DNA from: Platanthera guangdongensis
Taxonomy: Eukaryota; Streptophyta; Magnoliopsida; Asparagales; Orchidaceae
DNA length: 64,000 nucleotides
Direction: 5' to 3'
Assembly (NCBI GenBank): GCA_039583875.1
Contig: CM077159.1
Location: forward strand, 2,192,812 to 2,256,811
The first letter of the stretch is position 1. Each line of letters starts with the position of its first letter. The notes below the pieces were generated by a model. That model ran no database searches. It was given only the letters and a program-made list of their open reading frames with translations, and was not told where the DNA came from. This document shows, in pieces, positions 1 to 64,000 of this stretch. The position numbers and the translations under genes are program-made.

Positions 1-893
1 GTATTGAGTTAAACGATCATACCAAGCACGAGGCGCTTGTTTTAACCCATAAAGTGCTTTATCTAATTTATAAACATAATTTGGATATTTTTCATTAATA
101 AAGCCAGGGGGTTGTTCTACATAAAACTCTTCTTTTATATACCCGTTTAAAAATGCAGTTTTAACATCCATTTGATATAATTTAAATCTTTTAAAGCAAG
201 CAAATGCAAGAAATATCCTAACCGCTTCTAATCTAGCAACGAGTGCAAAAGTTTCATCATAGTCTACCCCTTCAATTTGTGCATAATCTTTTGCAACTAA
301 TCTGGCTTTATTTCTAACAATTCTAGAATCACTATCCAATTTATTTTTAAAAATCCACTTTACTCCAACTACAAGATGATTTTTGGGTCGTTCTACAAGA
401 TTCCAAACCTTATTACATTAAAATTGATTAAGTTCTTCATTCATTGCTAAAAATCAAAATTCATCATTTAAAGCGGTGGAAACATCTTTTGGTTCTATTT
501 CAGAGACAAAGCAAAAGTTTGAAAACAAAACATGTAAATAAGAACGAGTACTGACCCCTTTTTGTGGATCTCCAATAATAAGCTCCTTCGGATGATCCTT
601 TGAAAATATCAAGTCACTTGGAGGGACATGTTTTTCTCTTTCTTCTTCTTTTCCTTCTTCATTCCTTTCATGTTCTTCATCATCGTTTTCCATCGAAGGA
701 ACGGGTTTATCTTCTTTTCCTGTAGTTTTCTTATCTACACATGGAACAAACTCATCAAACCTAACATGAATAGATTCTTCAACTATTTTCGTTCGTTTAT
801 TAAAAATTCTATAAGTTTTACTAGTTGAAGAATACCCAATAAAAACTCCTTCATCACATTTTTCATCAAAGTTTCCTAAGGAATCTTTAGAAT
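1..893 (-). pseudogene. pol: Copia reverse transcriptase (N-terminal part) and linker of element A
   Basis: The minus strand from about 890 to 450 encodes the integrase-RT linker (FDEFVPC..., acidic Glu/Lys stretch at 600-690). From about 430 to 1 it encodes the Copia RT start, with recognisable [28 protein letters not shown] and [12 protein letters not shown] motifs. The YVDD box and RNase H are left of the window. Stop codons interrupt the frame, including one near 415-420. Confidence 0.8.
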
Positions 894-1679
894 TTAAAAT
901 AAAACATTTACAACCAAAAACTTTGAAATAAGAAACATTTGGTTTTTATTAAAAATTAATTCATAAGGAGTTACTTTTAAAATAGGGTGAAACATTATTC
1001 TATTAATTGCATAACATGCAGTACTCACCGCTTCAGCCCAAAAAGATTTTGGTAATGTAAATTCAGATAACATTGTACGGGCTAGCTCTGGAAGAGTCCT
1101 ATTTTTCCTCTCCACTACACCATTTTGTTGTGGTGTGCGTGGAGCGGAGATTTCATGTTTAATTCCTAACTCCGTACAAAAAGAAATAAACTTTTCATTT
1201 TCAAATTCCCCTCCATGATCCAAACGTATGCGTTTTATTTTTAACTCAAATTCATTTTGAATACGCAAACATAATTTAGAAAATTCTGAAAACGCATCCG
1301 ATTTGGAGGTTAGAAACAAAGTCCAACAAAAACGTGAATAATCATCAATCAATACAAATGTATATTTTCTACCTCCTAAGCTAGAAATATTAATTGGCCC
1401 AAATAAATCCATATGAATTAATTGGAGTGGCCTAGTGTTAGAAATAATATTTTTACTTTTGAAAGATGATTTTGAAAATTTTCCTTTTTGACAAGGGTCA
1501 CATAATGAAGATAAATTCCCATTTAGCAATGGTAAACCTTTGATTAATTTATCTTTTGAAAGTTTTTTAATTAACTTTGCACTACTATGTCCAAGTCCCC
1601 TATGCCATAATTCTAACTCATCATTTTTTGATAAAAAACATTTTAAAGTAGAATTTGGAAAATCATGAAATTTAATCAT
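894..1679 (-). pseudogene. pol: Copia integrase of element A
   Basis: Inserts reverse-transcribed DNA into the genome. The HHCC GAG-pre-integrase zinc domain is visible (LWHRGLGHSS ... LCDPCQKGK). The catalytic core follows with D (HMDLFGP), D (RLDHGGEFEN) and E (GVVERKNRT), so the DDE triad is present. RLDHGG replaces the usual RSDHGG. The frame is the same as the upstream protease block but separated by a stop at 1716. It shifts again near 950, after NKNQM, in the linker toward reverse transcriptase. The related fragment at 62795-63090 covers part of this core. Confidence 0.88.
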
Positions 1680-1715
1680 ATATACGTTATGACATCTAGG
1701 TGCGGTAAAAACAAT

Positions 1716-2110
1716 TTAATTTATTTTGAAATCAATAATTTGGCATAAATTTGTAGAAGAATCAAACAAAACATTTAAACCCTTATCACATAATTGGCTA
1801 ATAGAAATCAAATTATGTTTTAAACCTTCTACGAATAAAATATTTGAAATTGAAAAAACCTTCGTTACCCACAACACCAATGCCGATGATTTTCCTTTTC
1901 CATTATCTCCAAATGTAACAACTCCTCCTTTCTTCATCTCCAGGCTAAGAAACTTCTCTTTATTGCCATCATATGCTTTGAACAACTTGAGTCCAAGTAC
2001 CACACGTCTTCTTTGTCCTTAGCCTGCCAACACACCTAGAAAGAGGATGTGAGTAAAGATTTGGCTACCCAAGTGGTTCCACCCATAATATAGGTAGAAG
2101 CCTTAGGCAT
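1716..2110 (-). pseudogene. pol: Copia protease / GAG-pre-integrase region of element A, frameshifted
   Basis: The minus strand encodes the aspartic protease entry motif near 1985-2010 as VWYLDSSCSKHM, where Copia proteases normally have DSGCS, so the catalytic-site Gly is Ser here. The frame then shifts by one base near 1980-1986, and the rest of the domain (GNKEKF..., GLKHNLISISQLCD) continues in another frame to a stop at 1716-1718. Gly loss and the frameshift both inactivate it. Confidence 0.75.
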
Positions 2111-2697
2111 CCAGATTTGCTTAATTTTACTTTTTCCTTCCTTCCAGCACAAGTCCGTGGTGTGACCAAATCTCTTGCATTTGACACATGTAATGTAACG
2201 AGAAGAATATAACTTCTCTGGACTTTTACTGTAAGAAAATGTAGTATCAGTTAATTTATTATTATCATAATTTTAAAAGCTCGATTTTCTGGATTTCTCG
2301 TTATCGCCGGCGGTAGTGCTTATCGCCGGGCGATAGTTTCTAGTCGTGTATCCGAGTCTAAATCTTCCAGATCCGTGACATTGGTAACCTAAGATCATAT
2401 CCAGTGATCTTTGGCCCAATCCAAACTTTTTCATGGCTAGTGTTAAGTCATGAATCTGGTTTCTCATTTCATTATTCTCGGATACTAGATTTACACATCT
2501 ACGTTCAAAAGCTTTCTTTCCTTCAAAGGGTTTGGAAATAAAAGATTTTAGATCTCCCTCTAAAATCTCATTCTTTTTAGCGAGAAATTTTTATTTTTGA
2601 ATGAGATTTGAAAAGAGATTCTTCAAGCTCTTTTATTCTTCCCATAAAGTGATCACACTCTTGGCAAGAGACTTTTTATTTTCCAATAGTCTTATTT

Positions 2698-3972
2698 TCA
2701 TTTAACAATTTTTTGTTTTTCTATAATTAAAACTTTATTTTCAATTTTAAGAAGATCATTATCTTTTAAACTTTTTTCAAAACATTTGCAAGTCTTTAAA
2801 AATTCAGAAAACAATTCATCATAAGTTGGAGGAGTTACCTCATTGTCGCTTTGGACACTGCACTCGTCATCAGATATGACTCTTTTTCCCATTAGGCACA
2901 TATTGGCCTCCTCCTCCTCGCTTGAGCTTGAACTGCTTGAATCCTCAGAAGTAGTATCATCCCATGTTTCAGCTTTTAGGACCTTCTTCTTCCCTTTGTG
3001 CTTCTTTTCTTTAAGTTCTTTCATGTACTTTGGACACTTTCTTCGAATGTGTCCTAACTTCCTGCAATGATAGCACTCTGGTGGGGGTCTCTCTTCCTCC
3101 TCATCGTCGTCATCCTTTTATTTTTTCTCTCTAAACGTCTCCTTCTTAAAATATTTTTTAAAAGTATTTCTTCTCTCCAGATTTCTCATAAATTTTTTAA
3201 ATTTTCTAACAAAGATACTTTCCTAATCTTCTTCTTCCTCCTCAGAATTACTACATTCCTTTTTCTTAGATCTTAGAGCCAACCCCTTCTTCTTAGGCTC
3301 CATGTACTCTTGTTGTTGAATTTTTAATTCAACTTCATGAGTTTTCAAGTTCCCAATCAGGCTTTCAATATTAAGAGATTTAAGTTCATGAGATTCAGAA
3401 ATAGCCGTCACTTTGGGATTAAACTTAGGGGGGAGAGATCTAAGAAGTTTTCTCACGAAATCACCATTTGAAAAATTTTTACCAAGCACTTTTGAGTCAT
3501 TCACTATCTTGGTGAATCTGGTGTACATAGAGTCTACGTCCTCATCCAATTCCATCCTAAACTTTTTGAATTCCGATTCCAGTTGAAACAGCTTCGAGTC
3601 CTTCACCTGCGAGGTACCTTCATGAGTTACTTCAAGTAAATTCCAAATCTCATAAGCATTATTGCAAGCACAAGTTCTATTAAATTCAGTCCTATCTAAT
3701 GCACAAAATAATGCATTCATGGCTTTTGCATTATTTTTGCACCTTAGCTTATCTTGATCATCCCATTTATCTTTTGGTTTTTTCATTACTACATCACCTA
3801 CTATATAAGTGGGATGAGCATAATTAGTCTCTACCATATTCCAAACTTCAATGTCAAGAGAAATAAGAAAACACTTCATCCTAGTTTTCCAGTAATTATA
3901 TTCAGATCCAGTGAATAATGGAGGTCTACTAATTCCTTGCCCCTCAGAGAAAGCATGGTCATGTTGCGCCAT
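2698..3972 (-). pseudogene. gag: Copia gag (UBN2-type) of element A, with nonsense codons
   Basis: Capsid protein of element A. The first ATG after the PBS is at 3972 (MAQHDHAFSEG...), followed by the Copia gag motif FTGSEYNYWKTRMKCFL and a UBN2-type helical region. A CCHC knuckle (CYHCRKLGHIRRKC) lies at about 3035-3077. After it come a Lys-rich stretch and a Ser/Glu-rich acidic tail, as in SIRE gag. The frame is continuous to 2698 but has in-frame stops at 3223-3225 and about 100 bases further on, both before the knuckle, so a full Gag cannot be made. The 2273-2697 stretch is a decayed gag-protease linker and holds two palindromic words at 2301-2336. Confidence 0.82.
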
Positions 3973-4004
3973 AATTCCTGGTGGTGAAACCGTATTAGAA
4001 ATAA

Positions 4005-4019
4005 CCAACTTTGATACCA
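4005..4019 (-). promoter_or_regulatory. Primer-binding site of element A (initiator Met tRNA)
   Basis: The minus strand reads TGGTATCAAAGTTGG, starting two bases after the LTR end. It matches the 3' end of plant tRNA-iMet (TGGTATCAGAGC...) for the first eight bases, then diverges. Confidence 0.75.
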
Positions 4020-4021
4020 CT

Positions 4022-5130
4022 TGTAAGATCTTGTGGCGCCCTTAGAGGGGGGGGGGGTGAATAAGGGCTCTTTAAACTTTTATAAACTTTTTATAAAATA
4101 TGAAATTAGATACAACGTTTGAGACACATCAATGAAATGAAAATCAAGATTTTATTTCTCCAAAATATATATGTAAAATGATTCTAATAATGCTTGAAAT
4201 CAAGGCTTACAATGATAATAGCTTTTAGCTTTTTCAGCAATCCTTCTCCCAAGAACCGGTAGACTATAGTCAATATCTCCCTAGATATGGCTAATAGCCT
4301 CCCCATAAATCAAACCTATGATCTAGACGCTGCACAAAATGCGGAGATTTACTCCTAAGCCACACAAGGACCTAGACACCACACACAAGGTGGTGATTTG
4401 CATCTAAGCCACACACAGACTTAGACACCACACACAAGGTGGTGATTTTCCCTTCCCAATTACAAAGATAAAAAGTGAAAATGAAAGTGCAATAGTAAAA
4501 CTTAAAAACTCCCTCAAAATCACGAGCTCTAAAGATGATGGTGGACCGATGAGAAGATCTCCAATCTTGAATGCACGGTCGTATCTCCTTCGCTCTTGAG
4601 ATTTCAACGGACCAAGGGAGTTCGTCTGGAAACCGGAGGTGAAGGCTCTGAAGATTCTCCGGGAAAAACAAAGCTCTACACGATCAATCTCTTCCCTGAA
4701 ATTTTTGGCCGTATATATCACTTCATGCTATCGCCGGCGGTAGAGTTAACGCCCCGCGATAGTGATAACTCTCCGTTGCTTGACACGTGGCACACGTCGC
4801 GCGGATTTTCAGATCTGAGCGGAGAACGTGACGATCGTGGGATATCGCTCGGCGACATCGGTATCGCCCCGCGATATCACTGAACCATGACTTCGTTCGC
4901 GGCAATGTGCGGATTAAGGCTGATGTCAGCAGAAACTGATTATTCTATCGCCCGCGGTAGCGTTATCGCCTGTGATAGCGCGTTTTTTCCTTTTCATCAA
5001 TGCCATGCTCAGACAATCCTTTGTACATAAAAAATCTATTATACCTGCACATTTAAAACACATACCAAGATCAAATACATCCGGGATTTGTTATTCTCAA
5101 ACTAAGAAGCGCGGAACGCATGCTCCAACA
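4022..5130 (-). repeat. 5' LTR of element A (1109 bp)
   Basis: It begins TG at 4022 and ends CA at 5130 on the plus strand, and abuts the PBS. An 11-G run (4047-4057) lies near the U5 end. A TATATA box on the minus strand (4711-4718) has, immediately upstream in the sense direction (4725-4985), about six palindromic words of the form CTATCGCC/GGCGGTAG or TATCGCCCCGCGATA. The 3' LTR is outside the window, so pairing and TSD cannot be tested. Confidence 0.82.
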
Positions 5131-8130
5131 CTTACTCTGTAACATATAATCTTTTAAAATATTGGATGCCTATGTTTAAGGAATGAAATCTTATTCTCAT
5201 TGACATAGGTACTTTTAAGGATCAAAATCATGCCAAGTAAGACATGAAAAAAATGGGGAGATTGGTTTTTTTCAAAAACAAAACTAGATTTTAATAAAAA
5301 AATTAAGAGCAACATTTATAAATTGAACGTTCCTGTATTTCAAAAAAGTGCTTGGAGTAAACATAATTGAAATCTAAAATTGTTATGTTCTAACAAAATA
5401 AATGTACAAACGTTTATATAAAGTAGAAGTAATGCTGAAAACAAGTACGTAATCTAAATAAAAAAATAAAAGCATAATAAATTCTTTAAAACTTAACCCC
5501 AGATATTTAAATCTCTCAATCTCTAATTAATAAACGAATAGTAAACAAAGAATTACTAAAATTTCTTATAAATAAACACGAAACAAAATTTTTGGAAAGC
5601 AAGGAGGTTAAGAATGGTGCATTCGATTTATTTGTTTCATAATAAACAAAACATTTTTTTGGGGATTTTAGGGTTATTATCTTTTTTTGTATTTGAAGTT
5701 ATTATCTTTTTTTTTGGATTTTTAGAGTTATTGTTTTTTAAGGATTTTTGGATTTTCTTTATTTTTTTTATTTTTAACATTTTTATCAATTTATTTACAA
5801 GAAAGGGGAGAGAAAGAGATGTTATTTACAAAGAAGAGAGGGGGAAAGAGAAAGATTATTCACAAAAAGATTTACAAAGTAAAAAACAAAAGATTTTTTT
5901 GGAATTTTTGTTTTATAATTTTTTTTGAAATTTTTGTTTTATGAATTTTTTTGGGTTTTTGATGATAAAACAAAAAAAAATTGAGTTTTAATTTTTTATA
6001 TATTTTTTGTATTTTTAATAATTGCAGAATATAGAAATGCAATAAAGAAAACTAAGAAAACACCCTCATACTTAAATGCAATATTGTCACCAATATTGCA
6101 ATGTAAGTTTGAGGAATGATAAGAAATAAAATGCATTTATGTACATAAAGAGGAATGATGTTGGAACTTCCGTGCAACGAGGTCGGGGAGACCCATTTAG
6201 AACCCTGCATTATGAAGAACAAATAGCAAAAATATATAACTGAAAATCGAAAAAGATAAACTCGGCCATATGTTTGTGGGTGGTAGGGGCAAGTATGTCT
6301 GTAACTCCGTATTTAACTAACGTCTTAGTTATTTGGGCGTTACAGAAATGCGTTCCCATATCGCTCACAATTGTGCGAGGCGATGGCGAGGTAACAAAAT
6401 ACTTGATGGTTAAAACTCGCGGCGCCCGAGGCTTATTTATTTTGGTATGAGGTTAACTTAGTTTGATTAGCGGAGCGCGTAGATTTATTATCTATAAAAA
6501 GTTGAAAATGAGTTTTAACGAAAGGAGGAAAGTGCACATATCGCGTGTAGTACATGATATTCCTGTGGGGAATATCGAGGTCGTATTGTTCTCGGGGACG
6601 AGTTGATTATTTCTAATTTAACCTGGAGGAACTATTATTTTACTAAAGATAAATTGTTTGGTTATTAATTAAATAGCCCACTTATATATAAAAAAAAATA
6701 AATTTGAAAAACGAGTCGATGAATAAATAGCGCATCGGTGCCGAATCGTATTTGAACTAAAATAACTTTTAATTACTAGAAATCCTAAAATTTAAATTAA
6801 TTAAGGAGGCAACTTGGCTGTGGAGGTTCCATAAAAATAAGCTCACCTATCTCTAGAACTATCGCTCACCTGAATATTAAGACTATTCGACCGGGCTCTC
6901 GTCCGACGAAGGATTCCTCTTAAAGCACGCATTATGCAAACAACGCCATTATTTGGTGGGGAACCCAATCTAGTAGAATTCAGCGACTCTGCTCTCGAGG
7001 GTTAGTGCGGAACTCCCTTTACCCAAGGGTGATCGGTCCATACACACATCCTCTCGGCTAGATAGCATATGGATAATGAAAGTGGAGACCACACGTCGAT
7101 TTATGGTTCTTCGCATCGTATACTCGGGGTAAACCTTAAGTAATTTTAATTAAAGAGAAAATGAGGACCTTTAATTTTTTAAAGCGATTTTATCTATACC
7201 ATTGTTCTTCGAGACTGAGGGCTAAAAATTATTAGCCACTCATCAGAATAGGGACGACTTATGAAAAGAAAATGCTTAACTGAAAATGCGCGTCCTACTA
7301 AAACGAGTAGGCGGGAAATGAAAGCTGTAAAGAAAGCAGTAAAGTGCAAGTCCTACTCAAACGAGTAGGCGGGAAATGAAAGTGATAAAATTGCAAGTCC
7401 TACTCAAACGACTAGGCGGGAAATGAAAGCAGTAAAATTGTGAGTCCTACTCAAACGAGTTGCCGGGAAATGAAAGCAGTAAAATTGCGAGTCCTACTCA
7501 AATGAGTAGGTGGGAAATGAAAGCGATAAAATTTTAAGTCCAACTAAACGATTAGATGGGAAATGAAAAGCTGAAAATGTTATCTCATAAGCGCACGCAC
7601 TCTACTTGAAAGAAGAAAGACAATAAAACATAACTCACACACTCACGCACAAAAACGTAAAAAATAGAAAAAAAAAAGAAGTTATCTATAAATTAAAACA
7701 AATTACAAATGTACTCCAAGAATATGATAGAAATGCATAAAAAGAGAGAATAAAAACTAAAGGAGCAAAAGGTTTGAAAATTAAAAGCAAAAATCAAAGT
7801 GTTTCCAAAATTAAAATAACGACTTTTTCATTCTTATAACTTTATAAAAGTGCATAAAAAGTGGAAAAAAAAATTAACGGAACCAAAATTTAACAAAATA
7901 AAGGGTAAAAACTAAGTTTGAGAAAAATGAAAACACTTTAAATTAACATTTATAAATTCATAAGAATGAAAAAAAATTTCAAAATCCTAAATCTAAACAA
8001 AGCTAGGTAACAAAATAACTAAAACATAAAAGCATAAATCAATTCTCATACAAACACAAACATATAGAAAAATAAAGAAAAACAAAAGACAAATAAGATT
8101 ACTTAAGGAGGGGCACTAAGATGCATTCCA
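5131..8130. other. AT-rich noncoding stretch, no gene seen
   Basis: Long T- and A-rich tracts (5600-6010, 7620-8110) give spurious open frames such as 5614-5928, whose translation is mostly Phe/Ile/Lys. Moderately GC-balanced noncoding sequence lies at 6150-7260. The only structured feature is the tandem hairpin repeat at 7285-7570. It is probably decayed retrotransposon internal or LTR DNA, but no coding domain supports that. Confidence 0.5.
7285..7570. repeat. 47-bp tandem repeat carrying a hairpin, six units
   Basis: The anchor gtcc(t/a)act starts at 7292, 7350, 7397, 7444, 7491 and 7539, so spacing is 58, 47, 47, 47 and 48. Most units contain CCTACTC-AAAC-GAGTAGG, a 7-bp stem with a 4-base loop, followed by the conserved gggaaatgaaagc. 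Individual units carry stem mutations (gactagg, gagttgcc). Confidence 0.88.
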
Positions 8131-9060
8131 ATGCGATATAAGAAGAAGAAAAACAAATATTTTATTAAGACAAAAAGGAGTTATAAAAAAGTTAAAACAA
8201 AAACTAAAGAGAGTGTGAGAAAATTCTCCTTACATAGCATGGGAAAGCACCCAAGAAGCCCCAACCCTAACCGAAATGGTCCAAAAATTCGAACCCCTGG
8301 CCCTTATAATAAGGTTCTATTTATCGGCAAAAAAATCAAATTACACGCCCCAGTCACAGGCGTATAAGGGGGGTGTGTAGCTACTATCATTGAGGTGAAG
8401 CCAAAAATATATTAGTGGTTGACTTCGGGGCTGTCCACGTGGAGGTCACGGGCATGACCCTACGATCACGGGAGTGTAGTGGGGTGTGACTGGCAGAGCA
8501 TCGAATACTTGCTTCGCTGGCGATGTCTTGTATGGAAGAGATGGGGTGGTCACGGGCGTGTAGCATATCGACACGGACATAAATGGATGTTCGACGAATG
8601 TCGATCGTTGAACTGAAGGCAGTGAGCGTCGATTGATGTGATACGGGTGAGTAATACTGGACATGAGCGTGTCTTTGGTGTTGAGTAGAGTTCAACGAAC
8701 GTCGAGCGTTTAGTGCTGAGTCAAGTTCGACAAACGTCGAGTTAGCTAGCGTGACACGGGTGTGTCAGAATGAACACCGGCATGTCCGATGGGACACGAA
8801 CTTGACTTGAATTTTTCTTTCCAGGCAGCTGACTTTTGATGGAATCAAAGTGACACGCCCAGGTCACGGGCGTGACATGAAGTACAGAGGCGTGTACTTT
8901 TTTAGTTAGTTTTCTGCAAAATTTCAGAAAACAAAACGAAGCTAAGTAAGAAGATTATATACTAAAAAGGAATACTTTATTGAACAAAACTAAATAAAAC
9001 TAACGAAAATAGACTAAAATGACCAAAATAAAGTACTTAAAAATAGGAATATTTACAACT
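8131..9060 (-). repeat. Putative LTR fragment L with palindromic U3
   Basis: No coding potential. Read on the minus strand, a U3-like block (8340-8890) holds repeated TCACGGGCGTGA/ACACGGGTGTGT words (clearest GTCACG-GG-CGTGAC, 8863-8876) and TCGACGAATGTCGA-type palindromes (near 8592, 8693, 8735). A TATA-like GATAAATAG follows at 8317-8325. The same two words occur in the LTRs of B, G and I, which suggests LTR identity. Neither end was located, and no paired LTR is in the window. Confidence 0.5.
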
Positions 9061-10126
9061 TATCAGCAGTAGAGGGGATTTTCCGCCTCCTAACGGCTCG
9101 CCCGTCGCGCCTCCTGCTTGCAACGTTTATTACCCTATCATACAATGGTCATCGTCTCTTTTCCAGCTCCTCTCCGACATCCACCCTACTGGTGATCATT
9201 CCTCCTCTCCTGTTGTTGGAACTGCGGGCTAGTATGCTATCTCCACTGGGGCCGATTCATAGGATACTGGAATCGCCTCTCCTCTCCTCTCCTCACTAGA
9301 GCCTCCACGGGCCTCCTCTCTTCTCGCCTCTGAGGGCTCTCTTGCCTCTTCCGCTTCTTCTCCCTCCTGGGCTCTTATCTTTTCCTCTGCTCCTCTCTCC
9401 TCAGATCTTCCATCCTCGTCTCGCCTACCTCTCCTGCATCTTCCATCCCTCACTTCTGAAGGTTGTCCTCTATCCTTTCCCAATGGCTCATCTCCATCTA
9501 GTTACGCCAAGAAGTCCTTGTTCTTCTGCTGCCCCTGAACGAACGTATTCGCCCTCTCCACCATATCCTCAAAGGACCTTGGGGGTTTGGATCCCATCTC
9601 CATGCTAAGGATCCACTGCTTCAGACCAAACTTCAGGGCCAACATCAGAGTGAAGTTGTCCACTCCCTCTACCTCTAAGATTTCCTCCTATAAACGGTCG
9701 AGATAGTGCCTAAGACTCTCATGCAGCCCTTGAGCGATCTTGAAAGGAGCAATTACCTCCTTCTTACTGTTCTTGGAGGTAGCGAACCTTTCCATAAGGC
9801 CCAAACGCAGATCCGTAAAGCCGTAGACGGAACCGGTTGGCAACTAGTGGAAAAAATATCTCGCATTACACTTAAAGGTGATCGAGAAGAACCTGCACTT
9901 GAAGGCGTCTGACATATTATGGTTGGACACCACATCCTCAAACCACAGGATATTCCTGACCGAATCATCTCTGCCAGATTAGTAGGTGAGGACTGGCTCT
10001 CGGAATCACTTGGGGACCGGGACTGCGAAGATCTCATAACAGAAGGGGATCCTCCTTCCATGGCGGTGAAGAGTTTCATCCTCGCTGGTATAATCCTCAT
10101 ACTCGCCCCACTGGAGAGTATCTCGA
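9061..10126 (-). pseudogene. gag: Tat-like Gypsy gag remnant of element C
   Basis: Translated on the minus strand from about 9990, the retrotransposon-gag domain is recognisable: WFEDVVSNHNMSDAFKCRFF, then LPTGSVYGFTDL, RFATSKNSKKE, then GLHESLRHYLDR. It aligns by eye with element H gag (QWFEDAISIRPMTDAFKCRLF, LPPRSIYGFEDL). At least three in-frame stops are present: after YFFH, after LDRL and after DFLA. The C-terminal Arg/Glu-rich basic region runs to about 9230 and then degrades. This is a non-functional capsid gene. Confidence 0.75.
10122..10126. other. Left target-site duplication of element B (ctcga)
   Basis: CTCGA immediately precedes the LTR TG at 10127 and recurs at 17018-17022, directly after the closing CA. 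Confidence 0.9.
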
Positions 10127-11846
10127 TGTAACACCCCAAAACAAAAAGGAGCGACGGGGGACATTTTGGGCCAATTTTGATTTCTGGCTGCAGGCACATG
10201 GCCTGGGACACGGGCGTGTCCCAGGGGTGTCAAGCTTGTGTCGACACTGAGCCGGGAGTCGGCACTTTGGTCTCGACATTGTGTCGAGACTGGGCACACG
10301 GCCTGCGACACGGGTGTGTCGCAGGGCGTGTCGACCCATGTCGACACTTAGCCCGCGAAGTCGACACTCTGAGTTCGACGAAGTGTCGAGACATGGCATA
10401 CGGCCTGCAACACGGGCGTGTCGCATGGCATGTCAGCCCGTGTCGACACTCGTCCCGGGAGTCGACACTTTGGTCTCGACATTATGTCGAGACAAGGTAC
10501 ACGGCCTAGGACACGGGCGTGTCCAAGGCCGTGTCATCAGGTCGACGATCTTCGCTCGACAAAGTGTCGAGTGTCGAGACCGTGTACACGGCCTGGAGCC
10601 CAGGCCTATCAAGGTGACACGGGCAAGGACACGGGCGTGTCCTAGAACCCGTGCAGTTCTCGGGTTGTTTTCAGGGAAAAATGATGGGGGTACACGGCCG
10701 GCCACACGACCGTGTCAGGTGGAACACGGGCGTGTCAGGTCGAACACGGGCGTGTTCGATACCCGTGTGTTGTTCCAGGAGAGTCAATTTTGACGGAGAA
10801 TGAGGCACACGGCCATGGACACGGGCGTGTGCCAGGCCGTGTTCGGTCCAGATTGGGCATTTCAGTCCCGAATCAAAGCCGTTCATTTCTTTAATTGATG
10901 ATCCAACGGCTGGGGGTTGTTCCTGAAGGGATATACCCGGGATTGGACTTGGAAACCCTCACTTTTCATAAGTTATCATCTTTCTAAAACCTTAGAGAGA
11001 GAGGAGAGCCAAGGAAGGAAGAAGGAGCTAGATCCGGCCATTGGAGGAGCTTCGAAGCTCCAAATCGCGAGCCGACTCCAGATCCACGGAGGCAAAGCTA
11101 GTGCGGTGCTTTTCATCCGCTTACTTTTCCATGGCGCCAAAGAGGAACGCTAGGGTAACGATTCTCTTCTTGAGCATGAGTAGCTCTCCTTCTTTGCATA
11201 GGAAGCCCGCTCTCGCGAGTTTGCGGAGAGTTGGAGGCGTTCCTTCGGGTAGATATGTGAAGTCCCCGTTGTTTAGAGTCCGTAAGCGAGAACGGACATA
11301 GGCATGATGTGTGAAGCCTACCCGGACATGTTGGTCTGGATCGGTGATGTTGCATTGCATAAATGCCGGAGAAGACTCCGTGCTATGGATTATTTTTCGG
11401 GTTTTCTACGCGGTATATTGCAGCAGGGTGCCTTGGGGACTAACCCAAAGGTGCACCCGGAAAACTGGGCGGATGTGAGATCTTGCCAACTTGGTGGCCT
11501 GAGAGACAACTTGAACATAACCGGCTTATGTGAATTGTGATGGAAATGGGACTCGGTGGAAGTTTGACCCGCGCAAATGACTTAAATTGTCGTTGTGATG
11601 TGAGCACGGGTTAGATGGAACCGTACCCGTTCTATGTCGTTCGGTTAAAGAGACCTAAGGGTACGTGGCACTTACCGTTGGCATAGATTAGGGTCTTCGG
11701 CGGTCAATGGCTTAAATTGTCATGACCCAGGCCAGGAAGATAAATTGCTCATAGGTTTGGCCGTCAAAGTGGCGGTGGTGAGTCCGGAATGTCTATGGCT
11801 TTAATTGACGTGACATCGACTGGTTCACCGAGAATGTGCCCTGAGA
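10127..11846 (+). repeat. 5' LTR of element B, 3' end deleted
   Basis: Starts TGTAACACCCC. U3 (10196-10850) is packed with ACACGGGCGTGT palindromes, alternating with GTCTCGACA/TGTCGAGAC and CTCGACGAAGTGTCGAG hairpins. A TATA-like GATATA lies at 10930-10935. It follows the 3' LTR (14754 onward) until GAGA at 11843-11846, where pol sequence begins. About 590 bp of LTR tail is absent. Confidence 0.9.
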
Positions 11847-14758
11847 TAGATTTTACGATCGAGCTAGTGCCAGGTGCAAAGCCTGTGTCACGATCTCCTT
11901 ATCGGCTAGCGCCTAAGGAAATGGCAGAGCTGAAAGTTCAACTGCAAGAGTTGTTGGAGCAAGGGTATGTGCGCCCGAGTTCTTCGCCTTGGAGCGCACC
12001 GGTCCTCTTTGTTAAGAAGAAAGACGGAAGGTTGAGGCTATGTATTGATTATCGGGAGCTCAACAAGTTGACTGATAAGAACAAGTACCCAATTCCCCGG
12101 ATTGATGATCTTTTTGATCAGTTAGTCAGGTCGACGGTGTACTCGAAGTTGGATCTCAAGGCTGGGTACTATCAGCTGCGAATAAGGGAGAGTGATATCC
12201 CGAAGACAGCGTTTAGTACGAGATACGGGCATTATGAGTTTATGGTCATGCCGTTTGGGCTGACTAATTGTCCGTCAGTGTTCATGGATTTGATGAACAT
12301 GACTTTCAGGGAGTACTTGGACCATTTTGTGATCGTCTTCATCGAAGATATTTTGGTGTACTCGCAAAGTGAGGAAGATCACTTCAAGCATCTTCATTTG
12401 GTGTTGGAGACGCTAAGGAGAAATCAGTTGTATGCCAAGTTCTCGAAGTGCGAGTTTTGGCTATCCTCAGTGGCATTCCTTGGGCATATAGTGAGTGGAG
12501 AGGGTATTGTTATGGATCCGGCGAAGATCGTTGTGATACGGGAGTGGCCTGAGCTTGTTACGGTAGAGGAAGTCCGGAGTTTTCTGGGGCTTGCCGGCTA
12601 TTATAGGCGCTCTGTAGAGAACTTCTCGCGGATAGCTTTTCCTCTCACTACTTTGACGAGGAAGGAGCATAAGTTCGTTTGGACGTCGGATTGCGCGCGA
12701 GCTTTTGAGGAGTTGAAGTGTCGGTAGACCACGACGCCTGTGCTGAGTTCGCCATGTGGGACCAAAGGCTATGAGATTTATAGCGATGCTTCGGGCAGCG
12801 GTTTGGGTTGCGTGCTACTGCAACATGGAAGTGTAATAGCTTATGGCTCGAGACAGCTAAAAGTGCACGAGAGGAATTATCCGGTCCATGACTTGGAGTT
12901 AGCGGCCGTGATTTTTTCCTTGAAGCTGTGGAGACACTATTTGTACGATGTGAAGATTGATATCTACACCGATCATAAGAGCCTGAAGTATCTTATTGAT
13001 CATATGGATCTGAATATGCGGCAGCGTAGATGGATGGAGTTCCTGGGGGACTATACATTCAAGATCCACTACGTGCCTGGTAAAGGGAATGCAGTTGCGG
13101 ACGCGTTGAGTCGCCGAGCCCCAGCTCAAGCCAATTGGCTATCGGTGCATGATGAGCGGTTGGTGATGGAGTTGGAGGCGTTGGAGATTGTTTGTGTGAA
13201 TAGACAATCAAGTGCTGAAGCAGTTCTGAATTGGACTGAAGTCCAATATGACCTGGCTGATCGGATTCGGCAGGCTTTGGATATGGATGTTCATATGAAG
13301 CAGTTCATGGTAGAGGCTCTGGATAGGTCAAATTCCTAATTCGCCGTGGAGGACGGATTACTTTGGAAAGACGGTCGTCTGTGCGTCCCAAGTGTGGGCG
13401 ATTTACGGGTGGGGTTGTTGTACGAGGCACACCATACCAAGTACTCGATTCACCCGGGGAGCACGAAGATGTACCGTGATGTGAAGAAGCTGTTTTGGTG
13501 GCCGGGTTTGAAGAAGGATGTTGCGCTATACGTAGCGAAGTGCCAAACTTGCTCCTTGGTAAAGGCGGAGTGCCAAAAGCCGGGAGGATTTCTCAAGTCC
13601 TTGCCTATTCCGGAGTGGAAATTTGACGACATCTCTATGGACTTTGTGCACGGTTTGCCAAGGTCGTAAAAGGGGAACGACACCATTTGGGTGGTTGTTG
13701 ATCGGTTAACGAAGGTGTCGCATTTTATTCCGCATAGGAAGGATGATCCAGTGGAGAAGTTGGCAAAGCTTTATGTGGATAACATAGTACGGCTTCATGG
13801 TGTGCCACACAGCATTGTGAGTGACCGAGATGGGCGGTTCACGTCCAATGATTGGAGGCTAGTGCAACAAATGTTGGGAACAAAGTTGAAATTCAGCACA
13901 GCCTTCCATCCGCAAACGGATGGGCAGACCGAGAGGGTCAATAGAACCATGGAAGACATGCTTCGAATGTGTGTCTTGGATTTTGGAAAGCAATGGGAAG
14001 ACCACCTTTATCTGGTGGAGTTTGCATACAACAATAGCTACCAAGCGAGCATTCAGATGGTGCCTTTCGAGGCCCTATATGGTAGAAAATGTCGCACGCC
14101 GTTGTCTTGGTTAGAAACGGGTGAGTCAAAGTTGTATAAGCAATCTGAAGTGGAGGATGCTACTTCTTTGGTGAGAACCATTCGGGAGAGGTTGCTTATC
14201 GCTCAGGACCGGCAAGCAAAGTACTATAATGCCAAGCACAGGAACGTGGAGTTCGCTGTGGGCGATTATGTATACTTAAAGATCAAGCCGTTCAAGGGTG
14301 TCTCGCGGCTGCGGCGATTGAAAAAGCTAAGCCCGAGGTACCTTGGGCCGTTTGAGGTCCTGGAGCGAGTCGGTGAAGCGGCCTATAGGTTGAAGCTTTC
14401 AGTGGAGCTTAGTGGTTTACATGATGTATTACATATTTCGGTACTTCGGAAGGCGGTGCAAGAGCCTAAGCAAGTGATCGCTGTCGATCAAGTGTCGGTG
14501 GATAGTGGGCTGACGACAAAGGTCAAGCCCGTGCAGATTGAGGACTCGGAGGTCAAGCGGCTACGCAATAAAGAGATCAGGATGGTCAAGGTCCGGTGGG
14601 ACAATTGCGGTCGTGAGGAGCTCTCTTGGGAGAGAGAGCAGACTATACTTGACGAATATCCGGAGTTGTTCCGCTCAGGTACAAATTTTGGTTTTGTACA
14701 TGTCTTTCCTTTATATAATTTCGAGGACGAAATTCTTTTAAGAGGGGGAGAGTTGTAA
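11847..14758 (+). pseudogene. pol: Tekay pol (RT-RNase H-integrase-chromodomain) of element B, three nonsense codons
   Basis: One continuous frame broken by stops at 12725-12727, 13337-13339 and 13667-13669; the open frame upstream (from 11789) is LTR fused to RT. RT is recognisable ([35 protein letters not shown]), but the active-site box reads FIEDILVYS instead of FIDD, losing a catalytic Asp. RNase H starts at [11 protein letters not shown] and keeps YTDHKSLKY. Integrase has the HHCC finger (HHTKYSIHPGS ... CQTCSLVKAEC), D (SMDFVHGLP), D ([10 protein letters not shown]) and E ([12 protein letters not shown]). The C-terminus ([17 protein letters not shown] ... YPELF) is the chromodomain-like end of Tekay elements. 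The last two stops are CAA to TAA relative to element G. Confidence 0.92.
14739..14753 (+). promoter_or_regulatory. Polypurine tract of element B
   Basis: Purine-rich aagagggggagagt lies directly before the 3' LTR TG at 14754. It is the plus-strand DNA primer and is identical in form at 46266-46279 in element G. Confidence 0.88.
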
Positions 14759-17017
14759 CGCCCCGAAACTCAAAGGAGTGACGGGGGACGTTTTGGGCCA
14801 GTTTTAGGTTCTAGCTGCAGGTACACGGCCTGGGACACGGGCGTGTCCCAGGGCATGTCAAGCTTGTGTCGACACTGAGTCGGGAGTCGACACTTTGGTC
14901 TCGACATTGTGTCGAGACTGGGCACACGGCCTGCGACACGGGCATGTTGCAGGGCGTGTCGACCCGTGTCGACACTTAGCCCGCGAAGTCGACACTCTGA
15001 GTTCGACGAAGTGTCGAGTCATGGCACACGGCCTGCGACACGGGCGTGTCAGCCCGTGTCGACACACGTCTCGGGAGTCGACACTTTGGTCTCGACATTG
15101 TGTCGAGACAAGGTACACGACCTAGGACACAGGCATGTCCAAGGCCGTGTCATTAGGTCGACGATCTTCGCTCAACGAAGTGTCGAGTGTCGAGACCGTG
15201 TACACGACTTGGAGCCCAGGCATGTCAAGGTGACACGGGCAAGGACACGGGCGTGTCCTAGAACCCGTGCAGTGCTCGGGTTGTTTTCGGGGAAAAATGA
15301 TGGGGGTACACGGCCAGCCACACGGCCATGTCAGGTGGAACACGGGCATGTCAGGTCGAACACGAGCGTTTTCGATACCCGTGTGTTGTTCCAGGCGAGT
15401 CGATTTTGACGGCGAATGAGGCACACGGCCCTGGACACGGGCGTGTGCCAGGCTGTGTTTGGTACAGATTGGGCATTTCAGTCCCGAATCAAAGCCGTTC
15501 ATATCTTTAATTGATGATCCAACGGCTGGGGGTTGTTCCTGAAGGGATATACACAGGATTGGACTTGGAAACCCTCACTTTTCATAAGTTATCATCTTTC
15601 TAAAACCTTAGAGAGAGAGGAGAGCCAAGGAAGGAAGAAGGATCTAGATCCGGCCATTGGAGGAGCTTCGAAGCTCCAAATCGCGAGCCGACTCCGGATC
15701 TACGGAGGCAAAGCTAGTGCGGTGCTTTTCATCCGCTTACTTTTCCATGGCGCCAAAGAGGAATGCTAGGGTAACGATTCTCTTCTTGAGCATGAGTAGC
15801 TCTCCTTCTTTGCATAGGAAGCCCGCTCTCGCGAGTTTGCGGAGAGTTGGAGGCGTTCCTTCGGGTAGATATGTGAAATCCCCGTTGTTTAGAGTCCATA
15901 AGCGAGAATGGACATAGGCATGATGTGTGAAGCCTACCCGGACATGTTGGTCTGGATCGGTGATGTTTCATTGCATAAATGCCGGAGAAGACTCCGTGCT
16001 ATGGATTGTTTTTCGGGTTTTCTAACCCAAAGGTGCACTCGGAAAACTGGGCGGATGCGAGATCTTGCCAACTTGGTGGCCTGAGAGGCAACTTGAACAT
16101 AACCGGGTTATGTGAATTGTGATGGAAATGGGACTCGGTGGAAGTTTGACCCGCGCAAATGGCTTAAATTGTCATTGCGATGTGAGCACGGGTTAGATGG
16201 AACCGTACCCGTTCTATGTTATTCGGTTAAAGAGACCTATGGGTACGTGGCACTTACCGTTGGCATAGATTAGGGTCTTCGGCAGTCAATGGCTTAAATT
16301 GTCATGACCCAAGCCAGGAAGACAAATTGCTCATAGGTTTGGCCGTCAAAGTGGCGGTGGTGAGTCCGGAATGTCTATGGATTTAATTGACGTGACATCG
16401 ACTGGTTCACCAAGAATGTGCCCTGAGAGCATGGGGCGTGTGGTCGTGCGAGCCAACGTCTGTGATGAAATGATTATGGTTATCTATTGCTCGCTTATGC
16501 TAATGAAATGCAGGGAAGGAGCATCGCCGCCCCGAGTTGGGGGCAGGATCGTTATAATTTGGTCAGCATTGCTGACCGTTGCCTTATTTTGCCACCGTGC
16601 GGTGGTTTGTTGCTTGCAGGTGCTGCTGGAACAAGCGGTCAATAGCGGGCTAAAGCCCAAGTGTGAAGCCGGCCCTCGAAGACCTAATTAGAAGTGTTTA
16701 CTGTTTTATTCATGTATGATCGGCCTGCGTGCCGTCGTTTGTAAATCATGTAATATCAAGTGAAACATTTTGTAAGGCCTTAAGGCTTATGTTGGTACTT
16801 GTATAACATTCCTATTTTGGATTAGTGGACATTCATGCTTTAGTGCTGTGTTCTTATTTGCAACTTTTATAAACTGCTTCCGCTAGAATGCTCTGTGTAG
16901 GACGATGATTGGTTGGATGGTTTCCATGAGTAACCACCCGGTCTGTCTGTGGCATACGACGTCGGGCCCCGGCCGGACTTACTGCTATATGTTATGTGAC
17001 GGGTAGGGGGTGTTACA
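14754..17017 (+). repeat. 3' LTR of element B (2264 bp)
   Basis: TGTAACGCCCC at 14754 to GTGTTACA at 17017. Same palindrome-rich U3 (14826-15460) and TATA-like GATATA near 15547. Relative to the 5' LTR and element G, it lacks about 40 bp near 16022 (between ttttct and aaccc). The two LTRs also differ by many substitutions, so the insertion is not recent. Confidence 0.93.
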
Positions 17018-17022
17018 CTCGA
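17018..17022. other. Right target-site duplication of element B (ctcga)
   Basis: Matches 10122-10126. Confidence 0.9.
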
Positions 17023-17285
17023 TACTTCGTCAGCGGCTCTAGATCTCTGAACTTGATCCCTTGGCTGCTCGTCGGGTAGTGTCGCGACTGTATCAATCGC
17101 TACTCCCTCTCAATCCTCCTCGCAAACTCCTCAAACACATCTGACATCATAAACTTGCTTCCTCACGTCGAGTTACCAATTCCCATCGAGTTCCCAACTA
17201 ACTCACCTTGCTTTCCTGTACTCACCATATCATCTATCAGCAAAGCTTTACCTACTTGGCTGCGATCCACGCTCACTGCACCAAG

Positions 17286-17712
17286 TGTTGAAGTCGGGGA
17301 ATTTCCCGACTCCAAAAATTGGATCAAGGCAACCTAAGGTTACCGGCTTAATGGATGGGATCGACGGCTAGCGGGCTAAAGCACGGAAGCCACCGAACAA
17401 AAAACAGGGCCCCAGGTACTACGGCAGGGAGGTCCAACCACGTACCTAGAAGCTTAGAGTAAGCAACCCGTCAACAACTAAAAATGGCCGAGGTGGGTAC
17501 GAGAAAGACTATCTAGTAACTATGTCACGGCGACTAAAGGAAATAGTCGCTATGGTACGTCCTGGTCTCTATAAAAACGGATTTCACAGGCTCATCTAGC
17601 ATCCAAGAAGAAGAGCGTCTGAGATCTTGGAGAGATTTCGAAGTGTCCCTCCTTGTACCCCTGTGGTCGTATTTATAGGTAGATCCATAGGGAGGAGGTC
17701 ATATTTATAGCC
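17286..17712 (-). repeat. 5' LTR (R-U5 part) of element C
   Basis: On the plus strand it begins TGTTGAAGTCGGGG, so the sense LTR ends CTTCAACA just before the PBS-like CTTGGTGCAGTGAGCG. Two minus-strand TATA boxes are present, CTATAAATACGAC (about 17667-17677) and CTATAAATATGACC (17700-17712). U3 is cut off by LTR-like E at 17713. It resembles 19016-19310. Confidence 0.7.
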
Positions 17713-18515
17713 TGTAACGCCCCCGATTTTTCCAGTGATTTATTTAATTTCTTATTTGACGTATTTTGACGTCAGAGCGTTATGTTAGCGCATATTGGTC
17801 AGGTGGCGTTGTTAGAGCGTGCTTTTAGCTCTTTAGGTTCCCTGTGTGGCTTGGTGATGCCTGGCACCAAGATTCCCTAGCGAGCCGGAGTCTGTTTGGT
17901 GACTCGGTGGAGCCTCTTGGGGAATGCTTGTGTTTTGGCTTCGGGAGTTTTGCCCGAGTTTTGCTCGTCGGATTTTGTTACCGACTTTGTCGTAGCGCGT
18001 TTGCGTTCGTTAGGTTTTACCGGCCAAATTTTGGGATTTGCGTCGGGAGTGGAAAATTTTATATTAGGAAATTAGATCGGCAAATTTTAGGCTTGCTCGT
18101 CAAGTTTCGTCGCGTTCCGAGCATTTTTGGAGCCTCGGCGTGCGATTGAAGTTTGTATGTTTTCGCGTACGCCGTTAACTTTAGAAATTATTATCTCGAA
18201 AACGGTGCGTCGGAATTCGATTTCGACTTCGCCGTTGGATCGTAGCGTCGTCATTCGCCTACGGTGCGAATTTCGTTCGATTCGGCGCGCGTTTGGCCCT
18301 CCGTAACGATATATGTTATATCGTTTGTTTTAAATAATTATAAATATTAATATTATATATTTATAAAGTATTTAAAAAAAAAAATATATATATATAAATC
18401 GGTGAGAATGATTCTCACCGAATCGGTGAGAATCATTCTCACCGATCGTTTGTCATAAGTTAGTATATATTTAGGATTTTTATTTTAATTATTATTATTA
18501 TTATTAAATATATAT
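17713..18515 (+). repeat. LTR-like element E, start only, runs into assembly gap
   Basis: Starts TGTAACGCCCCCGAT directly after the C LTR TATA, in the style of a Gypsy LTR. It has no coding domain; the open frame 17844-18149 has no recognisable family. At 18400-18444 two near-identical palindromes with 10-bp arms (CGGTGAGAAT and ATTCTCACCG, one central base) sit back to back, next to AT-rich sequence. The end is lost in the N gap. Confidence 0.5.
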
Positions 18516-19015
18516 NNNNNNNNNNNNNNNNNNNNNNNNNNNNNNNNNNNNNNNNNNNNNNNNNNNNNNNNNNNNNNNNNNNNNNNNNNNNNNNNNNNNN
18601 NNNNNNNNNNNNNNNNNNNNNNNNNNNNNNNNNNNNNNNNNNNNNNNNNNNNNNNNNNNNNNNNNNNNNNNNNNNNNNNNNNNNNNNNNNNNNNNNNNNN
18701 NNNNNNNNNNNNNNNNNNNNNNNNNNNNNNNNNNNNNNNNNNNNNNNNNNNNNNNNNNNNNNNNNNNNNNNNNNNNNNNNNNNNNNNNNNNNNNNNNNNN
18801 NNNNNNNNNNNNNNNNNNNNNNNNNNNNNNNNNNNNNNNNNNNNNNNNNNNNNNNNNNNNNNNNNNNNNNNNNNNNNNNNNNNNNNNNNNNNNNNNNNNN
18901 NNNNNNNNNNNNNNNNNNNNNNNNNNNNNNNNNNNNNNNNNNNNNNNNNNNNNNNNNNNNNNNNNNNNNNNNNNNNNNNNNNNNNNNNNNNNNNNNNNNN
19001 NNNNNNNNNNNNNNN
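18516..19015. other. Assembly gap, exactly 500 N
   Basis: A run of 500 Ns. The round size suggests a placeholder of unknown true length. Confidence 0.99.
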
Positions 19016-19499
19016 GCGCTTATGCGCTAAAGCAGGAAGTTTAGCAAAAAGGGAAGTATTCTAGGCCGGGACGTATAAACGTAGTTTTAAAATTAGAGGA
19101 CTATCTGATCCACTGAGCCGAGGGGGTACGAGAAAGTAATTTAAACTAAGTGTTCTATTCATTTAAACTTATGATTGGAAGGTTTCACAGGTTATCTAGC
19201 ATCACAGTTATCCCCTGCTTGACGTGGATCAGAGATTTCGAAGTTTCCTTGTGCCCTGATTGGTCGTATTATAAGATCAGAAGGGGGGGGTCATATTTAT
19301 AGCCCCACCCCTCGACGACTAGGCGACTTCCGGGAGGAGCTCGCACGACTGGACGAGTAGCTGGCCTAGCCTCCATCCTGGCAAGTATGCGAGGGGAGCT
19401 CGCCAAACTCAACCAAGCCTTCTACTGCCTGGCGCGTTTACTCTAACTTCTATCTTGACTTGTTGACTTTGAATTTTACAGACCTGGCTCAAGAGGGGT
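19016..19499 (-). repeat. Second Tat-like LTR copy related to element C
   Basis: Shares, in order, the blocks gctaaagca, gggtacgagaaag, tttcacagg..atctagcatc, gagatttcgaagt, ggtcgtatt and gtcatatttatagcc with 17377-17712. The minus-strand TATA box CTATAAATATGAC lies near 19291-19304. It could be the paired LTR of C or a separate solo LTR; the gap prevents a decision. 19500-19719 holds nothing I recognise. Confidence 0.6.
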
Positions 19500-19719
19500 C
19501 CATCCTTGACGAATACGGGTTGTACACATTGATCTACCCGTCAAGAGAACAACTTCCACGTATTTGTGGAGCGTCTACCCGCACATGCTAAAAAGAAGGA
19601 CTTCACATGTCTAAGGAAGAAGATTGTTACCCTAGAAGTCCGTTTTGGCACCATGAGAGAGATTCTAGATGGATGGAAATGACCTCTACGACTTTACCTC
19701 CGTAGATATTAACTTATCT

Positions 19720-20265
19720 TGTAGTTTGGGACTCCAAAACTCCAATGGTGGTGAGATCACCTTCAACCAATACTCCACCACCTTTCTTCAACTGCTCAGA
19801 ATTAGGGCTCAGAAGAAAATGAAGTGAAAACACCACTTCCCAGGCTTTAAAACGAGCTACCGCTGCACGTTAACTTGCTACCGCCGCGCAGTACCCCAAT
19901 CGATGGCTTGATTCGTGTGCCCACCACCCAAGTCCTCCAATCATAGGTCAACACGTGGCCACGCTGTTATAGCCGACTTGTCACCGCACGATAGGTTACT
20001 ACTGCCACGCAGTATCTAGCATTGGTTATGACACGACCGCTTCAACTACCTCCGTGCGATAACTACTACTGTCACGCGGTAACAACCCGAGAGCTTCGCC
20101 AATTAAATGGACCATGCTAATGTCGGCGGTATCTCTACCGTTGGGCGGTAGCTTCCCGAAAGCTCTGTCACCCTTCTCATGATACTAATGCCAGCGATAA
20201 CAAACTACCACCGGGCGGCATCTAACATAAATCACTTTCCTACCTTAGGAACTTGGGGCCTTACA
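19720..20265 (-). repeat. 3' LTR of element D (left boundary approximate)
   Basis: Sense LTR starts TGTAAGGCCCCAAG (plus-strand end ttaca at 20265), after the tail of the integrase frame and a purine stretch. U3 (19855-20225) carries palindromic words of the TACCGCCGGGCGGTA type, as in Copia A and F. A TATA-like GTTTTAAAG is at 19844-19852. TG at 19720 is only a candidate end; the 5' LTR is missing, so it cannot be checked. Confidence 0.6.
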
Positions 20266-21245
20266 AATCTCCAACACTTAAAGAATTTCATCCTGAAATT
20301 AAGTCATGCAAGAAACTAAAGAAGTAACAACATCAAAATGTGTACCTCAAAAAAATAACTCGGGGAACTCTGCCTTTATGTCTAGCTCCCACTCACATGA
20401 TAACTACTCTCGGCCACAGTTGTCCCAGCAGACCTTGACCATCCCAATAGATTTATTGCAAAGTTGCTTGACTTCCACATCCACAATGCGAATGGGTTTG
20501 ACCTTCATTGTCAGTCCAACATCAACTGGCACCCGATCCCCCGAAACCACTTGTGAAGGATCCTGCACCACCTTCTACAACACCGATATGTGGAATACGT
20601 CGTGCATACCACTAAGTTCCATTGAAAGCTTCAATCGATAGGCTGCTTCACTGATACGTTCCACAATCTCAAACGGCCCATGGTATCTTTGACTCAGCTT
20701 TTTTAAGCATCGAATCCTTGACATCCCCTTGAACGGTTTGATCTTCAGGTAAATCCAATCATCCATGACGAACTCAACTTTTCTATTATTGGCATTATAG
20801 TACTTAGTCTACCTATCCAGAGCGATCAACAACTGCTCCTGGATTGTTTGAATAATCGATGTCACATTCTAGAGTTCCTTCTGCTTAATAGCTTTGATTC
20901 ACCCGTCTCCAGCCATGACAATGGTGCATGACACTTTCTACCGTAAAAGGCCTCAAAGGGTGTCATTTAGATAGTTTTCTGGTGGCAATTATTGTAAGCA
21001 AACTCGATCAAAAACATGTGATCCTCCCACCTCTTCTTGAAATATAGGGCGCACATGCGAAGCATGTACTCCATCATCCTGTTTATCCTCTCGGTCTGAC
21101 CATCCGTATGTGGATGAAAGGCAGTACCAAACTTCAGCATGGCACCCAACAGTTGATGTATTAGCCTCCATTTATTAGATTTGAAGCGTCCATCTAGGTC
21201 ACTTATGATGCTACGGGGCACGCCATGCAGTCGTACAATATTTCC
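20266..21245 (-). pseudogene. pol: Tekay integrase C-terminal fragment, element D
   Basis: Minus-strand remnant of a Tekay polyprotein. From 21245 downward it shows [20 protein letters not shown] (second catalytic D), TAFHPHTDGQTERINRMMEY (catalytic E) and LIEFAYNNCHQ. After a frame change, [20 protein letters not shown] and [19 protein letters not shown] follow, then the chromodomain-like VEVKQLCNKSIGMVKVCW with a stop. It parallels element B and G integrase but is clearly more diverged. N-terminal integrase, RT and gag are absent; the fragment ends where LTR fragment K starts. Confidence 0.82.
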
Positions 21246-21296
21246 ACGTAAAGCTTTCCTAGTTTTTGATAGATAGGGGATAGATCTAATATACTC
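21246..21296 (-). repeat. Left part of SIRE-like Copia LTR fragment K
   Basis: This 51-bp target flank continues at 56612 after removal of element G. Joined, the sequence reads ...gatctaatatactc-tatagggggttgaatag..., which is the inverted U5 end typical of SIRE-like LTRs (compare A at 4022-4075). Confidence 0.45.
21292..21296. other. Left target-site duplication of element G (tactc)
   Basis: TACTC precedes TG at 21297 and recurs at 56607-56611. Confidence 0.92.
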
Positions 21297-23610
21297 TGTA
21301 ACTCCCCGAAACTCAAAGGAGCGACGAGGGACGTTTTGGGCCAGTTTTGGGTTCTGGCTGCAGGCACACGGCCTGGGACACGAGCGTGTCCCAGGGCGTG
21401 TCAAGCTTGTGTCGACACTCAGCCGGGAAGTCGACACTTTGGTCTCGACATTGTGTCGAGACTGGGCACACGGCCTGCGACACGGGCGTGTCGCAGGGCG
21501 TGTCGACCCGTGTCGACACTTAGCCCGCGAAGTCGACACTCCGCGTTCGACGAAGTGTCGAGACATGGCACACGGCCTACGACATGGGCGTGTCGTAGGG
21601 CTTGTCAACCCGTGTCGACACTCGTCTCGGGAAGTCGACAATTTGCTCGACGATGTGTCGAGACAAGGCACACGGCCTAGGACACGGGCGTGTTCAAGGC
21701 CGTGTCATTAGGTCGACGATCTTCGCTCGACGAAGTGTCGAGTGTCGAGACGGTGTACATGGTCTGGGCCCCAGGCGTGTTGAGGTGACACGGGCAAGGA
21801 CACGGGCGTGTCCTAGAACCCGTGCAGTGCTCGGGTTGTTTTCAGGGAAAAATGATGGGGGTACACGGCCGGCCACATGACCGTGTCAGCTGGAACACGG
21901 GCGTGTCAGCTCGAACACGGGCATGTTCGATACCCGTGTGTTGTTCCAGGCGAGCCGATTTTGACGGCGAATGAGGCACACGGCCCTGGACACGGGCATG
22001 TGCCAGGCCGTGTGCGGTCCAGATTGGGCATTTCAGTCCCGAATCGAAGCCGTTAATTTCTTTAATTGATGATCCAACGGCTGGGGGTTGTTCCTGAAGG
22101 GATATACCCCGGATTGGACTTAGAAACCCTCACTTTTCATGTGTGGATATCTTTCTAAAAGCTTAGAGAGAGAGGAGAGCAAATGAAGGAAGAAGGAGCT
22201 AGATCCGGCCATTGCAGGAGCTTCGAAGCTCCAAATCACGAGCCGACTCCGGATCCACGGAGGAAAAGCTAGTGCGGTGATTTTCATCCGCTTACTTTTT
22301 CATGGCGCCAAAGAGGATGCTAGGGTAACGATTCTCTTCTTGAGCATGAGTAGCTCTCCTTCTTTGCATAGGATGCCCGCTCTCGCGAGTTTGCGGAGAG
22401 TTGGAGGCGTTCCTTCGGGTAGATATGTGAAGTTCCCGTTGTTTAGAGTCCGTGAGCGAGAACGGATATAGGCATGATGTGTGAAGCCTACCCGGACATG
22501 TTGGTCTGGATCGGTGATGTTGCATTGCATAAATGCCGGAGAAGACTCCGTGCTATTGATTGTTTTTCGGGTTTTCTACGCGGTAGATTGCAGCAGGGAG
22601 CCTTGGGGATTAACCCAAAGGTGCACCCGAAAAATAGGGCGGATGCAAGATCTTGCCAACTTGGTGGCCTGAGAGCCAACTTGAACATAACCGGGTTATG
22701 TGAATTGTGATGGAAATGGGACTCAGTGGAAGTTTGACCCGCGCAAATGGCTTAAATTGTCGTTGCGATGTGAGCACGGGTTAGATGGAAACGTACCCGT
22801 TCTATGTCATTCGGTTAAAGAGACCTAAGGGTACGTGGCACTTGTTGTTGGCATAGATTAGGTTCTTCGGCGGTCAATGGCTTAAATTGTCGTGACCCAG
22901 GCCAGGAAGACAAAATTCTCATAGGTTTGGCCGTCAAAGTGGCGGTGGTGAGTCCGGAATGTCTATGGCTTTAATTGACGTGACATCGACCGGTTCACCG
23001 AGAATGTGCCCTGAGAGCACGGGGCGTGTGGCCGTGCGAGCCAACGTCTGTGATGAAATGGCTATATATATATATATTGCTCGCTTATGCTAATGAAATA
23101 CAGGGAAGGAGCATCGTCGCCCCGAGTTGGGGGCGGGATCGTTATAATTTGGTCAGCATTGCTGACCGTTGCCTTGTTTTGCCACCGTGCGGTGGTTTGT
23201 TGCTTGCAGGTGCTGCTGCACCAAGCAGTCAATAGCGGGCTAAAGCCCTTTTTGCGAAGCCGGCCCTCGAAGGCCCAATTGGAAGTGTTTACTGTTTTAT
23301 TCATGTATGACCGGCCTGCGTGCCGTGGTTTGTAAATCATGTAATATCGAGTGAAACATTTTGTAAGGCCTTAAGGCTTGTGTTGGTATTTGTATAACAT
23401 TCATATTTTGTATTAGTGGACATTTGTGCTTTCGTGCTGGGTTCTTATTTGCAACTTTTATAAACGGCTTCCGCTAGAATGCTCTGTGTAGGACGTTATG
23501 ATTGGTTGGATGGTTTCCATGAGTAACCACCCGGTCTGTCTGTGGCATACGCCGTCGGGCCCCGCCCGGACCTACTGCTATATGCTATGCGACGGATATG
23601 GGGTGTTACA
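21297..23610 (+). repeat. 5' LTR of element G (2314 bp)
   Basis: TG at 21297, CA at 23610, adjacent to the PBS. The U3 palindrome block (21373-22010) repeats ACACGGGCGTGT, GTCTCGACA-TTG-TGTCGAGAC and CTCGACGA-type words. TATA-like GATATA is at 22101-22106. A TA dinucleotide run is near 23061. Same family as the LTRs of B. Confidence 0.95.
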
Positions 23611-23613
23611 ATT

Positions 23614-23630
23614 TGGTATCAGACTACTGG
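23614..23630 (+). promoter_or_regulatory. Primer-binding site of element G (initiator Met tRNA)
   Basis: TGGTATCAGACTACTGG starts three bases after the LTR end. The first ten bases match the tRNA-iMet 3' end. Confidence 0.88.
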
Positions 23631-23845
23631 TTTTTGTCGGGCTTAAAATGAATTCGTGGGCGAATTCTTTTTAAGGGATGCTGAGCACATTGTGTGCGTC
23701 ATCGTTATAACAGTAAAAGAACTCATGAATGTTCACTTAGGAATGAAAATACACGTGTTTGAGGAACCTGCGTGTTCCTATAATTGATGTTTGCAATTTT
23801 ACATGGTCGCTTAACGGTGTTTTGTACCACTATAGGTGACCAGAA

Positions 23846-24980
23846 GTGGTGTTGGGCCGTCAAGAACGCCGAGTTTCTGAGGCTAGCAGTGCACCAGATG
23901 TTGCTCCTGCAACACCTCTATCGGCTGAGAACATACGGTTGGTGGCTGAAGCGGTGTTGGCCGTGATAAATGCGCAGCCTGCAAGGCAAACGCAGCAGCC
24001 CGCTCCTGCGATGGAGCAAGAACCTCTTCAAGAGGCTGAGCCGAGGAGAGTGGAGCAAGTGGTTGTGGAACCGGTGGTGCCAAGGAGGGCAACTGAGAGG
24101 CAGCTTAAGCATGTAATGAGCTTTAACCCTCCGGTATTCTCGGGGTTTGGAACCCCATCTCAGGCTGAAGACTGGCTCTCCAGGGTGAAGAGAGTCATGA
24201 CAGTAACGGAGACGGAGGAGTGGCAAATGACCACCATCGCTACGTTCCTTCTAGACGGTGAAGCGAGAATGTGGTGGGAAGGATTGGAGCTGAACTTATT
24301 GAGAGGTAGGCAACTTGGTGATGTCTCGATGGAAGAGTTCTCGAGATTGTTCTTGGCTAGATACCTCCCTTCGACGTAGAAGATAGCGTTGGAGAACGAA
24401 TTTCTGAAATTGGTTCAGGGTGAGAGGAGCGTGGATGAATATCTCCACGAGTTTACTCGTCTGAGTCATTATGCTAGCTTTACCATCGTGGATGAGGAGC
24501 GCAAGACTAATCGCTTCTATGAAGGGTTGAGAGATGAGTTGAGGTTGCTACTCTCGGGGCCGATGACGCAGGGTTTCTTAACCTTGGTCAATACTGCCCG
24601 GTCCTTGGAGAAGGACATGAAGAATGTACAAGCAAATAAAAGCTTGGGTGAGAAGAAATCTGAATGCAAAGTGCCGACTACTTCAAAGTCCGGCTATCAG
24701 AGGACTTTCAAGAAGCATAGGACTTCGGGTCCAGCTCCTTCTGGTGCTTTTGGGGCGACTACGAGTCGGACCCCGGGCGCGTGTTTTACTTGTAGAAAGA
24801 CGGGACACTTTGCCCGTGACTGTTGGAGCGGACATCCTAAGTCCGAGAGAAGGCCGGGAGCGACTTATGAAGAGAAGGGCAAGGCGGTGGAGTCGACCGC
24901 ATCCCCCTATGCTCCGGCCCAACCGAGGGTCTATAATCTTGGCCAACAGGAGGCCATCAAACAGGCTGATGTGGTGACAG
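23846..24980 (+). pseudogene. gag: Tekay gag of element G, one internal stop
   Basis: Capsid-nucleocapsid gene. The retrotransposon gag domain is clear: FNPPVFSGFGTPSQAEDWL, then ARMWWEGLEL, FSRLFLARYLPST, then VDEYLHEFTRLSHYA and NRFYEGLRDELRLL. A single CCHC knuckle (CFTCRKTGHFARDC) lies near 24785-24826. An in-frame TAG at 24377-24379 interrupts it; the same frame resumes at once. No convincing ATG was found; the open frame begins by 23846. The last exon base is taken as 24980, the first base of a Gly codon, because of the candidate intron that follows. Read without splicing, the frame ends at TAA 24989-24991. Confidence 0.88.
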
Positions 24981-25056
24981 GTACGGTTTAATTTATAGCA
25001 AGTCAATTTCTTTAAATACTTATTATGCACATGTTACCTTACCACTGCTTGTTTAG
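24981..25056 (+). other. Candidate 76-nt spliceosomal intron between gag and protease of element G
   Basis: The donor is ACAG|GTACGG and the acceptor CTTGTTTAG|GA; the body is T/A-rich, and a YTNAY-like CTTAC lies near 25038-25042. Splicing joins gag and protease in one frame and rebuilds a Gly codon (G|GA, phase 1). Unspliced, gag stops at 24989-24991, and the protease frame is closed by TAG at 24996-24998, so the frames do not overlap. Element I has a candidate at the same codon and phase. No transcript evidence is available. Confidence 0.7.
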
Positions 25057-26096
25057 GATTTGTATTGATTTGTGAAAATCCGGCACGAGCACTCTTCGAT
25101 ACGGGAGCTTCACACTCCTTCTTGTCCGAAGGATTTATATCACGTATCGGAGTCCCTTCTTCGATGGTGAAGGATAAGTTGGATGTATTGTTGCCCAATG
25201 GGTGTTCGATGCGAGCGGATAGGATCTGCGATGTTAAGATTCGTATTGGGAATCAGGAGTTCGACCTGCAGGCGTCTTTACTTCCGTTGGTGGAGTGCGA
25301 CGTTATATTTGGCATGGACTAGCTCTCGGAGCAGCAGGCCTATATTGACTGCGGTCGTAAGGAAGTCAAGCTGGGAGCAAGTCGTGAGACGACTTTTACG
25401 GGCTTAAAGGGGTCGAGCAAGACATTGATGTCTGCTCTTCAGGTGGTGAAGGCGGTTCGTGACGGTGCAGAACTGTTCTTTACACTAGTAGAGGTTGCAA
25501 AGCCGAAGCCCGCGTTGGATTGTATTTTAGTGGTATCGGAATACCCTGATGTGTTCCCCGCAGATCTTCCTGAAGCCCCGCCTCAGCGGGAGATAGATTT
25601 TACGATCGAGCTAGTGCCAGGTGCAAAGCCTGTGTCACGATCTCCTTATCGGCTAGCGCCTAAGGAAATGACAGAGCTGAAAGTTCAACTGCAAGAGTTG
25701 TTGGAGCAAGGGTATGTGCGCCCGAGTTCTTCGCCTTGGAGCGCACCGGTCCTCTTTGTTAAGAAGAAGGATGGAAGCTTGAGGCTATGTATTGATTATA
25801 TGGAGCTCAACAAGTTGACGGAGAAGAACAAGTACCCGATCCCCCGGATTGATGATCTTTTCAATCAGTTAGTCGGGTCGACGGTGTACTCGAAGTTGGA
25901 TCTCAAGGCTGGGTACTATCAGCTGCGAATAAGGGAGAGTGATATCCCGAAGACAGCGTTTAATACGAGATATGGGAATTATGAGTTTACGGTCATGCCG
26001 TTTGGGCTGACTAATGCGCCGTCAGTGTTCATGGATTTGATGAACAGGACTTTCAGGGAGTACTTGGACCATTTCATGATCGTCTTCATCGACGAT
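25057..26096 (+). pseudogene. pol: Protease and N-terminal RT of element G, interrupted by element H
   Basis: The protease has the retropepsin motif ALFDTGASHSF (about 25089-25121) and the partner segment DVIFGMD. A TAG at 25320-25322 follows, where Tekay proteases have Trp. The same frame continues into [31 protein letters not shown] (where the family has YRELNK), [12 protein letters not shown] and [12 protein letters not shown]. It stops at VFIDD because element H is inserted immediately after the second catalytic Asp codon. RT resumes at 43876 with ILVYS. Confidence 0.92.
26092..26096. other. Left target-site duplication of element H (acgat)
   Basis: ACGAT ends the FIDD coding segment and recurs at 43871-43875, just before ATTTTGGTG. 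Confidence 0.93.
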
Positions 26097-27306
26097 TGTA
26101 CAACACTGTATTCGCGAATAGTGGGCCCCAGATGAGGCGTGCTTAGTTTTTAAGCTTTTTGAGTATTTTGAACTCTCGGTGGCCAATTTTGGCTCTAGCT
26201 TGGAAACATACTAGTAGGGGGAGGAGAAATCGGCCTCCCCCAGCGGCCCCATAGTTGGAGTGTGAAAGCAGCAGGTTGGTAGGCACCCGCCCGGGCCATT
26301 TGGGTGTGGAGGCGGGATCAGCAGGCCCTCCCCCTCCCCATTTTTTTCCCTCAGGCCGGCGGGACCGGCCCCGTGCCCGGCGAGTAGGCCGGGCGAGACC
26401 GGCCCCAGGCCGGGTCTCGCCCGGCCCCGCGGGCAGCCGGGCGAGACCGGCCCCAGGCCGGGTCTCGCCCAGCCCGGCGAGTAGGCCGGGCGAGACCGGC
26501 CCCAGGCCGGGTCTCGCCCCGCCCCGCGGGCAGCCGGGCGAGACCGGCCCCAGGCCTGGTCTCGCCCGCCCGGCGAGTAGGCCGGGCGAGCCCGGCCCAG
26601 GAGGCCGGGTCTCGCCCGAGACCGCCCAAGGCCGGGTCTCGCCCGAGACCGGCCCAAGGCCGGGTCTCGCCCAGCCCTGCGGGCAGCCGGGCGAGACCGG
26701 CCCCAGGCGGGTCTCGCCCAGCCCGGCGAGTAGGCCGGGCGAGACCGGCCCCAGGCCGGGTCTCGCCCAGCCCCGCGGGCAGCCGGCGAGACCGGCCCCA
26801 GGCCGGGTCTCGCCCCGCCCGGCGGGTAGGCCGAGCGAGACCGGCCCCCAGGCCGGGTCTCGCCCCGTCCCGCAGGGTGGGTCCCCTTTTAGCTTTGGGT
26901 GACGCATTTTTCCTTCTCTACTCCCCGGCGTGGCGGTTTCCTATTGGCCCGAGGCCTTTTGGCCGTGGGGGTATTTTGGTTATTTGTGGCCCATGGGATT
27001 TGGAAAACTATAAATAGACCCCCTTGGGTGCCTTGGAGGGGGGCCTTTTCTTAGCTTCCTCCTCCCTTAGCTTCTTCTTGGTAGAGTAGAAAGAGATCTC
27101 CAAGACGCCCAGCCTAGCCCTTTGGTAAGGGAGGGGAAGAGCTCAGGTAGCCTTCCGGGTGTGAGGTGGGACCTCCGTGCTAGAGCCGAGGGTCTGTTCA
27201 TAGTCTCCTAAGTCTCCGGTCCGTGACGTTCTCTCGAGTGTAGTAGGTGTGAGGTCACCCCTTTCAGGGACCCCGAACTCCACAGAGGTCAATTTTGGCT
27301 TCAACA
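26097..27306 (+). repeat. 5' LTR of element H (1210 bp)
   Basis: TG at 26097, CA at 27306. An extremely GC-rich block (26380-26870) repeats the inverted pair GGGCGAGACCGGCC ... GGCCGGGTCTCGCCC, separated by CGGCGAGTAGGC or CGCGGGCAGC linkers. TATAAATAG is at 27009-27017, about 140 bp downstream. The block's apparent long frames on both strands are by-products of repeat composition. Confidence 0.92.
27009..27017 (+). promoter_or_regulatory. TATA box of the element H LTR
   Basis: CTATAAATAG in an otherwise GC-rich context, duplicated in the 3' LTR at 43581-43589. A CT-rich leader follows. Confidence 0.75.
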
Positions 27307-27326
27307 CTTTTGGTGTGGTGAGCGTG
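27307..27326 (+). promoter_or_regulatory. Primer-binding-site-like segment of element H
   Basis: CTTTTGGTGTGGTGAGCGTG follows the LTR CA directly and parallels CTTGGTGCAGTGAGCG in element C. It is not the initiator-Met type; the tRNA was not identified. Confidence 0.5.
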
Positions 27327-27362
27327 GAGAGTGACCAGCACAGACGATCTAGGGAGAGAGTC

Positions 27363-28128
27363 ATGACTGGAGGTCAAGGAGGTAGTGATGATCTCGGCGA
27401 GCTCCCCAGCCCAGGACCCTTTGTGGGGAGGCAAGAGTTCATGGCCTCCATCCAGGGCATCATGGAGATACTACGAAGCATTGCTCTTCAGGGTGGCAGC
27501 TCCACCCCGACCCCCCAGGAGCTAGCTCCCCCCCTCGACGAGTCGACTCCCAGGGGTCTAGGCGAGATGACCCCAGCGGGGGGAGAGGGAAGCGCACCAG
27601 GAAGAAGGCCAAGGAAGGAAAGGATGGGAGATGGGGTCGAGCGAGACCTCACCGGCCGGGAGTTGTTCTCCAGCCCGGTGAGTGCCAACCTCCCAGGCGA
27701 GCAGGTTGCGCGAGTGGAGGTGGCGAGACCACTCCTTAGGGGGTCGCCCTTCAGTGAGCTGATCATCTCAGCTCCGTTCCCGAGCGGTTCAGAGAGCCAG
27801 ACATGACTTACTATACGTGGAAGGATGACCCCGTCCAGCATCTGCAGTGGTTCGAGGATGCCATCTCCATCAGGCCGATGACGGATGCCTTCAAGTGTCG
27901 CCTCTTTGCGATCACGTTGAAGGAGAAGGCGAGGGACTGGTTCCATCAACTCCCTCCGAGGTCAATCTATGGGTTCGAGGACTTGAGCCTGAGCTTTCAG
28001 CTTCGCTTCTCCACATCCAAGAAGCGGAAGAGAAGTCCTGAGTCCATCTTCCTGATAAGGCAGGGGATGAGGAGTCGCTGGCCCATTACGTAGACAGGTT
28101 CCAAGAGGAGATCCTGGAGGTCCAGGAG
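27363..28128 (+). pseudogene. gag: Tat-like gag (N-terminal part) of element H, two frameshifts
   Basis: The start is ATG 27363 (MTGGQGGSDDLGELPSPG), after a leader. The capsid core appears after a frame change near 27774: PERFREPDMTYYTW, HLQWFEDAISIRPMTDAFKC, ARDWFHQLPPRSIYGFEDL. A second change falls in the G-run at 28063-28066, after which DEESLAHYVDRFQEE continues in the next frame. Each break is consistent with loss of one base. The matching region in element C is 9600-10000 on the minus strand. Confidence 0.82.
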
Positions 28129-29472
28129 ATGCCAGGGTATGCTCTCCAGATGGCCTTCACCGTTGGGCTGAAGGAGGGCTTCTTCAAGATGATCTTGACA
28201 CGGAAAGCCCCCCTTTCCTTCGAGGAGCTGATGGAAAGGGCGGCAGAGGAGATTGCCATGGAGGCAGCCAACCCGACATTTGTCAAGAAGTTGGCAAAGC
28301 TGACAGAGGCAGAGTCGAAGGAGCAAGGAGGCTCGAGACCTCAGGAAGGAAGAAGGAGAGAGGAGCGGAGAGCTCAGGAGGGTCCGGAACCAGGTTGGAG
28401 GCAGCAGGGAGGACCCGTTCAGGGCCGGGGAAGAGGTTACGCCCAAGATGGTGGAAACTTCCATGGGGGTCAAGGGAGGTTCAACTTCCAGAGGCAAGCC
28501 CCTAGGCAGCTCCTCCCCCCACCACAGCAAGCGATGGAGATTGGTCGAAGGGAGAGGAGGAACCGCCATGGAAGGAGAAGGTTCAGGATAGAGTTGCCGT
28601 ACTGTGACTTCCACCAGGTGGAGGGGCACGCCACAGCTACCTGCCCCGAGTTCCTGGAAGTGAGGGGGGCGAGAGACCCTGCCCAGCCACAGCCACCGGT
28701 GCGGGTTGAAGAGGTTCTGCCCAGAGAAGGAGGGGATGATGTTTGTGAGGACTGGGTCGATGTCGGACCCCGAGGCGGTATAGCGGTGATCCATGGTGGA
28801 GTGGGGATCGAAGCCACTCGGAAAGCAAGCCTCCATGTCATGTACCGAAGGAGCGTCGCCTCAACCTCCCAGACACCGCCCCTGGAGGAGAAGGTCACCT
28901 TCTCGGTGAAGTACCTGCCGGATCATGAGGATCCGTTTTGCGATGCGCTGGTCATCCAGACAGCCATCGAGGGCTACAGCGTCTCCCGAATCTTGGTGGA
29001 CAACGGGAGCTCTGTCAACGTCATTTTCAGGAAGGCGTTTGATGAGATGAAGGTAGAGCCAAGGAGGGTGTTAGCCTCGGACGGACCCCTGTTCGGATTT
29101 TCAGGGGAGAGGACGGAGGTTGAGGGTGGAGTGGGACTCCAAGTTAAATTGGGGGGAGTCTCATGGAACTGCCGGTTCATCATTGTGGACGATCCAAGCA
29201 GCTATAACACCATCTTCGGAAGGCCCCTCATCAGCGCCTTCCGTTGCGTGTCATCTTCCTTCCACCAATGCATCAAGTTCAGCTCCGGAGGGATCCAGGT
29301 CAGAGTCAACGGGGACTCCAGGATGGCAAGGCAGTGCTACGTCACGGCTGTCAACACCATCTCTTGGTTGGCCCAGGCAGAGGAGATGGAGAAGGTCATG
29401 GAGAGCTTGAGCAAGATGGGAGTGCCCGAGGAAAAGGAAGCGGAAGACGGCCGTCATGCCCAGGCCCCATGA
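28129..29472 (+). CDS. Tat-like gag C-terminus plus aspartic protease of element H (447 codons open)
   Basis: The open frame continues gag (GYALQMAFTVGLKEGFFKM, FEELMERAAEEI), then an Arg/Gly/Gln-rich linker and a zinc-knuckle variant CDFHQVEGHATATC (CX2HX4HX4C, typical of Tat gag). The protease carries RILVDNGSSVNVIF, the DNGSS form of the active site seen in Tat/Athila elements, and YNTIFGRPLISAFR. It ends with TGA at 29470-29472, soon after the protease, with no RT beyond. The ATG at 28129 is only the first in this frame; the true start is 27363, so the translatable product is uncertain. Confidence 0.85.
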   Translation: MPGYALQMAFTVGLKEGFFKMILTRKAPLSFEELMERAAEEIAMEAANPTFVKKLAKLTEAESKEQGGSRPQEGRRREERRAQEGPEPGWRQQGGPVQGRGRGYAQDGGNFHGGQGRFNFQRQAPRQLLPPPQQAMEIGRRERRNRHGRRRFRIELPYCDFHQVEGHATATCPEFLEVRGARDPAQPQPPVRVEEVLPREGGDDVCEDWVDVGPRGGIAVIHGGVGIEATRKASLHVMYRRSVASTSQTPPLEEKVTFSVKYLPDHEDPFCDALVIQTAIEGYSVSRILVDNGSSVNVIFRKAFDEMKVEPRRVLASDGPLFGFSGERTEVEGGVGLQVKLGGVSWNCRFIIVDDPSSYNTIFGRPLISAFRCVSSSFHQCIKFSSGGIQVRVNGDSRMARQCYVTAVNTISWLAQAEEMEKVMESLSKMGVPEEKEAEDGRHAQAP

Positions 29473-29647
29473 GGTGCCTCGCCTTGCGGTAGTTTTTTCA
29501 TTTTTCTTGTCTTGTAACAAGTGTTACCCCTGACCAGCTGAGTCGGGGGGATCATGTAACCCATCTATTTCTCCCCGTTTGAGGATGTAGGATTTGGTAA
29601 GGATTGATTGAGATGCTTAGTTCTTTTGCTCTGAGACAGTCCCGCTG
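29473..29647 (+). other. 3' untranslated stretch of element H
   Basis: T-rich start, then gtaacaagtgttacccctgacc and similar. No domain is seen. It leads into the tandem array. Confidence 0.6.
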
Positions 29648-31370
29648 CCCAGGCTCTCACTAGCTGGGCAGGGCCGGTGGTACCTCTCATTGATGCCTAC
29701 TTGTCTCACCTCGAGATGGATTCCGATGTCAGGCTCTCACCTAGCTGGCAGGGCAGGTTGATCTCTCGGACGGTGGGAAGGTCTCACCTCGAGATGGATT
29801 CCGCTGTCAGGCTCTCACCTAGCTGGCAGGGCAGGTTGATCTCTCGGAGGGTGGGAAGGTCTCACCTCGGGATGGATTCCGCAGCCAGGCTCTCACGTAG
29901 CTGGCAGGGCAGGTTGATCTCTCGGAGGGTGGGAAGGTCTCACCTCGAGATGGATTCCACTGCCAGGCTCTCATCTAGCTGGCAGGGCAGGTTGATCTCT
30001 CGGAGGGTGGGAAGGTCTCACCTCGAGATGGATTCTGCTGCCAGGCTCTCACCTAGCTGGCTGGGCAGGTTGATCTCTCGGAGGGTGGGAAGGTCTCACC
30101 TCGTGATGGATTCCGTTGCCAGGCTCTCACCTACCTGGCAGGGCAGGTTGATCTCTCGGAGGGTGGGAAGGTCTCACCTCGAGATGGATTCCGCAGCCAG
30201 GCTCTCACCTAGATGGCAGGGCAGGTTGATCTCTCGGAGGGTGGGAAGGTCTCACCTCGAGATGGATTCCGCTGCCAGGCTCTCACCTAGCTGGCAGGGC
30301 AGGTTGATCTCTCGGAGGTTGGGAAGGTCTCACCTCGGGATGAATTCCGCTGCCAGGCTCTCACCTAGCTGGCAGGGCAGGTTGATCTCTCGGAGGGTGG
30401 GAAGGTCTCACCTCGGGATGGATTCCGCTGTCAGGCTCTCACCTAGCTGGCAGGGCAGGTTGATCTCTCGGAGGGTGGGAAGGTCTCACCTTGGGATGGA
30501 TTCCTCTGCCAGGCTCTCACCTAGCTGGCAGCGCAGGTTGATCTCTCGGAGGGTGGGAAGGTCTCACCTCGGGATGGATTCCGCTGTCAGGCTCTCACCT
30601 AACTGGCAGGGCAGGTTGATCTCTCGGAGGGTGGGAAGGTCTCACCTTGGGATGTATTCCGCTGCCAGGCCCTCACCTAGCTGGCAGGGCAGGTTGATAT
30701 CTCGGAGGGTGGGAAGGTCTCACCTCGAGATGGATTCCGCTGCTAGGCTCTCACCTAGCTGGCAGGGCAGGTTGATCTCTCGGAGGGTGGGAAGGTCTCA
30801 CCTCGGGATGGATTCCGCTGCCAGGCTCTCACCTAGCTGGCAGGGCAGGTTGATCTCTCGGAGGGTGGGAAGGTCTCACCTGGGGATGGATTCCGCTGTC
30901 AGGCTCTCACCTAGCTGGCAGGGCAGGTTGATCTCTCGGAGGGTGGGAAGGTCTCACCTCGGGATGGATTCCGCTGCCAGGCTCTCACCTAGCTGGCAGG
31001 GCAGGTTGATCTCTCGGAGGGTGGGAAGGTCTCACCTCGGGATGGATTCCGCTGCTAGACTCTAACCTAGCTGGCAGGAAAGGTCTCACCTCGGGATGGA
31101 TTCCACTGCCAGGCTCTCACCTAGCTGGCAGGGCAGGTTGATCTCTCGGAGGGTGGGGAGGTCTCACCTCGGGAAGGATTCTGCTGCCAGGCTCTCATCT
31201 AGCTGGCAGAGCAGGTTGATCTCTCGAGGATGCCAAGTCCTTAGCTCCGAGATGGATTCCGCTGTCAGGCTCTCATCTAGCTGGCAGGGCAGGTTGATCT
31301 CTCGTGGAAGCCAAGTCCTTAGCTCCGGGATGGATTCCGCTGCCAGGCTCTCATCTAGCTGGCAGGGCAG
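29648..31370 (+). repeat. 78-bp tandem array, 22 copies, in the 3' region of element H
   Basis: The anchor gatggattc(c/t) (variants gatgaattcc, gatgtattcc, gaaggattct) recurs at 29715 and every 78 bp to 31041 (18 copies), then at 31095 (a 54-bp unit with 24 bp lost), 31173, 31251 and 31329. A degenerate unit lies at 29648-29714. The last three units have a variant linker (ccaagtccttagctcc). Because 78 is a multiple of three and the unit lacks stops in one frame, an apparent 462-codon frame spans 29677-31065; a 26-residue peptide repeat of that kind is unlikely to be a protein. Confidence 0.97.
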
Positions 31371-31511
31371 GTCGAGCCCGGCGAGTAGGCGGGCGAGACC
31401 GGCCTCAGGCTGGGTCTCGCCCCTCCCCGCGGGCAGCCGGGCGAGACCGACCCCAGGCCGGGTCTCGCCCAGCCCGGCGAGTAGGCCGGGCGAGACCGGC
31501 CCCAGGCCGGG
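31371..31511 (+). repeat. Left part of the truncated 3' LTR of element H
   Basis: From gagcccggcgagtaggc onward it matches the palindrome block of the 5' LTR. The LTR start and PPT are missing. It ends with the TSD ccggg (31507-31511), where element I begins. Confidence 0.85.
31507..31511. other. Left target-site duplication of element I (ccggg)
   Basis: CCGGG recurs at 43250-43254. Confidence 0.88.
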
Positions 31512-34500
31512 TGTCACAACCCGCATTTTCTCACCGATAAAATCGTATCAGAGCTAGAGAAAACGCGTGTCGTGATGTCACGTCGTGCAGGGGATAACTG
31601 CACACGCTCAGGCAAAACTCCACCCCTTAAATTTTAAGGAAAAATCGTTGATTAATTATGAAAGGAAAGCAGTTATGTTGAAAGGCCGTATCCCTCGGCA
31701 TGGTGGATCAGCTAGTCCACAATTAAAATATAAGTATACGCAGCAGAAAATAGTTTGGTTCAATTAAGTTGACACCTTAGTGAGCATAAGTGTCCCCGAG
31801 GGACAACTCATGTATGCACGACTCTAAGGTGGATATAATAGATATAAAAAGGTAATCTTTTTACGCTAAGGAAATATAGTGACTTTGTTTTGTAATTATG
31901 CTATGCATGATATACATATAATAATGCTTTTAGGGTTTAAAATATCTAACATGCAACCTAGCAAAAATCCTTCCCAGAAGCAAGTAAAAACTACTAAAAG
32001 GCAAAAATAGCAGTTTAAGTTCATACCCAGCATCGCAAGAAGCCACCAGTGGGCGCCAACAACCTGACACGAACCCACTGGTGAGTATGTATGTCTATAC
32101 AGAAAAGTAAAGAACTACCTCACAAAATCGGGATCAGCTGTCTCAGCTACCCAAGAGGCCACAAACCAGCCCCTCCAAAAGAACTAGCCGCTGAACCGGC
32201 TACAACCTGGACCTGAGGCATTCAAGAAAAGAACACCTCAGCAAGGAAATAATCAAAGTGTAAATAAAGCATTAGAGTTAAGAGCAAAAAGAAGGGTTTA
32301 CCAACCCGACAACAAGCTGCTATAAGCAAAAGAAAGAGCATGACAGTAAGAAAAAGCACTGTCTAAAGCACAGCAAAGCACACCAAGTGCGAGCAATAAA
32401 AGCAACAAGCTCGACGAAAGAGTCTAACATTCCTAATACGTGGGTAAGTGGCAGTGGTCAAAAACATGGATCTGAATACATAACCAAATCAGATCCAACA
32501 AAAAGGGCTAAGGGGTCGCCAGTGGCAGCTTTAGGGTCCCACACACCAACCCAAACCGGGGCAAAAAAAGGCGGTGGCCACAGCTCTCCACATCAAAATC
32601 CACCCCTCGAGAGGCCACTAAAACTCCACCACCTGCCACAACCCAAGAGTCGGCAAGCAAAAATTTGCCGAACACCCAATACCACCCCCTAAAGGAAGGG
32701 AAAAGTCACACTAACAATCCTAGGGTACACATGAACTCAAGACAGAAATGTCGAGCCCACTCGACGCAGCGTTGAGTAAACTCCACTCACCTGACGCCTA
32801 AAAATATTTAGCCGCAAGTCCTATGCTGAGTGACGGCGTTGAGTGAGCTCGGCTCACTCGACGCTGTCCGCGCTTTCCACTTAGGGTAAACGTAAGTCTT
32901 GCTAAAATCGCAGCTTAAGCCCTCTCATGCGTGAAAACAGAGAGTTGGAGATTTAATCCCAACCCTCCGTTCCGTCCTAACTACTCGGAGCTACCGCAGC
33001 TAACCCTAAACTGTAACTAACAGCAACACTCACCCTAACTCTAGCTACCCACTGGACACTAAACATCCGACAAAAAGAGAACATTGATGAAAATTCCAGA
33101 AAAAGAAATGAAGAATCAGCACTTGATTAAAAGCTTGATGAAATAATTCAACCTGCTGCCCTAGGGAGGAAAAACAAGGAGAATAGGGCTTATACACAAG
33201 AAATAAAAACAGATCATGGGTTAGAAATAAATTTGGCAAGGGCAAGGGGCCACTTGCCTCTACCTCTTCGAAAAACAAACCACGGTTAGCCGCACCACGG
33301 TTTGGCTCCGCGGCAAGATGGCCACCAAGAAGACCAAGCTGAAACTTGAGGGAAGAAAGAAATCAGATAATTAGAAATTCCTGGAATCGAACCCTAAATC
33401 AAGAAAACTTACATGGAAGGGAAGATCTAGCCGAGAGCAAGCCGAATCCGCTATCACACGAGAAAAACGGGCTCTAACCCTCCCGAAATCGCCGGCCAAA
33501 ACAACCACCGCCTCCTCTCAAAACCCTTCCGCTGGAAACTCTCCAGACTCGGGAACGATGAAAAATGAGGAGGAAAAACAGTTCACGGCAACAAAAGACG
33601 ATTTCAGGAAAAAAAGTACGGAACACGCCCAAGACACGCCCGTGACACGGCCCGACATGCCCGTGTCACGGGGCGTGTACTCACACACTCGACGAAAACA
33701 CGGGACACGCCCCCAGACACGCCCGTGACACGCCCGACACGCCCGTGTCACGGGGCGTGTACTCACGCACCTACCCACTCGACGAAAGTCGATCTCCGCT
33801 CGACGAAGCAAGGGACACGCCCTGTGACACGCCCGTGTCACAGGCCGTGTACCAACTCGAACACCGCCCGACGATCGTGGAGTGCCGATCGTCGAACAGA
33901 GAGACACGCCCCAATGTCACGCCCGTGTTCGACACGACACGCCCGTGACAGGGCCGTGTTCTCACTAAACACCGCCAGACGACCGTCGAGCGCAGCTCGA
34001 CGAACCGAAGGGGGACACGCCCGTGACACGCCCGTGTCACGGCCGTGTTCCTACAAAAAACCCGTGGACGAAAAATTCGTCGACCGGAGAAACGGGAGCT
34101 CTACCCGAGCACGACACGCCCTGGGTCACGGGCGTGACCCAGGCCGTGTCACCCAAACTTGCACAGAAAAAGAAACCTGCTAATACCTAGCCAACAAGAG
34201 ATAAGGCACCTGCCTACAAGCTCAGCCACAACAGGCCATGCACAGCACAGCAAACATTACAAACATGCAGCTAACAAAACAACGCCGAAACGACGCGAAG
34301 GCAAACGATCTCGGATTTCGACCAAAACTCACACCGTAGCTAAACAACCCAGCCACGAAAACAACGGCGAGGTCGAAAACAACATCCGACGATCGAACAC
34401 TCGGGCTAACACCTCCCGAAGCCAAAACGCAAGCATTTCCCTAAGAGGCCCAACCGAGTCACCAAAACAGACTCCGGCTAGCTGGGGAAACTTGCCAACT

Positions 34501-34629
34501 GGCTACAAACAGGCTACACAAGGAACCTACAGAGCTAGGACCGCGCTCTACAACGGCGAAGGGCCGGAAATGCGTCATCGTAACGCCAATCCAAAATCAA
34601 ACAAAACACAGAAAAACCGGGGCGTTACA
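31512..34629 (-). repeat. 3' LTR of element I (3118 bp)
   Basis: Plus-strand ends TGTCACAACCC (31512) and GGGGCGTTACA (34629). The palindrome block 33630-34155 carries ACACGCCCGTGT words and ACTCGACGAAAGTCGA. A further near-palindrome, GCGTTGAGTGAGC / GCTCACTCGACGC, sits at about 32838-32866. A clear TATA near the block is lacking; TGTGTATAAG (33182-33192, minus) is a weak candidate. Confidence 0.95.
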
Positions 34630-34646
34630 GCCACTCCCCCTAAAAG
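34630..34646 (-). promoter_or_regulatory. Polypurine tract of element I
   Basis: The minus strand reads TTAGGGGGAGTGGC directly before the 3' LTR start at 34629. Confidence 0.82.
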
Positions 34647-34756
34647 AAAGTTTCGCCTCGAAACTTTACTCACAACACTCCTAAGAAGAAGGAGAGAGAA
34701 AGAGCCAGGAAAGGGCTATATAATCATAAATAAAACAAAACATACGAGGCACAAGC

Positions 34757-37497
34757 TCAGGGAAACAGATGAGGGTGAGCCTCCCTCATAGCCGACTCCA
34801 ACTCCCAAGTCGCGCTTTCTACATCCTGATTCTTCCATAAAACTTTAACCATCGGAATAGACTTCTTCCGCAGCGCACGAACCTGAGAATCTAGAATGCG
34901 GACAGGCACCTCCACATAAGAAAGATTCAGCTCCAACTGAGGCACAAAATCCAAAACCTGCCTGCCATTCGATACACATTTCCGCAGCTGACTGACGTGG
35001 AAGACGTTATGCACGCCAGGGAAGTTTGCGGGCAACGCCAGCCTATAAGCTGATATCCCAATCCGCTCAACAATCGGAAACGGCCCCACGAACCTCGGGT
35101 CCAACTTCCTGTTCTTGCCAAAACGCTTGACTCCGATCAACGGGGAGACCTTTAAGAACACTGAGTCCCCCACCAAAAATTCCAAATCCGATCTACGCCG
35201 ATTGGCATTTTTCTCATATCTCTCCTGGGCTATCCGAAGCTTTTCCCGAATAAGCTTCACAGCAGTTTCCATCTCCTCGAGTGCTTCTGGACCCAACAAA
35301 GGTCTCTCGCCAACCTCAACCCAAAACAAGGGAGTCCTGCAGCGCCTCCCATACAAAGCTTCAAAGAGCCATTTGCAAGCTTTCTTGATAACTGTTATTA
35401 TACGCAAATTCCATAAGCCGCAAGCGCTCATCCCACGCTCCTCCGTGCTCCAGAACATAGCATCGGATCATATCTTCCACAATCTGATTTACTCGCTCCG
35501 TCTGACCATTGGTCTGGGGATGATAAGCTGTGGAATATCTCAAATCTGTACCCAACCCTTCTTGAAGGCTCTTCCAAAAACGAGACGTAAACCTGGAGTC
35601 TCGATCTGATATGATACTCACGGGTACACCATGCAATCTAATAACCTCATCCAAATACAGCTCGGCTATCTTCCTCATCGGATAATCGATCTTAAAAGGT
35701 ACGAAGTGAGCACTCTTCGTCAATCTGTCTACGATCACCCAAACTGAATCATGCCCTTTAGGAGATCTCGGTAGGCCTGTAATGAAATCCATCGAGATAC
35801 TCTCCCACTTCCACATCGGAATCTCTAAGGGAGTTAGCTTGCCACCAGGCCTCCCATGGTCGGCCTTCACACGCCTGCAAGTGAAGCATTCAGAAACAAA
35901 TCTGGCTACGTCCTTCTTCATCCCATACCACCACGCAATCTGCTTTAAATCATGATACATTTTGGTAGACCCTGGATGGTAGGCAACACTAGATCCGTGG
36001 GCTTCTCTGCACACCATATTCCGGATATCTCCAACTGCGGGAATGCAAAACCTGCCACGATACTTCAAGGTACCCGCATCATCTATAGAGAAATCTGGTA
36101 ATTCACCTTTCTCAGCTCGAAGGTACAAATGCAAAAGATCGGGATCATCTTTCTGATGCAGTCGCGTAAGCGCAATCCACGAAGGTTCTGCCACTGCCAA
36201 GCTACTCTGCGAATCGCAGCTTCCCACTGAAATGTCCATCAAAAGAAACTCTTCCACGAGACGCTCGGCGGAGAGATTGAAAATCTTTCCTGACTTCCGA
36301 CTTAGGGCATCGGCCACCACATTCGCCTTACCCGGATGATACTGGATTTCAACATCATAGTCGGCCACGTACTCCAACCACCGCCGCTGGCGCAGATTCA
36401 ACTCTTTCTGAGTGAAGACATATTTCAAACTCTTATGATCCGTGAAAATCTTGCACTGCGCGCCATACAGCAAATGCCTCCACAATTTCAACGCATAGAT
36501 CACAGCTGCAAACTCCAGGTCATGTGTAGGGTAATTCCTCTCATGAGTCTTTAGCTGCCTCGACCCGTACGCAATCACCTTCCCGCCCTGCATCAAAACG
36601 CAGCCCAGTCCGACGTGCGACGCGTCCACATATATATCATACTCACTATCTTCAGTAGGCAAAGACAAAACTGGAGCTGAACACAACCTTCTTTTTAATT
36701 CCTCAAAAGCCTCCTCACACTTGCCATCCCATATGAAGGCTGCATTCTTCTGCGTCAACCTGGTCAACGGCGCAGACAAAGTAGAGAATCCCTCTACAAA
36801 TCTCCTATAATATCCAGCCAAGCCCAAGAAGCTTCTGATCTCTTTGGGAGTAACAGGCCTCGCCCATTCCATAACAGCAGCGATCTTTTCTGGGTCCACC
36901 GATATTCCCTCCTTATTCACCACGTGGCCGAGAAAAGAAACTTGAGGCAACCAAAATTCGCACTTGTTCAGCTTGGCGTATAGCTTATGGTCTCTCAGAG
37001 TCGCCAAGACCAGTCGCAAATGCCGATCATGCTCCTCCGCATCTTTAGAATACACCAAAACATCGTCTATAAAGACAATCACAAACTTATCCAGGAAGTC
37101 CTTGAAAACTCTATTCATCAGATCCATAAAAGCTGAGGGCGCATTAGTCAAACCAAATGACATAACTAAAAACTCAAAATGCCCATGACGAGAGCGGAAC
37201 GCCGTCCGCGGAACATCTGACTCCCGAATCCTCAACTGGTGATAGCCCGAACGAAGATCTATCTTGGAAAACACGGCACTACCACGCAGTTGGTCAAACA
37301 GATCGTCAATCCGAGGCAAAGGGTACCTGTTCTTAATAGTAACCTTGTTCAGTTCCCTATAGTCGATGCATAGCCTCATCGACCCATCCTTCTTTTTAAC
37401 GAACAGCACTGGAGCACCCCATGGTGAAGAACTCGGCCTAATGAACCCTTTTGCCAACATCTCATCCAGCTGAATTTGCAGCTCTTCCAGCTCTCGC
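34757..37497 (-). pseudogene. pol: RT-RNase H-integrase-chromodomain of element I, one internal frameshift
   Basis: From about 37497 to 35361 one long frame encodes RT ([41 protein letters not shown], active box [11 protein letters not shown] intact), RNase H ([33 protein letters not shown]) and integrase ([15 protein letters not shown] ... [12 protein letters not shown] in [10 protein letters not shown] in [11 protein letters not shown] in [12 protein letters not shown]). Near 35370, after [13 protein letters not shown], the frame shifts. The rest, [15 protein letters not shown] through VGPFPIVERIG to the chromodomain-like VRALRKKSIPMVKVLWK ... HPHLFP, lies in a second frame ending with TGA at 34757-34759. 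Catalytic residues are all present; the shift separates only the integrase C-terminus. Confidence 0.93.
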
Positions 37498-38112
37498 GGG
37501 CCATCCGGTACGGCGCCTTGGCAATAGGACGCGTGCCTGGCTCCAAATCTATAGCAAACTCGACATCTCGATCGGGTGGAAGACCGGGAAGATCATCAGG
37601 AAACACATCAGAGAAGTCACACACCACAGGGATCTCTTGCAAACACGGCACTCTAACAACAGCCCCTACCAAAGAGACCACACAGGCAGAACAACCAGAA
37701 TCAAGCAACTTCCGAGCACGCACCGCAGAAATGACTGGAGACTCCTGGAGAGAATACCCATAAACGCTCCCTGGCTGACCGTTGTCCTTGACGAAGTCCA
37801 AGCGCTTACCCTTGCACTGGATCACAGCATCGTACCTTGACAACCAGTCCATGCCCAAGATAACATCGAAGTCCTCCAGGTCAATCACCTTCAGATCTGC
37901 CTTGGCTAGAAAATCCCCCAACAAGATCGGACAATCAAGGACACCCAGGTCCGTAACCACAGAGTCACCGGAGGGGAACTTAACGCAAAATGCACCACCA
38001 ACACGATCTAGGCCCAAACTGCACCGCTCCACGAAGGCTCTAGCCACAAACGAGTGGGTAGCGCCTGAATCGAAGAGAACCCGCGCCCAGCGGTTCTTTC
38101 CCTTAAATCGTC
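37497..38112 (-). CDS. pol: Protease of element I, frameshifted at its junction with RT
   Basis: Retropepsin-type aspartic protease that would cut the polyprotein. The active site [13 protein letters not shown] is near 38035-38073 and the partner motif [12 protein letters not shown] follows. The linker before RT reads [20 protein letters not shown]. At about 37498-37500 one base appears lost from a short C-run on the coding strand, so the frame runs into noise while RT continues in another frame. The first codon is split by the candidate intron (38113-38206). Unspliced, an in-frame ATG exists at 38131, inside the candidate intron. Confidence 0.88.
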
Positions 38113-38206
38113 CTACAAATAGCGCACGCATCTAAGGAAACAAACGCTAAAACGAAAACTACAACCACAAAGGGAGCATAACGAAACGACTGAGGAGAAA
38201 TCAAAC
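38113..38206 (-). other. Candidate 94-nt spliceosomal intron between gag and protease of element I
   Basis: Sense strand: donor ATCTCAG|GTTTGA, acceptor GCTATTTGTAG|GACG, T-rich body. Splicing rebuilds a Gly codon (G|GA, phase 1) and joins AQVIS-G-RFKGKN, so gag and protease become one frame. This is the same codon and phase as element G. Unlike in G, the unspliced frames overlap by 29 bases (38103-38131), so a ribosomal frameshift is a competing explanation here. Confidence 0.62.
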
Positions 38207-39431
38207 CTGAGATAACCTGGGCCGAAGTCTGCGCTTCGTCTGCCGAAAGCACATTCAGCTTCCCCTTTCCTCTATCCAATTGCTGAGGTGGTGGCAAAGC
38301 CTGGAGGGGTACTGGCTGCAAAATAGGCTGGGACTGTGGGCACTTTGTCTTGAGATGCCCCTTCTGCCCACACTGAAAACAGACTTTATCCCTCGACCAG
38401 CAACGGGCAGCCTCATGCCCCTTCCTTCCACACAAGGCACACACCAAGTCTCCTCTGGGAGCACCCTGAATTGCGTGCACCTGATCCTTCTTCTGCGCTC
38501 CAAACCTTTTGAAACACTTCTCAAAGGGGTGGCCTGGTCGGCCACAGAAACTACAAACCTCTTTGCTCTTCTTTCTCGAGACCGCGTCGGGTTCCTGAGG
38601 GCTCTTCCCTCCACCGGACTTTCGCTTATCCTTCCACAACTGCTGACCTCTATTCTTGGCATTCTCAATGGCCTCAACCCTCAAGGCAGCTTCGACCACG
38701 CTGGCATAACTGACTGCACCGTAGGCATTCGCTAACTGCTGAATGTCGCTTCTTAGTCCACCCAGAAATCGCTTAACTCGGTCTGCTTCAACACTCACCA
38801 GACCAGGAGCAAACCGACTCAACTTACTGAACTCAATCTCATACTCACTGACTGTGAGTTTCCTCTGCTTCAAATGGAGAAAGTCATTCATCAGCCGGTC
38901 CCTCTCGACTGAAGGCAAAAACTTACTCAACAGCATCCCTTTAAATGACTCCCAAGAGCATCCTGCCACCAAGCTCTCCTTCTCCCTCAACCACCAATTC
39001 TTTGCTAAGCCCTTGAGCTGGTAGGCAGCGAGCATCACTCTCTGATCATCCGAAATCCCCGAATAAGAGAACATCTCCTCAATAGTAATCAGCCAGTCAT
39101 CCAAAATCATGAAATATGCTTGCCCATCATAAGTAGGGGGTCTCAGTCGCTGAAACTGGGATATAAATGCCATCTCCGGGGGCACCACAACCAAAGGCAC
39201 GGGAGGAGCAGGAGGGGCAGGAACAGCTACCCCCTCAGCGGGGTCCGGAACTCTCGGGGCCTGTCCCGCCACCACGGCCACCAGGGACTGAATCTGAGCC
39301 TGCATAGCCACCACCTGCCTCGATAAGGTCTCATTACTCTGCCGCAGGTTTTCTACCAACGCCTCGCTCTGCGCTCCTGATGTCTCACCCTCGGATTGGG
39401 GGGTCGACCTCGTTGCAGGACGTCTCGCCAT
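38207..39431 (-). CDS. gag: Gag of element I with three CCHC zinc knuckles
   Basis: Intact open frame from ATG 39431 (MARRPATRSTPQSEGETSG); the open frame upstream of it has no ATG. A coiled-coil-like stretch (LRQSNETLSRQVVAMQAQI) precedes a Pro/Val/Ala-rich linker. The gag domain follows (FQRLRPPTYDGQ, LAKNWWLREKES, FLPSVERDRLMNDFLHLKQR, FSKLSRFAPGLV). Three knuckles occur in series: CSFCGRPGHPFEKC, CALCGRKGHEAARC and CFQCGQKGHLKTKC; element G has one. Unspliced, the frame reads on into the candidate intron to TAA at 38103-38105. Confidence 0.92.
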
Positions 39432-40104
39432 CCTATAATCGCACAAGCTTTAGACGAAACTTAGCCCAACAGCTAGAACAAAACTACCCGGTACAGACAA
39501 ACACACTTAAATATGAACTTCAACTGCAAAACTTGCTCTGGGAGCTGTTTTATCATGATGATGTTATGCTTAACCTAAGATGGTTCACCACCATCACACT
39601 AACTCAGGTGCCTAAACCATGAATGCATGTATTTGTATTTTTTTTTGACTCAAAACCATGTGTGTACATATGTCATCTTGCAAATCTTTAGCTCAACACG
39701 TTGTGCTTATGAAATGTTATGCTATGCATGATGTGCTATGCATTCTAAAAAAAGCCTTAATGCATGCCATGGGCGGCGTACACATGAAAATGTTATGCAT
39801 CCCATACTACATAACATTCCCATGCAACGAAAAAAAGAAAACGTGCTAGCCGCATTCATGTGGTGAGGTTATGCATCCCATACTACATAACCATCACATG
39901 TTGCCTCCTATGGTGGATCCATATACAAACACATATTATGCATCCCATACTACATAATATGCCCCGTATACTTCTTTATGCTCATGAGTGTAGTGTTCGT
40001 GCTTTAGCCAAGACGTGCTGATGACATATCGGTGTGTGTATGGTATGACGCTAACCACTAATGCAAACAAGGGAAAGGTTGCCCGACCATTTGTCAAGCA
40101 ACCT

Positions 40105-40117
40105 CCCTCTGATACCA
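40105..40117 (-). promoter_or_regulatory. Primer-binding site of element I (initiator Met tRNA)
   Basis: The minus strand reads TGGTATCAGAGGG, two bases from the LTR end. Eleven of 12 compared bases match the tRNA-iMet 3' end. 39447-40104 is the untranslated leader, with four similar catcccatactacata-type direct repeats (39797-39960). Confidence 0.88.
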
Positions 40118-40119
40118 AC

Positions 40120-43100
40120 TGTCACAACCCGCATTTTCTCAACGATAAAATCGTATCAGAGCTAGAGAAAACGCGTGCCGTGATGCCACGTCGTGCAGGG
40201 GATAACTGCACACGCTCAGGCAAAACTCCACCCCTTAAATTTTAAGGAAAAATCGTTGATTAATTATGAAAGGAAAGCAGTTATGTTGAAAGGCCGTATC
40301 CCTCGGCACGGTGGATCAGCTAGTCCACAATTAAAATATAAGTATACGCAGCAGAAAATAGTTTGGTTCAATTAAGTTGACACCCTAGTGAGCATAAGTG
40401 TCCCCGAGGGACAACTCATGTTATGCACGACTCTAAGGTGGATATAATAGATATAAAAAGGTAATCTTTTTACGCTAAGGAAATATAGTGACTTTGTTTT
40501 GTAATTATGCTATGCATGATATACATATAATAATACTTTTAGGGTTTAAAATATCTAACATGCAACCTAGCAAAAATCCTTCCCAGAAGCAAGTAAACAA
40601 CTACTAAAAGGCAAAAACAGCAGTTTAAGTTCATACCCAGCATCGCAAGAAGCCACCAGTGGGCGCCAACAACCTGACACGAACCCACTGGTGAGTATGT
40701 ATGTCTATACAGAAAAGTAAAGAACTACCTCACAAAATCGGGATCAGCTGTCTCAGCTACCCAAGAGCCACAAACCAGCCCCTCCAAAAGAACTAGCCGC
40801 TGAACCGGCTACAACCTGGACCTGAGGCATTCAAGAAAAGAACACCTCAGCAAGGAAATAATCAAAGTGTAAATAAAGCATTAGAGTTAAGAGCAAAAAG
40901 AAGGGTTTACCAACCCGACAACAAGCTGCTATAAGCAAAAGAAAGAGCATGACAGTAAGAAAAAGCACTGTCTAAAGCACAGCAAAGCACACCAAGTGCG
41001 AGCAATAAAAGCAACAAGCTCAACGAAAGAGTCTAACATTCCTAATACGTGGGTAAGTGGCAGTGGTCAAAAACATGGATCTGAATACATAACCAAATCA
41101 GATCCAACAAAAAGGGCTAAGGGGTCGCCAGTGGCAGCTTTAGGGTCCCACACACCAACCCAAACCGGGGCAAAAAAAGGCGGTGGCCACAGCTCTCCAC
41201 ATCAAAATCCACACCTCGAGAGGCCACTAAAACTCCACCACCTGCCACAACCCAAGAGTCGGCAAGCAAAAATTTGCCGAACACCCAATACCACCCCCTA
41301 AAGGAAGGGAAAAGTCACACTAACAATCCTAGGGTACACATGAACTCAAGACAGAAATGTCGAGCCCACTCGATGCAGCGTTGAGTAAACTCCACTCACC
41401 TGACGCCTAAAAATATTTAGCCGCAAGTCCTATGATGAGTGATGGCGTTGAGTGAGCTCGGCTCACTCGACGCTGTCCGCGCTTTCCACTTAGGGTAAAC
41501 GTAAGTCTTGCTAAAATCGCAGCTTAAGCCCTCTCATGCGCGAAAACAGAGAGTTGGAGATTTAATCCCAACCCTCCGTTCCGTCCTAACTACTCGGAGC
41601 TACCGCAGCTAACCCTAAACTGTAACTAACAGCAACCTCACCCTAACTCTAGCTACCCACTGGACACTAAACATCCGACAAAAAGAGAACATTGATGAAA
41701 ATTCCAGAAAAAGAAATGAAGAATCAGCACTTGATTAAAAGCTTGATGAAATAATTCAACCTGCTGCCCTAGGGAGGAAAAACAAGGAGAACAGGCTTAT
41801 GCACAAGAAATAAAAACAGATCATGGGTTAGAAATAAATTTGGCAAGGGCAAGGGGCCACTTGCCTCTACCTCTTCGAAAAACAAACCATAGCCACACCA
41901 CGGTTTGGCTCCGACGGCAAGATGGCCACCAAGAAGACCAAAGCTGAAACTTGAGGGAAGAAAGAAATCAGATAATTAGAAATTCCTGGAATCGAACCCT
42001 AAATCAAGAAAAACTTACATGGAAGGGAAGATCTAGCCGAGAGCAAGCCGAATCCGCTATCACACGAGAAAAACGGGCTCTAACCCTCCCGAAATCGCCG
42101 GCCAAAACAACCACCGCCTCCTCTCAAAACCCTTCCGCTGGAAACTCTCCAGACTCGGGAACGATGAAAAATGAGGAGGAAAAACAGTTCACGGCAACAA
42201 AAGACGATTTCAGGAAAAAAAGTACGGAACACGCCCAAGACACGCCCGTGACACGGCCCGACACGCCCGTGTCACGGGGCGTGTACTCACACACTCGACG
42301 AACGTCGATCTCTACTCGACGAAAACACGGGACACGCCCCCCAGACACGCCCGTGACACGGCCCGACACGCCCGTGTCACGGGGCGTGTACTCACGCACC
42401 TACCCACTCGACGAAAGTCGATCTCCGCTCGACGAAGCAAGGGACACGCCCTGTGACACGCCCGTGTCACAGGCCGTGTACCAACTCGAACACCGCCCGA
42501 CGATCGTGGAGTGCCGATCGTCGAACAGAGAGACACGCCCCAATGTCACGCCCGTGTTCGACACGACACGCCCGTGACAGGGCCGTGTTCTCACTAAACA
42601 CCGCCAGACGACCGTAGAGCGCAGCTCGACGAACCGAAGGGGGACACGCCCGTGTCACGGCCGTGTTCCTACAAAAAACCCCGTGGACGAAAAATTCGTC
42701 GACCGGAGAAACGGGAGCTCTACCCGAGCACGACACGCCCTGGGTCACGGGCGTGACCCAGGCCGTGTCACCCAAACTTGCACAGAAAAAGAAACCTGCT
42801 AATACCTAGCCAACAAGAGATAAGGCACCTGCCTACAAGCTCAGCCACAACAGGCCATGCACAGCACAGCAAACATTACAAACATGCAGCTAACAAAACA
42901 ACGCCGAAACGACGCGAAGGCAAACGATCTCGGATTTCGACCAAAACTCGCACCGTAGCTAAACAACCCAGCCACGAAAACAACGGCGAGGTCGAAAACA
43001 ACATCCGACGATCGAACACTCGGGCTAACACCTCCCGAAGCCAAAACGCAAGCATTTCCCTAAGAGGCCCAACCGAGTCACCAAAACAGACTCCGGCTAG

Positions 43101-43249
43101 CTGGGGAAACTTGCCAACTGGCTACAACCAGGCTACACAAGGAACCTACAGAGCTAGGACCGCGCTCTACAACGGCGAAGGGCCGGAAATGCGTCATCGT
43201 AACGCCAATCCAAAATCAAACAAAACACAGAAAAACCGGGGGCGTTGCA
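40120..43249 (-). repeat. 5' LTR of element I (3130 bp)
   Basis: TGTCACAACCC (40120) to GGGCGTTGCA (43249); the 3' LTR has GTTACA here. Compared with the 3' LTR it has about 21 extra bases near 42301, between two ctcgacgaa copies, and lacks 11 bp (one acacgcccgtg word) near 42648. Both changes lie in the palindrome block. Confidence 0.94.
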
Positions 43250-43870
43250 CCGGGTCTCGCCCGGCCCCGCGGGCAGCCGGGCGAGACCGGCCCAGCCGGG
43301 TCTCGCCCAGCCCGACGGTGGCCCGAGACAGGCCGGTCTCGCCCGCCCCCGGCAGCCGGCGAGACCGGCCCCAGGCCGGGTCTCGCCCAGCCCGGCGGGT
43401 AGGCCGGGCGAGACCGGCCCCAGGCCGGGTCTCGCCCCGTCCCGCAGGGTGGGTCCCCTTTTAGCTTTGGGTGACCCGTTTTTCCTTCTCTACCCCCCGG
43501 CGTGGAGGTTTCCTATTGGCCCGAGGCCTTTTGGCCGTGGGGGTATTTTGGTCATTTGTGGCCCATGGGATTTGGAAAACTATAAATAGACCCCCTTGGG
43601 TGCCTTGGAGGGGGCCTTTTCTTAGCTTCCTCCTCCCTTAGCTTCTTCTTGGTAGAGTAGAGAGAGCTCTCCAAGGCGCCCAGCTTTGGTAAGGGAGGGG
43701 AAGAGCTCAGGTAGCCTTCCGGTTGTGAGGTGGGACCTCCGTGCTAGAGCCGAGGGTCTGTTCAAAGTCTCCTAAGTCTCCGGTCCGTGACGTTCTCTCG
43801 AGTGTAGTAGGTGTGAGGTCACCGCTTTCAGGGACCCCGAACTCCACAGAGGTCAATTTTGGATTCAACA
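43250..43870 (+). repeat. Right part of the 3' LTR of element H
   Basis: Starts with the repeated TSD ccggg, continues the GGGCGAGACC palindrome block (with rearranged units), TATAAATAG at 43581-43589, and ends GGATTCAACA at 43870. The open frame that crosses into G RT at 43871 is a chimera of LTR and pol. Confidence 0.9.
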
Positions 43871-43875
43871 ACGAT
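43871..43875. other. Right target-site duplication of element H (acgat)
   Basis: Matches 26092-26096. The G frame resumes at 43876. Confidence 0.93.
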
Positions 43876-46125
43876 ATTTTGGTGTACTCGCAAAGTGAGG
43901 AAGATCACTTCAAGCATCTTCATTTGGTTCTGGAGACGCTAAGGAGAAATCAGTTGTATGCCAAGTTCTCGAAGTGCGAGTTTTGGCTATCCTCAGTGGC
44001 GTTCCTCGGTCATATAGTGAGTGGAGAGGGTATTGCTGTGGATCCGACGAAGATTGTTGCGATACAGGAGTGGCCTGAGCTTGCTACGGTAGCGGAAGTC
44101 CGAAGCTTTTTGGGGCTTGCCGGCTATTATAGGCGCTTCGTAGAGAACTTCTCGCGGATAGCGTTACCTCTCACTACTTTGATGAGGAAGGAGCATAAGT
44201 TCATTTGGACGCCGGAGTGCGCACGAGCTTTTGAGGAGTTGAAGTGTCGGTTGACCACGGCGCCTGTGCTGAGTTCTCCATGTGGGACCGAAGGCTATGA
44301 GATTTATAGTGATGCTTCGGGCAGCAGTTTGGGTTGCGTGCTACTGCAACACGGAAGTGTAATAGCTTATGGCTCGAGACAGCTAAAAGTGCATGAAAGG
44401 AACTATCCAGTCCTTGACTTGGAGTTAGCGGCCGTGATTTTTGCCTTGAAGCTGTGGAGGCACTATTTGTACGGTGTGAAGATTGATATCTACACCAATC
44501 ACAAGACCCTGAAGTATCTTATTGATCAGAAAGATCTGAATATGCGGCAGCGTAGATGGATGGAGTTCCTGGGGGACTATACATTCAAGATCCACTACGT
44601 GCCTGGTAAAGGGAATGCGGTTGCGGACGCGTTTAGTCGCCGAGCCCCAGCTCAAGCCAATTGGCTATCGGTGCATGATCAGCGGTTGGTGCGGGAGTTG
44701 GAGGCGTTGGAGATTGTTTGTGTGGACAGGAAATAAAGTGCTGAAGCAGTTCTGAATTGGACTGAAGTCCAATATGACCTGGCTGATCGTATTCGGCAGG
44801 CTTTGGATATGGATGCTCATATGAAGCAGTTCATGGTAGAGGCTCTGGATGGGTCAAATTCCCAATTCGTCGTGGAGGACGGATTACTTTGGAGAGACGG
44901 TCGTCTGTGCGTCCCAAGTGTGGGCAATTTGTGGGTGGAGTTGTTCTACGAGGCACACCATACCAAGTACTCGATTCACCCGGGTAGCACGAAGATGTAC
45001 CGTGATGTGAAGAAACTGTTTTGGTGGTCGGGTTTGAAGAAGGATGTGGCGCTATACGTAGCGAAGTGCCAAACTTATGCCTTGGTGAAGGCGGAGTGCC
45101 AAAAGCTGGGAGGATTTCTTAAGTCCTTGCCTATTCCGGAGTGGAAATTTGACGACATATCTATGGACTTTGTGCACGGTTTGCCAAGGTCGCAAAAGGG
45201 GAACGATGCCATTTGGGTGGTTGTTGATCGGTTAACGAAGGTGTCGCATTTTACTCCGCATAGGAAGGATGATCCGGTGGAGAAATTGGCAAAGCTTTAT
45301 GTGGATAACATAGTACGGCTTCATGGTGTGCCCCGCAGCATCGTGAGTGACCGAGATGGGCGGTTCACGTCCAATGATTGGAGGCTTGTGCAGCAAATGT
45401 TGGGAACAAAGCTGAAATTCATCACAGCCTTCCATCCGCAAACGGATGGGCAGACCGAGAGGGTCAATAGAACCATGGAAGACATGCTCCGCATCTGTGT
45501 CTTGGATTTTGGAAAGCAGTGGGAAGACCACCTGTATTTGGTGGAGTTCGCATACAACAATAGCTACCAAGCGAGTATTCAAATGGCGCCCTTCGAGTCC
45601 CTATATGGTAGAAAATGTCGCACGCCGTTGTCTTGGTTAAAAATGGGTGAGTCAAAGTTGTATAAGCGATCGGAAGTGGAGGATGCTACTTCTTTGGTGA
45701 GAACCATTCGGGAGAGGTTGCTTATCGCTCAGGACCGGCAAGCGAAGTACTATAATGCCAAGCACAGGAACGTGGGTTTCGCTGTGGGAGACTATGTATA
45801 CTTAAAGATCAAGTCGTTCAAGGGTGTCTCGCGGGTGCGGCGATTGAAAAAGCTAAGCCCGAGGTACCTTGGGCCGTTTGAGGTTCTGGAGCGAGTTGGT
45901 GAAGCGGCCTATCGGTTGAAGCTTTCAGTGGAGCTTGGTGGATTACATGATGTATTCCATATTTCGGTGCTTCGAAAGGCGGTGCAAGAGCCTACGCAAG
46001 TGATAGCGGTTGATCAAGTGTCGGTGGATAGTGGGCTAACGACAAAGGTCAAGCCCGTGCTGATTGAGGACTCGGAGGTCAAGCGACTACGCAATAAAGA
46101 GATCAGGATGGTCAAGGTCCGGTAG
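43876..46125 (+). pseudogene. pol: RT C-terminus, RNase H and integrase of element G
   Basis: Continues RT from [15 protein letters not shown]. RNase H begins [15 protein letters not shown]; its YTNHKTLKY has Asn where element B has Asp. A TAA at 44734-44736 breaks the frame (TCA in B). Integrase has HHTKYSIHPGS, but the finger reads CQTYALVKAEC, with the second Cys replaced by Tyr. Catalytic D, D and E ([31 protein letters not shown]) remain. The chromodomain-like tail ends at a TAG (46123-46125) where B has Trp. No frameshift was found relative to B. Confidence 0.92.
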
Positions 46126-46265
46126 GACAATTGCGGTCGTGAGGAGCTCTCTTGAGAGCGAGAGCAGACCATGCTTGACGAGTATCCAGAGTTGTTCCGC
46201 TCAGGTACAAATTTTGGTTTTGTACATGTCTTTCCTTTATATAATTTCGTGGACGAAATTCTTTT

Positions 46266-46279
46266 AAGAGGGGGAGAGT
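46266..46279 (+). promoter_or_regulatory. Polypurine tract of element G
   Basis: aagagggggagagt lies directly before the 3' LTR TG at 46280. Confidence 0.88.
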
Positions 46280-47061
46280 TGTAACGCCCCGAAACTCAAA
46301 GGAGCGACGGGGGATGTTTTGGGCCAGTTTTGGGTTCTGGCTGCAGGCACACGGCCTGGGACACGGGCGTGTCCCAGGGCGTGTCAAGCTTGTGTCGACA
46401 CTCAGCCGGGAAGTCGACACTTTGGTCTCGACATTGTGTCGAAACTGGGCACACGGCCTGCGACACGGGCTTGTCGACCCGTGTCGACACTTAGCCCGCG
46501 AAGTCGACACTCTGCGTTAGACGAAGTGTCGAGACATGGCACACGGCCTGCGACATGGGCATGTCGCAGGGCGTGTCAACCCGTGTCGACACTCGTCTCG
46601 GGAAGTCGACACTTTGCTCGACGATGTGTCGAGACAAGGCAAACGGCCTATGACACGGGCGTGTCCAAGGCCGTGTCATCAGGTCGACGATCTTCGCTCG
46701 ACGAAGTGTCGAGTGTCGAGACCGTGTACACGGCCTGGTGCCCAGGCGTGTTGAGGTGACACGGGCAAGGACACGGGCGTGTCCTAGAACCCGTGCAGTG
46801 CTCGGGTTGTTTTCGGGGAAAAATGATGGGGGTACACGGCCGGCCACACGGCCGTGTCATGTGGAACACGGGCATGTCAGCTCGAACACGGGCGTGTTCG
46901 ATACCCGTGTGTTGTTCCAGGCGAGCCGATTTTGACGGCGAATGAGGAAAACGGCCCTGGACACGGGCGTGTGCCAGGCCATGTGCGGTCCAGATTGGGC
47001 ATTTCAGTCCCGAATCGAAGCCGTTAATTTCTTTAATTGATGATCCAACGGCTGGGGGTTG
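46280..47061 (+). repeat. 3' LTR of element G, left part
   Basis: TGTAACGCCCC with the palindrome U3 (46350-46980). Interrupted after ggttg (47057-47061) by element J; the rest is at 55090-56606. Confidence 0.93.
47057..47061. other. Left target-site duplication of element J (ggttg)
   Basis: Recurs at 55085-55089, after the closing CA of J. Confidence 0.92.
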
Positions 47062-48108
47062 TGTTGGGTTTCTCTATGAGGATGGCACAACACTTGTGCA
47101 CGCAGCGGAAGAATAAAAACATCAAGAAAACCCAAAAGAAATGGGATCGGGCCATGGTAGTTGAATCAAGAAGTTAACATACAACTAGGCAAAAATTACC
47201 TCGGTGGCGTTGTGTCACAACTCAACGGAGATGCTCCAAGCTTCGTGTTCTTGCTGGTGGCGAGTTCTACGTGGAATGATATCCACGTCTCTGCAGAAAT
47301 CCACACGAGCGGGAGAACACCGACTTTTCCGTCGCACGGATAATCGGGAAGGAGAATGACCACACCTTGCTTTTCCACGAACTACTAGGTCCGCGCCAGG
47401 AATAGCAACACCAGCGACAATCGCCGGAGAGGAGGAGGTCGACTGAGCGAACACGGCGGCGGAACACTTCCGTCGACGGGATCGGGATCGGCGGAACGGC
47501 GGAACACTTCCGTCGCCGGGATTCGATCAGCGAGCGAACGAAGAACGGCGGACTTCGATTCGATCAGATAGCTAAGTCCCGAAAACCCTAAGTATCTATT
47601 TATACCAAAGGCATAAACAGACTTAGGAATATCGCTATCCGCAGACTACCCAGAAAATTAGGGTTCCAGAATCGGCGAGAATCACCTAGCAGATTCGGCG
47701 AGAATCAATCGGTGAGAATCACCTAGCAGATTCGGCGATAATCAATCGGCGAGAATCACCTAGGATCGGCGAGAATCACCTAGGATCGGCGAGAATCACC
47801 TAGGATCGACGAGAATCAGCCGGCGAGTATCAGTCGGCGAGAATCAGAGTACAATACTCGACGATTCACGTCGACCCTCGGTCGACTATTCTTACTAATC
47901 CTTCAAGGCAACATTTGCCCAACCCGACGATCCTTTAAGGCAACACTTTGCCCATAACCCCATTCAGGTCGGTGATTGGTAACCTTTACCAACACAGTCA
48001 ATCATCCAACTTCTCCACATCTCTTATGTGCGACCGTGCAGGCTCATATCGCGTTGGCAGTGAGATTACATGTTTGACCACTTCTAGATCACCATGGTAA
48101 CTCCAACA
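47062..48108 (-). repeat. 3' LTR of element J (1047 bp)
   Basis: TGTTGGGTTTCTC (47062) to CTCCAACA (48108). Minus-strand TATAAATAG is at 47596-47604. A U3 tandem block (47672-47840) is built from about 20-bp units with the word CGGCGAGAATCACC. The polypurine tract AAGTGGGAGA (minus) abuts at 48109-48118. Confidence 0.95.
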
Positions 48109-48118
48109 GTCTCCCACT

Positions 48119-49079
48119 TGATCTTGAAAGTATCAAATCAAAAACCTCACAAACGATGAGCGGCATCTAGGAATGCATCATTGCTCCCCAAGCAATAAGA
48201 GTTTATAACTCATAAGCCTTTATGACCAATGTATCAGCGTTGTCTTTGTCCCTTTGTCCCTTACATCCGGAAAGAACTAGAGGCATGGACCGTATCACCC
48301 TCGTAATAGCTCAATCCAAGTTTCTTGATCCAGGATGGACTTCCAGAGAATGGTGAGTCCAATATCACATATTGACTCAACCAAGCATGGCCATGCATTT
48401 CTCAGTCCAGTTCCATCAAGGGGCCCATGGATGCAACTCCTGTCATACAGGAGGACAAATCCCATATCTGCTCACACACAAACACCCAAATGATTCGTAA
48501 TATGCCCAACAACCACCCTTATCGTCAACCTTTCTCAAGGAAGACTTTAGATGGCATCAAAGCACGCTCTTCCTCACTTGATGAATGCTGTGACTTCAGG
48601 TCAAAGGACCGCAACACCATTGTCAATTGAGACCTACTCGTGACACGATTGGATGACAATCCACAGAGTAGTCTCAGGTTGGGTCTGTCCAGTACAACTT
48701 GTTCACTAACAAGTACCCACGTGATGACTTGATATCACAATACCATGACCTGTGAGAACCGGTCATCAGTCAACGCACGTGCTAGCCTTCATGTACCATC
48801 ATCACCCTTAGCTTCTATGATGATACTTGACCAGGGATCTTTTAAGAATGAAGCTTCAAATAAATCATAGGCTCTCACATTCAAGTCACGTACTTGATGT
48901 CCCATGGAAGCGAACATTCTAAGGGTATCTATTATGTTAACATTTAACTATCATATAGAAAAAAAACTCATAATAAAAGAACTTGCCATTAATTGTAAGA
49001 GAAAAACTAGGTACACTGTTCATCATATGAACAAATGGCCAACAATATACATGTTTACATGCAATCCACAAGATTCTCA
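48119..49079 (-). other. 3' untranslated region of element J
   Basis: Lies between the RNase H stop and the PPT. No domain; short open frames here are chance. Confidence 0.7.
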
Positions 49080-51053
49080 CTAGAGTTGATCATTTAGGTA
49101 TCGTATACCCATCGATCTAGTATGACCATCATGCTTTCTCTGCGCGAGAGGCTTTGTAAGTGGATCCGCAATATTCTCATCAGTCGGCACTCTGCAACTG
49201 TTCACATCTCCTCGTTCGATAATCTCACGAATAAGATGAAACCGCCGAAGTATGTGCTTGGAGCGCTGATGGGATCTAGGTTCCTTATATTGTGCAATTG
49301 CACCATTGTTATCACAGTAGAGAACTACGTGACCAACAATGCTAGGAACTACATCAAGCTCGCCGATGAATTTCCTAATCCATACAGCCTCCTTCGCCGC
49401 ATTAGCTGCGGCGATATACTCGGCCTCTGTTGTAGAATCAGCAACTGTCTCTTTCTTGGAACTCTTCCAGCTCACAGCTCCTCCATTCAAGCAAAACATA
49501 AAACCTGACTGAGACTTGGAGTCGTCTCTATCAGTTTGGAAGCTAGCATCCGTGTAACCACTTACAACGAGCTCTTCCTCTCCACCATACACGAAGAACA
49601 CATCCTTAGTCCTTCTCAAGTACTTCAGGACATTCTTGACTGCAATCCAGTGACACTCACCGGGGTCTGACTGATACCTACTAGTCATGCTCAAAGCAAA
49701 GGAGACGTCGGGTCGAGTACATAACATCGCGTACATGATTGATCCAATTGCCGAAGCATATGGAATCAACTTCATGCGGTCCTTATCTTCACAAGACTTT
49801 GGACACTGGTCCTTAGAGAGATTCACACCATGAGACATGGGCAAAAATCCTTTCTTGGACTCAAGCATGTTGAACCACTTCAACACCTTTTCGATGTACG
49901 TACTCTGGGTCAAACCCAGCAACTTCTTCGATCTATCTCTATAGATCTTAATACCGAGTATATAAGTCGCTTCACCCAAATCCTTCATTGAAAAGCAGTT
50001 CCCTAGGTTGTTCTTAACAACTTTCAGGGTAGGAATGTCATTCCCAATCAACAGTATGTCATCTACATACAATATCAGGACGACAACAATGCTCCCACTG
50101 ATTCGCTTGTAAACACAAGGCTCATCTTCAATCTTGCTGAAACCAAACTCTTTGATTTTCTCATCAAAACGAAGATTCCAACTTCGAGAGGCCTGTTTCA
50201 GTCCATAGATGGACTTATTCAGCTTGCATATTTTAGTGGCTTCATCTAGGGATACAAAACCCTCGGGTTGTCTCATATACACTTCCTCAAGGAGGTTTCC
50301 ATTAAGGAAAGCCGTTTTGACATCCATCTGCCAGATCTCGTAGTCATAATACGCAGCAACAGCAAGCAATATCCTTATGGACTTTACCATGACAACAGGG
50401 GAAAAGATATCATCATAGTCAATACCATGAATTTGCTTGAAACCCTTAGCCACCAGTCGCCCTTTGAATGTCTGTACATTCCCATCCATGTCGGTCTTCT
50501 TCTTGAAGACCCACTTGCACCGTATGGGTCGTACCCCTTCAGGTGGTTGCACCAAGTTCCAAACTTGGTTTGCATACATGGAGTCCATTTCGGATTTCAT
50601 AGCCTCAAGCCATTTGTCGGAGTCCGGTCCATTCATAGCCTCTTGGTAGGTTGCTGGTTCATCATCATGATCCATAAGCAACACATTACCTATTTGAGAC
50701 ACGAGAAATCCATATCTCTCAGGCTCAAACCTCGGTCTACCAGATCTACGTAGGACTTGTGTTCCTTGAGCAGGTTCTCTAGTTACAACATCTTGTAGTC
50801 CTGTCTCAGAATCCAATTCCGGTTCATTCACTACATGTGGTTCTTGAACTTCTTCAAGCTCTACCTTTTCAGTCTTTCTTGATAAGAACTCTTTCTCCAA
50901 GAAGACACCAGTCCTTGCGACAAACACTTTGCCCTCAGACGGTAGGTAAAAGTAATACCCTTTCGTTTCCTTAGGATATCCCACCAGATAACATTTATCC
51001 GATTTGGGTTCCAGCTTATCAGCTATTTGACGTCTCATGTATGCCTCACAGCC
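49080..51053 (-). CDS. pol: Copia reverse transcriptase-RNase H of element J, open for about 650 codons
   Basis: After the integrase C-terminal linker (KCYLVGYPKETKGYYFYLPS, RRSGRPRFEPERYGF), RT begins at EAMNGPDSDKWLEAMKSEM. Motifs: [44 protein letters not shown], active box LYVDDILLIGND intact, DLGEATYILGIKI. RNase H shows SGYTDASFQTDRDD, SKSQSGFMFCLNGGAVSWKS, STTEAEYIAA and LYCDNNGAIAQ, then SKHILRRFHLIREI and NIADPLTKPL. It ends at a stop at 49080. A nonsense codon (TGA, 51054-51056) separates it in the same frame from integrase. It would convert element RNA to DNA in virus-like particles. Confidence 0.93.
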   Translation of the reverse strand, partial: GCEAYMRRQIADKLEPKSDKCYLVGYPKETKGYYFYLPSEGKVFVARTGVFLEKEFLSRKTEKVELEEVQEPHVVNEPELDSETGLQDVVTREPAQGTQVLRRSGRPRFEPERYGFLVSQIGNVLLMDHDDEPATYQEAMNGPDSDKWLEAMKSEMDSMYANQVWNLVQPPEGVRPIRCKWVFKKKTDMDGNVQTFKGRLVAKGFKQIHGIDYDDIFSPVVMVKSIRILLAVAAYYDYEIWQMDVKTAFLNGNLLEEVYMRQPEGFVSLDEATKICKLNKSIYGLKQASRSWNLRFDEKIKEFGFSKIEDEPCVYKRISGSIVVVLILYVDDILLIGNDIPTLKVVKNNLGNCFSMKDLGEATYILGIKIYRDRSKKLLGLTQSTYIEKVLKWFNMLESKKGFLPMSHGVNLSKDQCPKSCEDKDRMKLIPYASAIGSIMYAMLCTRPDVSFALSMTSRYQSDPGECHWIAVKNVLKYLRRTKDVFFVYGGEEELVVSGYTDASFQTDRDDSKSQSGFMFCLNGGAVSWKSSKKETVADSTTEAEYIAAANAAKEAVWIRKFIGELDVVPSIVGHVVLYCDNNGAIAQYKEPRSHQRSKHILRRFHLIREIIERGDVNSCRVPTDENIADPLTKPLAQRKHDGHTRSMGIRYLNDQL

Positions 51054-52097
51054 TCAAATTTTAATGAACGACATACTAGGACGCTTCCCAGTCCATATTT
51101 CATATGGTGTCTTCAGAACCGTTTTCGTTGGAGCGCGATTCAATGTCATTGCAGCAGTCTCTAAAGCAAAACCCCAAAAGGAAACAGGCAAGTCTGCATG
51201 ACTCATCATGGAACGTACCATGTCTAACAGAGTACGATTTCTCCTCTCAGACACACCATTATGTTGTGGTGTTCTAGGTGGAGTGAGCTGTGATACAATA
51301 CCACACTCTTTTAGATGATCACAGAAATCATGACTCAGGTATTCGCCACCTCGATCAGATCGGAGTGCTTTAACCCTTTTACCCAACTGGTTTTCTACTT
51401 CATTCTTGAACTCTTTGAACTTTTAAAAGGTCTCGGATTTGCACTTCATAAGATACACATATCCGTATCTACTGAAATCATCAGTAAATGTGACAAAGTA
51501 GAAATACCCACCTCTAGCCATGGAACTCATGGATCTGCATACATCACTATGTACAACACCCAAGAGATCCTCAGCCCTCTCAGTATAACCAGTGAAAGGA
51601 GCTTTAATCATCTTGCCTAACAAACAAGATTCGCATCGCTCAAATGATTCATAATCAAATGAGTCCAAAAGTCCATCTCTATGGAGCCTGGATATGCGCT
51701 TCTCGTTGATATGGCCCAGACGACAATGCTAGAGAAATGTAGGGTTCGAGTCATTTGTTCTTAGTCTTTTATTATTTTCTACATTACAGATCAGATGGTC
51801 CAAGTTCAAAACATAAAGACCATTAAACAATTGGGCTACAGCATAACAAACATCGTTCTTAAATATAGAACAACAGTTGTTCTTAATTATAAAAGAAAAT
51901 CCAATCATGTCCAAACATGAAATAGATATAATGTTTCTAGTTATGGCCGGAACAAAATAACAATTATCTAGTTCTATTACAAGCCCACTGGGCAAAGAAA
52001 GACGGTAAACCCCTACGGCTACAGCAGCAACTCTTGCTCCATTGCCGACGTAGAGGTCCACCTCCCCTTTACTCAGCAATATTCTCCTTCCCAGTTC
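51054..52097 (-). pseudogene. pol: Copia integrase of element J, three nonsense codons
   Basis: Same frame as RT. The protease C-terminal part (VDLYVGNGARVAAVAVG, LDNCYFVPAITRNIISIS) leads to the zinc domain (HCRLGHINEKRI ... CESCLLGKMIKAPF). The catalytic core has D (VHSDVCRSM), D (ALRSDRGGEYLS) and E (GVSERRNRTLLDM). Stops: 51729-51731 (TAG at a conserved Trp before HCRLGH), 51423-51425 (TAA) and 51054-51056 (TGA). The DDE triad itself is present. Confidence 0.9.
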
Positions 52098-53040
52098 CTA
52101 CACATTTGTACAAATGTGAGAACCACATCCGGTATCCAATACCCAAGATGAAGGAGCAGAAAGGTTTATCTCTATAACGTGAACATTTGAAGCGGAAGTC
52201 ATACCTCCCTTCATTTTCTGCAGACCTTCAATGTACGAAGGACAGTTCCTCCTCCAATGACCAGCCTTGCCACAGTGGTGGCATTTCCCTTCCTTCACCG
52301 TGCTTTTCTTTTTCATCAGTGCAGAAGACTTGGGCTCAAGATATGACTTAGGTCCCACCTTCGTCTTCTTAGAGCCCTTGGCCTTGCCCTTGCACTTATG
52401 CACCATCAGTATGGGGCTGGCAGGCTTGGCCTTCTTCATATTGATTTCGGCAGTTCTCAACATGCCTAGGAGTTCGGGCAGTGTCTTGTCTATTTCATTC
52501 ATGTTGTACTTCTAGACGAACTGCTCATAACTGTCCGGCAACGATTGCAGGATCAGATCTGTGGCCAACTCTTGACCAAGAGGAAAACCCAAGCCTTTCA
52601 AGGTTCTCTATATACCCAATCATCTTGAGTACGTGAGTCCGTACTGAGTCTCGAACTCCCATCTTGCACTGAAACAACGCTTTTGTGACGTCGAACCTCT
52701 CTTGACGAGCCTGCCCTTGAAACATTTTCTGGAGATGCTCGTCAATCTCCTTGCACCCCATGTTCTCATGTTGCTTCTGAAGCTCAGAGTTCATAGTGGC
52801 AAGCATAAGGCATTCGACATCTAAAGCATCATCAGTATACTTCTTATAAGCATCCTTCTCAGCACGGGAAGAGTTCCCGGTCGGCACCTCGGGGGCTTCT
52901 TCTTCCAAGACATAGAGCTTTCGCTCTTGCCTGAGAACAATTCTCAGGTTCCTGTACCAGTCCATGTAATTAGTCCCACTGAGCTTATCCTTCTCAAGGA
53001 TGGCTCTCAGAGACAACGTGGAGTGTGAAACACTTGCCAT
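52098..53040 (-). pseudogene. gag: Copia gag and protease start of element J
   Basis: Gag starts at ATG 53040 (MASVSHSTLSLRAILEKDKL) with the Copia motif LSGTNYMDWYRNLRIVLRQ, then TKALFQCKMGVRDSVRTHV. The frame changes near 52590, and a TAG lies at 52512-52514. In the second frame a knuckle CHHCGKAGHWRRNC precedes the protease site SWVLDTGCGSHICTN (DTG intact). A TAG at 52098-52100 follows. Confidence 0.9.
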
Positions 53041-54002
53041 GGAATTCTACAAGAATTTATGCAGAATAAAATCGGTACCAAAATTTCAAATACAATTTAT
53101 TTTAATTTGGACTTCAATTAAAACACTCCCACTATTTTATTCGAAATGATAGTCCTCACTAACAATTCGGAGAGTTCATGTGAGCTACTCTCTTAGTGGA
53201 CAAGATCCATATTTCACCAACACAATGAGTCAACTTTGGCTTTCCTCTCACGATGCGGTTATTTAGGTAGGCAACGCTTGCCAATTGCATCCTCATGCAA
53301 TTCTTGTATGGTTGGTGAATAACTCCTTACTCGCATCCATCATATGGTGCATGCCAACCCTATGCCTCTAGGCACTCAACCTTTGAGGTCACCTAGTTAA
53401 GCTGGACCCGATGTCGACAGTGGAATATCACAATTATCCGCTCGCACCCTTACCAAGATAGATTAATGCACCTTGCTTTGGCAAGCCCACAATTCATCGA
53501 TCGAGGCAGGAAGAGTGTCATCCATCGGAAGGCATCCGAACACGTAATATTTGATGAAGGGATTTTGATTATAGGTTAACAGTTAACCATGATCAACATT
53601 TGATCAATGTGCACATCCAAAGAAAAACAATTTTTCTAAAACCACATGCATCCCTTATGTGCACAACCTGACACCATCAACATTTGATAGAAGGAAGTGC
53701 TAAATCTGAACATCCGGAAACTTCCAAATCCTCAGATTTACATGCATTGGACAAAAGCAAAGACAACTCAACTTAAAGCAGTAGACAAGCTCATCTCTCT
53801 ATGTTGGATTCAAAATCCAAAACAACCTCGAGGGATGGTTACTGCTAAGGAGACTACAATTTCTAACAATTAGAAATTTCCACGAAATCCTAGAAGTTCT
53901 TGGCGGGGTACCAAGACTAAATCTAGACATTTAGAACACTTCTAAATCCCTAGGTTTACATACACTGGAATAACAAAACTTCCAATACAACAATCATGGC
54001 CG

Positions 54003-54020
54003 GAACCTGGCTCTGATACC
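54003..54020 (-). promoter_or_regulatory. Primer-binding site of element J (initiator Met tRNA)
   Basis: The minus strand reads TGGTATCAGAGCCAGGTT, matching the tRNA-iMet 3' end throughout. The leader is 53041-54002. Confidence 0.93.
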
Positions 54021-54022
54021 AC

Positions 54023-55084
54023 TGTTGGGTTTCTCTATGAGGATGGCACAACACTTGTGCACGCAGCGGAAGAATAAAAACATCAAGAAAACCCAAAAGA
54101 AATGGGATCGGGCCATGGTAGTTGAATCAAGAAGTTAACATATAACTAGGCAAAAATTACCTCGGTGGCGTTGAGTCACAACTCAACGGAGATGCTCCAA
54201 GCTTCGTGTTCTTGCTGGTGGTGAGTTCTACATGGAATGATATCCACGTCTCTGCAGAAATCCACACGAGCGGGAGAACACTGACTTTTCCATCACACGG
54301 ATAATCGGGAAGGAGAATGACTACACCTTGCTTTTCCACGGAATGCTAGGTCCACGCCAGGAATAGCAACACCAGCGACAATCGCCGGAGAGGAGGAGGT
54401 CGACGGAGCGAGCACGGCGGCGGAATACTTCCGTCGGCGGGATCGGGATCGGCGGAACGGCCGAACACTTCCGTCGTCGGGATTCGATCAGCGAGCGAAC
54501 GAAGAACGGCGGACTTCGATTCGATCAGATAGCTAAGTCCCGAAAATCCTAAGTGTCTATTTATACCAAAGGCATAAACAGACTTAGGAATATCGCTATC
54601 CGCAGACCACCCAGAAAATTAGGGTTCCAGAATCGGCGAGAATCACCTAGCAGATTCGGCGAGAATCAATCGGCGAGAATCACCTAGCAGATTCGGTGAG
54701 AATCAATCGTCAAGAATCACCTAAGATCGGCGAGAATCACCTAGGATCGGCGAGAATCACCTAGGATCGGCGAGAATCAGCCGGCGAGAATCAGCCGGCG
54801 AGTATCAGTCGGCGAGAATCAGAGTACAATACTCGACGATTCACGTCGACCCTCGGTCGAATATTCTTACCAATCCTTCAAGGCAACATTTGGCCAACCC
54901 GACGATCCTTTAAGGCAACACTTTGCCCATAACCCCATTCAGGTCGGTGATTGGTAACCTTTACCAACACAGTCAATCATCCAACTTCTCCACATCTCTT
55001 ATGTGCGACCCTGCAGGCTCATATCGCGTTGGCAGTGAGATTACATGTTTGACCACTTTCTAGATCACCATGGTAACTCCAACA
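54023..55084 (-). repeat. 5' LTR of element J (1062 bp)
   Basis: TGTTGGGTTTCTC (54023) to CTCCAACA (55084). TATAAATAG (minus) is at 54557-54565, with the CGGCGAGAATCACC repeat block at 54630-54835, just upstream in the sense direction. It differs from the other LTR by about one repeat unit and point changes. Confidence 0.95.
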
Positions 55085-55089
55085 GGTTG
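55085..55089. other. Right target-site duplication of element J (ggttg)
   Basis: Matches 47057-47061; G LTR sequence (ttcctgtagggatataccc) resumes here. Confidence 0.92.
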
Positions 55090-56606
55090 TTCCTGTAGGG
55101 ATATACCCGGGATTGGACTTAGAAACCCTCACTTTTCATGTGTGGATATCTTTCTAAAATCTTAGAGAGAGAGGAGAGAAAAGGAAGGAAGAAGGAGCTA
55201 GATCCGGCCATTGAAGGAGCTTCGAAGCTCCAAATCGCGAGCCGACTCCGGATCCACGGAGGCAAAGCTATTGCGGTGCTTTTCATTCGCTTACTTTTTC
55301 ATGGCGCCAAAGAGGAACTCTAGGGTAACGATTCTCTTCTTGAGCATGAGTAGCTCTCCTTCTTTGCATAGGAAGCCCGCTCTCGCGAGTTTGCGGAGAG
55401 TTGGAGGCGTTCCTTCGGGTAGATATGTGAAGTCCCCGTTGTTTAGAGTCCATGAGCGAAAACGGATATAGGCATGATGTGTGAAGCCTACCCGGACATG
55501 TTGGTGTGGATGGGTGATGTTGCATTGCATAAATGCCGGAGAAGACTCTGTGCTATTGATTGTTTTTCGGGTTTTCTACGCGGTAGATTGCAGCAGGGAG
55601 CCTTGGGGATTAACCCAAAGGTGCACCCGAAAAACTGGGCGGATGCGAGATCTTGCCAACTTGGTGGCCTGAGAGCCAACTTGAACATAACCAGGTTATG
55701 TGAATTGTGATGGAAATGGGACTCGGTGGAAGTTTGACCCGCGCAAATGGCTTAAATTGTCGTTGCGATGTGAGCACGGGTTAGATGGAATCGTACCCGT
55801 TCTATGTCGTTCAGTTAAAGAGACCTAAGGGTACGTGGAACTTGTCGTTGGCATAGATTAGGGTCTTCGGAGGTCAATGGCTTAAATTGTCGTGACCCAG
55901 GCCAGGAAGACAAAATGCTCATAGGTTTGGCCGTCAAAGTTGCGGTGGTGAGTCCGGAATGTCTATGGCTTTAATTGACGTGACATCGACCGGTTCCCCG
56001 AGAATGTGCCCTGAGAGCACGGGGCGTGTGGCCGTGCGAGCCAACGTCTGTGATGAAATGGCTATATATATATTGCTCGCTTATGCTAATGAAATGCAGG
56101 GAAGGAGCATTGCCGCCCCGAGTTGGGGGCGAGATCGTTATAATTTGGTCAGCATTGCTGACCGTTGCCTTGTTTTGCCACCGTGCGGTGGTTTGTTGCT
56201 TGCATGTGCTGCTGGACCAAGCGGTTAATAGCGGGCTAAAGCCCTTTTTGCGAAGCTGGCCCTCGAAGGCCTAATTGGAAGTGTTTACTGTTTTATTCAT
56301 GTATGACCGGCCTGCGTGCCATGGTTTGTAAATCATGTAATATCAAGTGAAATATTTTGTAAGGCCTTAAGGCTTGTGTTGGTATTTGTATAACATTCCT
56401 ATTTTGTATTAGTGGACATTCGTGCTTTAGTGCTGGGTTCTTATTTGTAACTTTTATAAACTGCTTCCGCTAGAATTCTCTGTGTAGGACGTTATGATTG
56501 GTTGAATGGTTTCCATGAGTAACCACCAGGTCTGTCTGTGGCATACGGCGTCGGGCCCCGGCCGGACCTACTACTATATGCTATGCGACGGATAGGGGGT
56601 GTTACA
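55090..56606 (+). repeat. 3' LTR of element G, right part
   Basis: Continues at the GATATA box and runs colinear with 22091-23610 to GTGTTACA at 56606. Confidence 0.93.
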
Positions 56607-56611
56607 TACTC
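56607..56611. other. Right target-site duplication of element G (tactc)
   Basis: Matches 21292-21296. Confidence 0.92.
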
Positions 56612-56763
56612 TATAGGGGGTTGAATAGTGTAATTTAAAATCTTTTGGATGTTTTTATAATTTATCAGAGAAATTAGTGATAGTAGTAGTAGTAGTATAA
56701 AATGAAATAGAAACTAGGCTAAACTACACAATCGCAGCACAACAAAACAAAGAAGAATGAACA
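56612..56763 (-). repeat. Right part of SIRE-like Copia LTR fragment K
   Basis: tatagggggttgaatagtgtaattt is the inverted U5 end of a SIRE-like LTR. A short (agt)n run is near 56683-56698. The end is uncertain; sequence character changes at about 56764. Confidence 0.5.
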
Positions 56764-57235
56764 TGTTAGGTCTATGGTTGACTTCGATTAACTTTGCCTC
56801 TTTGGTTGACCCCAATGAGGCCATAGTGACCCATTGACTTCCCTTATGTGTTAGGATGGTCTAGGTGGGTCCCTTTGGCTACTGGGGGGGGGGGGGGGGG
56901 TAATTGGCACTATATAGGTTAGTTTGACCCATTTAGGGTTAGGGTTGACTTTGGCCAACCTGACCACTTTGGTTGACCCCATTGGGCACTTGGTGACCCT
57001 ATGAACCTCTTAACGGGTTAGGGGTGTTATGGTGTGGTCTTGGAGTCAAGTTTAAACCCTAAAGTCAAGCCCCATGGTGGGTAATTGAAAATTACTATTT
57101 GCAGCCCAAGGTAGTTTTCATCTTCTTACCAAAGTTCATTTGGTCTTCTTGGGCATATTAGGGTTTTAACATGACCTAGTCATGACAAAACAACTCCTAG
57201 GAGTCTAGAAGTTTGAGGGATGTTACATTCTACAG
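56764..57235. other. Unclassified noncoding block with TTGAC-rich sequence and a 17-G run
   Basis: No coding domain. TTGAC(C/T) cores recur on both strands (near 56777, 56803, 56834, 56924, 56947, 56973; inverted near 57045 and 57063). 56884-56900 is a 17-G homopolymer. TG...CA ends of a possible solo LTR have no TSD. Confidence 0.4.
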
Positions 57236-58299
57236 GCACATATGATCTGAACTTAGGCTATAACGAGTACGCACAATGTTTGAGCTAAACAGTTAATCCG
57301 TGTGAACATTATCCCCGGTCATGGTCTGTCGAATCTATAGGTGCTTAGCTAGGCAATGTGGCATTACATGTTAGTGCATGTTGACTATGCCTCTATGTAT
57401 GTGTGAGGATTTAGATAGGGGAATGACTTCACACAATTCACACATCCCTAGACGGAGCAGTCGTGTACAAACACTAGGCTTACATGCTGCAACTTATGAC
57501 ATTATATCTTAACACGGTAGAAATCTCTTGAATAATCAATGTCACGATACATATGTACTTATATAAAGATGATAACGTTGGGCCAAATCTCTAGTGCTAA
57601 GATCTTATGTATAGAAGTTAAAGTGTATCTATCTAGGTGGATAAATTTCGATTGACTTGAGGCTCCTTTGTACTCATAAAAGATTATATAAAAGTGATAG
57701 CTCAAAGCAAATTAAAAAAGAAAGCTATGCAAGCTATCAAAGGTCATGTCAAGGACCCCCCAAGCACTACTCATTCCTCCTGATAAGTCTTTATGAGTAT
57801 TACGAGACTGAACATCTTGGTTCTCAGAGTCATTTCAATCTTGTTCATAGTCTCTACCTGAAGCTTAGCGCCCCTCATTCTAGTCTTCGTATGACGTAGA
57901 TTGGTATGTAATGTGAGTGTTCACTTTATTTCTCTTGTGTTAGCATTTTAAAGGACTGAAATAAACATGTAATATATGATATTTCAACGTGGTGTTTTCT
58001 CTCTTATGTTGATGCTACACGTATACGTCATTGCCTTATTTAATGCTTCCATGCATAAGAATTGGACAGAAACTGCAATATATGTTTTTAGCACATATGT
58101 ACTAGCACAAGATTTACACTTCTTGACGCTTACAATGTTTATAATGTGATTAACACTATAACTCTCATAGCATTGTATTGCTCTTTGTTGTGTGCTTAGT
58201 TTACCCTGTGCTGTCCGATCCTCATAATCTTTGCAAACTGAATTATTATTTTCGGTTATTTGCATTGTCTGCTATCTTTATAACGCTTATCATATACTG
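57236..58299. other. Noncoding stretch, nothing recognised
   Basis: Short frames (57657-57899 plus, 57984-58265 minus) have no recognisable domain. It may be the decayed 3' part of element F. Confidence 0.4.
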
Positions 58300-58633
58300 A
58301 TTTTTCATCCTGCATGTATGGTTGGTCGTGCCCGCCCCTTTTGATACTATCAATGGGGGAGAAGAGATTGTTCATGATAATTGTTCATAGGTATGATCTC
58401 TTTTAGGGGGAGCTTATTTCAATGCATGCACGTATATAGGCGGAGCATGTAGAACACGTAGATATGTGGAGAGTGTAGAACATGTTATTACGGAGAGCAT
58501 GTATGTAAGGGATATATATAGAGAACCTGAAATCTAAAACCTGAAAATTATCTCTTTATATATATTCCCTCTACTATCATGTATTGTATTGTTTCTCATG
58601 AACGAGATTTGATATTATCATAAGGGGGAGTTT
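58300..58633 (+). mobile_element. 3' internal end and polypurine tracts of SIRE-like Copia F
   Basis: ttttgatactatcaatgggggagaagag (58337-58365) and further purine runs (about 58405, 58622-58632) are the 3' UTR signature of SIRE-like elements. The last tract, taagggggagt, abuts an LTR TG. Confidence 0.65.
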
Positions 58634-60216
58634 GTTGGAACCGTTGGTTCATATTCCCTATGTTTGAGAATATCAAATCCCAGCTGTATTTGATCACACT
58701 GTGGGTTGATAGAGTGTGCAGGTTGATAGGTTCCCGCAAATAAATGAAGTCTCCTATGGATGATAACGTAGAGCGATAAGAGTTACCGTCGGGTGGTAGC
58801 CATGAATTAATTGTACAGAGCTCAAGGGAAACTATTGCGCTGCACTAGTTCTAACACCCGCGCTAGTGGAAGGAATTAATCTGGCCAGCCTCCCTGGAAA
58901 CTACCGCCAAGCAATAATTCTTACCGCCCAAAGCTAGTCTCTCGACAAATACAAAGAAGGATTTTTCGAGAAATCAATCTACCGCCAGGTGATAGTGATC
59001 ATCGCGCCATGCTAGCGTCTCGTTGAATGTAGTGATGTACTTCTCGAAAACTGACCTACCGCCAGGCAATAATACTTACCGCACCACGCTAGTATCTCGA
59101 CGAGTGTCAAGGATTCCTCGGGAACCTACCGCGTAGCGATACCTTTTACCGCTGGGCCCTAGCCTCTTTTTTGAAAAATAAAGAATCGTCGAAAATATTA
59201 TTCAAGATTTGGATGATAGCTAGAACAACAAGCGCGCGAACCTACCACCAGGCGCTAGTCTTACAGCCGGTGGTAGCCTATTTTCACGAAGACGTATAAA
59301 AGGTCTACTTGGTTTCTATGCCTGAACATTAGGGAACGAAAAGTGACGGGAGTTCGTGTATTTAAGGTTTCGGCCGCTCTTTCTTGCACTCTGTTCCACA
59401 AATCTCCGTTAAAGAAGAAGACAGTTGTCTCCCTCCTATTCGTGAACGAAGAACTCCGGTGATCTAAGATCTACATCAAATACGAAGAGTCGACCGGTCA
59501 CTAGCAAACGAAGATTGCAAGCAACAGCCGCAGATTGATCTACAGAGAAGTCTTCAAGAGGGAGAACTTCAACCTTTAAATTTTCTACTCTCTTATTTGG
59601 AATCTTTTCTTTTCTGAATTTTGTGGTGAGTGAAATCGATTAGAAGGTCATCAAAATCCAGGAAGGGTTTTAGGAGAAATCGACTTTGAGGGTCGTCAGA
59701 TTCCAAGTCGTATTCCGTGAGAAATCGTCCCGGGGAAGGGACATCTAGATCAGGTAAATCTAGCAGGGCTATGAGGCCTTTCCTTGTGCCGAGGTGAAGA
59801 GTTAGCTCGAAGAAATTTCTCGGAAGGAAATGGAGAGAGCAAACCGATCCATGGAGTGGATCGGTATAGAAACCAAAAGTGTTTTTATTCCTTATCAACT
59901 TCGATCTTCGGCGTCACGAAGATCACACTTTTGTAATCATCTAGGATAATTGATATTCTAATTCATGCAATGAAATTACTGTTTCCGTGTTGATTAATTT
60001 TGTGATAATTCTGGTGTTGATAAGTGTTTGTGTTGTGGGGCTCTCTCAAGCATAAACACCCAAGAAATGAGTTACGAAACTTGTCGCTGAGCGTTAGCTC
60101 CCTAACGCCCGCGGTAGCTTCTAGAACTCGATTTTTTGGACCCGAATCTTTTTAAATTGCAAATAACACTCGAAACCTTACACCCCCCCCCTCTAAGATT
60201 AGCCATGAGATCCAAT
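58634..60216 (+). repeat. 3' LTR of element F (right end approximate)
   Basis: Starts TGTTGGAACC after the PPT. U3 (58782-59280) holds imperfect tandem units with paired words such as ctaccgccaggtgatag and cgcgccatgctag. TATAAAAGG is at 59295-59303, 15 bp downstream. The U5 end has acaccccccccctctaag, mirroring the A LTR end, and finishes near agatccaat. No 5' partner is in the window, so no TSD test. The minus frame 59593-59898 is a shadow. Confidence 0.7.
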
Positions 60217-61883
60217 AGAGTATTGTATAGTCCTAGACTGAGAGTGGAGCCACGAGAAACCTTAAGATATCCACGTATGGGAGACGGGAATGTCTCACGG
60301 TATTTTCTACTAAAAAAGTTCCTAATTGTCTCTCTCTAAAGAGGTAACCACATAAAACACAAGTTTAGATGATAAAGACTTACACGTGCGACGAGATTTC
60401 TTCTCGCACCCGAAAGCACAAGAGGTTCACATAATAAAGGAGGGTTTGCGATCCTGGAGGCAGAGTGCGTGTAAATAAGATCGGTAATCGGGTTATAAGG
60501 TCTCTTGGCGACTATGTGTTTGAATCCCAAATGGTAGTAAGAGACCTAACCTGAAATATGGAATCCACAGAGAAGTCACTCTCTTAGATCACTGCTTATC
60601 GACAATTAGGCACAAGATGTCAGCGATCAGGAGCAGGTTGTCTGTGACGAAACTTGGAGCACAGGGTTTCGACGGGTGAAACACAAGAGTAGGTTTTCAC
60701 TGTGTGAGAGGAGGATGTGTGTGTGTGAATGAATCTCTAAACAAATTAAACCCTACCAATTAACCGATCCCGTGCAGCTCCTGTTTGAAGGCGTGCTGAA
60801 AAATAGATTTTTGGGGATGTTTCCTAAATTTAAACTCCTCAAAAAAGGCCTCCTAAATTTTTTATGCAAAATGAATATTGTAACATTTCTTAATCAGAAC
60901 ATTGCCTATAATAATAGTTTTTGCCACGCTTTTTAAAACTTCACAAAAAATATTACTGTAAAACATAAATGTTGTGAATCTGGAGCTTTTTTCCATTTTT
61001 TGTGCCTAGCCGCTCCATTGCATTTTGCTCTCCAATTCTACACACTACTGGGAGGATATCTTGCCACCATTTCATTGCACATCTTCTGCTAGGTCATCGC
61101 TCTTGGCCTCCCCATCATCTCAACCTCTCAAGTTCCATTTCGAGATACTTTTCGTTGTGTCCAAGGAGTCAACTTGCAAAGGCCAGGGGCAAAGGTGATT
61201 AGTGAAGAAGACGCATCCATTGGGAGGAAGTGACAACCCTCATCTACCCAGGCACAAACCGTAGACCGTGTGTGGATAAGGATTGACAACCTTTCGATTC
61301 CGGCCGAGAATTCTTGTCGAGACATCGTTCTTCGATTGTAGCTTTTTCTCTCTTCATGTTGTAGTGAAATTACTTTGATTTTCTTATTAGTTAGACAATG
61401 CTCCAATGAAACCTAGTGTTGATATTCATGTTAATTCCATGTTTTGGATATTTTTGGGGTTTATGTAATTTTAGGTGTGCCCCCATTCCATCCTCAATTC
61501 TAATGTTGCGTTGAGTTGCCACACTAGCAATTTCTAGTGGCGTGCGTTGTGACGAAGTGCTTAAGACCCTCACTTTGCTAGTGTGTGATCCCTCCATCTG
61601 CTAGCTACTCTCCCATCTGCAAATCGAAGTAGTGTATAACGGCTTGCATAGTTCCATTCGCCTTGCAATGCGGTGCCTGTGCCTAGTATTAGTTTAATTT
61701 AGTTTTAATTTTATTTTTCAATGCCAATCCAAAGCCCATTTCCAATCTGAAATTTTTACAATTATTTTTTCAAAATGAAAGTGTCACAAATCCAAACACG
61801 CATTCCTTGAGAGATTGATACTTAGGAAATTCCCCCATTTTACATTACTTGTGTGATCGGTACACTTGTCATCCAACGCATCA
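60217..61883 (+). other. Noncoding; probable decayed Athila-type LTR at its right end
   Basis: No coding domain. Its last bases, acgcatca (61876-61883), are the usual Athila LTR end, directly before an Athila-type PBS. The left border was not located. A (tg)n tract is near 60714-60728. Confidence 0.45.
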
Positions 61884-61884
61884 T

Positions 61885-61906
61885 GTTTTGGCGTCGTTGT
61901 CGGGGA
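61885..61906 (+). promoter_or_regulatory. Athila-type primer-binding site (tRNA-Asp-like), decayed
   Basis: TTTTGGCGTCGTTGTCGGGG closely resembles the well-known Athila/Tat site TTTGGCGCCGTTGCCGGGGA, with two C-to-T changes. Confidence 0.75.
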
Positions 61907-62079
61907 ATGCAGATGGTGTTGTGATTCGCTTTTTTGGGAAAATTAGTTGTGTAGATTTTTTTCTTATTTATTCTATTCTTCTATTTCTAATAATAGGTTG
62001 CCTTAGTAATTTATTGTTGGGTGTAATAGCTTGCGTAGGGGTCTCTATATTTTGATTCTGGCTTTCTTTACACCATGTT

Positions 62080-62757
62080 TGCTGGACTTAATATTCATTG
62101 TCATTTGTGTGAAAATTCCACCCAATCTAATGATAGATGTCACATGTGAGATTGTACTTATAGTTCCCAAGGCTTAGTGTATGGAGCACCAACATCATAT
62201 GGAACTTCATACGATGTGCCGAAGTCTTATGGATACTCTTCGTCATCACATGTAGCATATTGGAATCCATATCTGGCCTCGAAAGGACTGAGGAGGACTG
62301 TAAAACATTGCTTGTTTTGTCGAAGCACAAAGTATGCTCTGAAGGATTATGTTGAGTATTTACGCCAATTAGAGGAGAATGATGAGCTAGATATCCAGAT
62401 CGTTCGAACTCCTATTTCTGGAAGAACATCTCCTACCTCTGGTTACATACCTGTATCACCTTCATGTCTGAAGGGAATGATGAAGATGTGCCTATCAGTG
62501 TTGTGGTGAATCTATGTTTCGAAATTGCTGACCCCATCTACCCTATAAATGTATCACTACTAGTAGTTTTGATTATTTGTGAGGAATTTGTGATTGATTT
62601 TTATCCAAGCACTATTCCTACCCCTCCTAAACATACTATTACATTCATTTTAAAGACATTATTGAGGATGCTTTGTAGGATAAGGCAGATGATTTGCGTG
62701 TTGTGCCTATTCATATGGAGGAGGATATTTTCTAAAGTGAAGAGGATTCTACCGTAG
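62080..62757 (+). pseudogene. Decayed leader/gag-like remnant after the Athila-type PBS
   Basis: A Cys/His-containing start (GLNIHCHLCENSTQSNDRCHM), then a stop, then an open stretch (62177-62509) rich in Tyr/Ser (YGAPTSYGTSYDVPKSYGYS) ending EYLRQLEENDELDIQ. A second frame continues at 62464-62757. Position after the PBS suggests the gag start of an Athila-like element, but I cannot recognise a gag domain. It could be unrelated. Confidence 0.35.
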
Positions 62758-62794
62758 CACTGGTGGAGGAAGTCCAAATCATTCAGCTAGCATA

Positions 62795-63090
62795 GTACAT
62801 GTTAGCTCTTGAAGGGTTTTATTTTTCCTCGACACTACACATGTTGTTGTGGGGTGAGTAGATTAGAAAATTCATGCTTTATGTCTAGATCAATACAAAA
62901 AGTGCTAATTTTTGTATTTTCAAATTGCCCTCCATGATCCGAGCGTATGCATTTAATTTTTAGATAAAATTCATTTTGAATATGAATACATAATTTAGTG
63001 AATTCAAAAAGAGCATTAGATTTGGAAGTTAGAAATGTAATCCAACAAAATCTAGAATAATCATTAAATAAGAATCTATCAACCAATACA
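62795..63090 (-). pseudogene. Copia integrase core fragment, related to element A
   Basis: Minus-strand translation shows NDYSRFCWITFLTSKSNALF, then CIRSDHGGQFENTKISTFC and TPQQ, colinear with element A integrase (1100-1345) and clearly diverged. RSDHGG keeps the usual catalytic context. Only the middle of the core survives, with broken ends. Confidence 0.82.
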
Positions 63091-63600
63091 AAGATAACAA
63101 AGAAGCCATAGCACTAAACATCCAACCAACCAAGATTGCCACTATTTCTTTGCTTCCTTTATAATATTTTAAAGTAACCGTAGCAACAAATTTTAAATTA
63201 CTCCCTTTCACATGCAGGATTATGTGACTTTTTTTACCTCAATTCCTTATAATTTATCCTCATTATGGTTCTTTGCTTAATATATAGTAACATCACTCTT
63301 TTGGTATTTATTTTTAACACGTCATGATCACTACAAATACAAATGGCTATCTTGTCTTCTGAATTAGCTCAAATCTGTTCTTTGCATATCAACATACTCT
63401 AAAGGTTTTATTATTAGCCGCATGCAAACCAAATAACCCGTTCATTGTCCAAGCATTTTGAACAAGCAATGCCCTCTTTTTTTATTGTTTACGAAATATC
63501 ATCGTTGTATGGACTTAAACTTTAATTTGATTTTTACTTGTTTGCAGTACTGCAGTAAGCTACGAAGTTACTGAATATAATCATTTATAATTAATTAGTG
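63091..63600. other. AT-rich noncoding, nothing recognised
   Basis: No domain or repeat structure seen. Confidence 0.5.
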
Positions 63601-64000
63601 TGCGAATAAAAAAAAGAAAATAAAAAAATTGGACAAGAACAGAGTTTTTATTTCCAAAAAACGTATCTATTATAAAGGCATGGCCTCCCTTTTATAGAAT
63701 GGAGGAGAAGACAGATATTACAAATAAGAAATGCGGGACTAAATACATTTACGATGATTAGCGGCTAGACAAAAACAAACCACACAGGTCGCACGGTTAG
63801 ATTAGAAGGCTTACCAGCTGACCATAACAACAAACAACCAGAGTCTAGATAGAGAGAAGCCGTCAGAGGCTAGGAGAGTGAAACAGCCATAGGCTAGGAG
63901 GAAGCTAGACCGGCCGGTTACAAAGCCTCTGGAGAGAAGCCTCCAGACCACCCGGCTATCAAACCACCAGAGTGAAACCTTTAGACCGCCCGGTCTACAA
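63601..64000 (-). repeat. Putative LTR fragment M (continues beyond window)
   Basis: The minus strand shows CTATAAAAG (63689-63698) and AAATAAAAAC (63644-63653) about 45 nt downstream, a TATA/poly(A) pair compatible with a short R region. Upstream in the sense direction are palindromes ACCGGCCGGT (63909-63918) and TAGACCG-CC-CGGTCTA (63982-63997) and repeated gagaagcc(t/g)-type words. No coding part is seen. Confidence 0.5.

Follow-up and report, generated by a model that had tools for sequence, protein, structure and literature searches.

The stretch of DNA analysed here (64,000 nucleotides of contig CM077159.1 of the orchid Platanthera guangdongensis, hereafter the window) contains two plant Ty3/gypsy elements, designated G and I, each of which carries a short GT-AG segment between its gag and protease sequences. 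The relevant features, in window positions, are the following.

23604..23625, plus strand: end of the 5' LTR of G (..TGTTACA) and, beside it, the stretch TGGTATCAG.., which we take to be the primer binding site (from sequence)
24380..24980, plus strand: 3' part of G gag, upstream exon (from frames; Pfam Retrotrans_gag, zf-CCHC)
24981..25056, plus strand: putative G intron, 76-nt GT-AG, phase 1 (GT 24981-24982, AG 25055-25056; borders exact)
25038..25042, plus strand: CTTAC, a yUnAy match and candidate branch point, 19 nt from the end of the G intron to the start of the motif
25057..25319, plus strand: G protease exon (RVP_2), starting GATTTG... (open frame, Pfam)
37376..38112, minus strand: I protease exon and start of pol (RVP_2), frame open to 37376 (frame, Pfam)
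38113..38206, minus strand: putative I intron, 94-nt GT-AG, phase 1, in the same codon as in G (GT 38206-38205, AG 38114-38113)
38207..39431, minus strand: I gag, upstream exon, from Met to the first base of the Gly codon (VIS-G) (Pfam Retrotrans_gag, zf-CCHC)

Pfam domains for gag, zinc knuckle, RVP_2 protease, RT, RNase H and integrase could be identified, in pieces, in both elements. In addition, a Chromo domain was detected in I (E 1.1e-5), and none was found in the G pol frames searched. Short upstream pieces gave no Pfam match on their own. The CTTAC in the G segment is named as a candidate on the assumption that yUnAy is a branch-point-like motif.

The window copy of G is dead, with in-frame stops at 24377-24379 and 25320-25322 and a transposon-like end at 26104. 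The insertion that starts at this last position breaks the RT and has a CACTG end; it is probably a transposon of the CACTA type, and a single occurrence of its 22-base end motif was found. G pol appears to resume near 43.7 kb, past the insertion. A G-family copy at 10254-16904 seemingly runs from LTR-like sequence straight into pol, and is uninformative on the intron because gag and protease look deleted there. The window also holds, at 29625-31460, 78-bp direct repeats (21 overlapping register copies, core 92–96% alike) inside long open frames.

The upstream exon of G ends in ...GTGACAG, of which the last base is the first base of a conserved Gly codon (VVT-G). A TAA at 24989-24991 closes the gag frame, and the protease frame opens only past a TAG at 24996-24998. 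The two frames therefore do not overlap and no single frameshift can join them, as the sequence-only reading of this DNA had stated for G. In the window copy, the G protease frame has no Met ahead of the DTG motif. That reading had also placed a GT-AG segment at the homologous Gly, in the same phase and between parted frames, in both families; codon and phase are indeed shared, but the frames are parted in G only, since those of I overlap from 38131 to 38103. The I protease frame has a TAG followed immediately by an ATG at 38131, inside the putative intron, which is a candidate alternative translation start. With this overlap and this ATG, the frames alone do not decide against frameshifting or reinitiation in I. 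Without splicing, the intron would add 2 residues to Gag in G, and in I, where the unspliced frame crosses the intron, 33 mostly hydrophobic residues; given these different lengths, the tail is probably incidental. The 5' site of the I intron (GTTTGA) is weak-looking, and no yUnAy motif is present near its 3' end.

Several observations identify the segment as an interruption of one conserved domain. A profile was built from 58 homologues, selected from the best 120 of 1,820 relatives of the I protease (E up to 0.001) for a clear active site with at least 35 residues ahead of it; these are predicted proteins, mostly from plants where named, and their gene models may conceal predicted introns. 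In 51 of the 58, in which gag and protease are continuous, a Gly lies exactly 14 residues ahead of the catalytic Asp. The gag-frame piece of G matches the profile with 9.0 bits and that of I with only 1.5 bits, both alignments reaching the Gly and extending a further two or three residues within the segment. On the other side, the protease-frame piece of G starts at the conserved Gly column, and that of I is aligned from column 30, six columns past the Gly, in register. The pieces from both sides thus meet in register, which means that the segment splits one conserved domain and that its excision leaves no gap. Exact removal restores both the frame and the canonical protein spacing in G and in I. 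Among the excisions that give the canonical length and an open frame, only one of 20 in G and one of 49 in I is GT-AG, and these two lie at an identical offset, 10 nt past the start of the VxxG codons; the GT-AG positions in G and I exceed chance. The T content of the segments is 0.42 (G) and 0.49 (I), compared to 0.20–0.31 in the flanking 300 nt. A length of 76–94 nt is plausible for a plant intron, judged by the minimum length of plant introns.

The genome (4.25 Gb in 274 contigs) contains many copies with the segment. It was present in all 30 fetched G copies (GT in 30, AG in 29) and in all 30 fetched I copies (GT and AG in 30; 94 nt long in 29 and 96 in one), the copies being the most similar ones rather than a random sample (30 of 40 scored in each family, from 8,706 candidates for G and 3,114 for I). 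A 34-mer spanning the exon-intron border was found, at up to 3 mismatches, at 10,638 places for G and 559 for I, with no hits for the reversed control patterns. Divergence was 0.020–0.031 in the intron body, 0.062–0.087 at third codon positions, 0 at the GT, and 0 and 0.01 at the AG; this comparison with the exons does not decide the matter, as the first 19 intron bases were part of the pattern that drew 20 of the 50 copies, and the exons may carry more methylated sites than the intron body.

If a retroelement contains an intron, reverse transcription of its spliced RNA is expected to give rise occasionally to intron-less genomic copies. Both families do have copies in which precisely the predicted segment is absent at the predicted junction; this supports the earlier proposal that its removal restores a single gag-protease frame. 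The exon-exon 34-mer of G was found at 29 places exactly, at 49 with at most one and at 125 with at most three mismatches; 100 of the 125 were listed, and 15 of these carry a variant represented by L120 (G000:C4:52829222-52829955), an intron-less relative of G that is about 15% diverged and perhaps belongs to an old intron-less sublineage. For I the numbers were 20 exact, 35 at one, 47 at two and 92 at three mismatches or fewer, of which the last plainly includes other families and the 47 may include some. The reversed patterns again gave none in either family. Of the 29 G places with the exact junction and no intron, 20 were examined in the stretch about 1.1–1.6 kb upstream: the leader aligned in all 20 and the LTR side in 19, the exception being L157, which has other sequence there. 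Nineteen of the 20 show the exact primer-site motif, and L150, which lacks it, aligns through the site. With leader and LTR end kept, these intron-less G copies are LTR elements at the end examined, and they look like reverse transcripts of spliced RNA.

Tree analysis distinguishes the two families. For G, two sets of copies were compared with the intron columns omitted. The 28 intron-bearing ones comprise 8 similar to the window copy and 20 that the exon-intron 34-mer picked out on contig C1; the 20 intron-less ones are L120 and 19 copies that have the exact junction. The resulting tree requires 13 changes of intron state, at least 6 of which are forced by starred branches, albeit that the tree is shallow, its bootstrap unsettled and two of its rows long. 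Copies of like intron state do not clearly group together (63 and 66 of 500 shuffles were as low). Mean identity, computed from 18 of the 20 drawn copies and 19 of the 20 intron-less ones (L130, L139 and L120 dropped, the 8 similar copies excluded), is 0.938 within the intron-bearing group, 0.943 within the intron-less group and 0.940 between them; the within-minus-between difference of 0.0006 was reached in 184 of 1000 permutations, so that intron state is not linked to similarity. The scatter of intron-less G copies over the tree is as predicted by repeated loss through spliced RNA. The sequence-only reading had counted uninterrupted copies as evidence against an intron; in G they point the opposite way, as they are scattered among intron-bearing ones. 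Recombination between co-packaged RNAs could have spread the intron-less state in G and inflated the count of losses. In a third family, B1 (see below), three intron-less copies lie among eight intron-bearing ones, and two of them, L081 and L082, are 98.9% and 98.7% identical outside the insert to the intron-bearing L072.

The picture in I differs. The sampled intron-bearing copies form one young clade, and most of the 20 intron-less copies fall outside it. A tree with the 30 similar intron-bearing copies requires 1 change, found in 59% of 200 bootstrap trees, and a second tree, with 12 of those 30 and 3 copies drawn by the 34-mer, requires 2. Identity is 0.985 within the intron-bearing group (33 copies) against 0.930 within the intron-less group (20 copies); the 3 copies drawn by the 34-mer alone, the only ones sampled regardless of similarity, have an identity of 0.984. 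With a young intron-bearing clade among older intron-less copies, most intron-less copies of I do not prove splicing. Two of them, L177 and L178, are 98.6–98.8% identical to intron-bearing copies and look like intron losses. Read plainly, these trees would mean that I gained its intron recently, that a burst of copies ensued and that the intron was then lost once or twice. This does not support the old, conserved intron that had been suggested from the window, nor do the inserts of four families, which lack convincing likeness (see below).

We propose, with a probability of about 0.9, that the segment is a short spliceosomal intron (GT-AG, U-rich, phase 1), and that unspliced RNA would yield Gag and spliced RNA Gag-Pol. 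Exact excision at GT-AG before reverse transcription is the work of the spliceosome, which would thus be the agent here. When the intron is retained, translation would end inside it (G) or just past it (I), giving Gag; when it is spliced out, gag and protease-pol would lie in one frame, giving Gag-Pol. The unspliced RNA would be both the usual genomic RNA and the Gag message, and the degree of retention would set the ratio of Gag to Gag-Pol. The presence of intron-bearing and intron-less copies in one genome suggests that both RNAs exist. Occasionally spliced RNA would be packaged, primed and reverse-transcribed into an intron-less copy, and the proportion of intron-less G places (roughly 1%, 125 versus 10,638) would reflect how rarely this happens.

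Other explanations are improbable to different degrees. The best of them, which we consider unlikely, holds that the intron-less copies are ancestral and that the segment is a recent insertion, its bearers being a defective or differently expressed derivative for which no splicing is needed. This agrees with the young intron-bearing clade among older intron-less copies sampled in I, with the mostly continuous form of related predicted proteins, and with the existence of two groups of I-like elements, R and E, without the intron. It does not account for G and B1, in which the intron-less copies sit among the intron-bearing ones, nor for the far greater abundance of the intron-bearing form, which must therefore replicate: 10,638 versus 125 places in G, both at up to 3 mismatches, and 559 (up to 3) versus 47 (up to 2) in I. 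Moreover, the protease frame of unspliced G would have no Met ahead of its active site. A smaller chance is given to deletion of the segment at the DNA level, by short-homology repair or unequal exchange between the AGGs that are found at both borders in G and in I; these would suffice for a short-homology deletion, but a homology of three bases is expected to yield mostly other deletions, and the exact event would have to recur in at least G and B1, always at the GT-AG. Least credible of all is that gag and pol are joined in translation by frameshifting, readthrough, ribosome hopping or reinitiation: the overlap and the ATG-initiated protease frame would permit frameshifting or reinitiation in I, but G has separate frames and lacks a Met ahead of the DTG, and in both families copies without exactly the segment are left unexplained, for which reasons this mechanism was rejected.

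The spliceosomal intron that we propose for G and I has counterparts in other families of the same genome. A genome search with the RVP_2 profile gave 98,709 candidates, of which 150 were scored. The matches start either at profile position 3–6 or at 21–23 and never in between (98 and 52, respectively, by hand count). Twelve of 14 fetched matches starting at 21–23 contain a 79-nt GT-AG insert and constitute family B1, and one has an insert of 84 nt, also GT-AG (family C); the B1 and C inserts occupy the same codon, in the same phase, as those of G and I. In L066, a further one of the 14 and of the B1 type, unrelated AT-rich sequence takes the place of the gag side and reaches to the last intron bases. 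By contrast, the 26 fetched matches starting at 3–6 have one frame through the site, a few with stops. Among these intron-less matches, L081, L082 and L085 are B1 members; L087, L096 and L099 resemble C, with 88, 87 and 74% identity to L069 outside the insert. The R group (L076, L078, L079, L083, L088, L090 and L093) and the E group (L080, L084, L089, L091, L094 and L100) are intron-less in the sample, which comes from a profile search that favours intron-less copies; each forms its own clade. For some matches of the R and E kind the open frame exceeds 1400 residues, so this one genome has single-frame and intron-bearing forms side by side.

The inserts of G, I, B1 and C show no convincing likeness to each other. 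In local alignments of one copy each (six pairs), the best pair was G-C, for which 10 of 300 shuffles scored as high, followed by I-C (24 of 300); for the other pairs 98–204 of 300 did so. A protein tree of 23 rows from this genome and 20 chosen from the 58 homologues places G apart from the I-like clade with moderate support (82/88), and intron-less relatives lie near each. At the 0.05 level, AU tests did not reject a tree in which G is forced together with the I-like clade (p 0.068), or one to which the intron-less neighbours of G are added (p 0.262), the groups having been named after the tree was seen. Together with the lack of convincing likeness between inserts, these values make parallel gain as possible as a single ancestral intron.

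Proteins from relatives give further indications. A Gag protein of Platanthera zijinensis, 76% identical to that of G, shares the ending VVTGTV, so that the G intron probably predates the species from which the window comes. The Gag proteins P0123, P0126 and P0127 end at VISG, P0124 runs into other sequence and P0133 ends in VIAGSGQSQ; from the proteins alone, these suggest introns in relatives. Two gene models of P. zijinensis, P0125 and P0128, have gag and protease joined precisely at VISG. They were dropped as evidence of splicing, since they may be intron-less copies or contain drawn introns.

Splicing in plant LTR retrotransposons has been described for other lineages. In Ogre elements, also Ty3/gypsy, an intron lies between two ORFs and is spliced out of only a part of the transcripts (PMC6317226, in the portion available to us). 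The parting of ORFs by an intron is shared with G and I, where partial splicing would be expected from the DNA. However, according to the same portion of that paper the Ogre region follows the protease and averages 274 bp, whereas the segments of G and I measure 76–94 nt and lie between gag and protease; Ogre is moreover a non-chromovirus lineage, and the chromodomain found in I points to a different one. An Ogre-type arrangement, with the intron between protease and RT, was rejected for G and I on grounds of position. EVADE, BARE1 and other Ty1/copia elements produce a spliced short GAG RNA (available parts of PMC12786077 and PMC7730604), and splicing separates Gag-coding from Gag-Pol-coding RNA in these as it would in G and I. 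There, however, splicing removes pol to give the Gag RNA and the full-length RNA encodes Gag-Pol, so that the logic predicted for G and I is inverted; classification with these elements was rejected, as removal of the segment here joins gag to protease. Bianca, a Ty1/copia element, shares with G and I a gap between two ORFs, of about 172 bp on average, but belongs to another superfamily, and splicing of this gap is not mentioned in the available portion of PMC6317226. In other plants, as in the R, E, L075 and L077 groups of this genome, continuous Gag-Pro proteins have the domain order of G and I, but in one frame and with no intron at the site; the VxxG-14-Asp spacing of G and I is shared by the above 51 predicted proteins and by the intron-less relatives examined in this genome.

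A review of December 2025 describes plant LTR retrotransposons as generally without introns, with Ogre and EVADE as exceptions (PMC12786077, available part). The available portion of PMC6317226 covers the Ogre intron and the Bianca gap and describes no intron in Tekay, the lineage to which the sequence-only reading had assigned G and I, and such an intron is likewise absent from the available parts of PMC3605345, PMC11963269, PMC9289625 and PMC11282089. In the literature searched, which includes a minority of subscription papers, we found no gag-protease intron described for chromoviruses, Tekay among them.

For the biology of these elements, we tentatively consider, at somewhat less than even odds, that the codon at the gag-protease border is a hot spot at which introns have been gained repeatedly (separately in G, I, B1 and C) and lost by retrotransposition of spliced RNA. 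If so, each gain would turn a single-frame element into one that makes Gag from unspliced and Gag-Pol from spliced RNA, and the intron of I would have been gained so recently that intron-less kin still surround its intron-bearing copies. In G, with over ten thousand intron-bearing boundaries, the proposed intron would lie at a different place from those exceptions and follow a splicing logic opposite to that of EVADE, offering one way for a chromovirus-like element to produce Gag in excess of Pol. Finally, with thousands of copies in which the intron can be scored as present or absent, intron gain and loss could be measured here rather than reconstructed.
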